In this document: positions 1 to 64,000 of the stretch, piece by piece
Layout: the number at the start of each line of letters is the position of its first letter
Numbering within the stretch: the first letter of the stretch is position 1
Origin: Planctomycetota bacterium
GTDB taxonomy: Bacteria > Planctomycetota > Phycisphaerae > Phycisphaerales > Phycisphaeraceae
Assembly (NCBI GenBank): GCA_021413865.1
Contig: JAIOPN010000026.1
Coordinates: forward strand, 1 to 64,000
Length of the DNA stretch: 64,000 bases
Direction of reading: 5' to 3'
Made by a program: the position numbers and the translations under genes
Notes under the pieces: model-generated
The model's input: only the letters and a program-made list of their open reading frames with translations
What the model was told of the DNA's origin: nothing
The model's database searches: none

Positions 1-19
1 GCTGCCGGCAGGGACCTTG

Positions 20-304
20 CTACGGATCGGTCGTGAAGACCCGGGTGCGTCCGGTCGCCCGTCGGCGGTCGTGCCCGCGTGACTCCTCGCTGCGCTCGTC
101 GCCACGCGGGCACGGCAAGCAACAGTAGAACCGGATAAATCCAACATACAAGGGTGCGGTGTGTCCGCCGGGGGCATTGATCACCCGATCGTCCAAAGAG
201 CACTGGTCTGCGAAGACGCCGACCAGTGGCACCCGGCCCCAGATGGGGCGGGGGAGGCCGTTGCGTGGGCAGAAGATGTCCAGCCATGCGTCGGCAAGTA
301 TGAT
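20..304 (-). pseudogene. Possible remnant of a pseudopilin-like gene
   Basis: An open frame on the minus strand runs from a stop at 305-307 to a stop near position 20. It has no ATG; the only internal start is a GTG at 232. The part encoded by about 130-260 reads sensibly (GVFADQ, then APGGHTAPLYVGFIRF), which resembles the end of planctomycete type II pseudopilins, where a short Gly/His stretch precedes a LYVDGHVxF-like strand. The next residues are arginine-rich and coded by a repeat hairpin, so the natural 3' end seems lost. The 5' end is also missing. It could equally be chance coding in G+C-rich DNA. The identification is weak. Confidence 0.28.
70..114. repeat. Inverted repeat, 12-bp perfect stem
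   Basis: CGTGCCCGCGTG at 70-81 is exactly reverse-complemented at 103-114, with a 21-base loop that is itself rich in CTCG/GCTCGTC. It is probably a REP-like palindrome or a transcript-end hairpin. No T-tract follows on either strand, so an intrinsic terminator is not supported. Confidence 0.55.
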
Positions 305-311
305 CTATCTC

Positions 312-1445
312 ATGGCCGTATTCCGACTCACTAAAGACTCCATCGTTAAACTACCCGACACATCGTTCGCTCACAGGGGTGTCAAAGAACGCACCGACTT
401 GCAACGATTGCTCAGGAACAACATCGGTGTTGTCGCTGACGATGTCCTGATCATCGCGGAAGAGTTCGACTATTGGGAGGTTTCAAAACGGCGCATCGAC
501 CTCCTCGCGGTTGACCATGACGCCAATCTCATCGTCATCGAGCTCAAGCGTGACGATGAAGGTGGCCACATGGACCTACAAGCGATTCGTTATGCCGCGA
601 TGGTATCAAGCATGACTTTCGCGCAGGCCGTCGAGGTCTATCAGGCATTCTTGGGCAAGACAGCAGTTGGGCAGAGTGCAAAGAACAAATTGCTTGAGTT
701 CTTGAAGTGGAACGAGCCAAGCGAAGAGAAATTTGCAGGCAAGGTTCAAATAATCTTGGTGGCAGCGGATTTTTCCAAAGAACTCACTACGAGCGTCCTG
801 TGGCTCAATGAGCAAGGCCTTGACATGCGTTGCGTAAGATTGAAGCCGTACGACAACGGATCAGAAACTATTGTCGACGCACAACAAGTTATTCCGCTGC
901 CCGAGGCGGAGGACTACATCGAACGGGTCAAGGCGAAGGATCAGGCAGCGAGAGCGGAGGGATCGGATCGTCATGTGTTGAGACGGGCATTCTGGATTGA
1001 ATTCTTACCGCAGGCCGCTACCGCAACGCCCCGATTTGAAGGAAAAACTCCGGTCGACGCGTATTACATCACGGCCTCTGCGGGTCCTAGCGGACTACGT
1101 TACACCTACTTGGTATGGCTGGATGTTGCTGGGGTAGAGTTCTACATCAATCGTGATGATGTCACGTTCAATAAGGCGATATTCGATTACCTCCATTCAA
1201 AAAAAGAAGAGATCGAGAGGGTCTATGGGAAATCGATTGGTTGGGAACGACTCGACAGTAAACGAGCTTCAAGATTATTTGATGACTCCGTGCCCGGCGG
1301 GATTCACTCACCAAGAGACCAATGGCCTGCGACACAGCGGGACATGATGGATGCAATGATCAGGCTAGAAAAAGCGCTGGCGCCACATTTGAATGCAGCA
1401 GTGGAACACGCATCTGCTAGGACCGACGGGACGGAAGAAAAATAA
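312..1445 (+). CDS. DUF4268-type protein with PD-(D/E)XK nuclease domain
   Basis: A 377-residue protein. The N-terminal half has the core of a PD-(D/E)XK nuclease fold: Glu50, then RRID with Asp63, then IELK with Glu77 and Lys79, followed by the GGHMDLQAIRYAAM block typical of proteins annotated as DUF91/NucS-like or DUF4268. The C-terminal part (about 225-365) resembles DUF4268. The ATG at 312 is chosen because the family begins close to this motif; an in-frame ATG lies at 300, and the longer open frame from 159 has no family-like sequence. Neither start has a clear Shine-Dalgarno. Base composition is clearly lower in G+C than the neighbouring ftsK, suggesting transfer. No methyltransferase or specificity gene adjoins it. 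The nuclease fold is fairly certain; the biological role is unknown. Confidence 0.8.
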   Translation: MAVFRLTKDSIVKLPDTSFAHRGVKERTDLQRLLRNNIGVVADDVLIIAEEFDYWEVSKRRIDLLAVDHDANLIVIELKRDDEGGHMDLQAIRYAAMVSSMTFAQAVEVYQAFLGKTAVGQSAKNKLLEFLKWNEPSEEKFAGKVQIILVAADFSKELTTSVLWLNEQGLDMRCVRLKPYDNGSETIVDAQQVIPLPEAEDYIERVKAKDQAARAEGSDRHVLRRAFWIEFLPQAATATPRFEGKTPVDAYYITASAGPSGLRYTYLVWLDVAGVEFYINRDDVTFNKAIFDYLHSKKEEIERVYGKSIGWERLDSKRASRLFDDSVPGGIHSPRDQWPATQRDMMDAMIRLEKALAPHLNAAVEHASARTDGTEEK

Positions 1446-1541
1446 ACGATCGCTGTCCATGGGTTGCGCGGCGAAGGCACCGCTCTACCCACGGTTACTG
1501 TCCGTCGCCACGCTGGAGCGGAGAGGCAGCCGGGGGCGCGT

Positions 1542-1754
1542 TCACGCCGCCTCGACATACCGGCAACGGGTTCTGGGCTTGGGTACCGGTTCGCCGCGCT
1601 CGCGGAGGATTTCGATGTGGGCCTCAATGCCCTCGCGGATGAGCCGTGCGACCCCGGCGACTGTTTTGCCGGTGACGCCCAGGCCGGGGAGGTCGGGGGC
1701 GTAGGCGGCGTAGCCGGTCTTGGTTTCCTCAATGACCACGGCGTACTTTTTCAT
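1542..1754 (-). CDS. hicB: HicB-family antitoxin (short form)
   Basis: A 70-residue protein starting MKKYAVVIEE with the YAAYAPDLPGLGVTGKT stretch that marks the partly degraded RNase H-like fold of HicB antitoxins. It ends soon after the second helix, so it lacks the C-terminal HTH or ribbon-helix-helix domain found in longer HicB proteins. It should neutralise HicA by direct binding; autoregulation through its own DNA-binding domain is not evident. The ATG overlaps the hicA stop by four bases (ATGA), so the pair is translationally coupled with the toxin gene first. The gene converges on the nuclease gene ending at 1445. Confidence 0.85.
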   Translation of the reverse strand: MKKYAVVIEETKTGYAAYAPDLPGLGVTGKTVAGVARLIREGIEAHIEILRERGEPVPKPRTRCRYVEAA

Positions 1755-1948
1755 GACATGCGTCCCTTCAGACCGGCCTGCTTGAGGATGCTGTTCAGCG
1801 TGCCCTTGGGAACGTCGTCCGACGGCTTGCCGGCGAGGGTGACCACGCCCGGTCGCACGGGATGAACGTAGTGTGCGTGGCTGCCCTTTTGTCGGAGAAA
1901 CCGCCATCCTTCGGCCTCGATCAGCTTGACTACGTCCCGGAACTTCAC
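1751..1948 (-). CDS. hicA: HicA-family mRNA interferase toxin
   Basis: A 65-residue protein of standard HicA length. It has the double-stranded-RNA-binding-like fold signature KLIEAEGWRFLRQKGSHAHY; His24 in GSH is the expected catalytic residue. The C-terminal KGTLNSILKQAGL helix is also typical of the family. HicA toxins cleave mRNA independently of the ribosome and are held inactive by HicB, whose gene overlaps this one by four bases. The promoter must lie in 1949-2165, the gap shared with the divergent ftsK; no clear -35/-10 pair was found there. Toxin activity is inferred from the intact motif. Confidence 0.88.
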   Translation of the reverse strand: MKFRDVVKLIEAEGWRFLRQKGSHAHYVHPVRPGVVTLAGKPSDDVPKGTLNSILKQAGLKGRMS

Positions 1949-2165
1949 CCGCGTATTCTACACATCCCGCGAGGGAAACGCAGGCAGACAAGACACACCG
2001 CACCCTATCGGGATGCAGTGTGGCACCCTGCCTGCGTGTCTGCATCCTCCCACCCCAAAACTTTCTCCCCAACAGCCTTGCTTGGCCGATCTTATGGGCC
2101 ATCGGCGCGATCTGCGTGCCTGTTTATCGGTGCGCCTCGGACGCCTAAATCGGGACCGCCTCAAC

Positions 2166-4823
2166 ATGGCCAAGAAGACCAAGACCACGAGCGTGCTGAA
2201 TACCCAGGTCGAGCCTCACACGGCCGTCCGATTCATTGGGTGGCTGGTGCTGGCGGCGGCGTGGGTGATGATCGTGCTGGCGCTGGCGAGCTACGACCCG
2301 GCAGACTGGCCGGGGCACGCGATCGCGCCGCACAACGCCAACCCAGCGAACTGGATCGGGCCGGTCGGGGCGGTGATCGCGCACCAGGCCTACCTGATGG
2401 TCGGGCCGGGCATCTGGATCTTCATGGCCGGCTGGCTGGCGGTGCTGGCGTCGGCGGCGATGAAGAAGCCGATCACGCAGTTCTCCCTGCGGCTGGTCGG
2501 CGTGGTGCTTATGACGGTGATCGGCAGCGCGATCGTCGGGCTCTCGATGCCCGCCGTGATGGGCAGGCCCGAGGGCAGCGGGGGGCTGATCGCGCTCTGG
2601 GTGAACTCCGAACTGACGTCGCGGTTCCACACGATGGGGACGCTGATCATCCTCGGGCTGTTCTTCGTGGTCGCGGCGGTGCTGGCGGCGGACCACATCG
2701 TGATGGCCATCCCGAACCAGTTGGTGCGTGCCTACCGCGCGATGCCGAGGGTGAACGTGCCCAAGCCGGTGCTGGTCGGGCGGTTCCCCGGGCTGTCGGG
2801 CTGGACACGGCGTGAAGACACGGGGACCGGCGCGGCGGCGGATGCCCGGCGCGGCGGCGTGGATGTGGAGGAACTGGACGATGACGGTCCCGTGGATGAG
2901 GACGCGGTCCGTCCGGTGGCCCGCCACATCAGCCCCGACGAGCATTTCGTGAAGCCCGGCGACGACACGACCAATATGGAAGTGACCGCAGAGTTGGATG
3001 AGGATGACGACGACGCGGATACGGCGGCGGCTTCTTCGGAGGATGACGCGAACGACGAGGAGGGTGCAGCGGCCGACGCCCCCGGGGCCTATGTCGCCGA
3101 GAAGCGCCAGTTCGACCCCGACGCGCTGCGTGCGAAGATCAAGGCGATGCCGATCAACCTCGCCCCGCGTGCGCCCGGCAAAACGCTCCCCGCGCGAGAG
3201 ATTGACCTGTCGGGCTACCGCTTCCCGGGCGTGGACGTGTTGATTGAACCGGAGTCGAACTTCACCGAGGAGATGGAGCGCGTCGTCCGAGACCAGGCGA
3301 TCCAGCTCGAAGAGGCTCTGCGTCAATACAACATCGACGGCGAGGTCGTGGGCATCGACTCGGGCCCGGTCATCACGCTCTACGAGGTCCGGCTGGCGGC
3401 GGGGACGAAGGTCTCCGTGCTCTCGGCGGTCTCCTCCGACCTGGCGCGGTCGCTCAAGTCGCACAACATCCGCATCGTCCCCAACATGGTCGGTAAGGAC
3501 ACGGTCGGCATCGAGGTGCCCAACATCCTCAAGGAAAAGGTCCGGCTCAAGGAGCTGATGGGGGCGAACAACGACGTCGTGAGCAAGATGGGCCTGCCCA
3601 TGTTCCTGGGCAAGGACGCCAGCGGCAACCCGCTCATCGAAGACTTGGCGAAGATGCCGCATATGCTCATCGCCGGCACGACCGGCTCGGGCAAGAGCGT
3701 CTGCATGAACTCGATCATCATGAGCTTCCTGCTCACCAAGCGGCCCGACGAGCTGAAGATGGTGCTGGTCGATCCGAAGATGGTGGAGATGAGCCAGTTC
3801 AAGGACATCCCGCACCTGATGTGCCCGGTGGTGACGGAGATGAGCAAGGCCGCCGCGATCCTGGAGTGGGCCGTCACGAAGATGGACGAGCGTTACGAGC
3901 TGCTCGCCGAGGCGGGTGTGCGCGACGTGTCGAGCTACAACAGCCTCTCGTGGGAGGAGATCAAGGAGCGCTTCAACCCGGCCAACGAGGATGAAGAGGC
4001 CCGCATCCCCAAGAAGCTTTATTACATGGTGTTCGTCATCGACGAGCTGGCCGACCTGATGATCACCAACAAGGAGGTCGAGGGGTTCATCGTCCGCATC
4101 GCGCAGAAGGCCCGCGCGGTGGGCATGCACCTCATCCTCGCCACGCAGCGGCCGCAGGCGAACGTGGTGACCGGCCTGATCAAGTCGAACATGCCCTGCC
4201 GCGTCTCGTTCAAGGTGGCGTCGGGGATGGACTCGCGCATCGTGCTCGACCAGAAGGGGGCCGAGCTTTTGCTGGGCCAGGGCGACATGCTCTTCCTCTC
4301 GCCGCGGTCGAGCAAGCTCACGCGGGCGCAGGGCACGCTGGTGGACGACATGGAGATCCGCCGCACCGTGAAGTTCCTCAAGGAGATCGCCGAGCAGAAC
4401 TTCGAGCCGCAGTTGGTGCAGCTCAAGGGCCCGGGCGGCGGGGACGTGGACCAGGAGGCGGCGCGGGACCCGCTCTTCGCCGACGCGGTGGGCGTGGTGC
4501 TCCAGACCAAGCGCGGCAGCGTGAGCCTGCTGCAGCGGCGGCTGACGATCGGCTACTCGCGTGCCAGCCGGCTGATCGAGGCGATGGCGATGGCGGGCAT
4601 CCTCGGCGAGTACAAGGGCAGCCAGGCCCGCGAGGTGGCGATCACGCTCGAGGAGTGGGAGGCGATGAAGGAGCAGATGGCCAGGGATGCGGCCTCCGAG
4701 CCCACGCTAGCCTCCGGCGGCGTCGCCGACTTCGAGAAGAACGGCGGCAACAACCCCGACTGGGCCAACGAGGGGGATGACGACGACGTGCCCGACGAGA
4801 TCGACGGCGAATTCAGGCAGTGA
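2166..4823 (+). CDS. ftsK: DNA translocase FtsK/SpoIIIE
   Basis: An 885-residue DNA-pumping ATPase of the division septum. The N-terminus has several hydrophobic membrane segments (about residues 17-200), then an acidic linker (about 220-320), then the alpha/beta motor. Walker A is GTTGSGKS at 504-511 and Walker B ends in Asp626-Glu627 (FVIDELADLM). The gamma winged-helix domain that reads KOPS-like sequences starts near residue 768. The ATG at 2166 (MAKKTKTTS) is preferred over the longer in-frame opening at 1926 because the upstream 80 residues look non-coding and would run into the hicA promoter. Nothing in the motor looks degraded. Confidence 0.95.
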   Translation: MAKKTKTTSVLNTQVEPHTAVRFIGWLVLAAAWVMIVLALASYDPADWPGHAIAPHNANPANWIGPVGAVIAHQAYLMVGPGIWIFMAGWLAVLASAAMKKPITQFSLRLVGVVLMTVIGSAIVGLSMPAVMGRPEGSGGLIALWVNSELTSRFHTMGTLIILGLFFVVAAVLAADHIVMAIPNQLVRAYRAMPRVNVPKPVLVGRFPGLSGWTRREDTGTGAAADARRGGVDVEELDDDGPVDEDAVRPVARHISPDEHFVKPGDDTTNMEVTAELDEDDDDADTAAASSEDDANDEEGAAADAPGAYVAEKRQFDPDALRAKIKAMPINLAPRAPGKTLPAREIDLSGYRFPGVDVLIEPESNFTEEMERVVRDQAIQLEEALRQYNIDGEVVGIDSGPVITLYEVRLAAGTKVSVLSAVSSDLARSLKSHNIRIVPNMVGKDTVGIEVPNILKEKVRLKELMGANNDVVSKMGLPMFLGKDASGNPLIEDLAKMPHMLIAGTTGSGKSVCMNSIIMSFLLTKRPDELKMVLVDPKMVEMSQFKDIPHLMCPVVTEMSKAAAILEWAVTKMDERYELLAEAGVRDVSSYNSLSWEEIKERFNPANEDEEARIPKKLYYMVFVIDELADLMITNKEVEGFIVRIAQKARAVGMHLILATQRPQANVVTGLIKSNMPCRVSFKVASGMDSRIVLDQKGAELLLGQGDMLFLSPRSSKLTRAQGTLVDDMEIRRTVKFLKEIAEQNFEPQLVQLKGPGGGDVDQEAARDPLFADAVGVVLQTKRGSVSLLQRRLTIGYSRASRLIEAMAMAGILGEYKGSQAREVAITLEEWEAMKEQMARDAASEPTLASGGVADFEKNGGNNPDWANEGDDDDVPDEIDGEFRQ

Positions 4824-4915
4824 TCGGCGGCGGGTGATCCGCCCGCTGCCTCGGTGTTACCATCACATCGCGGATTCGAGCGGTTTATTGCCCGTCCGGG
4901 CACAGGGGTTTTCAC

Positions 4916-5659
4916 ATGTCCAACGCGCGCGTCAATTTCTTCCTGCTCGTCGTGTTTGGCCTGACGCTTCCGGTCAGTGTGGTCGTCTCCACCAACCTCG
5001 CACGCCGCAGCTTCGAGAAGGTCAGGCTGCGTGACCAGACGATCACGGTCAAGGGTTTCGCCGAACGGCCGATCACGTCGGACCTGGCGAAATGGGGCAC
5101 GGCGATCTCCGCCCGCAAGCCCGAGTTGACCGCCGCTTACGCCGACCTCGAAAAGGGCCGCGCCCGGCTGCTTGAATACCTCGCGGGCCACGGCTTCAAG
5201 AAGGAGGACGTCTGGGCCGCGCCCGTCAGCATCATGCAGCAGTTCGTCCGCGACAAGGACGGCCGGATGACCAACACGATCGAGTTCTATGCCGTGCGCC
5301 AATACTTCACCATCACCACGAAGGACGTCTCCCTGGTCGCGAAGGTCGCCAGCGGGTCGGCGGACCTGATCCGCGAGGGCATTGAGTTGGAGGGCGAATC
5401 GCCTTCCTATCTCTATACCAAACTCGACGAAGCCAAGCTCGAGATGATCGCCGAGGCCGTCGCCAACGCCCGCGCCCGTGCCGAGAGCCTGGTGAAAGGT
5501 TCGGGCAGCCGGCTGGGCCCGCTGCGATCGGCGAGTCAGGGCGTGTTCCAGATCACGCCGGCTCACTCGACCGACGTCTCGGGCTCGGGCGTCAATGACA
5601 CTTCAAGCGTGGACAAGGTCATCAAGGCGGTGGTGACGCAAGAGTACGCGCTGGAGTGA
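4916..5659 (+). CDS. SIMPL-domain (DUF541) protein, membrane-anchored
   Basis: A 247-residue protein with one N-terminal hydrophobic segment (about residues 7-26), either a signal anchor or an uncleaved signal peptide, followed by a SIMPL/DUF541 domain. The family pattern is visible as ITVKGFAERPITSDLAKW at the start and the repeated RARAESL region near the C-terminus. SIMPL proteins are periplasmic or cell-surface; their biochemical role is poorly defined. It lies 92 bases after ftsK on the same strand. A weak GC-rich hairpin between them (about 4826-4850) lacks a T-tract, so read-through is possible. Confidence 0.85.
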   Translation: MSNARVNFFLLVVFGLTLPVSVVVSTNLARRSFEKVRLRDQTITVKGFAERPITSDLAKWGTAISARKPELTAAYADLEKGRARLLEYLAGHGFKKEDVWAAPVSIMQQFVRDKDGRMTNTIEFYAVRQYFTITTKDVSLVAKVASGSADLIREGIELEGESPSYLYTKLDEAKLEMIAEAVANARARAESLVKGSGSRLGPLRSASQGVFQITPAHSTDVSGSGVNDTSSVDKVIKAVVTQEYALE

Positions 5660-5664
5660 ATCTT

Positions 5665-5825
5665 TCCCTCTCCCCTTGCGGGATGAGGGTGCCGCGTCTT
5701 CGCGGCGGGTGAGGGGTGCCGTCCAAATTTGAAGACGTTTCCGTGACAGCAAACGGCGCAGCGACTGGTGTCCGTCCCTCACCCGGCTCGCGGACTCGCC
5801 CCCCTCTCCCCGGAGGGGAGAGGGG
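5665..5825. repeat. Two-armed REP-like element, copy 1
   Basis: The left arm (5665-5717) contains GCCGCGTCTTCGCGGCGGGT at 5691-5710. The right arm (5776-5825) contains ACCCGGCTCGCGGACTCGCC at 5781-5800 and ends in CCCTCTCCCC-GGAGGGGAGAGGG, itself a hairpin. The two arms are imperfect inverted repeats of each other. The same two arms recur at 19984-20163 around an unrelated centre, which is the architecture of a REP doublet. Confidence 0.85.
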
Positions 5826-5860
5826 GAAGACGCCCCCGCCATCCTGTACGATTCCCCGCC

Positions 5861-7297
5861 ATGACCATCGCACCGCGCGACCCACACCGGCCCGGCTACC
5901 ACTTCATGCCGCCCAAGAACTGGATGAACGACCCCAACGGGTTGATCCAGTTCCGCGGCCGATATCACATTTTCTACCAGCACAACCCCAACGCCGCCGT
6001 GTGGGGCGACATGCACTGGGGCCACGCCGTCAGCGATGACATGGTCCGCTGGAAACACCTCCCGCCCGCCATCGCGCCCACCCCCGGCGGTTACGACAAG
6101 GACGGCGTCTTCTCGGGCTGCTGCGTCGATTTCGACGGCCGGCCCGCGGCGCTCTACACCGGCATAAGCCCAGAGGTGCAGTGCCTCGCCTTCGCCGACG
6201 ACCCGAATGACCCCGACCTGCGCACATGGACCAAGCACGCGGGCAACCCTGTCATCCCCGCGCCGCCACGCATCGGCGAGTTGACCGGCTTCCGCGACCC
6301 CTACGTTTGGCGTGAGGCGGATGGCTGGCACATGGCCGTGGGTTCGGGCCTCCGCTCCGCCCCGCGCGGGCCTCTGCCGCGCGGTTGTGTATTGCTCTAC
6401 CGCTCGACGGACCTGGTGAACTGGGAATACCTGCACACGCTCTGCGAGGGCGACGCCAACGAGGGCGAGATGTGGGAGTGCCCGAACTTTTTCGAGTTAG
6501 ACGGCAAGCACGTCCTGCTCATTGCCGGGCTGCCCTCGGGCAAGTCGGTGTACCTCGTGGGCGACTATCGCGACAAGCGTTTCTCTCCGCGCCTGCGCGG
6601 CGAGATCGACGCCGGCGGCTCGCTCTACGCCCCGCAGGTCTTCACCGACGCGAAGGGTAGGGGGATCATGTTCGGCTGGCTGCGCGAGACACGCCCGATT
6701 TCCGCACAGGCCGCGTCCGGTTGGGCCTGCGCGCAGACGCTGCCGCGCGTGCTGACGCTCGGCGACGACGGCGCCCTGCGTTACGCCCCGGCCGAGGAGG
6801 TCCGCTCGCTGCGCCTCGCCGGGCCGGGCGACCACCGCACGTGGGTGAGTGTGCCTTGGTCCGGCGATCACACGCTCGCCTTGCACGCGGACGACACGAT
6901 CGAGATCGAGGCCGTCTTCGACCCGCCGCGCGGCGAGACGGGGCTCGCCGTCCGCCGCTCGCCCGACGGCTCCGAGCAGACGCGCATCACATGGAGCCCC
7001 GTGACCCGCCGTCTCACCCTCGACATGACGCGCGGGAGTCTCGACGCCACGACGCAGCGCGATCGGCGCGAGGCCCCACTCTCGATCGAGGCCGGCGAAC
7101 CCCTGCGGCTGCGCGTCTTCGTCGACCGCTCGATTATCGAGGTCTTCGCCAACGACCGGGCCTGCCTCACCGGTCGTGTGTATCCGACGCGCAACGACGC
7201 GCTCGGCGTGGCGCTGGCGTCGAATGGCCCCGCCACGCTTTCCAGGCTCGACCTCTGGCGTCTCGATCCGGTGCTGGACTGCGCTGCGGCGGTGTGA
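5861..7297 (+). CDS. Glycoside hydrolase family 32 (fructan/sucrose hydrolase)
   Basis: A 478-residue five-bladed propeller plus beta-sandwich enzyme that should release fructose from sucrose, inulin or levan. All three GH32 signatures are present: WMNDPNG with nucleophile Asp24, FRDP with Asp146, and WEC with acid/base Glu206. The C-terminal sandwich is recognisable from LRVFVDRSIIEVFAND. The ATG at 5861 is chosen because MTIAPRDPHRPGYHF leads straight into the catalytic domain; the longer frame from 5768 is coded by the right arm of the upstream repeat. No signal peptide is seen, so it probably acts in the cytoplasm. No sugar transporter or regulator adjoins it. Confidence 0.93.
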   Translation: MTIAPRDPHRPGYHFMPPKNWMNDPNGLIQFRGRYHIFYQHNPNAAVWGDMHWGHAVSDDMVRWKHLPPAIAPTPGGYDKDGVFSGCCVDFDGRPAALYTGISPEVQCLAFADDPNDPDLRTWTKHAGNPVIPAPPRIGELTGFRDPYVWREADGWHMAVGSGLRSAPRGPLPRGCVLLYRSTDLVNWEYLHTLCEGDANEGEMWECPNFFELDGKHVLLIAGLPSGKSVYLVGDYRDKRFSPRLRGEIDAGGSLYAPQVFTDAKGRGIMFGWLRETRPISAQAASGWACAQTLPRVLTLGDDGALRYAPAEEVRSLRLAGPGDHRTWVSVPWSGDHTLALHADDTIEIEAVFDPPRGETGLAVRRSPDGSEQTRITWSPVTRRLTLDMTRGSLDATTQRDRREAPLSIEAGEPLRLRVFVDRSIIEVFANDRACLTGRVYPTRNDALGVALASNGPATLSRLDLWRLDPVLDCAAAV

Positions 7298-7354
7298 GCG
7301 GCGCGGGATCGTCCTATCATTCCTTTAGCCTGAATGACATCACGAGAGCCAACC

Positions 7355-7777
7355 ATGAGCGTCCAGATTGATCTTGTTTACGAGGGCCAACTCCACACCC
7401 GCGCCACGCACGGCCCCTCCGGCGCGGCCATCGCCACCGACGCCCCCGTGGACAATGGCGGGAAAGGCTCGGCCTTTTCCCCGACGGACCTCGTCGCCGC
7501 CGCGCTGGGGGCGTGCATGATCACCATCATGGGCAAGGTCGCCGAGCGCCACGCGTGGGACTTGTCGGGCACCCGCGTGCGCGTCTTCAAGGAGATGATC
7601 CAGCAGCCCGTCCGCCGGATCGGTGCGCTGCGTGCGACGATTACCGTCCCGCGCCCGCTCTCCGCAACGCTCTCGGTCGACGACCGCAAGCGGCTCGAAA
7701 ACGCCGCCGAGACCTGCCCAGTGCGCAAGAGCCTGCACCCGGACGTGCAGTTGCCTGTGGAGTTCATCTACGAGTGA
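7355..7777 (+). CDS. OsmC-family peroxiredoxin-like protein
   Basis: A 140-residue protein of the OsmC/Ohr fold, which reduces organic hydroperoxides through two cysteines. Both are present, in ALGACMITIM and in ETCPVRKSL. The SPTDLVAAALGAC helix is the family hallmark. The start at 7355 (MSVQIDLVYEG) is preferred to the in-frame ATG seven codons earlier. It follows GH32 by 57 bases on the same strand and may share its transcript. The general OsmC subfamily rather than Ohr proper is favoured by overall similarity, but substrate is unknown. Confidence 0.88.
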   Translation: MSVQIDLVYEGQLHTRATHGPSGAAIATDAPVDNGGKGSAFSPTDLVAAALGACMITIMGKVAERHAWDLSGTRVRVFKEMIQQPVRRIGALRATITVPRPLSATLSVDDRKRLENAAETCPVRKSLHPDVQLPVEFIYE

Positions 7778-7839
7778 CCGCCGTATTGTGCTGCTAGAAT
7801 CAAACACGCCGCCACAGCGGCGACACACGGAACCTAGCC

Positions 7840-8691
7840 ATGCCCCTCACGCCCCAACAGATCGAACAATTCCGCACGCAGGGCTACCTCGTTGTGCCCG
7901 ATCTTTTCTCCACGCCCGAGGTTCACGCCATGCAGGCGGAGGTGGAGCGGTTCAAGCGTGAGGACAAATTCCGCAACGTCGCCACCGACGGCGACGGCAA
8001 GACGCACTCCAGCAAGCAGCGCAACCTCCAGATATGCCCGACCTACAAGATCAGCAATTTCTTCCGCGCCCTCCCGTTTGACCCCAAGGTCGTCGAGGCG
8101 GTCAGCGGGCTGATCGGCGACCCGTTCCTTCTCCACCTCGACCAGATCTTCCTCAAGCCCGCCGGCGACGGCATGGGCACCAACTGGCACCAGGACAACG
8201 CCTACTTCAAGATCGCCGACCCGCTCAAGGGCACCGCCATGTGGATCGCCGTGCACGACGCGACCGTCGCCAACGGGACGCTCCGTGTTATCCCCAACAT
8301 GTTTCGCGAGGAACTGCCCCACGAGCGCGACCCGATGAGCGACCACCACATCCGCTGCTACCCCGACGAGACGCACGCGCAGGTCTGCGAGGTGAAGGCG
8401 GGGGGCGTGGTCTTCTTCTGCTACGGCACGCCGCACTCGACCGCCGCCAATCACACCGACAAGGACCGTGCCGGTTTCGCGTACCATTTCCTCCATGAGA
8501 GCGTCGCCGCGGGCACCTCGTACGGCGACAGGATCCTCGCCGATGGTCGTGACTACAACCCGTTCCTGACCGGCCCCAAGGCCAGCGGTGGGCTCAAGGA
8601 GTACGGCTCGACCGTCGCGGGCACGTGGCCGATCGAGGTCGCCAAGGCGCTGGATATGGCGCGACAGGTCGAAGCGGTCGGGGCGCGGTGA
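7840..8691 (+). CDS. Phytanoyl-CoA dioxygenase (PhyH) family protein
   Basis: A 283-residue Fe(II)/2-oxoglutarate-dependent dioxygenase of the double-stranded beta-helix fold. The facial triad looks complete: His117-x-Asp119 in NWHQDN and His199 in GTPHS, with Arg210 placed to bind 2-oxoglutarate. Bacterial members hydroxylate diverse small molecules, so a phytanoyl-CoA substrate should not be assumed. It precedes two GH20-like genes with a 79-base gap on the same strand, hinting at a shared sugar-related job. It is one of three PhyH-like genes in the window, and the three are not close paralogues. Confidence 0.9.
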   Translation: MPLTPQQIEQFRTQGYLVVPDLFSTPEVHAMQAEVERFKREDKFRNVATDGDGKTHSSKQRNLQICPTYKISNFFRALPFDPKVVEAVSGLIGDPFLLHLDQIFLKPAGDGMGTNWHQDNAYFKIADPLKGTAMWIAVHDATVANGTLRVIPNMFREELPHERDPMSDHHIRCYPDETHAQVCEVKAGGVVFFCYGTPHSTAANHTDKDRAGFAYHFLHESVAAGTSYGDRILADGRDYNPFLTGPKASGGLKEYGSTVAGTWPIEVAKALDMARQVEAVGAR

Positions 8692-8770
8692 ACCGCACGT
8701 TCTCCTTCATCATTGACGCCCGCGCAGCATCGTCGTAGCCTCCCGCTTCCTCAATCGGAACGCGCCGGCC

Positions 8771-10378
8771 ATGCCACGATCTCGCGACGGACAGACGCTC
8801 ATCGGCGTGCATCTCGACCTCAAGGGCGTGATGTTCAGGCCGGCGTACATCCCGCAACTCCTCGCCGACCTCTCCGGGCGCGGGGTGAACGCGGTGCTCG
8901 TCGAATATGAGGATATTTTCCCCTTCAACGGGATCGACCTCGCGTGGGACGACTCGGTCGTCTGGTCGCGGGCGACGCTCAAGCGGTTTCTCGCCGAGGC
9001 GGCTAAGAACCACATCGAAGTGATCCCGCTGCAGCAGTGTCTGGGCCATTTTGAATACGTCTTCCGCTGGCGACGCTACCGGAAGTTCGCGCTCGACCTG
9101 AAATACCCCAGCACGGTGGACGTGACGAACCCCAAGGCGGTGGGGCTGATCCACGAGATGCTGCGACAGGTGATCGCCGCTCACCCCGAAAGCCGGTACG
9201 TCCACCTGGGCATGGACGAGGCGCATGCGCTGGTGGCCTATTGCAAGGCGAACAAGCGCGACGTCGTCGAAATGTTCCTCCATCATCTCTCAAAACTCTG
9301 CGATATCTGTGAGGCCTACGGGAAGACGCCGATCATCTGGTCCGACATGCTCGAGGACTACATGAACGAGCGGTCGCTGAAGCTGTTTGAAAAGTTCCGC
9401 GATCGGGTGGTGCTCTGCCCGTGGGACTACGGCTCGGCCGGGGAGACGATCGGCGCCGGGCGGATCACGGGCTTCCGTGCGAGCCGGGCGTGGCTCGACG
9501 CGGCCGACGCACCGGAGGCGCCGACGCTCGGCGCGGGGACAACATTCATCGAGGATATTCCCAAGGCGGTGCGCAGGCTGGTGCAACCCTACCTGCACGG
9601 CTCCCAGCGCCCGGTGTTCACCTCCATGTTTCAGGCGGACCTCTGGACTAAGCTCGGATTCCGCGTGCTCGGGGCGACGGCGATCCGTTGTTCGACGAAC
9701 CTCGCCACGTTGCCGCTCTACATCAAGCAGACGGAAAACATCCGTGCCTGGGGCCGGGCGATCAAACGCACGAAACAGCTTGGGCTTGTCGGCACGTCTT
9801 GGGCGCGGGGGACATCGTGGTGCCCGCCGGGGTTCAGCATCGACTTGACCTGGCCGTTGATCGACGAGATGGCCCGCGCGATGGGGGCGAAGCCGGGGCT
9901 CTATTTCAAGGGCATCCCCGCGAAAACGGCCGATCGCATTATCAAGACGCTCGGCCGGTCACGCGCCGACTGGCGGCTCGAGGGGGTGATGGCGAACGAG
10001 ATGGACCGGCTCGCGCCGAGGTTGAAGGGCGCGGCGGGCCACCGTTACGAGTGGGAGAGCATCGCCCTGATGGCCCGGGTGATGCAGTGGCAGCGCCGCG
10101 CGGAGTACAACATCCTCGAGGTCGATTTCTTCGACGCCAACAACCGGCCGGTGGACAGCGAGTGGCAGCGGAGGCTCGACGAACAGGCGGGCACGCTGCG
10201 CGACAGCGAGGCGCTGCGCCGCCGGGTGAAATCGCACTTTTCCCGCTGCTACCACGGCGATGCCTTCGAGGAATGGGTCCGCGACCTGTTTGATCTCCAC
10301 GTCAAACGCATCCGCGACGGCCGGGCGATCTGCCGGAAGAAATTACGAGAGTCCCGACGTTTCTACGCATCACGCTGA
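8771..10378 (+). CDS. GH20-like (hexosaminidase-superfamily) protein, tandem copy 1
   Basis: A 535-residue protein with a TIM-barrel start (IGVHLDLKG) and the motif HLGMDEAH at 145-152. The Asp149-Glu150 pair matches the HxGxDE catalytic signature of GH20 beta-N-acetylhexosaminidases, in which Glu is the acid/base and Asp orients the substrate acetamido group. The GH20 N-terminal domain and a signal peptide are absent. The C-terminal third (about 380-535) is helical, rich in Arg and Glu, and does not match a domain I recognise. The next gene is its paralogue, with similar length and shared blocks throughout. Cytoplasmic glycosidase is the best guess; substrate unknown. Confidence 0.8.
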   Translation: MPRSRDGQTLIGVHLDLKGVMFRPAYIPQLLADLSGRGVNAVLVEYEDIFPFNGIDLAWDDSVVWSRATLKRFLAEAAKNHIEVIPLQQCLGHFEYVFRWRRYRKFALDLKYPSTVDVTNPKAVGLIHEMLRQVIAAHPESRYVHLGMDEAHALVAYCKANKRDVVEMFLHHLSKLCDICEAYGKTPIIWSDMLEDYMNERSLKLFEKFRDRVVLCPWDYGSAGETIGAGRITGFRASRAWLDAADAPEAPTLGAGTTFIEDIPKAVRRLVQPYLHGSQRPVFTSMFQADLWTKLGFRVLGATAIRCSTNLATLPLYIKQTENIRAWGRAIKRTKQLGLVGTSWARGTSWCPPGFSIDLTWPLIDEMARAMGAKPGLYFKGIPAKTADRIIKTLGRSRADWRLEGVMANEMDRLAPRLKGAAGHRYEWESIALMARVMQWQRRAEYNILEVDFFDANNRPVDSEWQRRLDEQAGTLRDSEALRRRVKSHFSRCYHGDAFEEWVRDLFDLHVKRIRDGRAICRKKLRESRRFYASR

Positions 10379-10408
10379 ACGAGAGAGCACCACACCCGCG
10401 AGTAAACC

Positions 10409-11989
10409 ATGAGCAAGAAGAGCCGGTACGTCGTCGGCGTCCACCTCGACCTCAAGGGGACGATGTTCAAGCCCTCGTATATCCCGCAGCTCCTGGGCGA
10501 TCTTGCGGGGCAGGGGGTGAACGCGGTGCTCGTCGAGTACGAGGACATCTTCCCGTTCAAGGGCATCGATATCGCCTACGACAGAAAGACCGTTTGGTCG
10601 CGCACGACCTTGCGAAAATTCCTCGACCTCGCGGAGATGAACGGCATCGAGGTGATCCCGCTGCAGCAGTGCATGGGCCACCTCGAGTACGTGCTGGGGT
10701 GGAAGAAATACCGCAAGTTCGCCGAGGACAAGGCCTACCCCAGCACCATCAATGTGACCGACCGCAATGCGGTATCGCTGATCAAGGAGATGCTGCGGCA
10801 GATCGTCGAGGGCCACCCGGGCAGCCGGTTCATTCACCTGGGCATGGACGAGGCGCACGCGATCCGCCACACCGCCAAGCGATTAGGCCGCACGGTGCAG
10901 GAGGTTTTTCTTGAACACCTGCGCGTGCTGCTGCCGGTGGTCGAGTCGGCGGGGAAGAAGGCGTACATCTGGACGGACATGTTGGAGGATGATTTCCACC
11001 CCGGCGCATTCAAGGAGTTCGCGGGGCGCGTGATTTTCGGCACGTGGGATTACAACACGGCGGCGGGAGACGAGCTGCCGGTCGCGCGGCTGAAGGGTGT
11101 GCGGTATAGCCGTGAGTGGCTCGATGAGCCGGAGAACCCCGCGGCGCCGTCGATCGGCGCGGGCACGCAGTTCGTCGAGGACTACCCCGCGCACATCAAG
11201 AAGGTGCTTGAGCCCTACCGCAATGGCCGGCTCTACCGGCGCAACTTCCACATCGATCTGTGGACGAAGGAGGGTATGACCTGCCTGCCCGTCAGCGCGC
11301 TGCGCGTCAGCTCGAACCTCTCCGTGCTCCCGCCCTACAACGCCTGCATGCGGAACATCCGCGGCTGGAGCAAGGCGATCCACCGCACGAAGCAGCTCGG
11401 GCAGATCGGCACCTCGTGGGCTCGCGGCACGTCGTGGTGCCCGCCGAACTTCTCCATTGATTTGCAGTGGCCGCAGATCGCCGAGCTGTCGCGCTCGATG
11501 GGCAACTCACCCAGGCCTTTCTGGCCGGGGATCCCGCCGAAAACGGTGGAGCGGATCATCAAGACGCTCGGCCGGTCGCGCGAGGACTGGCGGCTGGAGG
11601 GCAAGATCGCTGCCGAGATGGAGGCCCTGTCGCCAAAGGTGAAGGAGCACAGCTTCGAGTGGGACGGCACGGCGATGATGGCCCGTGTGCTCGAACTGCA
11701 ACGCCGTGCCTCGTACAACATCGAAGAGGTCGATTTCTTCCACGCCAATATTCGGCCCGTAGAGTCCGAGTGGCAGCGCCGTATCGCCGAGCAGAAGCAG
11801 ACGCTGCGCGATATCGAGGCGATGCGCAAAAAGGTGATCGCCCACTTCGGCAAACGTTACCACGGCGACGCGTTCAACGAATGGGTCCGCCACCTGTTCG
11901 ACCTGTACGTCAAACGGATCGAGGATTGCCAGGCGATCTGCCGGAAGAAGCTGGCGCTGGCGAAGAAGGTTTACGCAAGCAAGAAGTGA
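10409..11989 (+). CDS. GH20-like (hexosaminidase-superfamily) protein, tandem copy 2
   Basis: A 526-residue paralogue of the preceding gene, 30 bases downstream. Both share VLVEYEDIFPF, PLQQC(L/M)GH, HLGMDEAH (here Asp147-Glu148), GTSWARGTSWCPP and the C-terminal RYHGDAF-EWVR block. Divergence is spread along the whole length, so the duplication is old and both copies have been kept with the putative catalytic pair intact. No signal peptide. The two may form a heteromer or act on related glycans. Function beyond the superfamily is inference. Confidence 0.8.
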   Translation: MSKKSRYVVGVHLDLKGTMFKPSYIPQLLGDLAGQGVNAVLVEYEDIFPFKGIDIAYDRKTVWSRTTLRKFLDLAEMNGIEVIPLQQCMGHLEYVLGWKKYRKFAEDKAYPSTINVTDRNAVSLIKEMLRQIVEGHPGSRFIHLGMDEAHAIRHTAKRLGRTVQEVFLEHLRVLLPVVESAGKKAYIWTDMLEDDFHPGAFKEFAGRVIFGTWDYNTAAGDELPVARLKGVRYSREWLDEPENPAAPSIGAGTQFVEDYPAHIKKVLEPYRNGRLYRRNFHIDLWTKEGMTCLPVSALRVSSNLSVLPPYNACMRNIRGWSKAIHRTKQLGQIGTSWARGTSWCPPNFSIDLQWPQIAELSRSMGNSPRPFWPGIPPKTVERIIKTLGRSREDWRLEGKIAAEMEALSPKVKEHSFEWDGTAMMARVLELQRRASYNIEEVDFFHANIRPVESEWQRRIAEQKQTLRDIEAMRKKVIAHFGKRYHGDAFNEWVRHLFDLYVKRIEDCQAICRKKLALAKKVYASKK

Positions 11990-12000
11990 AACGGCGTGAT

Positions 12001-12987
12001 TCACCGCATGCCGAAACGCGGCGGGAGGACGGCGTTGATCCGAAGGCGCTCTTCATCGGTGAAATCCGGGTGTGCCATCGTGGCGGCGGCGGCCTCGACC
12101 TGCTCCACGCTCGACAGACCGACCAGCGCGGTGGCAACGGCATCGTGACGCAACACCCACGCGAGCGCGAGCTGTTCGAGCGATTGCCCGCGATCTTTCG
12201 CGATCCGGCTGAGTTCGCGCAGCATCGTCAGCACGTGCGTGCGCACGTCGCCCGCCGGGTATCTGCCGTACGCCGGTTCACCGGTCGGCACGCCATTCAC
12301 AATGGCATCGAGCGACTTCGCCGCGCGGCTGCCGGCCCGCGGGCCATTCGCGCCGGCGTCGGAGAGCAGGCCCTGGTTCAGGGCGCTGAAGACACAGGCG
12401 CTCATGCCCAGGCCGGGCAGGGCGGCGAGCAGGCCGTCTTCGACCCAGCGGTTGAGCATGTTGTAGTTGCACTGGTGGGCGATCAGCGGCACGCCCGCCT
12501 GTTGGAAGAGCGGGGCGATGCGGACCGTCTGCTCGAGGGAGTAGTTCGATACACCGACATAGCGTGTCATGCCGTGCCGCACGAGCGATTCCATCGCGGC
12601 GACGGTCTCGTCGAAGGGCGTCTTTTCGTCGGGGGCGTGGTGGTAGTAGAGATCGACGTGGCCGACGCGGAGTTGCTTGAGACTGCGTTCGAGGCTCTCG
12701 GTGAGCGTCTTGCGTGACCCGTCCGCCCAGCCGGCCTTGGTGGCGATGAAGAGCGAATCGCGCTTGCCGTTCAGGTCGTTGGCGAGGATATCACCGAACG
12801 CCTGCTCCACCGCGCCGCCGCCGTAGCCCGTGGCCATGTCGATGCTGGTGATACCCAACTCGACGGCCCGCAGCACCGTGCGGCGGACGGAGTCGAAGGC
12901 CTCGCCGGGTTTGCAATCACGGACCATCAGGCCGAGCGTGAGCGGGGAGATGAGCGGGCCTGTCTGTCCGCAGCGGCGTTGGGTCAT
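12001..12987 (-). CDS. Aldo/keto reductase
   Basis: A 328-residue NAD(P)H-dependent TIM-barrel oxidoreductase. The catalytic tetrad is visible: Asp and Tyr in SIDMATGYG, Lys in IATKAGW and His in LYYHHAPD. MTQRRCGQTG is the typical start, and it overlaps the stop of the upstream isochorismatase-like gene by four bases (ATGA), which fixes the start at 12987. It is the last gene of a three-gene operon (O-methyltransferase, isochorismatase-like, this gene) and converges on the GH20-like pair. Sequence resembles sugar-dehydrogenase-like members, but substrate is not predictable. Confidence 0.92.
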   Translation of the reverse strand: MTQRRCGQTGPLISPLTLGLMVRDCKPGEAFDSVRRTVLRAVELGITSIDMATGYGGGAVEQAFGDILANDLNGKRDSLFIATKAGWADGSRKTLTESLERSLKQLRVGHVDLYYHHAPDEKTPFDETVAAMESLVRHGMTRYVGVSNYSLEQTVRIAPLFQQAGVPLIAHQCNYNMLNRWVEDGLLAALPGLGMSACVFSALNQGLLSDAGANGPRAGSRAAKSLDAIVNGVPTGEPAYGRYPAGDVRTHVLTMLRELSRIAKDRGQSLEQLALAWVLRHDAVATALVGLSSVEQVEAAAATMAHPDFTDEERLRINAVLPPRFGMR

Positions 12988-13802
12988 CGCATGCCGTCCA
13001 GGGTGCGGATGACCTCGTGGTCGTCGAACACGAAGCCGAACGCCAGCGCGACGCGCCAGAGCGCGAGGTGCTTGGCCATCTCGAAGCGGGCGGACTCCGC
13101 ATTCTCCACGGCGGTGGTCGCCTGCCGGATGGTCGAGCAGGTGTAGCCGCGCCGCGACATGTCCACCATGCCGCCGGGCGACTTGAGCAGGCACCAGTTG
13201 ATCGCAAAGCCGATGTAGATCAGGTGGTTGATCCCGTCCGCCTTCGCCAGGGCGTGCAGGTGGTCGTCGTGCTCGGCGATGCCCTCGTCGCCCATCGGCA
13301 CGGCCTGCGGCATGAATTGCAGGTCCTCGAACCCGGCGTTCACGTCCTCACGGTTCTGCTTGCCGACGAAAACGTTGTCCCCGCGGAACTCGGAGATTTT
13401 GTCCATGAAGGGGTCGGCGACATCCACGCGCTCGGGCGAGTGCCGCGGTGCCGCCAGCGACTGGGCGCGCCTGAATCCGGGCATCTTCTTGTACACGTCG
13501 CCGCCGCCCACAACGTGGTAGAGCGTCATCTTTGCCGCGCGGGCGGCTTTGAGGATCGGCGGGAAGACCTCGCTCGCGATTTTGTTGGCGCGCGGGATGT
13601 ATTCCACGCAGCGGTACCAGCCGGGGAATTGCTCGGGTGTGCCGCAGTCCCACGCGTGCATCACGACCAGCGCGGTGCAGGTCAGGTCGAAGGTCAGCTT
13701 CGTCTGCTTCCACCCGCCGTAGCCCTCGGCGGACACGTCGCGCGAAAGATCGGCGTCGAACTGCTGGTAGTAGTGCGTGTTGAGCGTGATGGGTCGGGGC
13801 AT
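12984..13802 (-). CDS. Isochorismatase-like cysteine hydrolase with altered Asp motif
   Basis: A 272-residue protein with the isochorismatase-like fold: a hydrophobic first strand (TALVVMHAWD), a Lys in the VFVGKQN strand (Lys148) and the nucleophile region IGFAINWC (Cys204) followed by the RGYTCSTIRQAT stretch. In the family the catalytic triad is Asp-Lys-Cys, with Asp in a VxDMQ-like motif on the first strand. Here that position reads His49, and the nearest Asp is Asp52. It may be a distinct subfamily or have altered chemistry. It is translationally coupled to the aldo/keto reductase and 15 bases after the methyltransferase gene. Confidence 0.72.
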   Translation of the reverse strand: MPRPITLNTHYYQQFDADLSRDVSAEGYGGWKQTKLTFDLTCTALVVMHAWDCGTPEQFPGWYRCVEYIPRANKIASEVFPPILKAARAAKMTLYHVVGGGDVYKKMPGFRRAQSLAAPRHSPERVDVADPFMDKISEFRGDNVFVGKQNREDVNAGFEDLQFMPQAVPMGDEGIAEHDDHLHALAKADGINHLIYIGFAINWCLLKSPGGMVDMSRRGYTCSTIRQATTAVENAESARFEMAKHLALWRVALAFGFVFDDHEVIRTLDGMR

Positions 13803-13817
13803 GGATGGGCTCGTGGG

Positions 13818-14519
13818 TTAGGCGCGGGTCTTGACGCCCATGGCCAGCCCCTCGCCGGTGGGGAGCATGGTGGAGCGCCAAAACCCGGGCGCGGCGTTGA
13901 GGGCGCGGTTGGTCGAGTCGATGGCGGTGCGGGCGGAGCGCCGGCCGGTGTCCTTGAGCTTCTCGTCGTTTTCCGGGAGCGTGAGCAGGCCCCAGGCGAA
14001 GGCGTTGTCGACGAGCACCACGCCGCCGACGCGCAGGTGTTTCGCCGCCCACGCGAGGTAGTTCGGGTAGTTCTCCTTGTCCGCATCGATGAAGACCAGG
14101 TCGAACGGGCCGACGTTCTCAATGTGGGGCAGTTTTTCCAGCGCGGCGCCGACGTGGATTTCGACGAGCCTGTTCACGCCGGCGCGGCGGAAGGATTCCT
14201 TCGCCACCTCGGCGTGTTTGGGCTCGAACTCGAAGGTGTGCAGCACGCCGTCGGCGGGGAGGGCGCGGGCGAGGTTCACGCCCGAGTAACCGGCGAGGGT
14301 GCCGATCTCGACGATCTTCTTCGCCCCGGCGGCGCGGGCGATGACCTCCATGTGCCGGCCGTCGAAGGGCGAGACGTGGATGGCGGGCAGGCCGGCGGCG
14401 GCGGCGCGGCGGCGGATGTCCGCCAGGACTTCATCTTCGGCGCCGAAGACACGCTCCACGTAACCAGAGATGGCGGGGTCTTCCGCCGCGTACGACTTGT
14501 GGTCGGGGGAGTTTGGCAT
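13818..14519 (-). CDS. Class I SAM-dependent O-methyltransferase (catechol/caffeoyl-CoA type)
   Basis: A 233-residue protein of the metal-dependent O-methyltransferase family (Methyltransf_3). The SAM loop is VEIGTLAGYSGVNLA, the acidic post-II strand is HTFEFEPKHAEVA, and the metal-site region is FDLVFIDADKENYPNY. VVLVDNAFAWG follows, as in catechol and caffeoyl-CoA methyltransferases. It is first in a minus-strand operon with the isochorismatase-like and aldo/keto reductase genes and diverges from the DUF4838-like gene 50 bases away. The methyl acceptor is unknown. Confidence 0.92.
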   Translation of the reverse strand: MPNSPDHKSYAAEDPAISGYVERVFGAEDEVLADIRRRAAAAGLPAIHVSPFDGRHMEVIARAAGAKKIVEIGTLAGYSGVNLARALPADGVLHTFEFEPKHAEVAKESFRRAGVNRLVEIHVGAALEKLPHIENVGPFDLVFIDADKENYPNYLAWAAKHLRVGGVVLVDNAFAWGLLTLPENDEKLKDTGRRSARTAIDSTNRALNAAPGFWRSTMLPTGEGLAMGVKTRA

Positions 14520-14569
14520 AAGGGCATGATTGTAGCGTCGTCGTCTCGCCGCTACCGCCCGCTAAACTG

Positions 14570-15517
14570 ATGGCCATGGCCATCGCGCACCGCGGCATCA
14601 TCCTTAGTCCCACCGACCTCTCGTGGCCCGGGTGGCCCGATCTTATGGAGCGCGTCGGCCTGAATGTGCTCGGGCTGCACTCGGACTTCCGCTCGCTTGT
14701 CGCGTTCATGGAGTCGCCCAGCGGCGATCGGCTGCGCAAGGAGTTGGACCGGCGGTCCATCGACCTGGAGTTCGAACTGCACTTCGTCGGCTCGTTCATG
14801 ACGAAGGAACTGTTCGGCCAACACCCCGAATATTTCGCGATGGACATCCTTGGCCAGCGCGACGAGGGCGGGAACCCTTCGGTGTGCGAGCAGGGCGTGC
14901 TCGACCTCGCCCGCGCCGCGGCCGCCGAGGTGGCGCGCCGCCTGCCCCCCACGACGCACCGGCACCACCTCTATGCCCACGACGGGGCGCAGGAGTGGTG
15001 CAACGCGCCGGGCTGCGTCGCTTGGTCGCCTTCGGATCAAGACCTCATCCTCATAAATGCGTTTCTGGATGGCCTGTGCAGCGTCGACGCAATGGCGACG
15101 ACCGCTTACGCCGCGTACATGACCACGCTCCCCGCGCCGGACCCGCACCGCGTGAAGCCGGCGGAGGGGGTCTTCCTTGAGTTCGCCCCGTACCGTCGTA
15201 ATTTCACGCGGCCGCTGGACGATGCAAAATGCGACCGCAACCGGCGGCAGGTGGCGGCGCTCGACGAACTGCTGCGTGTCTTCCCGGCGAACACGGCCAA
15301 GGTGCTCGAATATTGGATCGACGTGTCGTACTGGTCCAACTACAGGAAGCCGGCGAAGAGTGTCGTGCCCGACGCTGATTTGCTGCGCCGCGACATCGCC
15401 GTGTACGCGTCGCGCGGGATGCAATGGGTCACGTCGTTCGCCTGCTGGATGGGCGAGGATTACATGTCGGCCAATGGGCCGATGGGAGTGGAGCGGTATG
15501 CGGCGGCGCTCCGTTGA
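14570..15517 (+). CDS. DUF4838-like protein
   Basis: A 315-residue protein without signal peptide. The central stretch HDGAQEWCNAPGCVAW (about 140-155), followed by a helix and AYAAYMTTLPAP, resembles the SPNDG-x-WCxCxxC plus AY motif of DUF4838 proteins, which occur in polysaccharide-related loci of planctomycetes and Bacteroidetes. Usual DUF4838 proteins are much longer and carry extra domains, so this is a minimal version. There is an alternative ATG two codons later. The start sits only 50 bases from the divergent methyltransferase. Function unknown; a glycan-active role is inference. Confidence 0.6.
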   Translation: MAMAIAHRGIILSPTDLSWPGWPDLMERVGLNVLGLHSDFRSLVAFMESPSGDRLRKELDRRSIDLEFELHFVGSFMTKELFGQHPEYFAMDILGQRDEGGNPSVCEQGVLDLARAAAAEVARRLPPTTHRHHLYAHDGAQEWCNAPGCVAWSPSDQDLILINAFLDGLCSVDAMATTAYAAYMTTLPAPDPHRVKPAEGVFLEFAPYRRNFTRPLDDAKCDRNRRQVAALDELLRVFPANTAKVLEYWIDVSYWSNYRKPAKSVVPDADLLRRDIAVYASRGMQWVTSFACWMGEDYMSANGPMGVERYAAALR

Positions 15518-15526
15518 GACGCGGGA

Positions 15527-17155
15527 TTACACCGGGTGTTCCTCTGGCCACTCGAGCTCGACGCCTTGGTGGATGAGCAGCGACTGAAATTCTTTGAGCA
15601 GGTCGGGTGTCGCACGCACGGTGTACGGCTCGGTGTTGCGTGAGAGGCAGAAGGCGGCGAGCAGGCCGGCGGACTCGCCGATGTTCCACTCGACGGGGTG
15701 GAGGCGGTAGCAGCCGTTGGTGATGTGGGTGACGCCGAGGTTCTTGCAGGCCGGCAGGAGGTTGCGGAGGCGGACGGGGAGGAGCGAGCCGAGGGGTATC
15801 TGGAAGGGGAGCGAGGAGATGTCCACGTAATTGTCGCCGCCGGTGCTGGGGTGGAGGTCGATGCGGTAGCAGCCGACGCCGACGGAATCGGGGAAACGCT
15901 CGGCGCGGGGGCTGGCGTTGAAGCTGGCGGGGCGGGGTTTGAGGGAGCGGATGTCATGGCCGCCGCGTGCCTCGGTGCCGACGTGGTTTTCGGTGACGGT
16001 GAAGAGGGCGCGGATGCGGCGGGACTCGCGGATGTAGGGCGCGAGTGCGAGGCCGTCGTCGGAGCCCATGAGGCCGGCGGGGATGTAGAGGCCGGGATAT
16101 CCGGTTCCGCCGTCCTCGGGGCGTGGGCACTCGGTTTGGAGCCAGTGCAACAGGCTCAGCGAGAGCTGCTTGGCGGAGCGGAGGCGCTGCGCGACGACCT
16201 CCGCGGGCTGGTCGATGATGGAGCCCTGGAAGTAATCGTTGAGCGGCCAGTTCACGAGCGTGACCTCGTGCGGCGCGAGGTCGGCGGGGTAGTGGTCGCG
16301 GGTGACGATCTTGCGGTACCGCCACCAGCAGGGGGCGCCGGGCTTGTCGGGGAAGAGGTTCACGCGGCGCGGCTTGAGCGTGATGGGGTGGATGTCGTCG
16401 TGCGCAAGCAGACGCCCGGCCCAGGGGGGCGTGACGGCGGGCACGTAGTCGTGCCACTTCCGGTACTCGGCGGGGGGATCGCCGGCGTGGTTCGCGCCGG
16501 GCGTGGGGTCGAACGCCAGCGGGAAGCACCACGTGATCGCCTGCATGTTCTGCGGGTCGGCCTTTTCGGGCGCATGCGCTTCGCCGGTCTGCCCGCGCGA
16601 CTCGGAACCCGTCACGTATTCCGCCCCGCAGAGGGGTAGCAGTTCGCCCAGCTCCGTCGCGTCGAGGATGTAGCGTGCCTCGATCGTTTCGCATCCGCCG
16701 GTCTGCGTGTTCAGCAGTTCCACCGATCGCACAACGTCACCCCGCACCTCCGCGCCGACAGGTCTGCGGTGGTAGAGCACGGTGACGCGGCCGCGCATGC
16801 GGTCGAAGGCGAGCATGTTTCCGATGGCGGCCACGGCCGCGCGGGGCTCGCAGGTAATGCGTGAGACGCTCCCGCCGCCGGGGTTGAGGTGCGGGTTGTC
16901 TCGCGCGGCGGGGAGGAGCGGGTAGTGGTCGCGGTAGTGCTGGCGGAGGGCCTCACGGAAGCGGCGGTAGCGGGCGGTGCAGCCGTGCCACTCGATCCAT
17001 GGGTGCTCATCCGACGGCACGGCCTGCGACGTGAGCTGCCCGCCGAGCCAGGGCATTTCTTCCGTGATGACGACGCGGAACCCGAGCGACGCCGCGGACA
17101 TGGCCGCCGCGCATCCACCCGTGCCGCCGCCGACGATGAGGATGTCGGTTTTCAT
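15527..17155 (-). CDS. FAD-dependent oxidoreductase (FAD_oxidored family)
   Basis: A 542-residue flavoprotein. The N-terminal dinucleotide-binding motif is ILIVGGGTGGCAAAMSAASL, and EARYILDATELGELLPL in the middle is the second FAD-contact region of the PF12831 family common in planctomycetes. No signal peptide or Tat motif. The ribosome-binding site AAAGG five to six bases before the ATG lies in the edge of a perfect palindrome (17161-17281). It converges on the DUF4838-like gene nine bases away and faces the same way as the PhyH gene upstream. Substrate unknown; sugar or polyol oxidation is plausible. Confidence 0.88.
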   Translation of the reverse strand: MKTDILIVGGGTGGCAAAMSAASLGFRVVITEEMPWLGGQLTSQAVPSDEHPWIEWHGCTARYRRFREALRQHYRDHYPLLPAARDNPHLNPGGGSVSRITCEPRAAVAAIGNMLAFDRMRGRVTVLYHRRPVGAEVRGDVVRSVELLNTQTGGCETIEARYILDATELGELLPLCGAEYVTGSESRGQTGEAHAPEKADPQNMQAITWCFPLAFDPTPGANHAGDPPAEYRKWHDYVPAVTPPWAGRLLAHDDIHPITLKPRRVNLFPDKPGAPCWWRYRKIVTRDHYPADLAPHEVTLVNWPLNDYFQGSIIDQPAEVVAQRLRSAKQLSLSLLHWLQTECPRPEDGGTGYPGLYIPAGLMGSDDGLALAPYIRESRRIRALFTVTENHVGTEARGGHDIRSLKPRPASFNASPRAERFPDSVGVGCYRIDLHPSTGGDNYVDISSLPFQIPLGSLLPVRLRNLLPACKNLGVTHITNGCYRLHPVEWNIGESAGLLAAFCLSRNTEPYTVRATPDLLKEFQSLLIHQGVELEWPEEHPV

Positions 17156-17160
17156 CGTGC

Positions 17161-17281
17161 CTTTCCCATAGCCCCCGGCTCGGCCGGGGGGGTCCGCGAG
17201 CGATCACCGACAACTGCAAATTACCGCGAGTACGTCGATCCAACGAAGAACCCCCCGGCCGAGCCGGGGGCTATGGGAAAG
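17161..17281. repeat. Perfect 31-bp inverted repeat (MITE/REP-like)
   Basis: Bases 17161-17191 are exactly reverse-complemented at 17251-17281, with a 59-base spacer. The arm core is TAGCCCCCGGCTCGGCCGGG. The element fills the gap between the PhyH gene (ends 17294) and the FAD oxidoreductase start (17155). Perfect arms imply recent arrival or selection. No transposase-sized open frame is present inside. Confidence 0.93.
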
Positions 17282-17293
17282 AGTGAATCGAGG

Positions 17294-18118
17294 TCAATCC
17301 GCCGGGTAATACGCGCCGCTCGCGTTGAAGCCCGGGTACTGCGCCTCCAGCGCCGCGAGGGTTTGCTTCGTGTAGTAGTGATGGCCGGGTTTCGGGAAGC
17401 GGAAGAGCGTGCGCTCCTCGGGGGTGAGGGAGCTGATGACCTGGCGGAAAATCTCGTTCTGCCCGATCGACGTGTAGTGGATCAGGCCTTCCCAGATATG
17501 GTCCGCGCGGCCGAGCCCCAGGCCCCAGGTGAACCGCTGGCCCTCCTTGCCCTTGAACGGGCTGGAGGCGTGCCACGCGTAATTACCGAACACCGCGATT
17601 GTCCCGGGCGGGCCGACGACGGGCTCGGCGTGTTCCAGGCTCCGGCCGTATTTCTTCTTCACCAGCAGCAGCGGCGCCTGCTCCTCGGTGACCTCGTCGA
17701 GGTGGATCCAGAAACCGATCTGGCCGAACTCGCGGTGGGTTTCGGTCATGGGGAGCAGGGAGTTGTTGCCGTTGTCGATGTGGCCGGTATCGCCGGACTT
17801 AAAGCCGGGGTAGCGGGCGAGCATGTAGCCGACGCGCGCGACGATGTCGGGCGTCTTGAGGTACCGCCGGCCCAGGGCGATGAGCTGCGGGTCGAGATAA
17901 AGCTTCGCCATCGTCACGTCCGGCGGCGGGTAGGGGACGAACGCCGAGCCGTCCGCGGGCGGGTTCTCCTTCACCTGGTCCCAGGTTTTCAGCACGCGCC
18001 GCTGCGCCGCCTGCAGGGCGGGCAGCTCCTCGTCGGAGATGTAGCCGCGCAGGATGATGTAGCCGTCTTCGAGCAGTTGCTGGTAGTGCTCTTCGGTGAT
18101 CTTGTACTTTCCGGCCAT
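17294..18118 (-). CDS. Phytanoyl-CoA dioxygenase (PhyH) family protein
   Basis: A 274-residue Fe(II)/2-oxoglutarate dioxygenase-like protein. The metal triad is present: His113-x-Asp115 in GHIDNG and His183 in AWHASS, with Arg195 in the 2-oxoglutarate position (GQR). The C-terminal 60 residues extend beyond the beta-helix and are rich in aromatic residues. It lies 92 bases downstream of glyS on the same strand and upstream of the FAD oxidoreductase; the palindrome between the two oxidoreductases makes co-transcription uncertain. Confidence 0.85.
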   Translation of the reverse strand: MAGKYKITEEHYQQLLEDGYIILRGYISDEELPALQAAQRRVLKTWDQVKENPPADGSAFVPYPPPDVTMAKLYLDPQLIALGRRYLKTPDIVARVGYMLARYPGFKSGDTGHIDNGNNSLLPMTETHREFGQIGFWIHLDEVTEEQAPLLLVKKKYGRSLEHAEPVVGPPGTIAVFGNYAWHASSPFKGKEGQRFTWGLGLGRADHIWEGLIHYTSIGQNEIFRQVISSLTPEERTLFRFPKPGHHYYTKQTLAALEAQYPGFNASGAYYPAD

Positions 18119-18210
18119 GGCCTCTCCTTGGTCTTACTTGAAATCGTGGAATGATCCGACAGAACAGCCCCGGGACTCCCGGGCGCGGATGATCTGGGGG
18201 GGTGTGGTTC

Positions 18211-19899
18211 TCAGCCGCCGATCTTCTCGGCGAGGAACGCGCCGACCTTGTCCAAGCCGATCCGCTCCTGCTGGAGCGTGTCGCGGTGGCGGACGGTGAC
18301 GGTCTGGTCCTTGAGCGTGTCGCCGTCGATGGTGAAACAGAAGGGTGTGCCGCTCTCGTCCATGCGGGCGTAGCGCTTGCCGATCGCCTGCTTCTCGTCG
18401 TATTCCACGGCGTATCTGCCGCGCAGCTCCATGTAGAGCTTCTCGGCGACCTCGGGCATGCCGTCCTTGTTCACCAGGGGATAAATCCCCGCCTTGATCG
18501 GGGCGAGACGCGGTTTGAATTTCATGACCACGCCGCTGGGGCGCGACGGGTCGGGCGTGAACGCCTCGCAGAGCAGCGCGAGGGTGCCGCGGTCGGCGCC
18601 GGCCGAGGGCTCGATCACGTGCGGGAAATATTTCGACTTGGCCGCGATCTCTTCTTTGGCCACGCCCTGGCCCTGCATCTTGACCTGCAGCTCCTGGTCG
18701 AAATATTTGAGCTTGTCACCCAGGCCCGAGTGCTCGGCGTGCTGGCGGAGGTCGAAATCGGTGCGGTGCGCGACGCCTTCGAGCTCGCCGAAGCCGGGGG
18801 CGGTGAAGGGGAAGCGGTATTCGATGTCGCTGGTGCCCGCGCCCTCCTTGGCGTAGTGGGCCAGCTCGTCCTTGTCGTGCTCGCGGAGCTGGAGGTTCTC
18901 GCCCGCCAGGCCGATCGACTTCCACCAGTTGAAGCGGGCGTCGCGCCAGTAGGCGTACCACTCCTTGGCGGTGTCGGGCCGGATGAAGAACTCGATCTCC
19001 ATCTGCTCGAACTCGCGGGACCGGAATGTGAAGTTCCGGGGGGTGACCTCGTTGCGGAACGCCTTGCCGGTCTGGGCGATGCCGAAGGGAACCTTGACGC
19101 GCGAGGTGTCGGTGACGTTTTTGAAGTTGGCGAAGATGCCTTGAGCGGTTTCGGGGCGGAGGTAGGCCATCGAGTCTTCGCTCTGCACTGCGCCGACATA
19201 AGTCTGAAACATCAGATTGAACTGGCGGGGCTCAGTAAGTTCGCCTCCACAGTCAGGGCAAGGAAGTATCGGCTTGCCTGCGGCGTGCGAACCGGCAACC
19301 AAATGTAGGAGCCAGTTCATAGGTAACCCTTGCTGGCCGGAATCGGGGGAATAAGCCGGGAGATTCATCACCGGGTTTTTCACAATGTACAGATTGGGCG
19401 CGAGTTTCTTTCCCTTGTTGACCGCCCAGCGATTGACCCATGCAACATCAAAGTTCACATTGCTAGCTTGATTTTCTGAAACCGCGAGCACTAAGGACTC
19501 CACCCATTTGCTCTCTTTAAGTAGGTCGAGCAAGTGATCGGCGCGGAATCTCGATTTACACGCTCGACAATCCACCATCGGATCTGCAAACCCCGCCGCG
19601 TGTCCGCTCGCGACCCACACCTTCGGGTTCATGATGATGGTGCAATCGACGCCGACCATGTCGATGATTTTCCCGTCCGGGCCGCGGCCGGGGCAGCGGA
19701 CGATGTCGTGCCACCACGCCTCCTTGAGGTTGCGTTTGAGCTCGACGCCCAGCGGGCCGTAGTCCCAGAAGCCGTTGATCCCGCCGTAGATCTCGGAGGA
19801 CTGGAAGACGAAGCCCTTGCGGCGGCAGAGGGCGACGATGTTGTCCATCGTCTTGGTGAGCGGGGCGTTGGGGTTGGCGTTGGAATTAGGCTGATTCAT
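18211..19899 (-). CDS. glyS: Glycyl-tRNA synthetase, single-chain class II type
   Basis: A 562-residue alpha2-type enzyme that charges tRNA-Gly. It starts with the class II motif 1 region (SSEIYGGINGFWDYGPLG), carries a zinc-ribbon insertion (Cys111, Cys114, Cys214, Cys217), then LRPETAQGIFANF and FRNEVTPRNF (motif 2), and ends in an anticodon-binding domain with the final AEKIGG. The zinc-ribbon stretch (about residues 113-236, bases 19190-19560) is much lower in G+C than the rest: four 60-base lines from 19321 to 19560 contain 120 G+C of 240. The reading frame is intact across both borders. No T-box was seen upstream. Confidence 0.95.
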   Translation of the reverse strand: MNQPNSNANPNAPLTKTMDNIVALCRRKGFVFQSSEIYGGINGFWDYGPLGVELKRNLKEAWWHDIVRCPGRGPDGKIIDMVGVDCTIIMNPKVWVASGHAAGFADPMVDCRACKSRFRADHLLDLLKESKWVESLVLAVSENQASNVNFDVAWVNRWAVNKGKKLAPNLYIVKNPVMNLPAYSPDSGQQGLPMNWLLHLVAGSHAAGKPILPCPDCGGELTEPRQFNLMFQTYVGAVQSEDSMAYLRPETAQGIFANFKNVTDTSRVKVPFGIAQTGKAFRNEVTPRNFTFRSREFEQMEIEFFIRPDTAKEWYAYWRDARFNWWKSIGLAGENLQLREHDKDELAHYAKEGAGTSDIEYRFPFTAPGFGELEGVAHRTDFDLRQHAEHSGLGDKLKYFDQELQVKMQGQGVAKEEIAAKSKYFPHVIEPSAGADRGTLALLCEAFTPDPSRPSGVVMKFKPRLAPIKAGIYPLVNKDGMPEVAEKLYMELRGRYAVEYDEKQAIGKRYARMDESGTPFCFTIDGDTLKDQTVTVRHRDTLQQERIGLDKVGAFLAEKIGG

Positions 19900-19983
19900 G
19901 GGGTCAAAAGCTCCGGCCGCGCGGCGCGGGGGCCGGCGGTTGATGGACCGGGCATGATAGCAGCATCGAGGCGCGCGGGGTGT

Positions 19984-20163
19984 TCCCCTCGCCCCTTGGG
20001 GGAGAGGGTGCCGCGTCTTCGCGGCGGGTGAGGGGTGAGCGCCCGGCCTTCTGCTAATGACCGAGAGCCAGGAAATCCTTCGCGAGAATCCGTGCAGCCG
20101 TGGCTGGCGGGTTACCCCTCACCCGGCTCGCGGACTCGCCACCCTCTCCCCAAGGGGAGAGGG
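19984..20163. repeat. Two-armed REP-like element, copy 2
   Basis: The left arm shares GCCGCGTCTTCGCGGCGGGT (20010-20029) with copy 1, and the right arm shares ACCCGGCTCGCGGACTCGCC (20121-20140). The roughly 75-base centre is unrelated to that of copy 1. The element lies between the divergent starts of glyS (19899) and the SGNH hydrolase (20201), so both promoters must sit in or next to it. Confidence 0.85.
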
Positions 20164-20200
20164 AATGACCAGCTTCTCGTCGCTGGTATAAACTCCCGTC

Positions 20201-20866
20201 ATGACCGACTCCAACGACCTCACCCTCGTCCGTGACCTGCTCGTCTCCCCCTCCCCCGTGCGCTGGGTCTTCGCCGGCGACAGCATCACGCACGGGGCGC
20301 TGCACACCTTCGGGGCACGCGACTACACCGAGCATTTCTCCGAGCGGCTGCGCTACGAGATGGGGCGCGGGCGTGACCACGTCATCAAGACCGGCATCAG
20401 CGGGTGGACCATCCGCCAGCTCTGGGCGGACATCGACTGGTGCCTGATGCAGTACGCGCCGGACATGGTCTCGCTCAATTTCGGGATGAACGATTGCGTG
20501 ATGGGCGAGAAGGCGCTGCCCGATTTCGAGGAAAAGTACCGCAGCACGCTCACGCGGCTGCGTGCCGACCCGAACAGGGCGATCGTGCTGCATGTGCCCA
20601 ATCCGATCCTGCCCAACGACACGGCGCGGGCCGCGTCGCTGCCGGCTTTCTCTGAAGTGGTCCGCCGGCTCGCCGCTGAGTTCGGCTGCCTGCTCATCGA
20701 CCACCCCGCGCTCTGGCAGGGCCGATCGCTCTGGTACCTGATGAGCGACGCGATCCACCCCAACGACATGGGCCACCGGCTCATGGCCCACCTGATGCTC
20801 CGCGAGCTGGGCATGTGGGACGAGAAGAGCCCGGTGTGCAATCTGTTTGTGCCGCCGGGGGTGTGA
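20201..20866 (+). CDS. SGNH/GDSL-family hydrolase
   Basis: A 221-residue esterase-fold protein. Block I is FAGDSITHG with the nucleophile Ser, block III is FGMNDC with the oxyanion Asn, and block V is DAIHPND with catalytic Asp and His. No signal peptide, so it is probably cytoplasmic. Members de-acetylate sugars or act as lipases and thioesterases. Its start lies 37 bases from the right arm of the repeat. HupE follows after 62 bases with its own clear ribosome-binding site. Confidence 0.9.
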   Translation: MTDSNDLTLVRDLLVSPSPVRWVFAGDSITHGALHTFGARDYTEHFSERLRYEMGRGRDHVIKTGISGWTIRQLWADIDWCLMQYAPDMVSLNFGMNDCVMGEKALPDFEEKYRSTLTRLRADPNRAIVLHVPNPILPNDTARAASLPAFSEVVRRLAAEFGCLLIDHPALWQGRSLWYLMSDAIHPNDMGHRLMAHLMLRELGMWDEKSPVCNLFVPPGV

Positions 20867-20928
20867 CTCTCGCCAGATCGCACCCGTCGCGGTACCATGC
20901 CCGCGCACACTCCTCTTGAGGAACACCC

Positions 20929-21510
20929 ATGAACACCCGCAAATCAATCACAATCGGAACGCTCCTCCTGCTCGCCGCGCCCGCGATGGTGATGGCTCAC
21001 CCCGGCCACGGCACAACCGGCTGGGAGCACGGCCTGCTGCACCCGCTGACCGGGCTCGACCACGTGCTGGCGATGCTGGCCGTCGGCCTGCTCGCGGCGC
21101 AGATGGGCGGGCGCGCCCGCTGGGCGTTGCCGCTGAGCTTCGTGTCGGCGATGGTCCTCGGCGGGGCCCTGGGTATGGCCGGCGTGGGGCTGCCTTATGT
21201 CGAGCCGGCGATCCTCGCCTCGGTGGTTATCCTCGGCGTGATGGTCGCGGCGGCGTTCGCGCTGCCGCTGGGCGCGGTGACGACGGTCGTGGGCGTGATG
21301 GCGATCTTCCACGGCCACGCACACGGCTCGGAAATGCCTGAGACGGCGTCGGGCCTGGTGTACGGCGTTGGATTCGTGGCGACGACAGCGCTGCTTCACG
21401 CGGCCGGTCTGGGCGCGGGGTTGTTGGCCGTGCGTGTCTCGTCGCGGGTGTGGCTGCGTTACGCCGGCCTTGCGGTGGCGTTCGGCGGCGTGTACCTCGC
21501 GCTGGCGTGA
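20929..21510 (+). CDS. HupE/UreJ-family membrane protein (nickel/cobalt permease-like)
   Basis: A 193-residue protein with a cleavable signal-like N-terminus ending in MVMAHPGHG, then about six membrane helices. HPGHGTTGWEHGLLHPLTGLD and the later FHGHAHGSEMP are the metal-facing His-rich motifs of the HupE/UreJ family. A good Shine-Dalgarno (GAGGA) lies nine bases before the ATG. Family members import nickel or cobalt for hydrogenase, urease or cobalamin pathways, but none of those genes is in the window, so the metal is not indicated by context. Confidence 0.9.
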   Translation: MNTRKSITIGTLLLLAAPAMVMAHPGHGTTGWEHGLLHPLTGLDHVLAMLAVGLLAAQMGGRARWALPLSFVSAMVLGGALGMAGVGLPYVEPAILASVVILGVMVAAAFALPLGAVTTVVGVMAIFHGHAHGSEMPETASGLVYGVGFVATTALLHAAGLGAGLLAVRVSSRVWLRYAGLAVAFGGVYLALA

Positions 21511-21534
21511 GATTCCCGGGTGGGAATTGGTACG

Positions 21535-21610
21535 GTGTGCTGAGTCCGCGAAGCCCACCGTCTGCGTGTTCGGGTGTTGAAGATGGTGGGCCTCGAAGAC
21601 TCAGCGCCAC
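21535..21610. repeat. Imperfect inverted repeat, about 26-bp stem
   Basis: GCTGAGTCCGCGAAGCCCAC (21539-21558) pairs with GTGGGCCTCGAAGACTCAGC (21585-21604) with three mismatches, around a 26-base loop. It looks like another REP-type palindrome and may also act as a transcript-end hairpin for HupE. Confidence 0.7.
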
Positions 21611-21811
21611 CTACGTGAGTTGCCGCTCCGACGCGACAAGATTGGCCGACCTCGACCTTGCGGGGTCAGACTGATTATACGTACGAGGAACGACCTCGCT
21701 TGCACCCCACGTGCATGCGGACTTCAGTCACCTTGTCATAGATGCAAGATCGGGGTTTGCTTCTCCCTGGCCGCACCCGTAGATTCACTTTTGTCCGGAT
21801 GATTTGCCAGC

Positions 21812-21817
21812 GGAGGA
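21812..21817 (+). promoter_or_regulatory. Ribosome-binding site that sets a GTG start
   Basis: GGAGGA lies five bases before the GTG at 21823. It decides the start of the DUF485 protein against the longer in-frame ATG at 21742, whose extra 27 codons resemble no family sequence. Confidence 0.8.
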
Positions 21818-21822
21818 ATTGC

Positions 21823-22116
21823 GTGACGAATCCCGTCCCCCCGCCAGATGAGCCCTCGACGCTGCCTTCGCACCACGAGGACCACCCGGACAACATCTCG
21901 CGCAACAGCCGCAACGGCCTGATCCTTTTCTGCATCTACTTCGTGTTCTACGCCGGCTTCATGCTCCTGAGCGCTTTCGCGCCGCGGAGCATGGGCCAGA
22001 CACCCTTCGGCGGCGTCAACCTCGCCATCCTCTACGGCATGGGTCTGATCGTCGGGGCCTTGTTTCTCGCGGCGATCTACATGTACCTCTGCCGTCCCAA
22101 CGGCAGGCGTCGCTAA
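21823..22116 (+). CDS. DUF485 small membrane protein, symporter partner
   Basis: A 97-residue protein from a GTG start with a strong Shine-Dalgarno. After a polar His/Pro-rich N-terminus it has two hydrophobic segments separated by a short loop (FCIYFVFYAGFMLLSAFAP and a second near residues 68-88), the layout of DUF485/YjcH proteins. These genes regularly precede acetate-type sodium:solute symporters, as here, where the symporter starts 17 bases later. It is probably a small accessory subunit; the mechanism is not established. Confidence 0.85.
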   Translation: MTNPVPPPDEPSTLPSHHEDHPDNISRNSRNGLILFCIYFVFYAGFMLLSAFAPRSMGQTPFGGVNLAILYGMGLIVGALFLAAIYMYLCRPNGRRR

Positions 22117-22133
22117 CCCACGCGGGCCACCCA

Positions 22134-24155
22134 GTGATTTACGAAGCCTCGCTCACCGCCATCCTCGTCTTCGCCTCCTTCGTCACGGTGGTGTTGACGC
22201 TGAGTTTCTATCTGGGCAGGAAGGCGAAGTCGGCGAAGGGCTATTACGCGGCGCACGGCGGCGTGCACTGGTTCGTCAACGGCGTGGCATTCGCCGGTGA
22301 CTACCTCTCCGCCGCGTCGTTCCTGGGCATCTGCGGGATGATCGCGTTCTACGGCTACGACGGCTTCCTCTACTCCATCGGCTACCTCGCTGGCTGGGTC
22401 GTCGCGCTCTTCGTCATCGCCGAGCCGATCAAGCGGCTCGGGCGGTTCACCTTCGCCGACGCACTCGACAGCCGGTTCAACTCGCGCGGCATCAAGCTGG
22501 CCGCCGCGGTCTCCACGCTGGTGGTCAGCATCTTCTACCTCATCCCGCAGATGGTCGGCGCCGGCGTGCTCATCAAGCCGCTCCTGGGCTTCTCCCACCG
22601 CACGGGAGTTCTCTTCGTCGGCGTGATCGTCACGCTCATCGTCACCACCGCCGGCATGGTCTCGACCACGTGGGTGCAGTTCATCAAGGGCTCGATGCTC
22701 GTGGTCTTTTGCGCGATTCTCACCGTCGCCATCCTGGCGCAGGGGCTGACGACCCAGCCAATGATCGCCGGCAAGCCGGTGAAGCTGTTCCGGGTCGCGC
22801 CGGCAGGTGAAATCATCGCCGTCGGTGATCGGCTGCTCGATGCCGACGGCGCATGGAAGGACAAGCCTTACGTCCGGAGAGAGCGGATTGATGGTGCCGG
22901 CGCATCATCGGTGGAGGTCTGGCGTAAGATGGACGCCGCAGGAACGACCCTGGTCGAAACCCAGGTGCTCACCGTCAAGACTCAACCCGACGGATCGGTC
23001 GCGAAGTTCATCAACGGCGTGCCGCAGGGCCACGGCAAGGGTGAGGCTGACCTGCTCCCGGTGGGCAACGTCTATCGCCTCGCAGGCGGCAAAACGGAGA
23101 CCGGCCCGGTCGGGCCGTTCGCGTATTTCAGGGAGTTTCAGGGGGCCCAGGTCGTGACGTGGGGCTCGGAGAAAATTGAAGAGACCATCAACACGCCGGG
23201 CGAGCCCGGCCCGACGAAGGCGGAGACGACGATCTATTTCCCCACGATTGCCTACGGCCGCGATCTGCTGATCCCCGGCTCAAGCCCGACCTTCTCCAAG
23301 GTCCGCCTCAAGTGGCCCGCGCCGATTACCTCCACAAACCCCGCCGCCGTCGCGGCGTATGAGAAGGCGAAGACGGCCTACATCTATGGGAAGCTCGATT
23401 TCATCTCCCTCATGCTCGCGCTCTTCTGCGGCACCGCGTCGCTGCCGCACATCCTGATCCGCTATTACACGGTGAAGAACCAGGCCGACGCCCGCAAGAG
23501 CACCGTCGTGGGCATCGCCTCGATCGGGTTTTTCTACATCCTCACGCTCTACCTGGGCTTGGGGGCCATGACGCGCGGCACGCTCGACGTGACCAACAAC
23601 AACATGTCCGCGCCGCTCCTGGCCAAGAGCTTCGGCGAGCTGCCCTTCGCCATCATCAGCGCCATCGCCTTCACCACCGTGCTGGGCACCGTCTCGGGCC
23701 TCATCATGGCCGCCAGCGGCGCGGTGGCGCACGACATCATGGAGAACGTGCTCAAACGCCAATGGGACGACCACGCCAAGGTGAGGGCGGGCAAGATGGC
23801 GGCCATCGTCGTCGGCGTCATCGCCATGGCGCTGGGTATCGCTTTTGAGAAACTCAACGTCAGCTTCCTCGTCGGCTGGGCGTTCAACATCGCCGCCAGC
23901 GCCAACCTGCCCGCGATCATCATGCTCCTGTTCTGGAAGGGGACGACAAAGCAGGGCATCACAGCCTCCATCATCGTCGGCATGACCACCTCCCTCGCCT
24001 GGGTGCTGCTGAGCGCGGAGGCATATAAATATGTTTACGACAAGCCTGTCGAGGACTCCATCGTCCCCTTCAGCCAGCCCGGTATCGTCACCATCCCGCT
24101 GGCGTTCGCGGTGCTGGTGGTGGTCAGCGTGATGACAAGGCGCAAGACGGCGTAG
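22134..24155 (+). CDS. Sodium:solute symporter (ActP-like) with large insertion
   Basis: A 673-residue secondary transporter from a GTG start. The membrane core is typical of the SSS family: GVAFAGDYLSAASFLG near residue 50, FTFADALDSRF near 105 and VLGTVSGLIMAASGAVAHD in the second half. Between about residues 205 and 418 a soluble stretch of roughly 210 residues interrupts the core. Large-insert SSS proteins are known (the VC_2705-type subfamily), so the insertion is likely native, not an assembly error. The DUF485 neighbour points to acetate or another short carboxylate as substrate. Confidence 0.88.
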   Translation: MIYEASLTAILVFASFVTVVLTLSFYLGRKAKSAKGYYAAHGGVHWFVNGVAFAGDYLSAASFLGICGMIAFYGYDGFLYSIGYLAGWVVALFVIAEPIKRLGRFTFADALDSRFNSRGIKLAAAVSTLVVSIFYLIPQMVGAGVLIKPLLGFSHRTGVLFVGVIVTLIVTTAGMVSTTWVQFIKGSMLVVFCAILTVAILAQGLTTQPMIAGKPVKLFRVAPAGEIIAVGDRLLDADGAWKDKPYVRRERIDGAGASSVEVWRKMDAAGTTLVETQVLTVKTQPDGSVAKFINGVPQGHGKGEADLLPVGNVYRLAGGKTETGPVGPFAYFREFQGAQVVTWGSEKIEETINTPGEPGPTKAETTIYFPTIAYGRDLLIPGSSPTFSKVRLKWPAPITSTNPAAVAAYEKAKTAYIYGKLDFISLMLALFCGTASLPHILIRYYTVKNQADARKSTVVGIASIGFFYILTLYLGLGAMTRGTLDVTNNNMSAPLLAKSFGELPFAIISAIAFTTVLGTVSGLIMAASGAVAHDIMENVLKRQWDDHAKVRAGKMAAIVVGVIAMALGIAFEKLNVSFLVGWAFNIAASANLPAIIMLLFWKGTTKQGITASIIVGMTTSLAWVLLSAEAYKYVYDKPVEDSIVPFSQPGIVTIPLAFAVLVVVSVMTRRKTA

Positions 24156-24165
24156 CGGCGGTTCC

Positions 24166-24250
24166 GGACGAGCCGCGCACGTCAGTGAGCGGTCTTTCTC
24201 TCTTTTTTTAGAGATGGTCCAAATCGCTCCCTTACGGTCGCGGCTCGTCC
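24166..24250. repeat. GGACGAGCC palindrome family, copy 1
   Basis: The left arm (24166-24194) begins GGACGAGCCGCGCACGTCAG. The right arm (24221-24250) ends CGGTCGCGGCTCGTCC. The arms pair with a few mismatches around a T-rich loop. The same arms occur at 28520-28601 and 57682-57762. The hairpin with its T-rich centre may also end the symporter transcript. Confidence 0.9.
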
Positions 24251-24262
24251 AGAAGCTCTCCT

Positions 24263-25117
24263 CTACAGCCGCTCCGCCGCCGGGTCCGCGAGCCTGCGCG
24301 TCCGGCTGGGCCAGCCGTAGCGCTTATCGCCCGTCAGCAGGGGGCGGAGTTCCGACGGGGCCTGGGCGACGAAGTCCGGTTCCGGCTCGTAGCCCTGCCA
24401 CGTCTGGAACATCGTCGGCGTGTAGCCGCCGATGATCAGCACGCGGTCGTTGTCGGAGCGGATGATGCCCGAGCTGTGCAGCGTCGCCTCATAAAAGAGC
24501 AGCGTCGAGCCGGCGGGGGCGACGACCCAGTGGATCAGCCGCGGGTCGTCCTGCGCCGCCTTGATGACCTCGGCCGCGTCCATGTGGGCGAGCTTGTGGC
24601 TGCCCGCAATCACCGTCGTGCCGCCGTCGTCGGGCCCCAGGTCGGTGAGGTTGGTCAGCGTCTTGACGAAGTGGCAATGGAAGAGCCCCTCGTTGCCGCG
24701 CCAGGTGAAGTGGGTGCCCGCCCCGCGGTGGAAGCCGTAGCCCTGCTCCGCTTTGTTGGCCGGCGGGCGGCGGATGTGAACGTCCGACTGCTCGAGCCGC
24801 GCCTCGCCACCGATGATCTCCTCGGCCATGCCCACGAGGTACGGATGCGCGACGTACTCGAGGTAGCTCGGGTCCACGTGCGGAAGGTTGTCGATGCGGA
24901 AGTACTCGCGTGACGAGCCGAACATCGCCTTGCTGCGGTCCTTAAAGGTCCCGGTGCGGCGGAACTCCTCCTCGATCTCGTAGGTCTTGGCCCGCAGCCG
25001 CACCGTGAGGTCGGCGGAGATGGCCTGCTCGATCACGACGTAGCCGTACACCTCCAGGTGCAGCCGCTGGGTGGGCGTGAGCGCGGGGAAGGGGCGTTTG
25101 AAGTCGGGGGTTTTCAT
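24263..25117 (-). CDS. PhyH-family protein with His-x-Gly metal motif
   Basis: A 284-residue protein of the PhyH double-stranded beta-helix fold. Distal His214 (ATLHSSG) and Arg225 are in place for iron and 2-oxoglutarate, and GTTVIAGSHK is the usual loop. The proximal motif, however, reads GFHRGAG, giving His130-x-Gly132 instead of His-x-Asp. In 2-oxoglutarate halogenases the Asp is replaced by Ala or Gly so that chloride can bind iron. Here the change could mean halogenation, another ligand, or loss of activity. The start MKTPDFKRPF at 25117 is preferred over an upstream in-frame start at 25165. Neighbours give no pathway. Confidence 0.82.
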   Translation of the reverse strand: MKTPDFKRPFPALTPTQRLHLEVYGYVVIEQAISADLTVRLRAKTYEIEEEFRRTGTFKDRSKAMFGSSREYFRIDNLPHVDPSYLEYVAHPYLVGMAEEIIGGEARLEQSDVHIRRPPANKAEQGYGFHRGAGTHFTWRGNEGLFHCHFVKTLTNLTDLGPDDGGTTVIAGSHKLAHMDAAEVIKAAQDDPRLIHWVVAPAGSTLLFYEATLHSSGIIRSDNDRVLIIGGYTPTMFQTWQGYEPEPDFVAQAPSELRPLLTGDKRYGWPSRTRRLADPAAERL

Positions 25118-25447
25118 TTGATGTCGTCTCATGCGCGGGGGCGTGGGATCGTCACGGACAAGCACACCAGCGTAACGAGACGGCGGGGAGGTTCAACGGT
25201 GGGTGTGGAGAAGGCCAGACGCCACGCCCAGTATCGCCCGTTGACAACCCCTGACTCCGCTCGCATGCTGTCCCTTGCATGGATAACCGATGTGCCTTTG
25301 TCGCTTGCGTTAGACGAAACACCACGTCAGAAAAACGCCGACTGCTACCAATGGATAACCTTGACCCCTCTTTCACTCTCAATTGGAAAACAAGACACGC
25401 GGGCAAGGCAATCGGATAAGACTTTTTACGGCAACTCGCTAGCGAGA
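25118..25447. other. Gene-free, lower-G+C leader of the nuclease gene
   Basis: A 330-base divergent intergenic region. G+C falls sharply relative to the PhyH gene on its left. It contains a repeated ATGGATAACC (25279 and 25350 areas) and one promoter-like pair described separately. The open frame that crosses it in phase with the nuclease has no family-like sequence and is not believed. Confidence 0.5.
25241..25269 (+). promoter_or_regulatory. Weak candidate promoter upstream of the nuclease gene
   Basis: A perfect TTGACA (25241-25246) is followed after 17 bases by CATGCT (25264-25269), which matches only three of six -10 positions. It would give a leader of roughly 170 bases. The match is suggestive only. 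Confidence 0.25.
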
Positions 25448-26467
25448 ATGTTTTCGATGGCTGCGTCAACCGCTTTTAATGTTTTTGACTTGGTTGCGCT
25501 TCCTCGGAAAGAGGAGCCGCACGATCGCGTCTTGGAATGGCTTTGCGATCCGACTGCAACTCATGGCGTAGCGGATTTCGCCGCCAGGATTGTGCGATTG
25601 CTGTGGCCCCATCCATTTGAAGAACAGGTCTTACGAAAAAAACGCCAGTTCAAGCTGGACGCCGACAGCTACCCCGATCTGGTGGTGGAATTTACGTCGA
25701 GCTTATTGGTCATCGAGAACAAGGTGAATGCTTCCGCCCTCCGGTCAGGCCAGTTGGAAAAACAAAATGAGCTTGCCGGCAAGAAACAGAACGGCAAAGG
25801 GCTGTACCACGTTTTGCTCTGTCCCGACCGCCTTTCCACGATTGGCATTGCCCTGAATGAGCCGAGTTTTGCTGTATTACGTTACAGCCAATACGCAGAG
25901 CTCGTACGAGAGATATTACCGTCGTCCAAAGATGAGGATGCGAAGATAATGTTGGCGCACTACGCCCAACATGTTGAACGGCAATATGGCAAAGCGATGC
26001 CCCCAGGGCTGCGCGCAGCCGCCGGCAGCACGATTGCCAAGCGGAACACCGACAAACAGGTATGGTCCGAAGAACGCTTTATCGCCCAGGCTGAAGAGCG
26101 GGGTTCAGCAGAGTTGCGAGACGCCCAAGTGGAACTGCTGGATTTGATCCGTTCCATGGAAGCGGTAGAGCCACGTTTTGATAGCAGCGGGCCCGTCAAC
26201 GCCACCTATAAGATCTATCTGGCGGGTACGAACGTGCACTTTCTGTGGGTGTACGCGGACGGCCGGCTGTATGTGACTTGGAGTTTCCTTACGGCTGCGG
26301 GCCACGCCAACGCCGCGGCGGCTTGGAAGCAGATGTGGTCTGATCGACTGACAGACTCAACCAAGAAGGACGGTTGTAACGCTAAAGATAACTTGATCGA
26401 AATTGGCACGGCAGAGATCGCCCAGAAACTCCAGCGTATCGCGGATGTTGCGGGTGCAAAAGGCTGA
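25448..26467 (+). CDS. PD-(D/E)XK nuclease superfamily protein (PDDEXK_4-like)
   Basis: A 339-residue protein. The nuclease core is SYPDLVVEF with Asp77, then LLVIENKVNA with Glu90 and Lys92, followed by a basic QLEKQNELAGKK helix and a strand LYHVLLCPDR; this is the pattern of the PF14281-type superfamily. The C-terminal section (about 235-335) is a separate beta-rich domain. ATG at 25448 or a second ATG three codons later are the plausible starts. G+C is lower than both neighbours, indicating transfer. No methylase, helicase or toxin-antitoxin partner lies beside it. It could be an anti-phage nuclease, but that is inference. Confidence 0.78.
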   Translation: MFSMAASTAFNVFDLVALPRKEEPHDRVLEWLCDPTATHGVADFAARIVRLLWPHPFEEQVLRKKRQFKLDADSYPDLVVEFTSSLLVIENKVNASALRSGQLEKQNELAGKKQNGKGLYHVLLCPDRLSTIGIALNEPSFAVLRYSQYAELVREILPSSKDEDAKIMLAHYAQHVERQYGKAMPPGLRAAAGSTIAKRNTDKQVWSEERFIAQAEERGSAELRDAQVELLDLIRSMEAVEPRFDSSGPVNATYKIYLAGTNVHFLWVYADGRLYVTWSFLTAAGHANAAAAWKQMWSDRLTDSTKKDGCNAKDNLIEIGTAEIAQKLQRIADVAGAKG

Positions 26468-26472
26468 GTTCC

Positions 26473-26547
26473 GCAGGGTGCGATTCAGTGCACCACGATC
26501 ATCCTTGGCGGTCGCATGCGGAGGGTGCGCTGAAGCGACACCCTACG
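26473..26547. repeat. Inverted repeat in a convergent gap
   Basis: AGGGTGCGATTCAGTGCACC (26475-26494) pairs imperfectly with GGGTGCGCTGAAGCGACACCC (from 26523), a form common among bacterial REP palindromes. It sits between the convergent nuclease and beta-propeller genes and may help end both transcripts. Confidence 0.6.
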
Positions 26548-26595
26548 AGGCCCCGTTGTTCGCGGACTCAGGAGTGGGGGTGGTGGGGCGGCTTA

Positions 26596-28479
26596 TCAAA
26601 TATCAACACATCGCACCCGGTGGTGGCTCGCGAAGAAAAACCGGTTCCTAACGATCGGCCCCGCGGCGTCGATTGTGCCGTCCTGTGCGTCCCACGCGTG
26701 TTCGATCTCGACCGTGCCGGGCTTGATGCGGTAGAGCGCCTTCTTGCCCGCGCCGTAGGTCGCGCCGTCCGGGCCGCGCTGCAGCGCCCACTCCAGGGGG
26801 CGGCCGACCGACTCCGGCAGCGGGGCACGCTTGAGCAGACGCCGGCCCGCGATGTCGAGCAGCGTCAGTTCGGGTTTGACGGGGCGGTCGTCGTCGGGCT
26901 TCTCGAACTTCGTGGCATCGAGGAAGCAGAGGGCGTAGACGGTCCCGTCGTCGTTGACCTTCAGGTCGTACACGCCGTTGATCGGGTCGAGGCCGAAGGT
27001 TTCGGTCCAGTCGGCGTGTTCCTTTTCGATGTCCCACAGGACGAATCCGCCGGTGCGGACGCGCGGTTTGGCGCCCGAGCCGGCCCAGACGGTGGTGCCG
27101 ACGAGCATGCGGTTGAGCGCGGGGAGCCACGCCAGGGAGACGACGCTGCAATCCTGCATGAGGTGGCGGTGCGTGGTTTTTTTGCCCGTCTTGGGGTCGT
27201 AGGAGGTGAGCGTGCCGCCCCACATGCCGTAGTCCGGGACGCTGCCGATCCAGACACGGCCCAGCGGCCCGGCGACCATCGCCAGCGGGCGGCAGGCGAC
27301 GGGATCGATCCGGCCCACGTCGCGCGGGTTGGAGGCTTCATCCTCGCCGGTGAAGACATAGGGCTTTTTCGGGTCGTAAACGGAGAGGCGGGCGTTTGGG
27401 TAGGAGCAGATGAAGAGCTTGCCGTCGAGGTTGCCCATGGTGTAGGCCTCGCCGGTGGAGAGGCTGCACGGGCCGTGGTTGGTGAGTTTGTCACCGGGCT
27501 GTGTGCCGGGCGTGTGGCCGGTCTCGCAGGTGAAGATGTGCTCGGGGAGGATGGAGGAACCGTAGAGCAGGCCGTCGGGACCGAGGTGGAGCTTGTAGAT
27601 GGAGGTGCCGTCGCCGCGCCAGTTGAGGGTGAGGTCGCGCGTCTCGCCGCCATCGAAGGCGACGCGGAGTTTGCGGCAGACGGCGGGGTCGGTGAAGTGC
27701 GCCTTGAAGCCGTACTGCTTCGGGGCGTGTCGGCCGCCCCAGCCCGCGTGCACGACGCCCTCGGTCGGCACGGCGTCGATCGGCTCGGCTGTGGCGCCGC
27801 GGAGGCGGAACTTGCCCTTGACCGAGTCGATGTAGAGCAGGCCGTCGGCGGCTTTCACGAGGGCGATCTGGTCGTGGCCATGCTCGGCGTTGACCGTTGG
27901 GCCCACCGTCACGCCGCGGCCCGCGGCGCGGTCCCACGCGACGACGTGCGGGAAGCACATGCGCACCAGGCCGGCCACCGTGCCGTCGGAACCGGCGCGG
28001 GGGTAGAAGTACATGTCTGTCTCGTCCATCCGGCCGTGGTCGGTGATCTTGCCGGTGGCGGGGTCGTAGCTGGCGAGGCTCGCGCGGGGAAAGCTGCCCA
28101 TCCAGACCACGCCGTCGGGCCCCTCGTCGAGCTGTACGGCGTGCGTGTCGGCGAAGGCATCCACCTTGCCGAGCACCTCGAGTTCCCGCCGTGCCATCGT
28201 CAGGCGGAGCAGGTGGCCCGCGGTGGCGACATAGACCGTGCCGTCGCGCGGCGAACGCAACGAGATGCCGCCCTCAGCGCCGGGGATGTCGGCGTTCCAC
28301 TGCCTGCACGCGCCGGTCGTCAGGTTGATCTCGGCGATGATCATCCCGCCGACGTGCTGGCTCATCACGGCGAAGAGCGAGGGGACACCGGCGGCGTCGC
28401 GGTAGGGGTGCAGCGCGGTGTGGAAGACGGCCTTGACGGGGACGCCCAGTTCACGGGCGGCTTGGGGGTGGTTCGGCAT
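26596..28479 (-). CDS. Beta-propeller protein (WD40/SMP-30-like), function unknown
   Basis: A 627-residue protein made of repeated four-strand units. Repeats carry patterns such as DGTVYVATAGHLLRL, DGVVWMGSF-SLASYDPATGK, DGLLYIDSVKGKF, LGRVWIGSVPDYG and DGTVYALCF, as in propellers of the NHL, YVTN and virginiamycin-lyase-like groups. No signal peptide is obvious, so it may be cytoplasmic. Its start diverges from the sialidase-like gene across a palindromic repeat. Related proteins in planctomycetes are often placed with sugar or polysaccharide genes, as here. No catalytic residues could be assigned. Confidence 0.75.
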   Translation of the reverse strand: MPNHPQAARELGVPVKAVFHTALHPYRDAAGVPSLFAVMSQHVGGMIIAEINLTTGACRQWNADIPGAEGGISLRSPRDGTVYVATAGHLLRLTMARRELEVLGKVDAFADTHAVQLDEGPDGVVWMGSFPRASLASYDPATGKITDHGRMDETDMYFYPRAGSDGTVAGLVRMCFPHVVAWDRAAGRGVTVGPTVNAEHGHDQIALVKAADGLLYIDSVKGKFRLRGATAEPIDAVPTEGVVHAGWGGRHAPKQYGFKAHFTDPAVCRKLRVAFDGGETRDLTLNWRGDGTSIYKLHLGPDGLLYGSSILPEHIFTCETGHTPGTQPGDKLTNHGPCSLSTGEAYTMGNLDGKLFICSYPNARLSVYDPKKPYVFTGEDEASNPRDVGRIDPVACRPLAMVAGPLGRVWIGSVPDYGMWGGTLTSYDPKTGKKTTHRHLMQDCSVVSLAWLPALNRMLVGTTVWAGSGAKPRVRTGGFVLWDIEKEHADWTETFGLDPINGVYDLKVNDDGTVYALCFLDATKFEKPDDDRPVKPELTLLDIAGRRLLKRAPLPESVGRPLEWALQRGPDGATYGAGKKALYRIKPGTVEIEHAWDAQDGTIDAAGPIVRNRFFFASHHRVRCVDI

Positions 28480-28519
28480 AGTCCTTCGATATTAGGTTCT
28501 GGCCGGAAACTTGCGCTGT

Positions 28520-28601
28520 GGACGAGCCGCGACAGTGAGGGAGCGGTCTGTGTGCGTGCGATATTTAGAAAAGACCACTCCCTCACTGTCGTGGCTCGTC
28601 C
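28520..28601. repeat. GGACGAGCC palindrome family, copy 2
   Basis: The left arm 28520-28549 begins GGACGAGCCGCGACAGTGAG and pairs with 28572-28601 ending CACTGTCGTGGCTCGTCC; nearly every base is matched, with paired changes relative to the other copies (CAGTG/CACTG here, CCGTG/CACGG at 57682). Such compensating changes suggest the hairpin itself is conserved. Confidence 0.92.
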
Positions 28602-28691
28602 GTAGTTGCGGCAGGGTGCGCACACGCGTTCGGCGGTATGCTCTCCCGCTCGAACGGTGTTGTATTCAGCGATTCCTTCTTGGAGTGTGAT

Positions 28692-29813
28692 ATGTCGAAC
28701 AACTGGCCCGTGGGCCGCACCTACGAGATGCACGGTTTCAAGGCCCAACTCTCCGCCCCGGTCCTTGTCGGCCGCAGCACGGGGTACTACTGGTTCCCGA
28801 CAGTCGCTCGGCTCGACGGCAAGGCGCTGATGGCGACGATGAACAACTACGCCGACGCCCACGTCGCCCAATCCACGGCCGAGATCGCCTTCTCCGAGGA
28901 CGACGGCCTGACCTGGTCGCCCGCCGGCGTGCACCCCTACGGCGACGTGGCCGTCACGCTCGACAACGGCGACCGGATTTTTCTCCCGTACTACCTCAAC
29001 ACGCGCGAGGGCGGCATGGGCGCGCCCTTCACCCGCCTTAAGAAGGGCTCTCGCACGCTGGAGACCGTCGCGTCGGGCGTGACCGTCACAGGCTGGCCGC
29101 GCGGCAACAAACTCCTGGACAACGGCGCGTGCGGGTTTGTGTTCAACGGCCAGGCCGTCCGCCTCAAGGATGGCTCGCATCTCACGACGCTGTACGGCAC
29201 GTTCGAGGGTGACGAGAAATACTCGCTCGTCGCCGCCAGCTCGCGCGACGGGGTGAACTGGACCGTTGGCCCGATCGTCGCCGGGCCGGAGCACCGCTTC
29301 AACGGGTGGGAGGGGCCGTGCGAGTCGGCGCTCTGCCGGCTGCGCGACGGTCGGCTGCTCATCATGTTCCGGGTGGGGGCGATGTGGTCCTACGGTGCGA
29401 CGTGGAGCAGCGACGAGGGGCGGACGTGGTCCACGCCGCGCGACATGACCGTCACGTTTTCCGTCCAGCCGGGTCTGGCGGTGCTGACGGACGGCATGGT
29501 GGTGCTGGCGGGCGGCCGGCCCGGGCCGCACATCTGGTTTGATGCGACCGGCACGGGCGAGAACTGGCAGCGCCTGAGCATGTGGGACCACCACGACGCG
29601 CTCGTCCCCACCGGCGAGGTCATCGGCATCCAGGGGCGATCTTCGTCCTACACCGAAGTGGTTGCGCTCGACGATCGCAACCTGCTCTACATCTACGACC
29701 GCATCCCCTGGGGCTGGTCGGAAATCCCCGCGGGCACGACGGAGGTCGCGAACGGGAAGACGCGGCCGACGACCAACAGCGTGTGGGTTGTGCGGGTGAC
29801 GATCGTGCGGTGA
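28692..29813 (+). CDS. Sialidase-superfamily (BNR/Asp-box) protein
   Basis: A 373-residue six-bladed propeller protein. Three Asp boxes are visible: SEDDGLTW, SRDGVNW and SSDEGRTW. The start is set at the ATG at 28692 (MSNNWPVGRT); the longer frame from 28638 adds only leader sequence. No signal peptide is seen. Bacterial exo-alpha-sialidase-like proteins of this type often act on sugars other than sialic acid or are non-catalytic, so the substrate is open. It faces the heparinase-like gene tail-to-tail 34 bases away. Confidence 0.8.
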   Translation: MSNNWPVGRTYEMHGFKAQLSAPVLVGRSTGYYWFPTVARLDGKALMATMNNYADAHVAQSTAEIAFSEDDGLTWSPAGVHPYGDVAVTLDNGDRIFLPYYLNTREGGMGAPFTRLKKGSRTLETVASGVTVTGWPRGNKLLDNGACGFVFNGQAVRLKDGSHLTTLYGTFEGDEKYSLVAASSRDGVNWTVGPIVAGPEHRFNGWEGPCESALCRLRDGRLLIMFRVGAMWSYGATWSSDEGRTWSTPRDMTVTFSVQPGLAVLTDGMVVLAGGRPGPHIWFDATGTGENWQRLSMWDHHDALVPTGEVIGIQGRSSSYTEVVALDDRNLLYIYDRIPWGWSEIPAGTTEVANGKTRPTTNSVWVVRVTIVR

Positions 29814-29847
29814 GAGGCGGGGCGGGCCTTGATACTTGAAGCATGTA

Positions 29848-32800
29848 TTACTCGATCAGCCGCACCGCCGGGAGCGTGAACCGTTGCATCGGTCGGATCG
29901 GGAAGCGCGTGGAGGCGATGCGACGTCCGTCGATCGCGTCCACCTCGTAGCCCGTGGGCGACGGGCCGTCGCCGGTGACGAACCAGCATTTCACGTCCGG
30001 CCGCACCGTTGGGAAGCCGGCCGGCGGCGGGGCGTCGGCCGTGATGGAGTCGTTCCCCGCCTCGATCACGCGGCCGGTCCATTGATCGGGTCCGTCGGCG
30101 AAACCGCCGCCCTCCCAGCGGCATCGTTTCGCGGCGATGGTCAGGGCTTTCGCGCCATTTTTTGTGTGCAGCAGCAATGCCGTGTCGCCGTGGAACTCGA
30201 CACCGGCGACGGTGGCGGGGTGGGCGAACTGATTGAGAAATAGATACCGGCCGTGGGGTGATTCGATCTCGATGGCGACGGCGTCGGGTCCGGCGCTTAC
30301 GGGGATGGCGAGCCGGCGCGGTTTGAGTCCTTGCAGTTTGCCGTTTTGATCCGGGGCTTCGTGGACCGTGACGAATGTGCTGGAGACGTTTTCGCCTCCG
30401 CGCACCAGATCGAGGAACCGCAACCGTCTCCCGGATTGGCTGAGCGTCTCCTGCCCCGGGCCGTTGGAGACTTCCGCCGTGTCGGCGTTGCACAGCACGT
30501 GCGTGCGGAAGGCGAAGCCGGTTTCACTCCACGTCGCGGACCACGGCTGGGCCGGCGCGGCGACGCGCTGTGAGTCGCGCAAGCCGAAAATATGTTCATG
30601 GACAATACTCTTGCCAAAGTCGGGGTAGGGGGGCAGCGGCGGCATGGCGATACCCTCGAACGTTAGGGCGTGCCCCGGCGCGTTGCTGGCGCCGACTTCG
30701 GAGGAGAGGCGATAGACATGCTGTCTGCCGCCGGTGACGCGGAAGATGTCGATGACGAAGCTCCCGCCGCCGGGTGTTTTCACCAGCGCGATGAATCTGC
30801 GATAAACGGGGCACTGCGGGTAGGCGTCGGAGTAAGCCTCGACGACCGAGGCGAACGGCGTTGACGCCATTCGCCGCAGGCCGGGCCGCCGCACCGCGTC
30901 GCTCTCGTCGCGCCCCCAGCCCTTCCAGAAGACCTGCTCCCCGCCGTCCACGATGACGAGGTTGTGGCTGTGGATGGCGTGGATCCAGTGGTTCATCGGC
31001 GTGTCGCAGACGTAGCCCTGGTCGCCCAGCAGGTCTCGCCCCTGCGCGGCGAAGTAGATGTGCAGGTTGTCGGTTTGGCGGTGGATGCCCGGCGGGCTGA
31101 AGGTGAACGCGAGCGTGTCGGAGCGCGGGCCGCTGCCGTTGCGGAGCACCGCGGTCAACCAATCGGGGAAGAGCGTGTCGGAGAGCGGCAGGGGCAGGTC
31201 GAGTTCGGCGCGCTCGGCGGGGAGGTTGAAGAGGGTGTACTCGCTGGGCCTCAGCGCCGGGCCGGTGCGCGGGCCGTTGGAGTTGTCGGCCGGCGTGGCG
31301 ATGGCGCGCAGGACGGCGGGCAGGCAGCCATCGACCAGCCCAGGGCAGCGCCGCATGGCGATCTCGAAAACATGCAGTGATGGCGCGCCGTTCACGGGCG
31401 AGTCGGCAAGTGGGAGATACCGCCCATCGGGTCGGAGCTGCTCGACCTGCGTGCGCAGGATGCGGCGGAGGCGTGCGTCGGTCTTGAAGACGTCGATCAC
31501 ACCGCTGCGGTCCTTGAAGCCCGCCGGCCACGCGAAGCCGTGCAGCGTCTCGGGGATCCAGACCATGCCGGAGATGAACATGACGGTGTAGGCCGGGCTT
31601 TCGTGGCTGAACCCGTCGGAGAGGAACGATTTGTCGCGCAGCGCCTCGTAGCCGCGCAGCGCTACGTCCGCGAAATCTGCGATGCCCATGCAGCGCGCCA
31701 CCTGCGCCATGGGGTGATAGACATAAGGTCCCTTGTTGTTGATGCAGTCGGCCCTGTCCGCGCCGCCGACGAACGGCTCGCCGGTCATGATCCACTCGAG
31801 GATCAGGTCACGCTCCAATTTGCGGCGCAGCTCGGGGGTCCAGAGCGATCGGCCGTCGGCGTCTGTCGCGTCGTGCAGGAGGTCGTAGGCCCCCGCGACG
31901 GGGTTGATCAGGCTTGTGTCGGCGCTGGGGTGACACCGGCCGGCGCAGAAAAAATAAGCGAGCATCTTGGCGCAATCGGGCTGGTCATCGACCGGGCCGG
32001 TCTCGAACGCCGGGCCCGCATACGCCTGGCCGTAGGGGTTGCGCTTCCAGTGCAGCGGCAGGGCCATGTCGTGCCACGCGGCGTAGATCGGGTCGCAATC
32101 CGCGAAGGTCGAGTAGGCGTCGTGGTAGAGCCAGCGTGGCATCGCGTGGGCGAGCCGCGCCAGAATCTCCACGCCGCGCAGGGCGAAACGCGCCTCGCCC
32201 GTCATGCGGTACGCGATGCCAAGCCGGTTCGCCGCGCCGAGCATGAACTTCGCCCGCATCTCGCGCAGGATGCCCTCGAAGCTCACCAGCGTCGGCTTCT
32301 CGACCCACTTGTACGCGAGCGCGCCGCTGCGGTCGCCCCGGTCGGCGCGCTCGGCGGGGGTGAGATAGTACGTGATCGTCTGCCCGCTGCGTGGGAGGAT
32401 GAGCACCCCCTCCTCCGGGTACCGCGCGTCGGGGTAGCGCTGGCCGCACGCCTTGCAGCGGATTTCATCCGGCCGCTTGTGGTCCCACTCGAAGAGCGGG
32501 AAGCCCGAGCCTTCCTGCGAGAGCGTCCCTACGCACGCAGGGCAGGTGAAGCCGTAAGGGCTGGTCGGTGTGAGTTCAGAGATCATCGCCTCGACGTAGC
32601 CCGCGGGCTGGGCGGCGACGTGCTCCGCGATGGCCATGAGGTCGTCGAAGCGCTGCCTGGCCCAGGGAGCGGTCTTGATGTTACGGCGTGCGATCTCGAC
32701 CTGCTCGTCCGTGAGCGTGACCGGGTGGGCCACGGGCGCGCGGCGGGCAAGGATGTCGTCCTTGCGACGCTCGATAGAGGCCCGGAACTCACGTTCTGCG

Positions 32801-32907
32801 GGGGAGCCGCCGAGTTGGTCGTGCGTCTGGCCGGGCACATAACCTTCGCCCTCCGACACGCGCCGCGCATAATCAGCGCGCAGCTCCGCAATATTCTGGT
32901 CAGTCAT
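29848..32907 (-). CDS. Heparinase II/III-like polysaccharide lyase with zinc ribbon
   Basis: A 1019-residue protein. The N-terminal part includes a four-cysteine ribbon (Cys122, Cys125, Cys151, Cys154), then an (alpha/alpha) toroid with KGPYVYHPMAQVARC, and a C-terminal beta-sandwich containing GIHRQTDNLHIYF and HAIHSHNLVIVDGG, the region that marks heparinase II/III and alginate-lyase-like enzymes. The start at 32907 (MTDQNIAELR) has GAGGGG eight to ten bases upstream. No signal peptide, unusual for a polysaccharide lyase. It probably cleaves acidic oligosaccharides by beta-elimination inside the cell, or the export signal is atypical. Substrate unknown. Confidence 0.85.
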   Translation of the reverse strand: MTDQNIAELRADYARRVSEGEGYVPGQTHDQLGGSPAEREFRASIERRKDDILARRAPVAHPVTLTDEQVEIARRNIKTAPWARQRFDDLMAIAEHVAAQPAGYVEAMISELTPTSPYGFTCPACVGTLSQEGSGFPLFEWDHKRPDEIRCKACGQRYPDARYPEEGVLILPRSGQTITYYLTPAERADRGDRSGALAYKWVEKPTLVSFEGILREMRAKFMLGAANRLGIAYRMTGEARFALRGVEILARLAHAMPRWLYHDAYSTFADCDPIYAAWHDMALPLHWKRNPYGQAYAGPAFETGPVDDQPDCAKMLAYFFCAGRCHPSADTSLINPVAGAYDLLHDATDADGRSLWTPELRRKLERDLILEWIMTGEPFVGGADRADCINNKGPYVYHPMAQVARCMGIADFADVALRGYEALRDKSFLSDGFSHESPAYTVMFISGMVWIPETLHGFAWPAGFKDRSGVIDVFKTDARLRRILRTQVEQLRPDGRYLPLADSPVNGAPSLHVFEIAMRRCPGLVDGCLPAVLRAIATPADNSNGPRTGPALRPSEYTLFNLPAERAELDLPLPLSDTLFPDWLTAVLRNGSGPRSDTLAFTFSPPGIHRQTDNLHIYFAAQGRDLLGDQGYVCDTPMNHWIHAIHSHNLVIVDGGEQVFWKGWGRDESDAVRRPGLRRMASTPFASVVEAYSDAYPQCPVYRRFIALVKTPGGGSFVIDIFRVTGGRQHVYRLSSEVGASNAPGHALTFEGIAMPPLPPYPDFGKSIVHEHIFGLRDSQRVAAPAQPWSATWSETGFAFRTHVLCNADTAEVSNGPGQETLSQSGRRLRFLDLVRGGENVSSTFVTVHEAPDQNGKLQGLKPRRLAIPVSAGPDAVAIEIESPHGRYLFLNQFAHPATVAGVEFHGDTALLLHTKNGAKALTIAAKRCRWEGGGFADGPDQWTGRVIEAGNDSITADAPPPAGFPTVRPDVKCWFVTGDGPSPTGYEVDAIDGRRIASTRFPIRPMQRFTLPAVRLIE

Positions 32908-33054
32908 GACGAAATACCCCTCGGTGGAACAGAACCGCCCGCCCATCAGAAACGACTCAGGCGAGGGTCGCAAGTCTGTCGCCATTCAAATTAATCACCA
33001 GCCGCGGCATCTACCGACTACGATAAGGGTGACATCTCACGCAGGAGCCCACCG

Positions 33055-33852
33055 ATGAGCCCGACGATGACGTTGTTGGACCGGCTGTGGGAGGATTACG
33101 CGTCGCTCAACCCGCAGGCGGGTGCGATCCACCGCCTGCTCACCGCCGAGGGCGAGCGGGTCGTTAACGATCACATCGCGCTCCGCACCTTCAACGACCC
33201 GCGCGTCAACATTGACCGGCTCGCCTCGGCGTTCACGGCGATGGGCTATCGCGCGGCGGACTCCTATGAGTTCCCGGAGAAAAAGCTCGACGCCCGCCAC
33301 TACGAGCACGCCGACGCCACGATGCCCAGGGTCTTCATCAGCGAGCTGCGGATCGAGGAGTGCAGCGCCGGGCTGCGGCAGCGCGTGTCGGCCCTGCTTG
33401 AGGAACTACCGCCCACGCTGCCCGCCAGCCCGGATTTCCCCGTATCCGGCCGGCCGTGGAGCCTGGGCTTCCCGGATTACCGGGCGCTGGCGGACGAAAG
33501 TGAGTACGCCGGCTGGCTCGCGGCGTTCGGCTTTCGCGCCAACCACTTCACCGTCCTGGTCAACGCACTCAAGAAACACCCCACGCTCCAGTCACTGAAC
33601 GTTTTCCTGAAATCAAAAGGGTTCGCGCTGAACACCAGCGGCGGTGAGATCAAGGGCACGCCCGCAGACCTGCTCGAACAATCATCGACCCTGGCCGACA
33701 AGGTGGACGTGCGCTTCAACGACGGTTCGCACACCATCCCCGGCTGCTACTACGAGTTCGCCCGCCGCTACCCCATGCCAGACGGTCGGCTCTTCGGCGG
33801 CTTCATCGCGCGCTCGGCGGACAAAATCTTCGAGAGCACGAACCGTCGCTAA
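33055..33852 (+). CDS. DUF1338 protein (2-oxoadipate dioxygenase/decarboxylase-like)
   Basis: A 265-residue short-form DUF1338 protein. The metal ligands expected from the studied HglS enzyme map to His40 (NDHIALRTF), His164 (ANHFTVLVN) and Glu234 (CYYEFARR). HglS oxidatively decarboxylates 2-oxoadipate to 2-hydroxyglutarate in lysine catabolism; it is much longer than this protein, so substrate may differ. An AGGAG eight bases before the ATG supports the start. Its last codon overlaps the end of astB by four bases on the opposite strand. The location beside an arginine-degradation operon suggests amino-acid or 2-oxo-acid metabolism. Confidence 0.85.
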   Translation: MSPTMTLLDRLWEDYASLNPQAGAIHRLLTAEGERVVNDHIALRTFNDPRVNIDRLASAFTAMGYRAADSYEFPEKKLDARHYEHADATMPRVFISELRIEECSAGLRQRVSALLEELPPTLPASPDFPVSGRPWSLGFPDYRALADESEYAGWLAAFGFRANHFTVLVNALKKHPTLQSLNVFLKSKGFALNTSGGEIKGTPADLLEQSSTLADKVDVRFNDGSHTIPGCYYEFARRYPMPDGRLFGGFIARSADKIFESTNRR

Positions 33853-35201
33853 TGCTGAAACGCGTATAGGCGCCCTAATCCGAGAATCTCCGCTAACTGG
33901 TCCAGCGCCGCACGCGACTCCTCCAGCAGTCGCGGGTCCGCCAACTCCTCGGGATTCAACTCCTCGCGGTAGTGCCGGTTCACCCACCCGGTCAGCGCGG
34001 CGTACAACGTGTCGGTGAGGAACACCCCTTGGTGCGCCGCCGCACGCTCTCGCGCGGTCATCACCACGCGCAGCCGCAGGCACGCAGGGCCGCCGCCGTT
34101 CCTCATGCTCTGGCGGACATTCACGAGCCGGAAAGAGCGGATCGGCCCGCCGGCGGTGATGCGCTCGAACACCGCGCGCGCCCGGGGCGTTTCGCCGCAC
34201 TCCGACGGCGCGATGATCGCCATCGACCCATCGGGGAGCGTGACAAGTTGGCTGTTGAACAGGTATGAACGCACCGCCTCTTCCACGCCGATCTCATCGT
34301 CCCCGATCTGGATGACGTGCAGCTCCCCGCCGCACGTGGCCGTGAAGCGTCTGCGGAGTTCGTCGATCACCGTGCCCTGATCCACGAACGCGCGGGCGTG
34401 GAGGAGGAGCACGTTGCGGTGGCCGACCGCGATGACGTCGTTGTGGAACACACCGGCGTCGATGGCGTCCGGGTTCTGGCGGGCAAAGACCGTCCGCGCC
34501 GGGTCGAGCCGGTGACACCGAACGACGGCCTCGCACGCCTCGCGGGTCTGGCGGCGTGGGAACCGCGTCGCCGGCGCGTCGGCGTCGTCGATGCCGAGCC
34601 GGTCGTAAACGAACAGCTCGATGCCCGCGGACCCGTGCTGATTGCACAACCGCGTATGGTTGGCCGCACCCTCATCGCACAACGCGTGCGCGGCGGGCAG
34701 CGGATCGTGAACGGCGAAGAGTGATTCATCATGGAATATCGCGCGGAACGCGGCCGTGGTCGTCGGGGCCTCGATGGCGCGGTGCAGGTTGTGGAGAAGG
34801 TTGGCGGGGGTGAGGTGCAGCCGCCCGTCGCCGCTGTCCGCTGAGGGCGAGACCGTGCCGGCATTGGCGGCCCACATCGATGAGGCGCTGGCGGCGGCGG
34901 CGAGCAGGCGCAGCGCGTCACGCCGCGCGGCCGCGAGCACGTCGCTGTCCGATCCCGCAAAGCCCAGCCGACGCAGCAGTGATACGTCCGGCCGGTCCTG
35001 CGGCGGGAGCACCGCCTGCTGTACCCCCAGGTCCATCAGCATCTTCATCTTCGCCAGTGCTTCGAGGGCGGCGTGCCTCGGGCTGGAGGTCGCGCCGCGG
35101 TGGCGCGTGGAGGCGGTGTTGCCCAGCGCCAGGCCGGCGTAGTTGTGCGTCGGCCCGACCAGGCCGTCGAAGTTCACCTCGATGGCATCGGGGTCGTTCA
35201 T
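33849..35201 (-). CDS. astB: N-succinylarginine dihydrolase
   Basis: A 450-residue enzyme of the arginine succinyltransferase pathway that converts succinylarginine to succinylornithine, ammonia and CO2. It has the full family layout: EVNFDGLVGPTHNYAGLA at the start, the FHNDVIAVGH strand and the SMRNGGGPACLRLRV segment with the nucleophile Cys near the C-terminus. The ATG at 35201 overlaps the astD stop by four bases (ATGA), which fixes the start and couples translation. It is the last gene of the operon and ends tail-to-tail on the DUF1338 gene. Confidence 0.95.
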   Translation of the reverse strand: MNDPDAIEVNFDGLVGPTHNYAGLALGNTASTRHRGATSSPRHAALEALAKMKMLMDLGVQQAVLPPQDRPDVSLLRRLGFAGSDSDVLAAARRDALRLLAAAASASSMWAANAGTVSPSADSGDGRLHLTPANLLHNLHRAIEAPTTTAAFRAIFHDESLFAVHDPLPAAHALCDEGAANHTRLCNQHGSAGIELFVYDRLGIDDADAPATRFPRRQTREACEAVVRCHRLDPARTVFARQNPDAIDAGVFHNDVIAVGHRNVLLLHARAFVDQGTVIDELRRRFTATCGGELHVIQIGDDEIGVEEAVRSYLFNSQLVTLPDGSMAIIAPSECGETPRARAVFERITAGGPIRSFRLVNVRQSMRNGGGPACLRLRVVMTARERAAAHQGVFLTDTLYAALTGWVNRHYREELNPEELADPRLLEESRAALDQLAEILGLGRLYAFQH

Positions 35202-36670
35202 GGGTCGAGCCCGGGGATCGGTTGTTTCGCCGGCGTGAGGCGGTCGAGCTCGATTGTCGCCTGGGCGTAGGAGCAATAGTCCGCCGCGAGAAACCCGGAG
35301 GGCCTGTGGTTGCCCGACTGCCCGAGGCCGCCGAACGGCAGCCGGCTCGACGCGTTGGTGAGCTGGCGGTTCCAGTGGATCACCCCGGCACGCACGCGGT
35401 CGGCGAACTGGTCGTACAGCTCACGCCTGTCACAGAACAGGCCCGCCGACAGGCCGAACGACGTGCGGTTCGCCTCGTCGATGGCGGCGTCAAAATCCGG
35501 CACGCGGATCAACATGAGCAGTGGTCCGAAGTGCTCCGCATCCTCACGGCCGGTCACGCGCGTCACGTCGATCAGCCCCGGGGAGAGGAACGCGCCGCCG
35601 CGCGGCAGCCGTGTCATCTCGACGAGCGATTGCCCGCCGCCGTTCCGCAATTTCTGTTGTGCCTCCAGCAATCGGCCCGCGGCCGGCGAGGAAATCACCG
35701 GCCCCATGAACGGCTCGGGCGAATCGCTCCACGCCCCGATCCGCACGCGGCCGATTGCCTTGATTAGCTGTCGCACGAACCGATCGCCCGCGTCGCCCGC
35801 GGGCACGATGAGCCTCCGCGCGCAGGAGCAGCGCTGCCCCGACGTGATATACGCCGACTGGATCGTGGCGACCGCCGCCGCCTCGGCGTCGGCCACGCCA
35901 TGAACGATCAGCGGGTTGTTGCCGCCCATCTCCAGGGCGGTGATGACGCGTGGCCGCTCGGCGAGCATCTTGCGGATCCAGAGGCCGCCCGCCGTGCTGC
36001 CGGTGAAGCAGACGCCGTCGATGTCTGTCTGCGCCAGAAGCGCTACCCCCGTGTTACGCCCACCCTGCACGAGGTTGATCACCCCCGGTGGGAGGCCGAC
36101 GGAATCCCATGCCTCAATGATGTGCCGGGCAACGCCGGGGGCGAGTTCGCTGGGCTTGAGGACGACGGTGTTGCCGGCAAGCAGAGCGGGGATGATGTGG
36201 CCGTTGGGAAGGTGGCCGGGAAGATTGAACGGGCCGAACACCGCGACGATGCCGTGCGGCCGGAAACGCGTCGCGCCGCGCGCCCCGCCCAGGTCCATCT
36301 TCTCGCCACCACATCGCTGTTTGAAGGCGAGTTCGGAGAGGGGGACCTTGCCGATCATCGCCGCCACCTCGGTCAGCGATTCCCAGAGCGGCTTGCCGGT
36401 TTCACGGCTGATGGTGCTTGCGAGCGCCGCCTTGTCTGACTCGAGCCGTGCCGCGAATCGGCGCAGATATTCGGCCCGCTGTTCGAGCGGGGTGCCCGCC
36501 CAGCCGTCGAAAGCACGGCGCGCCGCCGCCACCGCTTCCGCAACGTCGTCGGCCGATGCGGCGCGGCCCTCCCACACGAAGTCGCCTGTTGCGGGATCGT
36601 GTGAAGTGAACGCGTCGCCCGAGGCGTCGCGTCGCTTGCCGTCGATATAAATTCCGGGTGAATGGCCCAT
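35198..36670 (-). CDS. astD: N-succinylglutamate 5-semialdehyde dehydrogenase
   Basis: A 490-residue NAD-dependent aldehyde dehydrogenase. Catalytic Glu is in ALEMGGNNPL and the nucleophile Cys in SGQRCSCARR. GPFNLPGHLPNGHI near residue 160 is characteristic of AstD. It oxidises succinylglutamate semialdehyde to succinylglutamate, the fourth step of arginine succinyltransferase degradation. One base separates it from astA upstream, and it overlaps astB downstream. Confidence 0.95.
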   Translation of the reverse strand: MGHSPGIYIDGKRRDASGDAFTSHDPATGDFVWEGRAASADDVAEAVAAARRAFDGWAGTPLEQRAEYLRRFAARLESDKAALASTISRETGKPLWESLTEVAAMIGKVPLSELAFKQRCGGEKMDLGGARGATRFRPHGIVAVFGPFNLPGHLPNGHIIPALLAGNTVVLKPSELAPGVARHIIEAWDSVGLPPGVINLVQGGRNTGVALLAQTDIDGVCFTGSTAGGLWIRKMLAERPRVITALEMGGNNPLIVHGVADAEAAAVATIQSAYITSGQRCSCARRLIVPAGDAGDRFVRQLIKAIGRVRIGAWSDSPEPFMGPVISSPAAGRLLEAQQKLRNGGGQSLVEMTRLPRGGAFLSPGLIDVTRVTGREDAEHFGPLLMLIRVPDFDAAIDEANRTSFGLSAGLFCDRRELYDQFADRVRAGVIHWNRQLTNASSRLPFGGLGQSGNHRPSGFLAADYCSYAQATIELDRLTPAKQPIPGLDP

Positions 36671-36671
36671 G

Positions 36672-37718
36672 TCACGACCCGCCGGGGCGCGGGGTCTTGT
36701 CCCGCGCGGGTATATATCGCACGGTGTCGCCGACCTTCACGTGCAGCGACAGCGCCGTGTTAGAAGTCAGTTTCACGCCGTCCCCGCCGATCGGAGTCAC
36801 CGCGGTCTTGCACGCGCGCATGCGGTGATCCGTCGTTGAAACGATCGCGCTGGCGGCGTCGGGGAGGTCGTCGGTGATCTCACGCACGACGGCGCGGATG
36901 CTCTCACGCACCGTACGGACCTGATCGACCCGGCAGCTCACGACCGGGCCGGCCTCGAAGATGTCCACCATCTGGTTGAACCTGAAGCCCTCGTCCTCGA
37001 GCATCCGGAGCGCGGGGCGGGTCTGCTCGTGTACCTGGCCGATCACCGCCTGCGCCGTTGGGGGGAGCAGCGTGATATAGATCGGGTGGCGCGGCATCAG
37101 GTCGGCGATGAACCGCTTGTTGAGCATGCTCAGGTAGTCGGCCTTGGGGTAGTCGATCTCGAAGAAATGTCGTCCCAGGGCGTCCCAGAACGCCGAGCCG
37201 CCGTGCTCGTCCAGCACGCCACGCATCTCCGCGATCACGACGGGGTCGAAGTGTCGCGGGTGCTCCGCCATGAAGAGGAAACGCGAGAGTGAGAGGAGCC
37301 AGCCGCTGCCGCCCTTGCGGTACTCGGGGTGGAGGAAGAGGCTGCCGATCTCGCTGGGGCCGTTGTGCTCGGCGACCAGGTGCAGTGTGCGCACTTCTTT
37401 CTTCACCTTGAGCATCTCGGACTCTATCGTCGAGGTCTCGATGCGGTAGGCGTAGAAGGGCTCGAAACCGCCGACCTTGGAGGCGACGCCGCAGGTGCCG
37501 ACGACGCGGCCGCTGTGCAGGTCCTCCATGACGAAGAGGTAGGCCTCGCCGTGCGGGGTCTCCTCATCCATACGCTCAAAGGCGCGCTCGGATTCCTTGA
37601 TGCGTTTGCGCAGGAGGTCGCGGTCGTGTGGGAGCGTGGTGAGGCCGAACCCGGTGAGGCCGGCGAGCTCGAGCAGGGCATCGAGGTCGCTCAAAGTAAT
37701 GGGTCGGATCACGAGCAT
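36672..37718 (-). CDS. astA: Arginine N-succinyltransferase
   Basis: A 348-residue enzyme that transfers succinyl from succinyl-CoA to arginine, the committing step of the pathway. Recognisable stretches are IGSLFLHPEYRKGGSG (acyl-CoA-binding region), the RHFFEIDYPKADYLS block and HPIYITLLPPTAQAVIG. Length matches the single-subunit family. It follows the aminotransferase by six bases and precedes astD by one. Confidence 0.95.
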   Translation of the reverse strand: MLVIRPITLSDLDALLELAGLTGFGLTTLPHDRDLLRKRIKESERAFERMDEETPHGEAYLFVMEDLHSGRVVGTCGVASKVGGFEPFYAYRIETSTIESEMLKVKKEVRTLHLVAEHNGPSEIGSLFLHPEYRKGGSGWLLSLSRFLFMAEHPRHFDPVVIAEMRGVLDEHGGSAFWDALGRHFFEIDYPKADYLSMLNKRFIADLMPRHPIYITLLPPTAQAVIGQVHEQTRPALRMLEDEGFRFNQMVDIFEAGPVVSCRVDQVRTVRESIRAVVREITDDLPDAASAIVSTTDHRMRACKTAVTPIGGDGVKLTSNTALSLHVKVGDTVRYIPARDKTPRPGGS

Positions 37719-37724
37719 GCGGGC

Positions 37725-39128
37725 TTATCCCTTGCCATGTTGAGCGGCGGCACGGGCCAGGGCGCGGTCCACAATGTCGCACACGGAATCGATCTGGTCG
37801 TCGGTCAGCACCGGCACCGGTGGGAGGAATCGCAGCCGCGTCGGGTCGGAGCCGGCGACGAAACCGATCACCCCCTCGTCAAACAATAACTGGGCGCACC
37901 TTTTGGCGGTTTCGGCGTCGCCATCGAAAGGGGTGAAGGCGATCATCGCGCCGATGCCGAAGGGGCCGGACAATCGGCCGGGGTGACGCTGTGCAATGGC
38001 GGAGAGGCGATCGGTGAAGCGGCGGTTGACCCGGACATTGCGGCCGTCGGCGCCGAAAACGTTGCTCTTTTCGAGCTGCTCGATGACCACGCTTCCCGTG
38101 AGGATTGCAGACGTGGCGGCGGTGAAAGTCTGGCTGATGAGGCCGGGCTTGGGCGTGAACTCGTCGGTGAAGAGCGTGGCGCAGGCCTGTGTCATTTTGC
38201 CGACCGTGACGAGATCGACGTAGCCATCAAGGCCGAAGTGCTGGAACACGAAAGGCTCGGTCGTCCGGCCGAAGGTCTGCACCTCATCGACCAGCACGCC
38301 GACGCGCTGCTCCTTGAGCACGTCGAGCAGCGCAACGAAGAAATCGCGGTCCCCGACGTTATACCCGCCCTCGCCCTGCACGAGTTCCATGCACATCACG
38401 CCGTGCCTGCCGGGGTGATCTGCCAGGTGCCTGCGCAGCACCGAGAGGGCGGCGTCGGTGCTCTCCCGCGGACGCGCTGTGTCGAAAAAGGGCACGTAGT
38501 CCACATGGAGCACGGTGGGCAGGCCCACGCGGTATTTCGCGTTGTCGGTGACCTGTGACAGGGCGAGTGTGCGGCCCATGAAGCAATGCTCGAACGCCAG
38601 CACGCGGTCGGCGGGTGATTTATTCGAGAGAGCGAGTTTCAGCGCGTTCTCGTTGGCCATCGCGCCGCTGGAGGTCAGGAAGCAGTGCGAGAGACGCGCG
38701 CCCCTGCGCCGTGCGAGTCCGACAAGCTGAAAGGCGAGGCGTGGAGCCCCGAGGTCTTGTTGGAGATTGCCCTGCATGGTCGTGTCGCTCGCGGCGGCGT
38801 CGAAGGCAGCGGCGACCAGCGCGGGGTGGCCGTGCCCAAGATGGTGCACGCCGATCCCGCAGATCATGTCGTACTTCACGCTGCCGTCGGCGAGTTCGAC
38901 GAGGGGACCGGCGCCGAAGCCGCTGCCCAGGTAAGGGAAGTAGAGACCGCCGCCGCGCACCTTGGTGAAGTCGGCCAGTGCCTGTTCGTAGGTGACTTTG
39001 CGTTCGGGGTCGCCGGGCCGAGGGCGGTTGAGTTGACGTTGATGATCCGCCGCTGTGTCGAGCAACAGCCGCCGCGCCTCGGCGAGGCGCGGGTCGTTGC
39101 GGAAGTTGTCGGCGGCGAGCGGTTTCAC
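37725..39128 (-). CDS. Class III aminotransferase, probable succinylornithine transaminase
   Basis: A 467-residue PLP enzyme from a GTG start. The cofactor site includes DEVQTFGR and the Schiff-base Lys in VTVGKMTQACA; GLYFPYLGSGFGAGPLVELAD is the substrate-side N-terminus. In this operon it should do the AstC step, moving the delta-amino group of succinylornithine to 2-oxoglutarate. It is longer than AstC/ArgD (about 400 residues), and its GKMTQ lysine region is reminiscent of lysine 6-aminotransferases, so ornithine or lysine specificity is possible. It is second in the operon. Confidence 0.88.
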   Translation of the reverse strand: MKPLAADNFRNDPRLAEARRLLLDTAADHQRQLNRPRPGDPERKVTYEQALADFTKVRGGGLYFPYLGSGFGAGPLVELADGSVKYDMICGIGVHHLGHGHPALVAAAFDAAASDTTMQGNLQQDLGAPRLAFQLVGLARRRGARLSHCFLTSSGAMANENALKLALSNKSPADRVLAFEHCFMGRTLALSQVTDNAKYRVGLPTVLHVDYVPFFDTARPRESTDAALSVLRRHLADHPGRHGVMCMELVQGEGGYNVGDRDFFVALLDVLKEQRVGVLVDEVQTFGRTTEPFVFQHFGLDGYVDLVTVGKMTQACATLFTDEFTPKPGLISQTFTAATSAILTGSVVIEQLEKSNVFGADGRNVRVNRRFTDRLSAIAQRHPGRLSGPFGIGAMIAFTPFDGDAETAKRCAQLLFDEGVIGFVAGSDPTRLRFLPPVPVLTDDQIDSVCDIVDRALARAAAQHGKG

Positions 39129-39149
39129 GGTCGGGTCTCCGTGCCTCTC

Positions 39150-40403
39150 TTATCGGCTGGAGGGCGGCTCGGGGTTCCGGGCGTTTCGCGGTAGCGGGGG
39201 CAGGTCGCCCGCGGCCAGCCTGACGAGCAGCAGAGCGCTGAGCCTGGCACGCTCCACGAGGCTGTCGGTGAGGAGGAACTCATCGTTGCTGTGGATCGCG
39301 CCGCCACGCACGCCCAGGGTGTCGATGTTGGGCAGGCCGGCGGCGGCGAGCTTGTTGCCGTCACACACGCCGCCGGTGGGCAGGAAGCGGATGTCGATGC
39401 CGAGCTGCCGGCCGCAATCGGCCAGGTAATCAGGCAGCGGCATGGCGGAGGCGAGCGTCTTGGGCGGGGAGTTGAAGCCGCCATGCAGCGCGGCGGTGTA
39501 GCCGTCGCGGGCTGAGATGTCGGCGACGATATCGTCGATGCAGCGGCGGACGTGCTGCATCGATTCGGCGTCGTCCACGCGCGTGTTGAACCGGACGATC
39601 GCCAGGTCCGGCACGACGTTGACCGCCGAGCCCCCCTCGATGCGGGCGACGTTGACCGTGATGCCTTTCAGCTCGCGGCCCAAGGCGTCGAGCATCCGCG
39701 CGGCGGTCGCGGCGGCGATGACGGCGTTGCGGCCGTCGGAGATATTCCGCCCCGCGTGTACTGATCGCCCGCGCACCACCAGAGAAAAATTCCCCGACCC
39801 GCGCCGGTCGCCCGCGAGCGTTCCAGCCTCATCCAAAGCCGGCTCGAACAACAACCCAAGGTCGTTCCGGCTCGCCGCCTCGCGCAGCAGCGGAAGAGAA
39901 GAGGGCGAGCCTATCTCCTCGTCGGGCGTGATGAGCACTTCCCAGCCGAGATTCCCCGCGAACGGGCTGCGCTCGAGCGTCTCGAGTGCGGCGAGCATGA
40001 CGGCGATGCCGCCTTTGGCATCGGTGACGCCCGGGCCGCGCAGCCGATCGGAGGTGACGCGCTCGACGCGTTGGAACGTTGAGGAGGTGGGATAGACCGT
40101 GTCCATATGGATGCAGAGCAGCACGTGCGGCCGGGCGTGCAGATGTTTCACCACCGACAGAGCGTGGCCGACGGGAACGGATACGGTGCCGCCCGCGGCA
40201 TCGACGCGCTCGTGGGGCGGCAGATCGACCAGGGTCGTCTCGCCGCCCAGTGGGGCGAACGCATCACGCAAAAGCTCGGCCTGGCGCGCAAGGCCCGCGA
40301 GGTTGTCCGCAGCCGTGTTGGTGTTCGCCCAGGACTCCACCAGGCCGCGCAGGCGGTCGCCCTGCGAGTTGAGATATTTGAGATGATCGGTGAAGTTGGC
40401 CAT
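39150..40403 (-). CDS. M20-family metallopeptidase, candidate succinylglutamate desuccinylase
   Basis: A 417-residue dizinc peptidase of the carboxypeptidase G2 type. Ligands are visible: LCIHMDTVYP (His, Asp), the bridging Asp of GVTDAKGG, PDEEIGS (general base plus ligand Glu), LLFEPAL (Glu) and the late His in AIHSNDEF. It is the first gene of the ast operon and takes the place of astE, the succinylglutamate desuccinylase, which has not been found in the window. M20 enzymes cleave acyl groups from amino acids, so this one plausibly releases glutamate and succinate. The start MANFTDHL at 40403 follows no long leader and fits the family. Confidence 0.88.
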   Translation of the reverse strand: MANFTDHLKYLNSQGDRLRGLVESWANTNTAADNLAGLARQAELLRDAFAPLGGETTLVDLPPHERVDAAGGTVSVPVGHALSVVKHLHARPHVLLCIHMDTVYPTSSTFQRVERVTSDRLRGPGVTDAKGGIAVMLAALETLERSPFAGNLGWEVLITPDEEIGSPSSLPLLREAASRNDLGLLFEPALDEAGTLAGDRRGSGNFSLVVRGRSVHAGRNISDGRNAVIAAATAARMLDALGRELKGITVNVARIEGGSAVNVVPDLAIVRFNTRVDDAESMQHVRRCIDDIVADISARDGYTAALHGGFNSPPKTLASAMPLPDYLADCGRQLGIDIRFLPTGGVCDGNKLAAAGLPNIDTLGVRGGAIHSNDEFLLTDSLVERARLSALLLVRLAAGDLPPLPRNARNPEPPSSR

Positions 40404-40550
40404 GGCGGTGTGCCGGAACGGTGATACACGGGGCGACACAGGATCATCGGCGAAGAACGGCGGCGGGGACAGAGACCGCTTGATTTTAGAGGGCGTGGTT
40501 ACGAAGAAATACAGACCCCGACGCTTCGGAAGACCTCGCATCGGGCTTGG

Positions 40551-42149
40551 CTACGAACCCATACGTCGAAAGAGGCGTTGGACCGCCGGAGATGCGCCGC
40601 GGAGCGTCACACGGCCCGCGAGCACGGCGGCAATCGTTGCCATGCCGCCGAGCTGCCCGATGGAGGGGATGTCGAGGAACCGCGTCCACGACGCGTCGCG
40701 CGCGGAGTCGAATCCGCGCATGTCCGCCTCGACGGTAACAGGCCGATCGCTCAGCGCCGCCGCGAGGAGGCACCAGGGGCCCGCTCGCCCGCGGCCGTGG
40801 AGACAGGTCACACCTGGGGCGCCGTCGATGGCGGTCAGAAGTTCCATGACGGCCTGTGCGTGCGGCGTGCGGTGATACGTGGTCGCGTACAAGTCGGGTC
40901 TGGTACGCGGTGCGGCGACGGGATGGACGGTCATCTGTCCGCTCTGAATTTCCACACGGATCATGGCCGGGGGTTGCGATGTGAACCTCGCCCGCGCCTC
41001 GGGCGTGTCGCCGACGACGTGGTGCAGCAGCGGGCCAAGCTCGCGTCGTGTGCGGCTGGGCGAGGCGAGGATGGGCCGCAGGGCTGCCTCCGCGCGGCGG
41101 CGCCACATCGCCTTGAAGCGCTCCGGCGCGATGGCGGCGGGTTTGCGCCGGCCCCACCAGACGAGCTGGTCGCGCAGGAACGGCCGTAGGATGAACGGCT
41201 CGGGGACGGGCAGCGCCCCCTCCAGCGCGAGGTGTTGGTGGAAGAAGCGGTACACGGCCTCACGCATCTGGGTGTTGTAGTTGTGCCCCGCGTCGAGGTG
41301 GACGCCGTCCACGCTGTTCTGTGCGCCGAAGAGCTGGTACACCCCGCGCACCTGGGGCAACTCGCGGTCGGGCACGTTTTTCGTCCAGTCGCCGGTGCAA
41401 CTGCCAAGGAAGATTGGCCGTGGGGCGGCCAGCCGTGCCAACTCGACGTTATTGGATTCGAGGCGGAGCAGCGGGGCGTTCTCGCAGACGCACCCGCCGT
41501 GGAAGGATTCAGCGACCATCACGATGGGGGCGGAGATGGTGATGCGGTCGTCGATGGCGGCGAGGATGAACGTCTGGGTGCCGCCGCCGGAGGCGCCGGT
41601 GACGCCGATGCGCTTGCGGTCGATGCGCGGCAGGGTGAGCAGGAAATCCAGGGCGCGGAGGCTGTTCCACGTCTGTAGGCCCATGAGGGAGAGCCCCCAG
41701 TGCGGGTCGTCGAGCGCGGCGTGGGGGAGCTGGCAGGAGTCGCCGTAGCCGACCATGTCGTAGGAGAAGACGGCCGCGCCCATGGCGGCGAGGTTGAGGC
41801 AGCGCGCGATGATGCTGCCGATCTCGGGGATGTCCTGGAGGCGTCCCTGGGGCCAGTGGCCGTGCGGGCAGAGGATGCCGGCGAGGCGCTTCTTGGCCTT
41901 TGCGGGTCGGAAGAGATTCCCGGTGACGAAATACCCGGGCAGTGATTCGAAGGCGACCTTTTCGGCCAGGATGCCCTGCGTCTCGACACCGCCGAAGATG
42001 CGGGCCATGAGCGGTGTGCGTGCCGGCTCGGGGGCCAGGCCCATGCTCACGCGGGTGTGCTCGCGCAGCCACGCCGCGAAGGGCCTCCAGCCGTCGAGGG
42101 AGTCGAATTTTTTGGTGGGGATCGGGGTTTCGTAGAGGCTTGGGGGCAT
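40551..42149 (-). CDS. Alpha/beta hydrolase, acetyl-xylan-esterase-like, with C-terminal extension
   Basis: A 532-residue protein. The hydrolase core has LCPHGHWPQG near the oxyanion hole, a nucleophile elbow GASGGGTQ and DAGHNYNTQMRE with the likely catalytic His. The core covers about residues 60-340; the final 190 residues are an extra domain I do not recognise. The start is at 42149 (MPPSLYETPIP), 25 bases after the DUF6807 gene. It is the third gene of a minus-strand operon with another hydrolase and a DUF6807 protein. No signal peptide; likely intracellular de-acylation of a sugar or sugar acid. Confidence 0.82.
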   Translation of the reverse strand: MPPSLYETPIPTKKFDSLDGWRPFAAWLREHTRVSMGLAPEPARTPLMARIFGGVETQGILAEKVAFESLPGYFVTGNLFRPAKAKKRLAGILCPHGHWPQGRLQDIPEIGSIIARCLNLAAMGAAVFSYDMVGYGDSCQLPHAALDDPHWGLSLMGLQTWNSLRALDFLLTLPRIDRKRIGVTGASGGGTQTFILAAIDDRITISAPIVMVAESFHGGCVCENAPLLRLESNNVELARLAAPRPIFLGSCTGDWTKNVPDRELPQVRGVYQLFGAQNSVDGVHLDAGHNYNTQMREAVYRFFHQHLALEGALPVPEPFILRPFLRDQLVWWGRRKPAAIAPERFKAMWRRRAEAALRPILASPSRTRRELGPLLHHVVGDTPEARARFTSQPPAMIRVEIQSGQMTVHPVAAPRTRPDLYATTYHRTPHAQAVMELLTAIDGAPGVTCLHGRGRAGPWCLLAAALSDRPVTVEADMRGFDSARDASWTRFLDIPSIGQLGGMATIAAVLAGRVTLRGASPAVQRLFRRMGS

Positions 42150-42174
42150 GGTGGGAGCCGCTGGAATAGGGGGA

Positions 42175-43107
42175 TCAGGACCAGGTGCGGACGAAATCGG
42201 CGTGGTGGTGTGCGATCCTTTCCTTGCCCGCGTCGCCGGGGTGGACGAGCAGGCCGTAGCGGAGGGTAAGGGTCTGGCCCGGGTCGAGTTTGAGTTCGGC
42301 GGCGGGGTGTTCGGGGTTGAAGCAGCGCGAGCCGAACGGGTTGGCGGCGAACAGGCCGTAGCCGCGGACATGCCACTTGGCGCGCGGGCGGTTGTCGGGG
42401 TGGTCGAACATGGCGACGCCGACCTTTCGGCCGTTGACGAGGCCGGTGTAGTCCACCCAGTCGGCGGGCCTGCCCCAGCACTCTTTCTCGCCGGCCTTCC
42501 CGAGGCTGTTGGAGATAACGCCGCGTGGGTCTTTGGAGCGGGGGCCGGTTTCGTCTTTCTGCTCGTCCATACTGGTGGCGACGCGGATGGCGAATGAGCC
42601 CTCTTTAGTGTCGAGGAATGAAATCGACCGGTGGACCGGGCTGAGCGCGGAGCGCAGGGCGAAAGCGGTCGCGCCGCCGCCCAGGTCTGTGATGCGCCAG
42701 TGCGCCCGTTCGGTGAGCATCCGCTTGCCGTCGGGCGTGAGCCAATCGTTGACGGCTCCGAAGGTGGCCTCCGCGCCGTTGCAGTTCGGCCCTGCGTCGA
42801 AAGCGCGGTGGAGGATGCGGCCCTGTTTTATGCCGGCGTCTTCTGCCCAGAAATCAGTGAACGGCTCGCCGGGGTACGCGACCTCCCCGTGCGTGAAGTG
42901 CAGGCCGCGGTGATGCGGGTGGTCGTGCATCTCATCGGGCGCGTCGGCCGTGTTGGGGAACGCGCGCGTCACAGGGTCGCCCAACGGGCCGATCACGGGC
43001 CAGAAGTGCGGTTTGAAGAAGGCGGCGGCGAAGCGGTAGTTCGTCAGCGGTCTGCCGTCGCGCAAGATGCGGAGCTGGTCGGCTTCGTGTGCGATGGAGA
43101 GCGTCAT
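42175..43107 (-). CDS. PmoA-like DUF6807 protein
   Basis: A 310-residue protein of the family annotated as DUF6807 or methane oxygenase PmoA, a misleading name for these planctomycete and Bacteroidetes proteins. The HDHPHHRGLHF motif near residue 60 and YGLLVHPGDAG near the end are typical. Proteins of this kind sit with sugar dehydrogenases and esterases. It shares a four-base ATGA overlap with the hydrolase upstream, which sets the start at 43107. Function unknown; real methane oxidation is not implied. Confidence 0.85.
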   Translation of the reverse strand: MTLSIAHEADQLRILRDGRPLTNYRFAAAFFKPHFWPVIGPLGDPVTRAFPNTADAPDEMHDHPHHRGLHFTHGEVAYPGEPFTDFWAEDAGIKQGRILHRAFDAGPNCNGAEATFGAVNDWLTPDGKRMLTERAHWRITDLGGGATAFALRSALSPVHRSISFLDTKEGSFAIRVATSMDEQKDETGPRSKDPRGVISNSLGKAGEKECWGRPADWVDYTGLVNGRKVGVAMFDHPDNRPRAKWHVRGYGLFAANPFGSRCFNPEHPAAELKLDPGQTLTLRYGLLVHPGDAGKERIAHHHADFVRTWS

Positions 43108-44141
43108 CGGTTGCTCCGTGCGGGGGCGTTCTCGTTCAGGCGGTCGAGCATCCAGGGGATGCTCTTGTCGCACTTGATGACGTGGCCGCCGTCGTGGACC
43201 TCAATGCCCAGGTGCGATTTCGGTTTCTTGAAGAGCGTATAGATGCGGCGCAGCTCGCGCACATTCGCCAGGGCGTCGGCGGTGGGGAAGGAGTCGTCGG
43301 CGGTGCCCGAGTCGAGGAAGAGCGGGCGCGGCGCGGTGAGCGCGGCGATGTCGGCGTGCTCGAAGTGCAGCGCCAGGTCGCGCAGGTGGCCGCAGGTGCA
43401 GTGCGGGCGGTCGAGGAAGGTGTGCAGGTGGGAGGTGATGTACCCGCAGACGCAGGCGGCGCGGACGCGCGGGTCGAGGGCGGAGAGGAAGGCGGTCATC
43501 TCGCCGCCGAGGGAGAGCCCCATGACGCCGATGCGTTTCTTGTCCACCGCCGGGAGCGTCTCGAGCAGGTCGATGGCGCGGACGAGGTCGTAGTAGCGCA
43601 CGCCGATGAGCGTGTGGCCGAGCATGTTCAGGCCGTGGGTAAGGACCTGGTAGTTGACCGGGCCGTCGGGGAGCTTGCGTTCGCCGAAGCCGATCTGGTC
43701 GGGGGCGAGGACGACGCAGCCGCGCTCGGCGAGCCTGAGCGCGAAGGCGTTGTAGATCGACTTGGGGTCGATGCACTCGTCCTTGCCGCCGGTGCTGTGG
43801 CCGTGGAGGCAGAGCACGGCCGGCGCGGGGAGCTTCACGTTCCGCGGGGTGAAGAGCCAGGCGGGGACCTGGACGCCGGGCCGGGTGGTGTAAACGACGC
43901 GTTCCTTGATGTAGCGGTCGGTGGTCTCGACGACTTCGCGGCGGGGGCGGAGCGGCGCACGTGTTGCGGGCATGGAGCCGAGGATGCGGCGGAGCGTGGC
44001 GCGGGCGCGGCGCTGCCAGGCGAGAAAGGCGCGGCGCGACGAGACCGTCATCGGGGATTGCCGCAATGACTGGTGGACGATGGAACGGTAAAGCCCTATG
44101 ACTTGTCTGCCGTAGGGGTTGTCGGCGGCTTTGACGGCCAT
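43104..44141 (-). CDS. Alpha/beta hydrolase (dienelactone/acetyl-xylan esterase type)
   Basis: A 345-residue hydrolase, first of a three-gene operon. The elbow is GLSLGGEM, the oxyanion strand VLCLHGHSTGGKD and the catalytic His region VHDGGHVIK. The ATG at 44141 (MAVKAADNPYGR) is preferred; GGAG lies six bases before it and the upstream in-frame extension is not family-like. It is roughly 200 residues shorter than its operon partner. The divergent DUF1800 gene starts 154 bases away. Substrate unknown. Confidence 0.88.
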   Translation of the reverse strand: MAVKAADNPYGRQVIGLYRSIVHQSLRQSPMTVSSRRAFLAWQRRARATLRRILGSMPATRAPLRPRREVVETTDRYIKERVVYTTRPGVQVPAWLFTPRNVKLPAPAVLCLHGHSTGGKDECIDPKSIYNAFALRLAERGCVVLAPDQIGFGERKLPDGPVNYQVLTHGLNMLGHTLIGVRYYDLVRAIDLLETLPAVDKKRIGVMGLSLGGEMTAFLSALDPRVRAACVCGYITSHLHTFLDRPHCTCGHLRDLALHFEHADIAALTAPRPLFLDSGTADDSFPTADALANVRELRRIYTLFKKPKSHLGIEVHDGGHVIKCDKSIPWMLDRLNENAPARSNR

Positions 44142-44295
44142 TGGAAACTCCGGTGACGTGAATCCGGTACCCCGCAAGGCTTGGACAGGCTCGCATGTTT
44201 CCCGGAGGTATTCAAGCACGGCGGTGGTACGATGAGGCGATCCGGGCCGCTACGATCCACGGTCCTCGGTTGGGTTAAAGCTGAAAGGCGGCGTG

Positions 44296-47200
44296 ATGAA
44301 TCCTCGCGACGGGCGGCGGAGTCGGACGGTGATTGTGCGGCGGGTATTGCCTGTGGTCGCCGTGATGCTGGTTTTGATCACGACGAGCATCACGCTCGCG
44401 GAAGAGGGCGCGCCGGCTGTGAGCCTGGTCGCGCCGCAGACGACGGTCTGGCTTGACCACACGCAGGTGATCCCGTTCCGCGTCGCGCAACCGGCGGTGC
44501 GCGACACGACCCTCGATACAACGTCTGACAATCCCCGGGTGGTGGTGGTTCTGCGCCCGGCCACGGTGCTGCAGAGGCAGGCGCTCGGCTACCTGCGCGT
44601 GCGCGGCGTTGCGGCGGGGGAGGCGAAGCTTACGTTCGGTGGGCAGACGCTGGCCGTGACGGTTCGCGCCGATCCGGCGTCGGAGGCGAAGCCGTCGGCG
44701 CGGCTGGTCATCGTCGGGCCCACGAGCGGAGCGGCGGTCTGGGGCCGTGTGACGGTCGGTGTGGAACTGTGGAACCAGGGCGACCCCGACCTCACCCCCG
44801 ACAAGGTAGTGCTGCAACTGCCCCACGGTCTCGTGCTCAAGCCCGTGAGCACAACGCCCGCCGGCGGTTCTCCGTGGTCCACCGCGCGGTTCGAGATCGA
44901 CGTCGCCGCGATGCCCGTGGGGGCTACCCTGCTGACGGCCGCCGTCGGAAACACCGCGAGCACGCCGATCCAGCTCAACATCCTGCACCCCTCCGACGCA
45001 GCGCTGATCCAGGGCGAATGCGAGGCGACGCTCGACACCCCCCGCCCCGGGAAGCGCGGCAACGGCGGCCGCCCGCGCGTCGGCTCCAGCCCGCAGGCCT
45101 CGGGCGGGAAATTCGTCTCCTGTTATAGCGCCGATCCGCCCTGGGTCTTCCCGATCGAGGTGAAGGAACCGGGCCTTTATCAGGTGATCGTCACCGCCTC
45201 GGGCGATCCGGCGGCGGGGGCACTGCCGTCGCTGGGCGTGGTGCTGGGCGAGGGCGACCGCGCGGCGACGGCCTCGCGGCTGGTGGATTACCGCTGGCAC
45301 CGCGTGGCGGTCGGCCGGCCGTTCGCGCTCAAGGCGGGGGCGCAGGTCTTGTCCGTGCGTTTCCTCAACGACTTCAGTGCCCCCGACTACGCCGACCGCA
45401 ATCTCTACCTCGATCACTACGAAATCGTGCGCGTCGATGACGGCGCTGCGGCCAAACCCGCCGACGGTGCCATGGCGATGTCCATGTCCGCGCCCTCAAT
45501 GACGATGTCGATGACCCCTGCTGCGGCGAGCATGATGGGTGGCGGCGGTTACGGCGACGACTCGGGCGAGGGTGACGTGCGCATCGCCTTTCAGCGTCCG
45601 TTGCACGGCATGCCCCTGCGCGGCGATCTGCTCATCGAGGGCGTGACGTGGTCCCGCGACTCGGACCGCGCGGGTGCGCCCACGGTCTCGCTGGTCATCA
45701 ATGGCAAACCGGTCATGGCGCAGCGTGCCCCCGACCCGCGGTTCCGCGTGAACCCCGGTTATTTCCATGCCGGTGAGAACACGGTGCAGATGGTCGCCCG
45801 GCTCGCCGACGGCACGGGTGGCGCGACGCCGGCGCAGACGGTCAGCGTCGATCCCGCAGCCGTGGAGGCAGCCCCGGCGCGGCGGTATCTGCGCTACGGC
45901 ATCGCCGATGGGGCGTGGGGCGCATCGTTCGAGGGCAAACTCAGCGAAAAGGACCGTCCCAAGGGGCAGCCCGTTGGTTTCTTTGCGAGTAACGGCCGCG
46001 CGACGCTGCTCCTCCCTGACGACCTGGAAGGCCGGCAGGAGTTGTATCTCGAAGCACGCGGTGACGAGTACGACGGCCCCACCGTCGCGACGGTCTATCT
46101 GCAATCCGGCGACGTCCCGGAAAAACAACTTACGACGTGGAAGACCCACAAATGGTGGGACGACGCGAGGCTGGGTGAGTTCGACCTGCCGCGCGGGCCT
46201 AAGCGGCTGATCGTCGCCTTTGAGAACGACCTCTACCTGGAGAAGAAGGGCGACCGCAATCTGTACGTCAAGGCGGTGAGCCTGCGCGATCCCGCCCCCG
46301 AGAACGACGCCGTGCCCCCGACGGCACGCGTGCTCTACCCCGACAAGAGCGGGCAAGAGGTGTACGGCGTCGATGCGGTCGTCGCGGAGGCGTCGGACAA
46401 CGACAGCCTTGATTGGGTGGACCTGGTGATCGACGGCAAGCGATTGGGGATGCAGCCCGATCGCGACCCGGCGCTCGGACGCCTCGTGTTTCCGCTGCTG
46501 ACCCGGGCACTGCCCGAGGGGGAACACAGCATCAAGGTGCGTGCCCGCGACCGCGCCGGCAACCAGTCGGACTCGCAGGAGATCACGGTGGTGGTGCGGG
46601 CGTCGCCCCCCAGCACGCCGGGGCGGTACGAGCGGGCCGTGCGTCTGCTCGACCGTTTCGCCTACGGTCCCGACGCGGGCGAGCTCGCGGCGGTGCTGAC
46701 GATGGGCGAGCGGGAATACCTCAAATCAAGGCTCGGCGCGTCGCTGGATGAGCCGGGCGAGCGTGCGGCGCTGGGTCGCGGCGCGGTGATGTGGCCGGCC
46801 GCGGGGGGGGAGTACGAAGTGGCCGTGCGCGCCATCCAGCACTTGGAACTGACGCCCAACCCGGTGCGGGCGCGGTTCGTGATGTGGGCGGAGAACCATT
46901 TCTCCACCTGGGTGCGCAAGACCGAGGGGTGGCGGAAGTGGGATGAGCACGCGGCGTTCCTGCGATTAGGAGTCGCCCCGTTCGTGGATCTGCTGGAGGC
47001 CTCGGCCTCCAGTCCGGCCATGCTCGTCTATCTCGACCAGCAGCGCAGCTTCGCCGGCCGGCTCAACGAGAATTACGCGCGTGAGGTGATGGAACTCCAC
47101 ACCCTGGGCGTTCACGCCGGCTATTCGCAGCAGGACGTCACCACGCTCGCCGGCCTGCTCAACGGCTGGACCGTCAGCGAGGAGGCGGCGCTCAACGGCC

Positions 47201-47967
47201 AGGGCTACCCGCTCACGTCGGTCTTCCGTTTCGACCCCACGCTCAACGACGGCAGGTCGCGCAGCGTCATCGGCATGAAATTCGACGGCTCCAGCCCCGC
47301 TGGCCGTGAAGACCAGGTCCGTCTCGCCCTGGAGACCCTCGCAGCGCACCCCGGGACGGCCACGCACGTCGCGCGCCAGCTCATCGAGCACTATGTCGCC
47401 TGCCCCGCACCCGAGGCGATGGTGAGCGATGTTGCGGCGGTGCTCCTCCGCACCGGCGGCGACATGCGTGAGGCGCTCATGGCCATCGCCCAGCACCCCG
47501 GTTTCTGGTCCGCCGATCACGCCCAGCGGATGGCCCGGCCGATCGATTATGCCCTGCGTCTTACCCGCACCACCCGCTCCGACGACGGGTGGCAGGTGTA
47601 CGACTTCCTCCAGCGCAGCGGCATGGGGATGTTCGACTGTGTAACCCCCAACGGCTACCCCGAGCAGGACGAACGCTACGCCGATTCCAACGCGATGCTC
47701 CAGCGGTGGCGGCTGGCCAAAGACCAGGAGTGGCCGCTGCTGACGCTCGTGCCCGGCTCATGGCGGTGGCGCGAGGGGGCCGACCGCTCGCGGTGGCTGC
47801 AGGACGTGGTGGATATCATCGCCGTGCGGTTGACGGGCCGGCCGCTCACCGGCGAGTCGAACGAGGCGGCGTTGCGCGTGCTCGACGCCTCGAAGGGTGA
47901 CATGGACCGGCGCGTGATGGATTTGGGCGCATTCATCGGGGCGCTACCCGAGGCTAGCCTGCGGTAA
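44296..47967 (+). CDS. DUF1800-family protein with N-terminal carbohydrate-binding-like domains
   Basis: A 1223-residue exported protein. It has a signal peptide (hydrophobic about residues 15-35), an Ig-like domain (about 40-130), then two regions that look like calcium-dependent xylan-binding modules, each ending in a DRNLYxD/K motif (about 235-385 and 535-660). Between them is a Met-rich linker with eight Met in 22 residues (about 392-415). A further Ig-like domain leads into the DUF1800 domain (about 775-1220), with RLNENYAREVMELHTLGV as its signature. A GTG one codon earlier is also possible. It precedes DUF1501 by 28 bases, the standard pair. Biochemical function of DUF1800 is unknown. 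Confidence 0.85.
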   Translation: MNPRDGRRSRTVIVRRVLPVVAVMLVLITTSITLAEEGAPAVSLVAPQTTVWLDHTQVIPFRVAQPAVRDTTLDTTSDNPRVVVVLRPATVLQRQALGYLRVRGVAAGEAKLTFGGQTLAVTVRADPASEAKPSARLVIVGPTSGAAVWGRVTVGVELWNQGDPDLTPDKVVLQLPHGLVLKPVSTTPAGGSPWSTARFEIDVAAMPVGATLLTAAVGNTASTPIQLNILHPSDAALIQGECEATLDTPRPGKRGNGGRPRVGSSPQASGGKFVSCYSADPPWVFPIEVKEPGLYQVIVTASGDPAAGALPSLGVVLGEGDRAATASRLVDYRWHRVAVGRPFALKAGAQVLSVRFLNDFSAPDYADRNLYLDHYEIVRVDDGAAAKPADGAMAMSMSAPSMTMSMTPAAASMMGGGGYGDDSGEGDVRIAFQRPLHGMPLRGDLLIEGVTWSRDSDRAGAPTVSLVINGKPVMAQRAPDPRFRVNPGYFHAGENTVQMVARLADGTGGATPAQTVSVDPAAVEAAPARRYLRYGIADGAWGASFEGKLSEKDRPKGQPVGFFASNGRATLLLPDDLEGRQELYLEARGDEYDGPTVATVYLQSGDVPEKQLTTWKTHKWWDDARLGEFDLPRGPKRLIVAFENDLYLEKKGDRNLYVKAVSLRDPAPENDAVPPTARVLYPDKSGQEVYGVDAVVAEASDNDSLDWVDLVIDGKRLGMQPDRDPALGRLVFPLLTRALPEGEHSIKVRARDRAGNQSDSQEITVVVRASPPSTPGRYERAVRLLDRFAYGPDAGELAAVLTMGEREYLKSRLGASLDEPGERAALGRGAVMWPAAGGEYEVAVRAIQHLELTPNPVRARFVMWAENHFSTWVRKTEGWRKWDEHAAFLRLGVAPFVDLLEASASSPAMLVYLDQQRSFAGRLNENYAREVMELHTLGVHAGYSQQDVTTLAGLLNGWTVSEEAALNGQGYPLTSVFRFDPTLNDGRSRSVIGMKFDGSSPAGREDQVRLALETLAAHPGTATHVARQLIEHYVACPAPEAMVSDVAAVLLRTGGDMREALMAIAQHPGFWSADHAQRMARPIDYALRLTRTTRSDDGWQVYDFLQRSGMGMFDCVTPNGYPEQDERYADSNAMLQRWRLAKDQEWPLLTLVPGSWRWREGADRSRWLQDVVDIIAVRLTGRPLTGESNEAALRVLDASKGDMDRRVMDLGAFIGALPEASLR

Positions 47968-47995
47968 ACCCGGTGGGTTGGATGAGGATTCGACG

Positions 47996-49279
47996 ATGAA
48001 ACTGACACGACGGTTTTTCCTGAAATCCACCGGGGCGCTGGCGGCCTATTGCGGGCTGGCACCGCTGGACTCGCTGGCACTCGCGGCCGCGCCGGCGGTG
48101 GATGCGAAGCCGGTGACGCGCGGCAAGACGTTCGTCGTGATCTTCCTGCGCGGCGGGGCGGACGGGCTCAACCTCGTCGTCCCCTGGAAAGAGTCGCACT
48201 ATTACGAGATGCGCCGCGGCCTGGCGATCCGCCCGCCCGGGGAGGCCAACGGCGGGCTCGATCTCGATGGTTTCTTCGCGCTCCACCCGCGCATGAAGGC
48301 GATGACGCCGCTGTTCGACTCCGGCCTGGCCGTCGCGGCGCACGCCGTGGGCTACGACAAAAACACCCGTTCACACTTCGAGGAGCAGGACGTGTGGGAG
48401 ACCGGCGTGGTGGGGAACACGCTGGGGTCCGACGGCTGGCTGAACCGCCATCTGCAGACATCGGAGGGCCACGGCCCGCTGCGCGCCGTGGCGGTGGGCG
48501 ACACGCTGCCACGCATTTTGCGCGGTCCGGTGAACGCTTACGCCGTGCGCGGGCTGGACCAGCTCACGATGCCGAAATCGAGCGGGGGCGATACGGTCGT
48601 CTCGGCGCTGGAGCACGCCTACAAGGTCGATCCGAAGGAGCACGCGGGCCCGGCGCGTGATTTGGTGACGCAGACCGGCCGGGCGACGCTCGACGGGCTG
48701 CGCATCTTGCAGGAGGTCGCGTCGCGCCCCGACAAGTCACCAAAATATCCGGATACCGAGGTCGCCCGACGGTTGCACCAGGTGGCGCGGATGGTCAAGG
48801 CGGACATCGGCCTGGAGGTCGCCGAGGTCGATTACAACGGGTGGGACACGCACCAGTACCAGAGCTACGGCGGCCTCGACGGTCCGTTCTCAAATCTCGC
48901 GGGGGGCCTGGGCGATGCGATGGCGGCCTTCGCGCAGGACCTGGGCGACCGCATGGACGACGTGCTGGTGCTCACGCTCAGCGACTTTGGCCGGACCGCG
49001 GCGGAGAACGGCACGTCGGGCACGGACCACGGCTGGGCGAGTTGCATGTTCGCCATGGGCGGTACGGTGCTCCGCGCCTCGGGCGGGAAGGCACGCAAGG
49101 TGGTGACGGCCAAGTGGCCCGGCCTCGCGCCGGACCAGCTCCACGAGGGGCGCGACCTGCTGCACACGATGGATTTCAGAGATGTGCTGGCCGAGGCGGT
49201 GCGCGTCCACCTGGGCAACCCGAATCTGGCAAAGGTGCTGCCCGGCCGAGACGCCAAACCCGTCGGTCTCTTCGCCTGA
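47996..49279 (+). CDS. DUF1501-family protein, Tat-exported
   Basis: A 427-residue protein with an N-terminal twin-arginine motif (TRRFFLK) and a hydrophobic stretch ending in ALAAAPA, so it is exported folded. VVIFLRGGADGLN and the late VLTLSDFGRTAAENGT and TDHGW motifs mark the DUF1501 family of alkaline-phosphatase-like fold proteins. The start at 47996 has GAGG seven bases upstream. It follows DUF1800 as in many planctomycetes, which suggests the two act together outside the cytoplasm. Enzymatic activity is not established. Confidence 0.92.
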   Translation: MKLTRRFFLKSTGALAAYCGLAPLDSLALAAAPAVDAKPVTRGKTFVVIFLRGGADGLNLVVPWKESHYYEMRRGLAIRPPGEANGGLDLDGFFALHPRMKAMTPLFDSGLAVAAHAVGYDKNTRSHFEEQDVWETGVVGNTLGSDGWLNRHLQTSEGHGPLRAVAVGDTLPRILRGPVNAYAVRGLDQLTMPKSSGGDTVVSALEHAYKVDPKEHAGPARDLVTQTGRATLDGLRILQEVASRPDKSPKYPDTEVARRLHQVARMVKADIGLEVAEVDYNGWDTHQYQSYGGLDGPFSNLAGGLGDAMAAFAQDLGDRMDDVLVLTLSDFGRTAAENGTSGTDHGWASCMFAMGGTVLRASGGKARKVVTAKWPGLAPDQLHEGRDLLHTMDFRDVLAEAVRVHLGNPNLAKVLPGRDAKPVGLFA

Positions 49280-49331
49280 TCCACCGCCGCTCGCGGCTTA
49301 GCGTCCCCCTTGGTTGACGTATCATCGTGGC

Positions 49332-50081
49332 ATGCCCGACGCCGCCCCACCCCGGTTCCTGGTCACCGCCGGCAGCACGCGTGAGCGCATCGACGATGTG
49401 CGTGACTGGGGCAACATCTTCACCGGGAACACCGGCCTGGCGATCGCCCGCGCCCTGGCCGAGGTGGGCGAGGTGGACCTGCTCACCGCCAACCGGGCGC
49501 ACGTCGATGAGTTGCTCGGCGGCGGCGGGGGCAGGCACCTGATCCACGCGACGGGTTTCACCACGCACGCCGAGTTGAAGGCGGAACTTCAGGCGGCGGT
49601 GACCAAGCGGGATTACGCGGCGGTCTTCATGAGCGCGGCGGTGTCGGACTACAGCCCCAAGCGTGTGTACGAGGTGATCGAGAAAAAGGCCGATGCATCG
49701 TCCAAGGATGGTGCGCGGGAGGTGTGGGTGGTGCGCGACGTGCAGAAGGGGAAGGTGTCGAGCGCTCATCGGCGGATCGCGGTGCTCGCCGAGCCGACGG
49801 AGAAGCTCGTGGACCTGTTCCGAGGGGCGTGGGGGTACCGCGGGCTGCTGGTGAAGTTTAAGTTGGAGGTCGGGCTGTCGAAGGAGGAATTGATCCGCGT
49901 GGGGCAGGCGAGCCGGCGGGCGAGCGGGGCGGAGTATTTAGTTGCCAACACGTTGGCGATGGTGGGTGGGCCGGAGGCGGGGGCGTATCTGTTGAGCGAG
50001 GTGGGGGAGGAGTGGGTCCCGCGCGGGGAGTTGGCGGCGCGTCTGGCGGCGGTGGTGCGAGAGGCAATCAAGACACGCTAA
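49332..50081 (+). CDS. CoaB-like phosphopantothenate-cysteine ligase domain protein
   Basis: A 249-residue protein with the CoaB/DNA-pantothenate flavoprotein pattern: VTAGSTRERIDDVR at the nucleotide-binding start, AAVSDYSPK, FKLEVGLSKEEL and ADYLVANTL-like AEYLVANTLAM. The CoaC decarboxylase half, normally fused at the N-terminus, is missing. It may be the ligase step of CoA synthesis from a split system or a paralogue with another role. ATG at 49332 is preferred over an in-frame ATG six codons earlier. It lies between DUF1501 and the convergent thrC. Confidence 0.82.
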   Translation: MPDAAPPRFLVTAGSTRERIDDVRDWGNIFTGNTGLAIARALAEVGEVDLLTANRAHVDELLGGGGGRHLIHATGFTTHAELKAELQAAVTKRDYAAVFMSAAVSDYSPKRVYEVIEKKADASSKDGAREVWVVRDVQKGKVSSAHRRIAVLAEPTEKLVDLFRGAWGYRGLLVKFKLEVGLSKEELIRVGQASRRASGAEYLVANTLAMVGGPEAGAYLLSEVGEEWVPRGELAARLAAVVREAIKTR

Positions 50082-50093
50082 GCCGCGAGCGGC

Positions 50094-51587
50094 TCAATAC
50101 TCGCTGACGGGAAGGTTTTTCAGGGAGGCGGGCTCTTTGCCTTGCGGCGCGATCGTGTTGTGCGAGGGGGCGCCGATGGCGCGGATGATGGCGTCGAGGT
50201 CGTCGGGCACCTGGATGGGACGGCAGGCCATCTTGCCGTGCGGCTCAGAGCGCGGGGCGGTCTCCTGGATACTCTTCATGTCGATGCCGGTGTGGTATTT
50301 CACGGTGGCGTCGGGGTCTTTCAGGACGTGGCCGGTGAGGATGCAGACGACGCGCTCGCCCGGGGAGATGACGCCCTCGCGCAGGAGCATGTGCGCCCCG
50401 GCGACGCTCGCGGCGCTGGCGGGCTCGCAGCCGAAGCCGTAGCGGCCGACCATCGCCTTGTGCTCGAGGATGGTCTCGTCGTCCACCTCGCGTACGACGC
50501 CGTTCATCGCCTCGAGGGAGCGCAGCGCCTTGGGCAGGTTGACGGGCCTGCCGATCTCGATCGCGCTGGCGATGGTGTGGGCGTGGACGTCGCTGGCGTC
50601 CATCTGCTGGTAGAAGGCGTTGACCTTCGCGGCGTCGTAGCGCCCGCCATTCCAGCGGATGCCGATCTCGTTGTAGAGTCGGTGCAGCGGGTTGGCGCCG
50701 TGCGCCTGGATGACGGCGAGGCGCGGGATTTTCTTGATCAGCCCCAGATCGCGCAGCTCGGTGAACGCCTTGCCGAACGCGGAGCAGTTCCCCAGGTTCC
50801 CGCCGGGCACGACGATCCAGTCGGGCACCTGCCAGTCCATCGCCTCGAGCACGCGGTACATGATGGACTTCTGCCCCTCGAGCCGGAAGGGGTTGACGGA
50901 GTTCATCAGGTAGATGCCAAGGTCCTTGCGCTCCACGGCGATCTGCCGGACGCGGCGGAGGCAGGCGTCGAAGTCGCCCTCGATCTGGAGCGTGCGGGCG
51001 CCGTAGTCCAGCGCCTGCGAGAGCTTCCCGTAGGCGATTTTTCCCGAGCCGATGAAGACGATGCCCGTCATCTCGCTGAGCGAGGCGAACATGGCGAGGC
51101 TGGCGGAGGTGTTGCCGGTGCTGGCGCAGGCGACGCGGTTGGCGCCGATCATGCGGGCGTGGGTGAAGGCGGCGGTCATGCCGTTGTCTTTGAACGAGCC
51201 CGACGGGTTGAGCCCCTCGTATTGCAGGAAGAGGTTGCCGGGCTTGATGCCGATGTGGGACGCGAGCAGGCGTGCGTCCTGCAGGTTGGTGCGGCCCTCT
51301 CCGACGGTGACGATCTGGTCCTCGGAGTTGTAGAAGGGCATGAGCTCCCGGAACCGCCAGACGCCCGAGAAATCCAGCGCCCCCTGGCCGCTCTCGCCCT
51401 TGGTCATCCAGCGGTGCTCGAAGTGCGCGAATGATTTGGGCACCGGCAGCTTCGCCCAGTCGTATTGGATGTCCAGCAGCGAGGATTTTTTCTTCTTCTC
51501 GCAGGCCGGGCAGGAGACGTGCACCTCCTCCACCGGGTAAGTCGCGCCGCAGTCGGGGTCGATGCATTTCTGGAAGGCGTGGGTCAT
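50094..51587 (-). CDS. thrC: Threonine synthase
   Basis: A 497-residue PLP enzyme that makes threonine from O-phosphohomoserine. An N-terminal zinc-ribbon-like region (CIDPDCG and CPAC) precedes the fold. The Schiff-base Lys is in [11 protein letters not shown], and [11 protein letters not shown] is the phosphate-binding loop. The start at 51587 is fixed by MTHAFQKC and the 54-base gap to the divergent gamma-glutamyl hydrolase gene. The C-terminal 60 residues extend beyond the usual catalytic domain. Related synthases with such ribbons are common in this phylum. Confidence 0.93.
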
Positions 51588-51641
51588 AGGCGGACATTGT
51601 ACGGAATGCACGGCATCGGGCGTGGCCTCTACAATGGGGCC

Positions 51642-52337
51642 ATGCCCGCACCCCTCATCGGCATCACGAGCGACAACAAGGACAACGCCGATGCTTCCAA
51701 TCGGTACGAGTCGCCGGTGGCTTACGCCCGCGCCGTGGCGGAGGCGGGGGGCGTGCCGGTGATCCTGCCGCAGGAGGCCGAACTGGCCGACGAGTACGTC
51801 CGGCGGTGCGACGGCATCCTCATGACCGGCGGGGCGGACCCGCGGACGGAGGCGTTCGGCGCGCCGACGCACGCGGCGGCGAAGGTCATGGCCCAGCGCC
51901 GGCAGACATTTGATCTCTCGCTCCTCGCCGCGCTCGACCGCCGCAAAAACCGCCCCACACTGGGCGTCTGCCTGGGCATGCAGCTCATGTCGCTCCACGC
52001 CGGCGGGAAGATCAACCAACACCTCCCCGACACGCTCGGCGACCGCGCGGCCCAGCACCAGAAAGACAACCGTCACGCCGTGGTGGTGCGGGCAAAGGAT
52101 TCCGTGCTGGGCGACGTGGCCGACGCATCGGTCGTCTCGTGGCACCACCAGGCGGTGGCGGACCCGGGACGATTGCGCTTGGTGGCGACGGCGCCGGACG
52201 GTGTGATCGAGGCGGTGGACGACCCGGCCCGCGCCTTTTACCTGGGCGTGCAGTGGCACCCGGAGCGTGGCGGCGACGGGCCGCTTAACGCGGGGCTGAT
52301 CCGGCGGTTTTTAGACGCCTGTCGTTCCGCCACATGA
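51642..52337 (+). CDS. Class I glutamine-amidotransferase-like gamma-glutamyl hydrolase (PuuD type)
   Basis: A 231-residue peptidase C26 enzyme. Nucleophile Cys is in LGVCLGMQ, and His-Glu is in [15 protein letters not shown] is the usual oxyanion-side loop. It should hydrolyse gamma-glutamyl amides such as gamma-glutamyl-GABA. The start at 51642 diverges from thrC. Its 3' end overlaps the end of lspA on the other strand by 53 bases. No putrescine-pathway partners are in the window. Confidence 0.9.
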
Positions 52338-52926
52338 CCAGGATCATCAGGATCACGCCGACCACCAGCGCCGCGTCGGCGAGGTTAAAGATCCACGGGT
52401 AGACCTCGTCAACGCCGTGCGGCCAGTGCCAGCCGAACGGCAGCCGTACGCCGGGGAAGAGATAGAACATGTCCCGCACCGCGTGGAACATGACGCGGTC
52501 GTAGAGGTTCCCCAGGGCCCCCGAGAGGATCATCGCCAGGGCGGCGTGCGAGAGGAACGCCCGCGCCGGCAGGCGGTAAAACACCCGCGTGATGACCACC
52601 AGGGCCACAATGCTCACCGCCGCGAAGAGCCACTGTGAGCCTTTGCCTAGCCCGAAGACCGCACCGGTGTTGGTCGTCAGCCGCAGGCTCAGCACGTGCG
52701 GGATCAGCACCATCGGTTCGTGCGGATATTCCGCCCAGAAGAGTTGATCGACCGCGCTGCGTTCGAGGCGCGTCACCCGGACGCCGGCGACGTGGGCGAA
52801 CGACCACTCTTTTACCCACAGGTCGGCGGCCAGCAGGACGAGGGTCAGCCCGACAAACCACGCGACCGAGAGCGCGTCGCGCCCGGCGGGGCGGCTCGGC
52901 GGAGATTGTGCGGCTGTGTCGGTCAT
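52285..52926 (-). CDS. lspA: Lipoprotein signal peptidase II
   Basis: A 213-residue membrane aspartic protease that removes the signal peptide of lipoproteins. The two catalytic Asp are in GNLYDR and FNLADAAL, with four hydrophobic segments. The ATG at 52926 is taken; a GTG four codons earlier at 52938 overlaps the stop of the upstream dehydrogenase (GTGA) and is a real alternative. A polar insertion between the motif-II and motif-III helices (after the YDR motif) makes it longer than most. Its last 53 bases overlap the convergent gamma-glutamyl hydrolase gene. Confidence 0.92.
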
Positions 52927-52934
52927 GGTCTGAA

Positions 52935-53975
52935 TCACAGCCCTTGGAGCTGTTTGGGCGAGAGTTCGTTGAGGAGCGGCCGGCCGTCACGGAAGCGGAT
53001 CAGGTTCTGGCTGAAGATGTCCCACACGCGCTTGGGGTATGTTTGCGTGTCCCCCGAGCCGGCGATGTGCGGCGTGAGGATGACGTTGGGCATCGCCCAG
53101 AGCGGGTGGTCGGGCGGCAGGGGGTAGTGGTAGTGCGTGTCCAGCGCGGCGGCGGCGATCCAGCCTTCACGCAAAGCGCGGAGCAGCGCCTGCTCCTGGA
53201 TCAACGGCCCGCGCGCCGGGTTGAGCAGGCAGGCGTGGCGGGGGAGCGCTCGTAATTCTTCCTCGCCGATCGCGCCGCGCGAGGCGTTGGTCATGGGCAT
53301 GGCGACGATCAGGAAATCCAGCCCGCGCAGGAACTCTGCGCGATCCTCCATGCGGAAGACGCGGTCCGGCAGCTTGCCGTCCGGGTCGCCGCTGCCCGGC
53401 ACGACGTACTTGTCCTCGCGTTTGGCCACGCCGCTGCGGGTGAGGGCGTGGACGGTCATGTTCATGGCCTTGCAGAGACGCGCCGCCTCGCGCGCCAGCC
53501 CGCCGTAGCCCCAGAAGCCGACGGTCGAGCCGCGCACCTCGCGCTGGAACCGGGCCGCGCGGTCCCAGACGGCCTTGTCCTGGTTGCGGATCATGCCGCG
53601 CACGTCGCGCGCCAGGTTGACGATCATGGCCGCGCACCACTCGCCGATGGGCACATCGAAGGTGCCCAGGGCGTTGCTCGCCCGGATGCCCTTCGCCGGC
53701 AGGCCCAGCGGGATGTACTGCTCGTAACCGGCCGAGGCGAGCTGCACCCACTTAACCTGTTTGGCGTCGTGGAAATTTTTCGGGGCAATGCCCGAGCAGA
53801 AGAGCACGTCGATGTCGCGCAGCTTTTCGATCGGCCAATTGTTCTCGATCTCTCCGTGGACGCCCGCGGAGGGCTCATCCATGAACAGGAACTCGACGCC
53901 GGGCTCGCGCCGCAGCTCGGTCAGCGTGGGCTCGTATTGGGGGACGGTGATGAGGACTTTCAGGTTGCTGCTCAT
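52935..53975 (-). CDS. D-isomer 2-hydroxyacid dehydrogenase family, catalytic Glu replaced
   Basis: A 346-residue protein with the two-domain formate/glycerate dehydrogenase layout. The NAD loop reads GFWGYGGLAREAA, the catalytic Arg is in LNPARGPLI and the His in LTPHIAGS. The family Glu just before Pro in the DxxxxEP motif is absent: the segment reads ALDTHYHYPLPP, giving Tyr at that position and no Glu nearby. The change may mark a distinct subfamily or reduced oxidoreductase activity. It is directly upstream of lspA, probably co-transcribed. Confidence 0.88.
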   Translation of the reverse strand: MSSNLKVLITVPQYEPTLTELRREPGVEFLFMDEPSAGVHGEIENNWPIEKLRDIDVLFCSGIAPKNFHDAKQVKWVQLASAGYEQYIPLGLPAKGIRASNALGTFDVPIGEWCAAMIVNLARDVRGMIRNQDKAVWDRAARFQREVRGSTVGFWGYGGLAREAARLCKAMNMTVHALTRSGVAKREDKYVVPGSGDPDGKLPDRVFRMEDRAEFLRGLDFLIVAMPMTNASRGAIGEEELRALPRHACLLNPARGPLIQEQALLRALREGWIAAAALDTHYHYPLPPDHPLWAMPNVILTPHIAGSGDTQTYPKRVWDIFSQNLIRFRDGRPLLNELSPKQLQGL

Positions 53976-54004
53976 GGCCGAGATGGTAGCGGATCAGTTT
54001 GCGC

Positions 54005-55240
54005 TTAGTTGAGCAGTACTTTCCCCGGCACCTCATTGAACTCCCCGCTGCCGGGCACGAAGGGGAACTTGCGACGGATTTCGTCGGTGATGCGGATGCC
54101 CAAGCCGGGCGTGGTGGGGGGGAGGATCATGCCGTCTCGCATCACCAGGGAGTCACCGACGACCTCGCTGTGCAGGCCGGCGTAGTCGGGGGGCACTTCG
54201 AGGATGCATGTGTTCGCCGCCGCGAAGCCGCAGTGCACGTTCTGCATCAGCGAGCCGCCCGCGCCCCAGGCGTGGGTGGCGATCTTCTTCCCCCGCTTCT
54301 GGAACTCGCCGGCGATCCGCATGAACTCGGCGATGCCGCCGACGTACGAGGCGTCCGGCTGGGCGATGTCGTAGCTGTCGCGGCGCAGGTATTCGAGCCA
54401 CTCGGGCATCGCCGAGAGGCATTCGCCACCGGCGATCGGCACGCTCGTCGCCGCCGCGAGCTCGGCGTAGCCCGCCGCATCGGTGTAGGGCAGTGCCTCC
54501 TCAAGGAGGAAGATGTTGTGCGGCTCCAGCGCCTTGGCGACGGCGATCGCCGTTTTCACGTCCCACACGCCCGCGGGGCTGTTGCCCATGTGGCCGTCGA
54601 TTAGGATGTCCACCTTCGGCCCGCAGTGCTTGCGGAGGAAAGCGATCTTGTCGCCCTCGAAATCGGCGTGCTCGTCGGGCGTCGTCCCGCCGTCGTCCCA
54701 TTTCCCGGCCTCGAGCTTGCCCGCGCCGACCTTGAAGCCGTGGAAGCCCAGCCCGAGGTAGTAGTCCACCTTTTCCGCGAGCCTGGCCTTGGGGTAGTTA
54801 CTCGGGCCGCCGGTGGCGTAGCAGTTCAGGTTTTTGTGCCGCGCGCCGCCGAGCAGGTCCACCACGGGTTTGCGGCGGACCTTGCCGGCCATGTCCCAGA
54901 GCGCCGCCTCGACCGCCGTAAGCACGATCGCGCCCAGGCCGACGCGGCACCAGAAGTTGCCGCAGTGGTACATGCGCCGCCACATCTCGCCGATCCACGC
55001 GGCGGGGTCGGCGTCTTCGCCCACGCGCTGGCCGACGAGGATTGGGGCGAAGAACTCGACGATGGACGGTACAACCTCGGGGCAGAAATAGCCTGCGTAG
55101 GTCTCGCCGATGCCGACGAACTCGGTGTCGGTGAGGATGCGGACGAAGGCCGCGCTGCGGAGGCCGCGCGCCTCACGCAGGAAGCGGTCGTTGGTGCAGG
55201 GGCCCGTGAGGAGGACGGTTTCGAGCGCCGTGATCTTCAT
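54005..55240 (-). CDS. Enolase-superfamily (mandelate racemase/sugar-acid dehydratase-like) protein
   Basis: A 411-residue capping domain plus barrel protein. Metal ligands are Asp215 (DILIDGHMG), Glu247 or Glu248 (LLEEALP) and Glu273 (GGE). Asp296 and His323 (THAWG) lie 27 residues apart, matching the Asp-His dyad of the mandelate racemase subgroup. Lys170 is on the expected strand. Most such enzymes are sugar-acid dehydratases; substrate cannot be told. The start at 55240 is the ATG of MKITALETVLL. It precedes the dehydrogenase by 29 bases on the same strand, suggesting a sugar-acid pathway, but the dehydrogenase is unusual. Confidence 0.9.
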   Translation of the reverse strand: MKITALETVLLTGPCTNDRFLREARGLRSAAFVRILTDTEFVGIGETYAGYFCPEVVPSIVEFFAPILVGQRVGEDADPAAWIGEMWRRMYHCGNFWCRVGLGAIVLTAVEAALWDMAGKVRRKPVVDLLGGARHKNLNCYATGGPSNYPKARLAEKVDYYLGLGFHGFKVGAGKLEAGKWDDGGTTPDEHADFEGDKIAFLRKHCGPKVDILIDGHMGNSPAGVWDVKTAIAVAKALEPHNIFLLEEALPYTDAAGYAELAAATSVPIAGGECLSAMPEWLEYLRRDSYDIAQPDASYVGGIAEFMRIAGEFQKRGKKIATHAWGAGGSLMQNVHCGFAAANTCILEVPPDYAGLHSEVVGDSLVMRDGMILPPTTPGLGIRITDEIRRKFPFVPGSGEFNEVPGKVLLN

Positions 55241-55319
55241 GGAGCAAAAGCATACCGCATCACGGGCGCGGACGGCGCAGCGGTGCGGTGCGATTTGGGG
55301 GATCAGGATGTTCGGATGC

Positions 55320-56012
55320 TCACCGGCGGCCGCCGCGGCGTTCCATCTCGCGTGCGGCCTCGATGCAGTACTTGGCCCACGGGGTGACGTCGAGGCGGGG
55401 GCGGTTGATGGGGACGCCCTTGGCGAGGCAAACGCCGTAGGTGCCGCTCTTGATGCGGAGCATGGCGTCGGTGATCTCTTTGAGGAGCTTGCGTTCGGAC
55501 TCGACCAGGCCGAGCGTGAACTCCTGCTCGTAGTTGTCCGAGCCGACGTCCGCCATGTGGAGGGGCATGTTGGAGAGGTTGCCGCCGTCGTTCTTGGCGT
55601 CGGTCTGGAGGGACTCAACGTCGCCGAGGATCTCGCTGCGTTTTTCGAGCAGGAGGGACCAGTAGTGGTCGAGGTCTTTCTTGGTCAGGCCGGTCTTGAC
55701 TTTGCGGAGGTCGTCCTCGGTGAGGATGACTTCGTCGTGCTCCTCGCCGTTGTCGGCCTTGGGAACGGGCTTGGCGATGGGCTTGGCGGGGGTGATGTCG
55801 GAAGCAACGATAGGCAACTTGGGCTTGATCTTGAGCCCGGTGCCCTGGGCGAGGTTCAGGCCGGTCGTCCTGGGCTTGAGCGTCGGGGTCGCAACCGCGG
55901 GCTTGGCCTTGCTCTTCCCCTTGCCCTTGACCACAGTGGCCTTGGGCTTGGACTTGAGAGAAGACGCCTTGCCGCTGGTACCGCTCTTCTTGGTGGTCTT
56001 TTTCTTGGCCAC
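55320..56012 (-). CDS. DksA/TraR-like protein with degenerate zinc finger and basic tail
   Basis: A 230-residue protein from a GTG start, fixed by AGGAG six bases upstream. The first 85 residues are a Lys/Pro/Ala-rich disordered tail. The DksA-like part has a coiled coil with HMADVGSDNYEQE at its tip and then the zinc-finger region. Only two of four zinc Cys remain: Cys195 (GVCLAKG; the next ligand is Lys198) and Cys216 (YCIEAA; the last ligand is Ala219). DksA binds the RNA polymerase secondary channel. The tail could bind DNA or RNA. It may be a zinc-independent regulator. Confidence 0.85.
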   Translation of the reverse strand: MAKKKTTKKSGTSGKASSLKSKPKATVVKGKGKSKAKPAVATPTLKPRTTGLNLAQGTGLKIKPKLPIVASDITPAKPIAKPVPKADNGEEHDEVILTEDDLRKVKTGLTKKDLDHYWSLLLEKRSEILGDVESLQTDAKNDGGNLSNMPLHMADVGSDNYEQEFTLGLVESERKLLKEITDAMLRIKSGTYGVCLAKGVPINRPRLDVTPWAKYCIEAAREMERRGGRR

Positions 56013-56018
56013 GATGAA

Positions 56019-56023
56019 CTCCT
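56019..56023 (-). promoter_or_regulatory. Ribosome-binding site that sets a GTG start
   Basis: AGGAG on the minus strand lies six bases before the GTG at 56012. It favours the start MAKKKTTKK over the in-frame ATG at 56027, which would put the Shine-Dalgarno inside the coding region. Confidence 0.75.
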
Positions 56024-56183
56024 GCATGCGCGCCGGCGGTCGGATTCCCAATATCCGCACGGCCAGACGCCGCCGAATTACCGCCCCCAACTTGCGAGCC
56101 TCGCATGCTACCGGGATGGTACGAGCGCGGCAAGTGGGCTGTTCGACGCTGTTTTGTGGGTTTCCGGGAGGCCCCACGCGGCG

Positions 56184-56753
56184 TCAGTCGGCGTGTTTCT
56201 GCCGCAGCCGGGCGCTCAGGCGCAGCAGCAGGTGGGCACGCTCGATCTCGTCGAGCCATTCCTGGAGCGTCGCGGCGACCTCGCTGGCGGGGACGGCCGC
56301 GCCGGGCATCGGGCAGCTCGGGCCCAACTGGCGGGCGGCGATGGCGCGGTAGCGGGAGAGCGTGCGGTCGCCGTACCAGCCGACCAGCTCGTAGTCCTCG
56401 GCGCAGAAGGCGAAGACCGGCACGCGGTTGCCCCCGCAGATGCGCAGCTCCTTCTGTAGGTCGGCGTGGGCGTCGCGGTCGACGAACCGCAGGTCGATCT
56501 TGTCGGGGTTCGCCTGGGCGATGCGGGCGACCAGCGGGCACTGCTGGACGCAGTCGCCGCACCAGATGCCCGACAGGCCGATGATGTTGATCTTGCGGAC
56601 GAACGAGCCGACCAGGGCGCGCTGGGCGTCGGTCAACTGGACCTGGTCGTGGAACTTCTTCCAGTTCGCCTGCTGGTCGGGGTTGCCGGTGGCGACGTAC
56701 TGGTCGTACGGGAGGCCGGCCTGGTGCTTGGATTGGAGGTAGGTCGCGTCCAT
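56184..56753 (-). CDS. Thioredoxin-like protein (Thioredoxin_9 type)
   Basis: A 189-residue protein with a thioredoxin fold and the redox pair Cys-Gly-Asp-Cys in SGIWCGDCVQQCP, followed by LRFVDRDAHADLQ and NRVPVFAFC with the cis-Pro. The start at 56753 (MDATYLQSKHQAG) has no signal peptide, so it acts in the cytoplasm. Members of this group are annotated as thioredoxin-like with unknown partners. It is upstream of the DksA-like gene, 171 bases away on the same strand. Confidence 0.87.
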   Translation of the reverse strand: MDATYLQSKHQAGLPYDQYVATGNPDQQANWKKFHDQVQLTDAQRALVGSFVRKINIIGLSGIWCGDCVQQCPLVARIAQANPDKIDLRFVDRDAHADLQKELRICGGNRVPVFAFCAEDYELVGWYGDRTLSRYRAIAARQLGPSCPMPGAAVPASEVAATLQEWLDEIERAHLLLRLSARLRQKHAD

Positions 56754-56823
56754 GGGGCGAGATTGTAGCAGGGCCGCGATGGTGGATCGCACGGACCCGC
56801 CTGGGAGAGCCGCGGGCGATTGG

Positions 56824-56979
56824 TTATTGCGATCTGCGCTGAATGACCCTGAACGCGCCCCACGCAATCAGCGCGGCACCGACCGCCGCGAGCGCGACCC
56901 CGCTCTGCGTTCCGACCAGTGCCAACTTACCGGTGAGGCCGCCGATCACGAAGATGATCCCGACGATGATATTTCCCAT
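56824..56979 (-). CDS. Small two-helix membrane protein
   Basis: A 51-residue protein (MGNIIVGIIFVIGG to VIQRRSQ) with two hydrophobic segments (about 3-17 and 26-44) and a basic tail, suggesting a membrane hairpin with the C-terminus inside. A GGGGGT stretch eight bases before the ATG is a plausible ribosome-binding site. A longer in-frame opening upstream crosses the leuD end and is not believed. No family recognised; it may be a small stress or accessory protein. Confidence 0.55.
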   Translation of the reverse strand: MGNIIVGIIFVIGGLTGKLALVGTQSGVALAAVGAALIAWGAFRVIQRRSQ

Positions 56980-57037
56980 GGCAGCGCACCCCCTGCAAAA
57001 ATGCCTGATACCGGGCGACGCCTGCCGAGGGTGGGCC

Positions 57038-57601
57038 TTACCGCTTAAGCATGCCCGAGCGGCGGGCGTACTCGAAGACGCCACCCGCATCGACGATCGG
57101 CTTGACGTCGCCCAGCGGGCGGAGCTTGTAGGTCTTGCCCGTCGTGTTGTTGGTCAGCAGGCCGTTGTCGATGTCCACGGAGCAGTCGTCGTCGGTCTTG
57201 ATCTCTTCGACGAGGCGCTGCACGGATTCGCAGGGCAGGAGGTAGCCGCCGTTGACGCAGTTGCGGAAGAAGATGCGGGCGTAGAACTCGGCGACGACGA
57301 CCTTGGCGCCGGCCTCGGCGATCGCCAGCGGGGCGTGCTCACGCGACGAGCCGCAGCCGAAGTTCCGCCCGCCGATCACGATGGTGTACTGGCTCTTGAA
57401 CTGCCCCTCGGGGACGAACCGCATGTTCCCCTTGGGCAGGCCGCACTGCTTGGGCGGCACGCCCGCCATCGCGTACATGCCGAAGTACTTCCGCTCAGCC
57501 TCGTCCGAGGGGTTAAACGAGAGGTACTCGGCGGGGATGATCTGGTCGGTGTCGATGTCGTCGCCCATGACGAACGCTTTACCGGTGATGACGGTGCTCA
57601 T
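57038..57601 (-). CDS. leuD: 3-isopropylmalate dehydratase small subunit
   Basis: A 187-residue swivelling-domain subunit of isopropylmalate isomerase in leucine synthesis. DDIDTDQIIPAEYL, GGRNFGCGSSREHAP and the final FEYARRSGMLKR are characteristic. The large subunit leuC, with the iron-sulfur cluster, is not in the window. Homologous archaeal-type homoaconitase or methylthio-substrate subunits look similar, so leucine specificity rests on the overall length and motif match. Confidence 0.92.
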   Translation of the reverse strand: MSTVITGKAFVMGDDIDTDQIIPAEYLSFNPSDEAERKYFGMYAMAGVPPKQCGLPKGNMRFVPEGQFKSQYTIVIGGRNFGCGSSREHAPLAIAEAGAKVVVAEFYARIFFRNCVNGGYLLPCESVQRLVEEIKTDDDCSVDIDNGLLTNNTTGKTYKLRPLGDVKPIVDAGGVFEYARRSGMLKR

Positions 57602-57681
57602 GTGGTCGGTTCCTGGCGTGGGATCGGGCAGTATAGCCGATGGGCGTGCTAGGGGATCGGCCGGTCGTAGCGGTTCACTCT

Positions 57682-57762
57682 GGACGAGCCGCGACCGTGA
57701 GGGAGCGGTTTTCCTGGAGTGGCGGCATTGCAGAACCGCTCCCTCACGGTCGCGGCTCGTCC
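57682..57762. repeat. GGACGAGCC palindrome family, copy 3
   Basis: The left arm 57682-57710 (GGACGAGCCGCGACCGTGAG then GGAGCGGTT) pairs with 57734-57762 without obvious mismatch. The right arm contains the stop codon and last five codons of the HEAT-repeat gene. Copies 1 and 2 are at 24166 and 28520. Confidence 0.93.
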
Positions 57763-60053
57763 GGAGACGGCTTGGGCGATGTGGCTGACGGTGTGGTGGC
57801 GGGGTCGGAAGAATGGGTCGGCGTGACGGGCGTGGCCTTGGGCGTCATCGGTTCACCGGGTGCAGAGGTGGGGGCTGGCGGCGTGGGCTCCGGGGCGGCG
57901 ACGCCGGCCTTGGTTTCAAGCTCGCTGATTCGGGCGGCAAAGGCGGTCACGGGCCGGCCGTTGAGGAGCGTTTGCAGGCGGGCGAGGATGTTGCGGGCCG
58001 TGTCGAGCTGGCCGGTGGCGATCTGACGCTGCGCGGCGGTGAGCAGCTCTTCAATGACCGTGTTGCGTCCGGCCTCATCGACCTGGTTGTCGCCCAATAT
58101 CTGCCCCGCCAGCGAGAAGGCCGGGTCCACTTCACCGGCCGCCAGGCGGGTGCGGAAGAGCGTCTGCCGGTGCCTGCGGCGCAGCGCCGGGTCGACCAAG
58201 TCATCCGCCTTGATGGCGTTGAGGTCCGCCAGCGCCTGGTTGGCGTCGCCCTGTGACAGCCGGAGTTCCCCCCGAGCCAGCAGCAGCTTCGCCATGTCAT
58301 CCGCGGAACGCTGCTCCGCCCCGGCGTCGATGGCGGCTGAGAGGATGCGGTCGCGCGTGGCGGGGTCTTCGTCGGCCTTCTGGAGCTTGGCGTCGGCGTC
58401 GATGACCGCCTGCGCCGGCACACGCGACGCCATCGCCGTGACCGACCGCTGCCACGCCGTCAGTTGCGAGGCGTCGGCGGGCCGCAGATCAACCAGCGCG
58501 TTGAAGTCTTCGACGCTTTGTCCGCGCCGGCCGGCGGCATCGACAAAGATGCGCCGGATGATCGGGTCGGACGCCCGGCCGATCAGCGTCGTCAGCGGTT
58601 GCCCCGACTGTGCCCAGACCTTGGCGGAGGCCTCGCGGACGTCCTGGCTCGCCGCGTCCATCCACATGGCGACGCGGTTCCAGTCCAGGATGTGGCCCAG
58701 CCTGCCGAGCAGGTCGATCACGCGGGGTTCGGGCGGCTGCGGGCCGCGCGTCAATTCGTCGAGCCGCCTGGTCATGACGGCCGCCTCGGGCGGGTCCACG
58801 AGGCCGGCGGTGACTGCCTCGGTCAGGGCGCCGGCGGCGTCGTTGCGCAGGATCGGGTCGGGGAGCATTGCTGAGATCGCCCCCACCGCGCCGCGGCGGG
58901 GCATGCGGGCCATCACCTGAAGGTAGGCTTTGAGCACGTCCGGGTCGGTCTCCTCGCCGCGGGCGAGCTTTTGCTCGACGACATCGGCGGCGGACTCGTC
59001 GCGCATCTCACGGAGCAGCCGCGCCGCGCCCTGGCGTACGGTGGGTGAGGCGTCGTCGAGGCGGGAGAGCAGCGCGGCGCGCAGGCCGGCGTGGATCGGC
59101 TTGTTGTCCTGCGCGGGGTTGTCGGTGAGCCACTGCAGCGTGAGCTCGACCCCCAGCAGGCGCACGGGCTCGAGGGGGTCGGTGAGCATTGCGGCGAGCA
59201 GCACCGGCCGGTCGGCGGCGGGCGTGACGCGGTAGAGCGGGCGGTAGAGCTCGGTCAGCCGCTCGGCGAGGCGCGGCGCCTGGCGTTCGTCGGCGAGCCG
59301 GCGGCGCGTCTGGTTTTGGAGGACCTCCGCCAGCCACTGCGCCTCGTTGAGGCGGCGGTGCTGCTCCCACCAGCGCCGCCACTGCGCCAGGTCGGAGCCG
59401 TGGCTGTCGATGCCGGTGAGGTTGCCCAGCGCCTCGAAGGCGGCGCGGCGGACCGGGGCGGGTTGATTGGGTTGGATGCACTCCATCAGCACCCGCGCGA
59501 CCTCGATGCGGGGGTGGTAGCCCAGGGCGAAGACCGGCCCGCTCCGCGCCTCGGCGGGGAGCTTGTCGTTCTGCGCCGGGGCGAGCAGGGCGGCGAGCAC
59601 GCGAGGGTCGTTGTACCGGCTCAGCGCGGCCGACAGTTCGGGCAGCAGGATCGGGTCGGCGTCGGCCAGGAGGTTGAGCATCGGCTGCGCCAACTCGGGC
59701 GGCGCGGCGTCGCTGAGGATCACGGCACGGGCGATGAACAGCTGCGTCTCGGGGTCCCGCGTGGGGTTGAGCTCACGGGCGACAAGGTCCACACCGATGG
59801 GGCCTGTCGCCAGCAGCGAGATGGCCGCTTCACGGCGCCGCGCGGCATCGAGCCGGGTGTCCACGAGCAGGTCGCGCAGCGTTGTAGGCGTAATGGTGTC
59901 GGCGGGCTGTGTGGCGGGTTGAGCGTTCAGCGGCGATGCCAGAGACAGGGCAAGCAGGAATGCACGGGAGATCAGGCGTGCGCCGGCACGGCGTGAAACA
60001 CACGGGGATGCGTGCTGGAGGGTGGCGGGCGTATTTAGCCGTCGGAGGGGCAC
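57744..60053 (-). CDS. Exported HEAT-repeat protein with Pro-rich tail
   Basis: A 769-residue protein. After an arginine-rich start, a signal-like hydrophobic stretch (about 30-43, ending ASPLNAQPA) suggests export. The body is made of helical pairs recognisable as HEAT-like repeats (for example PVRRAAFEALGNLTG, TVRQGAARLLREM and LRNDAAGALTEAV). The last 60 residues are Pro/Thr/Ser-rich and end DEPRP, coded by the palindromic repeat that also supplies the stop. A scaffold role is likely; no enzyme motif is seen. The strand pairs with leuD across the repeat. Confidence 0.85.
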   Translation of the reverse strand: MPLRRLNTPATLQHASPCVSRRAGARLISRAFLLALSLASPLNAQPATQPADTITPTTLRDLLVDTRLDAARRREAAISLLATGPIGVDLVARELNPTRDPETQLFIARAVILSDAAPPELAQPMLNLLADADPILLPELSAALSRYNDPRVLAALLAPAQNDKLPAEARSGPVFALGYHPRIEVARVLMECIQPNQPAPVRRAAFEALGNLTGIDSHGSDLAQWRRWWEQHRRLNEAQWLAEVLQNQTRRRLADERQAPRLAERLTELYRPLYRVTPAADRPVLLAAMLTDPLEPVRLLGVELTLQWLTDNPAQDNKPIHAGLRAALLSRLDDASPTVRQGAARLLREMRDESAADVVEQKLARGEETDPDVLKAYLQVMARMPRRGAVGAISAMLPDPILRNDAAGALTEAVTAGLVDPPEAAVMTRRLDELTRGPQPPEPRVIDLLGRLGHILDWNRVAMWMDAASQDVREASAKVWAQSGQPLTTLIGRASDPIIRRIFVDAAGRRGQSVEDFNALVDLRPADASQLTAWQRSVTAMASRVPAQAVIDADAKLQKADEDPATRDRILSAAIDAGAEQRSADDMAKLLLARGELRLSQGDANQALADLNAIKADDLVDPALRRRHRQTLFRTRLAAGEVDPAFSLAGQILGDNQVDEAGRNTVIEELLTAAQRQIATGQLDTARNILARLQTLLNGRPVTAFAARISELETKAGVAAPEPTPPAPTSAPGEPMTPKATPVTPTHSSDPATTPSATSPKPSPDEPRP

Positions 60054-60236
60054 GGATTGATCCTGAGGTCGTGGCGTCGGAGGGGCGTCATCCGGGGTTT
60101 CTGCAGAAGTTCTTGACCCTAAAGGATATATTATCGGTGTAAGGCGTGTCGGCCACTACAGGTTGTTTTATCACCCGGCCGATAACGGTATGGATGCCCG
60201 GGAGGGCGGCGTCGGTGTTGGAGACGGGCGGCCCGC

Positions 60237-61601
60237 ATGAGCGACTGGTTCCAAGCCGAGTTTCACGCCGAGCGTGCCCACCGCTTCTACGAGGCGGGCC
60301 AGTGGGACAAGGCGTTGGCCGAGCTGAAGCTCGCGCTATCGCTGGACCCCAGCCAGAGCGATTGGCATTTCGGGATGGGCCTGACCCTCGACGCGCTTGA
60401 GCGTTACGACGAGGCCGTGACCTGTTTTGAGCAGGTGCTGCAGCTGCGCGGCGACGACATCGACACGATGCTGCACCTTGGCGTGGACCTGATCCGCAGC
60501 GGGAACGACCGCCGCGCGGTCGAGGTGCTGGAACGGGTCTCGAAGATCGATGCCGACAACGAGCCGGCGTATTGCCACCGCATCCTCGCCTACGCGCGAT
60601 TAGGTGAGCATGAGCATGCCGAGGAGATGTTCTACCTGGCGCGGCAGGTCGTGGAGGAGTGCCCGCTCTGCTACGACCACCTGGCGCACAGCCTGGCGCA
60701 CCGCGACGACCTGGATCGGGCGATCTGGTGTTGGCAGCGGGTGCTGAAGATGGACCCGCACTTCCCCGAGGCCAGCGCGAACCTGGCGCGCTGCCACTGG
60801 CGCAAGGGGCAGCACGAACGTGCGCACGAGCTTTACATCCAGCAGCTGCGCGACGACCCGGGCGACGTGGACACGCTCCTGCAGGCGGCGCAGCTCCTGG
60901 CGGAGATGGGCCGGCACGCCGAGTCGCGCGAGAAGGCGCGGCGCGTGCTGGAGATCGACCCGACGGTGGCGGCGGCGTACCACCACCTGGGTGAGATGTC
61001 GCTGCTGGCGGGGCACCTCGACGGCGCATCGTCGGACCTCGAAATGGCCAAGCGACTCGATCCGGACCGCACGGGCGTCCGCCTCGCACTGGCGCGGGTG
61101 GCGCAGCTGCGCGGCAAGGATGAAGAGGCCCGTTCGCTCCTCCGCGCCGAGCTGGACCTGACCGGTCACGAGCCGATGCAGGTGCTGGACATGGCGAGGA
61201 TGCTGATCGAGCTGCGGATGCCCCAGCCGGCGGTGGAACTGCTCTCGCCACTGATCGAGGGCGAGCAGTCGTGGCTGGGCGACGACGGCCGGGCGTCGGC
61301 GTTCCTCTACCGGGGTGTGGCGCGGCTGTTGACGCGCCGGACGGACGAGGGGGTGCGCGACTGCAGGGCGGCGCTGCGGCTCGCGCCGCGCAACACGCTG
61401 GCGATGCGCAACCTGGTCGTCGCCTACCTGGACCAGGGCCGGCTGAGCCGCGCCCGGTATTGGCTGAGCAAGGCGGTGGAACTCTCCCCGGCCGACACGC
61501 AGTTGCAACGGCTGCGCTACCGCATGTGGTCCGTTTCCCTGGCGAAAGTGCTGCGCAACGCCCAGCGGCGGCTGCGGCGGTGGATCACGCGCCGGCCGTA
61601 G
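60237..61601 (+). CDS. Tetratricopeptide-repeat protein
   Basis: A 454-residue cytoplasmic protein with about ten TPR units. Clear units begin AERAHRFYEAGQWDKALAEL, SDWHFGMGLTLDALERYDEA, PEASANLARCHWRKGQHERA and AAYHHLGEMSLLAGHLDGA. No signal peptide and no fused catalytic domain. The start at 60237 is in a 183-base gap after the divergent HEAT gene. TPR proteins mediate protein assembly; the partner is unknown. A basic C-terminal tail (RNAQRRLRRWITRRP) could bind nucleic acid or membrane. Confidence 0.9.
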   Translation: MSDWFQAEFHAERAHRFYEAGQWDKALAELKLALSLDPSQSDWHFGMGLTLDALERYDEAVTCFEQVLQLRGDDIDTMLHLGVDLIRSGNDRRAVEVLERVSKIDADNEPAYCHRILAYARLGEHEHAEEMFYLARQVVEECPLCYDHLAHSLAHRDDLDRAIWCWQRVLKMDPHFPEASANLARCHWRKGQHERAHELYIQQLRDDPGDVDTLLQAAQLLAEMGRHAESREKARRVLEIDPTVAAAYHHLGEMSLLAGHLDGASSDLEMAKRLDPDRTGVRLALARVAQLRGKDEEARSLLRAELDLTGHEPMQVLDMARMLIELRMPQPAVELLSPLIEGEQSWLGDDGRASAFLYRGVARLLTRRTDEGVRDCRAALRLAPRNTLAMRNLVVAYLDQGRLSRARYWLSKAVELSPADTQLQRLRYRMWSVSLAKVLRNAQRRLRRWITRRP

Positions 61602-61606
61602 GTGTG

Positions 61607-61624
61607 CCGCCGGTTTCACGGCGG
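61607..61624 (+). terminator. Possible hairpin terminator after the TPR gene
   Basis: CCGCCG-GTTTCA-CGGCGG forms a six-base-pair G+C stem six bases after the TPR stop. It is not followed by a T-tract, so intrinsic termination is uncertain. Confidence 0.35.
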
Positions 61625-61732
61625 ATTCCCCGACATCCCTACTCGGAATTTCATCATCCATCCCCGGATGCCGCGATTCATCATCCGTTACACTAACCCG
61701 CTCACGGCCCACGGACCCCGGACGACCAGACC

Positions 61733-63073
61733 ATGATCGACCTCAGAGACCTGCGCGAGAACCCCGAACGCTACCGCCTCGCCGCGCAACGCAAGCGCAT
61801 CGACGTGGACATCGACCGGCTCCTCGCCCTCGACGCCGAGCACCGCGCCATGCTCACCAAACAGCAGCAGCTCACCCACGAGAAAAACCAGATCGGCAAG
61901 CAGATCGGCCAGCTCGCCGGGCAGATCAAAAAGGCCCCCGATGCGGAGAAGACGGCGCTCTCCGCGCAAATGAAGCAGTTGCAGGAGCGCCCGACGCAGA
62001 TCAAGCAGGAGGAGCAGGCGCTGGCGGCGAAGATTGCGGAGATGGAACCGTCGATCGAGGAGATCGTGCTGCGTGTCCCCCAGCCGCCGGCGGAGGACGT
62101 GCCGCACGGCACGGACGACACGGGCAACGTCGAGCTCCGCCGCTGGGGCGCCGTCCGCAAGTTCGACTTCGAGTTCAAGGACCACGTCACGCTCGGCACG
62201 GCCCTGGGTATCATCGACACCGAGCGCGGCGTGAAGCTCGCCGGGTCACGCAGCTATTTCCTCGTCGGCCAGGGGGCGATGCTGCACCAGGCGGTGCTCC
62301 GCCTGGCGATGGACCTCATGATGCAGCGCGGCTTCACGCCCATGAGCGTGCCGGTGCTGATGCGCGAGTCGGCGATGCGCGGCACGGGGTATTTCCCGCT
62401 CGGCCGCGAGCAGAGCTACGCCATGACCAACGAGGACCCGCCCGTGTTCCTCGCGGGGACGGCCGAGGTGCCTTTGACGGCCTACCACAGCGACGAGGTG
62501 CTCGACGAGAAATCCCTGCCGCGGAAATACGTGGCGATGAGCCCCTGTTTCCGCCGCGAGGCCGGCACCTACGGGAAGGACACCGCGGGGCTCTACCGCA
62601 TCCACCAGTTCGACAAGGTCGAGCACGTCGTCATCTGCCGCAACGACGACGAGGAATCCAAGCGGTGGCACGGCGTGATCCTGGACAACGCTGAGTCGCT
62701 GCTCCAGGCCCTCGAATTGCCATACCGCGTGGTCTATGTCTGCACGGGCGACCTGGGGCAGGGGCAGGTTGCTAAATACGACATCGAGACGTGGATGCCC
62801 TCGCGCAACAGTTGGGGCGAGACCCACTCGGCGTCACGCTTCTACGACTTCCAGGCGCGCCGTCTGAACCTCCGCTACCGCGAGACCTCCGGCGGCGCGG
62901 GCGGCGGGGATGGCAAGGTGAAGTTCTGCCACACGCTCAACAACACCGTCGTCGCCAGCCCGCGCATCCTGATCCCGATCCTCGAGCTCTACCAGAACGC
63001 GGACGGCTCGGTGAACGTGCCCAAGGCGCTGCGGCCTTATATGAACGGCGTCGAGCGCATCGAGAAGCCGTGA
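61733..63073 (+). CDS. serS: Seryl-tRNA synthetase
   Basis: A 446-residue class II synthetase. The N-terminal tRNA-binding coiled coil spans about residues 28-115. Motif 2 is visible as FRREAGTYGKDTAGLYRIHQ and motif 3 near the end as LNNTVVASPRILIPILE. The serine-site segment usually read as EISSCSN before DFQARR is here ETHSASRFYDFQARR (Glu363, Ser366), so the surrounding residues differ from the textbook form while Glu and one Ser are kept. Otherwise length and domain order are normal. It precedes the unrecognised gene by 28 bases. Confidence 0.95.
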   Translation: MIDLRDLRENPERYRLAAQRKRIDVDIDRLLALDAEHRAMLTKQQQLTHEKNQIGKQIGQLAGQIKKAPDAEKTALSAQMKQLQERPTQIKQEEQALAAKIAEMEPSIEEIVLRVPQPPAEDVPHGTDDTGNVELRRWGAVRKFDFEFKDHVTLGTALGIIDTERGVKLAGSRSYFLVGQGAMLHQAVLRLAMDLMMQRGFTPMSVPVLMRESAMRGTGYFPLGREQSYAMTNEDPPVFLAGTAEVPLTAYHSDEVLDEKSLPRKYVAMSPCFRREAGTYGKDTAGLYRIHQFDKVEHVVICRNDDEESKRWHGVILDNAESLLQALELPYRVVYVCTGDLGQGQVAKYDIETWMPSRNSWGETHSASRFYDFQARRLNLRYRETSGGAGGGDGKVKFCHTLNNTVVASPRILIPILELYQNADGSVNVPKALRPYMNGVERIEKP

Positions 63074-63101
63074 CCCGCGTCGGGTTGCAGGAGGGTGCGT
63101 C

Positions 63102-64000
63102 ATGCAATACCCGCAGATCGCCTACGTCCCCGAGGGCGAAGACCCCAGCATCACGATCCGCACGCGCGACCTCACCGCGAAAATCATCGACAACACCGGC
63201 CTGCTCGCCCCGCCCGTCCCGCCCGGCCACAAGGCCTACTTCAACCCCACCTTCCGCCACACCCCCTTCACCCACCACCTGGGCTACCACGGCATCCGCA
63301 CGTTCTACGACAACGCCGAGCGGCGCAATATCGTCGCCGCGTTCGTGTCGTGGCTGAATCTTCAGGGGGTGCAGTTCGCCGGTATCACGAACGACCCCGT
63401 GGATGAACGCTCCATCTACGGCTTCGGCCGCGGCTGGCCGATCCGCATGGAACGCGCCGGCGAGGGCGTGCGCCTGACGATCGACCCGATGCCCGTTACG
63501 CAATTCCGCTACACCCTCGAACTGCAGCCCGCCGAGCCGGATGGCATCGACTTCTCGTTCCAGTTTGTTTTCGGCCGCCGCCCCGACAAGGGGCCATCGC
63601 GATTCGTCGCCACCTGGCCCTGCTACATGAACGCGTACGACGACGTCCGGCTCTTCTACCCGCGTGGGACCGCCGATCGCTGGGAGTGGGCGACGTTGGG
63701 CGAAAAGCCCGACATCATCATCGGCGAGACCGTCGGCTACGAGCACAAGCAGAATGCCTACACGGTGGAGCAGCAGGCGTTCCCGCTGGCTTACGGGCTC
63801 ATCGGCGACCGCACGTTGGCGATCATGTTCGACGACCCGGCCGTGGAGTTCTTCTGCGTGAACTCGGGCGGCCACGCCTACCACTCGGCGGTGCAGAACC
63901 CCGCGTGGGACTGGAAGTGGACCGCCGACGACTACCCGCTCGACACGCCCATGGGGTTCAGCGGCCGTCTCATCTACACCCCCTCCGGGCCGGGTGAGAA
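63102..64000 (+). CDS. Unrecognised protein, truncated by the window end
   Basis: An open frame from an ATG preceded by AGGAGG (seven bases upstream) runs at least 299 codons to the window end with no stop. It is aromatic and Pro-rich with beta-strand patterns such as IDFSFQFVFGRRP, DDVRLFYPRG, LAIMFDDPAVEFF and PAWDWKWTADDYP, which suggest a beta-sandwich or propeller, possibly a carbohydrate-related domain. No signal peptide at this start. It may be co-transcribed with serS. No family could be named. Confidence 0.75.
   Translation, partial: MQYPQIAYVPEGEDPSITIRTRDLTAKIIDNTGLLAPPVPPGHKAYFNPTFRHTPFTHHLGYHGIRTFYDNAERRNIVAAFVSWLNLQGVQFAGITNDPVDERSIYGFGRGWPIRMERAGEGVRLTIDPMPVTQFRYTLELQPAEPDGIDFSFQFVFGRRPDKGPSRFVATWPCYMNAYDDVRLFYPRGTADRWEWATLGEKPDIIIGETVGYEHKQNAYTVEQQAFPLAYGLIGDRTLAIMFDDPAVEFFCVNSGGHAYHSAVQNPAWDWKWTADDYPLDTPMGFSGRLIYTPSGPGE

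Follow-up and report, generated by a model that had tools for sequence, protein, structure and literature searches.

A planctomycete PhyH-family protein with Gly in place of the Asp iron ligand is probably a two-histidine oxygenase of the HygX branch

P0001 is a PhyH-family protein encoded by a Planctomycetota bacterium within a window of 64,000 nucleotides (the whole stretch of DNA analysed here), and it carries Gly132 in place of the usual Asp iron ligand. We propose that P0001 is probably an active two-His Fe(II)/2-oxoglutarate (2OG) oxygenase of the branch that contains HygX, in which Glu210, located four residues before the distal His (position -4), stands in for the missing Asp. As a probable two-His oxygenase of the HygX/AspH type, P0001 is more likely to be an unusual oxygenase than a halogenase.

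With the Pfam PhyH model (PF05721), whose cut-off is 22 bits, P0001 scores 59.2 bits; the protein lacks the HxD...H facial triad of PhyH, with H-R-G at residues 130-132. The initial annotation had described His130-Arg-Gly132 in place of HxD, with His214 and Arg225 intact, and both the codons and the residues confirm this description (Table 1). HxD is not demanded by the Pfam model, as 14 of its 108 matches in the source genome are of the HxG type. The window contains two further PhyH proteins, which were said to keep Asp, and they indeed read HQD (7840) and HID (17294). For the former, P0002 (7840-8691), the nearest matches are a monooxygenase (6zyk) and the orthosomycin oxygenase EvdO2. An ORF (25121-26467) that runs divergently from the P0001 gene has no Pfam match; its third-position GC of 0.61 is below that of its neighbours, and it was possibly acquired.

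Table 1. Coordinates of the P0001 gene and of its active-site residues within the window
Feature	Position	Strand	Remarks
PhyH-family protein P0001, HxG + ExxxH type	24263..25117	-	284 aa; ORF and Pfam match
P0001 alternative start	25132	-	+5 aa
His130, proximal iron ligand (assigned by alignment)	24728..24730	-	CAC; invariant in both alignments
Gly132, in place of the usual Asp ligand	24722..24724	-	GGG; invariant in both alignments
Glu210, distal His -4, proposed stand-in for the missing carboxylate	24488..24490	-	GAG; Glu in 10/10 close relatives
His214, distal iron ligand (assigned by alignment)	24476..24478	-	CAC; invariant
Arg225, 2OG anchor (assigned by alignment)	24443..24445	-	CGC; invariant

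The source genome (G000) holds its 108 PhyH matches in 4.37 Mb, an abundance of the kind that a 2014 paper reported as peculiar to Poribacteria (PMC3909097). When these proteins were aligned, 92 carried HxD in the proximal motif, 14 HxG, one HxQ and one HxE, with C33:161358, which reads HGG by eye, counted as the fourteenth HxG protein. The earlier claim that the substitution does not characterise the genome at large therefore needs correcting: P0001 is not alone, being one of a minority of 14 HxG proteins. We found Asp or Glu at -4 from the distal His in all 14 HxG proteins and in the single HxQ and HxE proteins, compared to only 3 of the 92 HxD proteins. A Fisher test comparing 13/13 HxG with 3/92 HxD proteins gave 4e-14 with rows that are not independent; this figure predates the recognition of the fourteenth HxG protein, and our conclusions do not rest on it.

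Matches to P0001 at E 1e-10 occur in 14 of 101 genomes. The closest relative is a 78% ortholog in G017 (contig JAPLMQ010000313, a Lake Pavin Planctomycetota MAG), which carries three more relatives at 44-47%, and one 48% relative was found in an uncultured marine bacterium. G000 itself has four paralogs at 42-45% side by side on contig C49, where locus L125 (C49:20000-39000) holds four tandem HxG PhyH genes at ~6044-11630, preceded by a PhyH gene that keeps HxD and has HEAT repeats fused behind. All ten close-family members carry H, G, E, H and R at positions 130, 132, 210, 214 and 225, respectively; Asp at position 132, which the initial annotation had suggested looking for among close homologues, is found in none of the ten. 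H130, G132, H214 and R225 are also invariant in a 24-row alignment spanning 21-77% identity to P0001, from which the HxD outgroup row L044 was left out. Sequencing error or decay as the source of Gly132 is excluded by the residue conservation in 10/10 members together with a dN/dS of 0.36 between P0001 and the 78% ortholog (282 codons). A profile built from the 24 rows was searched against 392 genomes sampled from the phylum, of which 29 gave a match at E 1e-20. At E 1e-25 it matched all 16 genomes of a second phylum, which is apparently distinct from the first, given that it comprises only 16 genomes in the collection. Conservation of Gly132 over a clade, another expectation set out at the start, is thus borne out by the alignments and the tree described below, with a deep clade that includes Planctomycetota and the second phylum. 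A mobile origin of P0001 was rejected, with no match among plasmids at E 1e-8 or among phages at E 1e-5.

Both by sequence and by Foldseek, HygX is the solved structure closest to P0001. HygX was the top hit of a single-sequence PDB search (E 2.2e-8), and it led the searches with the 24-row profile (122.9 bits, followed by EctD with 70.7, SyrB2 with 38.5 and CytC3 with 24) and with a 10-row profile (76.4 bits, next 31.1). An AlphaFold2 model of P0001 had a mean pLDDT of 86.6 and a pTM of 0.88, and a Foldseek search with this predicted structure returned HygX at ranks 1-15. VIA-align put HygX first with a Z of 22.3 but did not separate it from other PhyH-fold oxygenases, which at 21.5 and below are tied within 1.

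HygX (PDB 4xc9, 4xca, 4xcb, 4zpi) resembles P0001 not only in its PhyH fold but also at the iron site, where its proximal Y-L-H-G-G corresponds to the HRG of P0001 and its distal E-A-L-M-H places Glu four residues before the distal His, as does E210. The two proteins share only ~20% identity, and while HygX belongs to an actinobacterial antibiotic cluster and acts on an aminoglycoside, P0001 is encoded by a free-standing planctomycete gene. The abstract of the HygX paper reportedly mentions variation in metal coordination. PhyH, EctD and other HxD members of PF05721 share the fold, the distal His and the Arg with P0001, but they keep the Asp ligand and mostly lack the acid at -4, as the census of G000 illustrates. 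HygX, which forms the orthoester of hygromycin B, is described as a cyclising oxygenase of hygromycin B biosynthesis in a review (PMC8234114) and in the title of Li 2018.

The acid at -4 recurred throughout the relatives that we collected. In the first set, which combined own-genome proteins with fetched relatives, all 31 HxG rows carry Asp or Glu at -4, and this includes 18 of 18 fetched rows scored HxG, HygX among them. In a further set of relatives (28 rows), 17/17 HxG rows carry the acid and the 7 HxD rows do not; matches at L131 and L159 were left out of this set as copies of C49 genes, and L130 is the same as L033. Three rows scored neither HxG nor HxD (L146, L148 and L150) also have the acid, while L151 has Gln at -4. 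Besides C33:161358, three rows were read as HxG by eye and not by script, namely L035 (WHGG), L146 (HSG) and L151 (HSG), and in L035 the acid sits at -5, after an insertion.

Loci from the phylum of G462 and from G463 extended this pattern to proteins that lack Gly. Across 38 loci, five of which (L160, L161, L162, L164 and L166) repeat genes already counted, Asp or Glu occupies -4 in 44/44 non-HxD proteins, compared to Ser in the single HxD protein. Of the 44, 31 have Gly as the third motif residue, 6 have Tyr and 6 have Asn, with 1 unread. At L188-L191, L195 and L197, PhyH proteins occur as adjacent pairs whose proximal motifs are HGY and HGN, and each partner has Glu at -4. Since the acid is kept in 44/44 proteins while the third residue varies, these sequences indicate that the acid is the conserved element and that Gly is merely the commonest of several non-ligating third residues. 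We found no prior description of the HxG/-4-acid pairing in PhyH within the limited set of literature searched.

To place these proteins, we used a tree of 156 rows, from which the two motif stretches had been removed, built by a quick search without bootstrap. A 57-row set (SH-aLRT 98) contains all 48 rows scored HxG together with HygX and P0001, and the 13-row set to which P0001 itself belongs has an SH-aLRT of 99. Of the 57 rows, 54 carry the acid at precisely -4; the exceptions are L035 and L151, with the residues given above, and the HxD protein C28:37691, which sits on a long branch and is of uncertain placement. Two sister PhyH proteins of G000 (C56:2352-2900 and C62:26309-26884), with HHE and HHQ, fall inside the clade with acid at -4. 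The number of independent HxG/-4-acid pairs in the PhyH tree is 1 when starred branches are counted and 3 with all branches, so repeated coupling inside PhyH is beyond statistical testing, and the HxG clade represents roughly a single evolutionary event.

A parallel outside PhyH comes from AspH, which is described as an HXG...H enzyme (PMC12816917). The human AspH sequence contains P-H-T-G and F-D-D-S-F-E-H, which puts D721 four residues before H725, so that AspH and P0001 share HxG...H, an acid at -4 (Asp and Glu, respectively) and, as proposed for P0001, a two-His iron site. According to PMC13168262, a water (W1) occupies the carboxylate site of AspH and is held by D721, and the D721A variant is substantially less active. 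AspH belongs to another Pfam family (PF05118) and has protein substrates, whereas Pfam reports just PhyH for P0001 at E 0.001, with no PF05118 match at that threshold. By analogy, the HxG...DxxxH pairing common to both is evidence that P0001 may work like AspH, not that it belongs to the same family. A sample of 99 genomes from the phylum contained four PF05118 proteins, and the HxG member L220 has D at -4, while the HxD members L221-L223 have T, V and T.

We suggest that His130 and His214 would hold the iron in P0001 and that 2OG would bind on the iron and Arg225, as their alignment with known ligands implies. The site emptied by Gly132 would be closed to chloride by Glu210 on the adjacent strand, whose carboxylate would fill the role of the lost Asp either by fixing a water there, in the arrangement seen in AspH, or by binding the iron itself. 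We favour the water-mediated form, as either Asp or Glu can occupy -4 within the clade, and we infer that E210 lies close to the iron from AspH, the strand register and the clade. O2 would then give rise to a ferryl-oxo species that abstracts hydrogen from the substrate, and the outcome would be ring closure, hydroxylation or oxidative demethylation of the substrate and not its halogenation. Of the three options offered by the initial annotation, a third ligand provided from elsewhere fits best, while a halogenase is unsupported and a sensor is disfavoured by the invariant residues. Likewise, the initial annotation had regarded a different Asp or Glu near the metal as speaking against a halogenase-like site, and such a residue is indicated by sequence alone, through the -4 acid in 14/14 HxG proteins.

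The neighbouring genes offer limited guidance on the substrate. P0001 is surrounded by genes for an SSF symporter, a DUF485 protein, a BNR repeat protein, a heparinase II/III-like protein and a GDSL protein, while its ortholog L055 lies near GH123_N, gluconolactonase, glucuronyl esterase-like and aldo/keto reductase genes. The C49 array is accompanied by heparinase II/III N, an aldo/keto reductase and HEAT-PhyH, and L056 by a 2-hydroxyacid dehydrogenase, an enolase family member, HAD, creatininase and Gfo/Idh. Among the hand-picked neighbours scanned, there was no conserved gene order around P0001, L055, the C49 array and L056. The carbohydrate flavour common to the four neighbourhoods is a weak hint, and a carbohydrate or sugar acid as the substrate is our guess from HygX and these neighbouring genes.

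One variant of this mechanism is that Glu210 binds the iron directly, so that the ExxxH strand would supply the triad carboxylate in place of the HxD strand. Almost all clade members have the -4 acid, whereas their third motif residue may be G, Q, E, S, T, Y or N, which speaks for such a move, but the interchange of the two acids at -4 (26 Glu and 22 Asp among the 48 HxG rows) suits a water-mediated contact better, and PMC13168262 describes the equivalent Asp of AspH as a second-sphere residue. We therefore regard direct ligation as unlikely. A broader reading, which we advance tentatively, is that a deep PhyH branch, found in at least two phyla rich in uncultured members and multiplied within individual genomes, may have shifted the carboxylate of its iron site out of HxD and into [D/E]xxxH, where it might even ligate the metal directly. 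This topology may support oxidative cyclisation or demethylation of sugars during glycan breakdown.

The initial annotation had raised a new halogenase-like branch. On this rival reading P0001 would be an Fe/2OG halogenase that binds chloride or bromide where Gly132 has vacated the iron, as SyrB2 and WelO5 do. Ala or Gly at the position of the Asp ligand is the mark of such enzymes, P0001 carries Gly there (G132), and HxG...H is a motif used for mining them (PMC12871659). SyrB2 and CytC3 share with P0001 the double-stranded beta-helix and a proximal motif without a carboxylate (theirs being HQA), and their scores with the 24-row profile make them distant relatives of the same fold. However, they carry Ser at -4 (F-W-S-T-L-M-H in SyrB2 and F-W-S-N-T-M-H in CytC3) where P0001 has an acid, and the nearest solved relative of P0001 is HygX, an oxygenase. 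TIGR01762, the chlorinating enzyme model with a cut-off of 226.3 bits, did not match P0001 at E 0.01, while the HxD neighbour P0002 scored 39.9 bits. In G000, the model gave 25 matches at E 0.001, with none above the cut-off and 0 of the 14 HxG genes among them, and none of 294 genomes of the phylum had a protein over the cut-off, with weaker matches in 74. Experiments on other enzymes also argue against this reading, as AspH, with the same pairing of residues, was not found to halogenate its own substrates (PMC13168262) and the D414G variant of a prolyl 4-hydroxylase gave no halogenase (PMC2767507).

The 12 loci that best match the chlorinating model yielded 15 readable PhyH ORFs. Ten of these encode HxD proteins, and 7 of the 10 carry an acid at -4, which shows that this residue also occurs outside HxG proteins. 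The same loci include L205 (HQG), with Glu at -4, and L208, with Gln at -4 and an incomplete motif. Three SyrB2-like HQA proteins of Planctomycetota relatives (L198, L199 and L200) also carry Glu at -4 and score 154, 150.9 and 115.2 bits with TIGR01762, under the cut-off. These proteins could be additional two-His oxygenases, or else acid-bearing halogenases, which would weaken the rule, and the acid alone may thus not exclude halide chemistry. In passages of PMC13244439, nothing was found on the -4 residue of BesD. With HygX as the nearest structure and TIGR01762 matching none of the 14 HxG genes, P0001 included, the proposed halogenase-like branch is unsupported and, in our assessment, improbable; membership of P0001 in the SyrB2 type was rejected as unsupported, not as disproved.

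A non-catalytic sensor or pseudoenzyme is the least probable reading: P0001 has lost the canonical ligand and no scanned neighbour is an operon partner that names a reaction, but the invariance of His130, His214 and Arg225 in 24 divergent rows speaks for catalysis, the dN/dS of 0.36 counts against a pseudoenzyme, and HygX, in the same clade, is an enzyme by the title of Li 2018.

On the broader, tentative reading given above, HxG combined with [D/E]xxxH would mark non-halogenating two-His oxygenases in PhyH, AspH and some SyrB2-like proteins, and such oxygenases would be mislabelled by genome mining that relies on HxG/A alone. HxG/A is taken as the mark of Fe/2OG halogenases in mining, for example in a 2026 preprint that itself warns of the false positives of this criterion (PMC12871659), and P0001 and its clade are likely a large source of them. 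The -4 residue offers a simple candidate sequence check rather than a proven rule, as some HxA SyrB2-like proteins carry the acid. If E210 holds water or iron, the clade would provide a natural branch of two-His oxygenases in which to probe hydroxylation versus halogenation.
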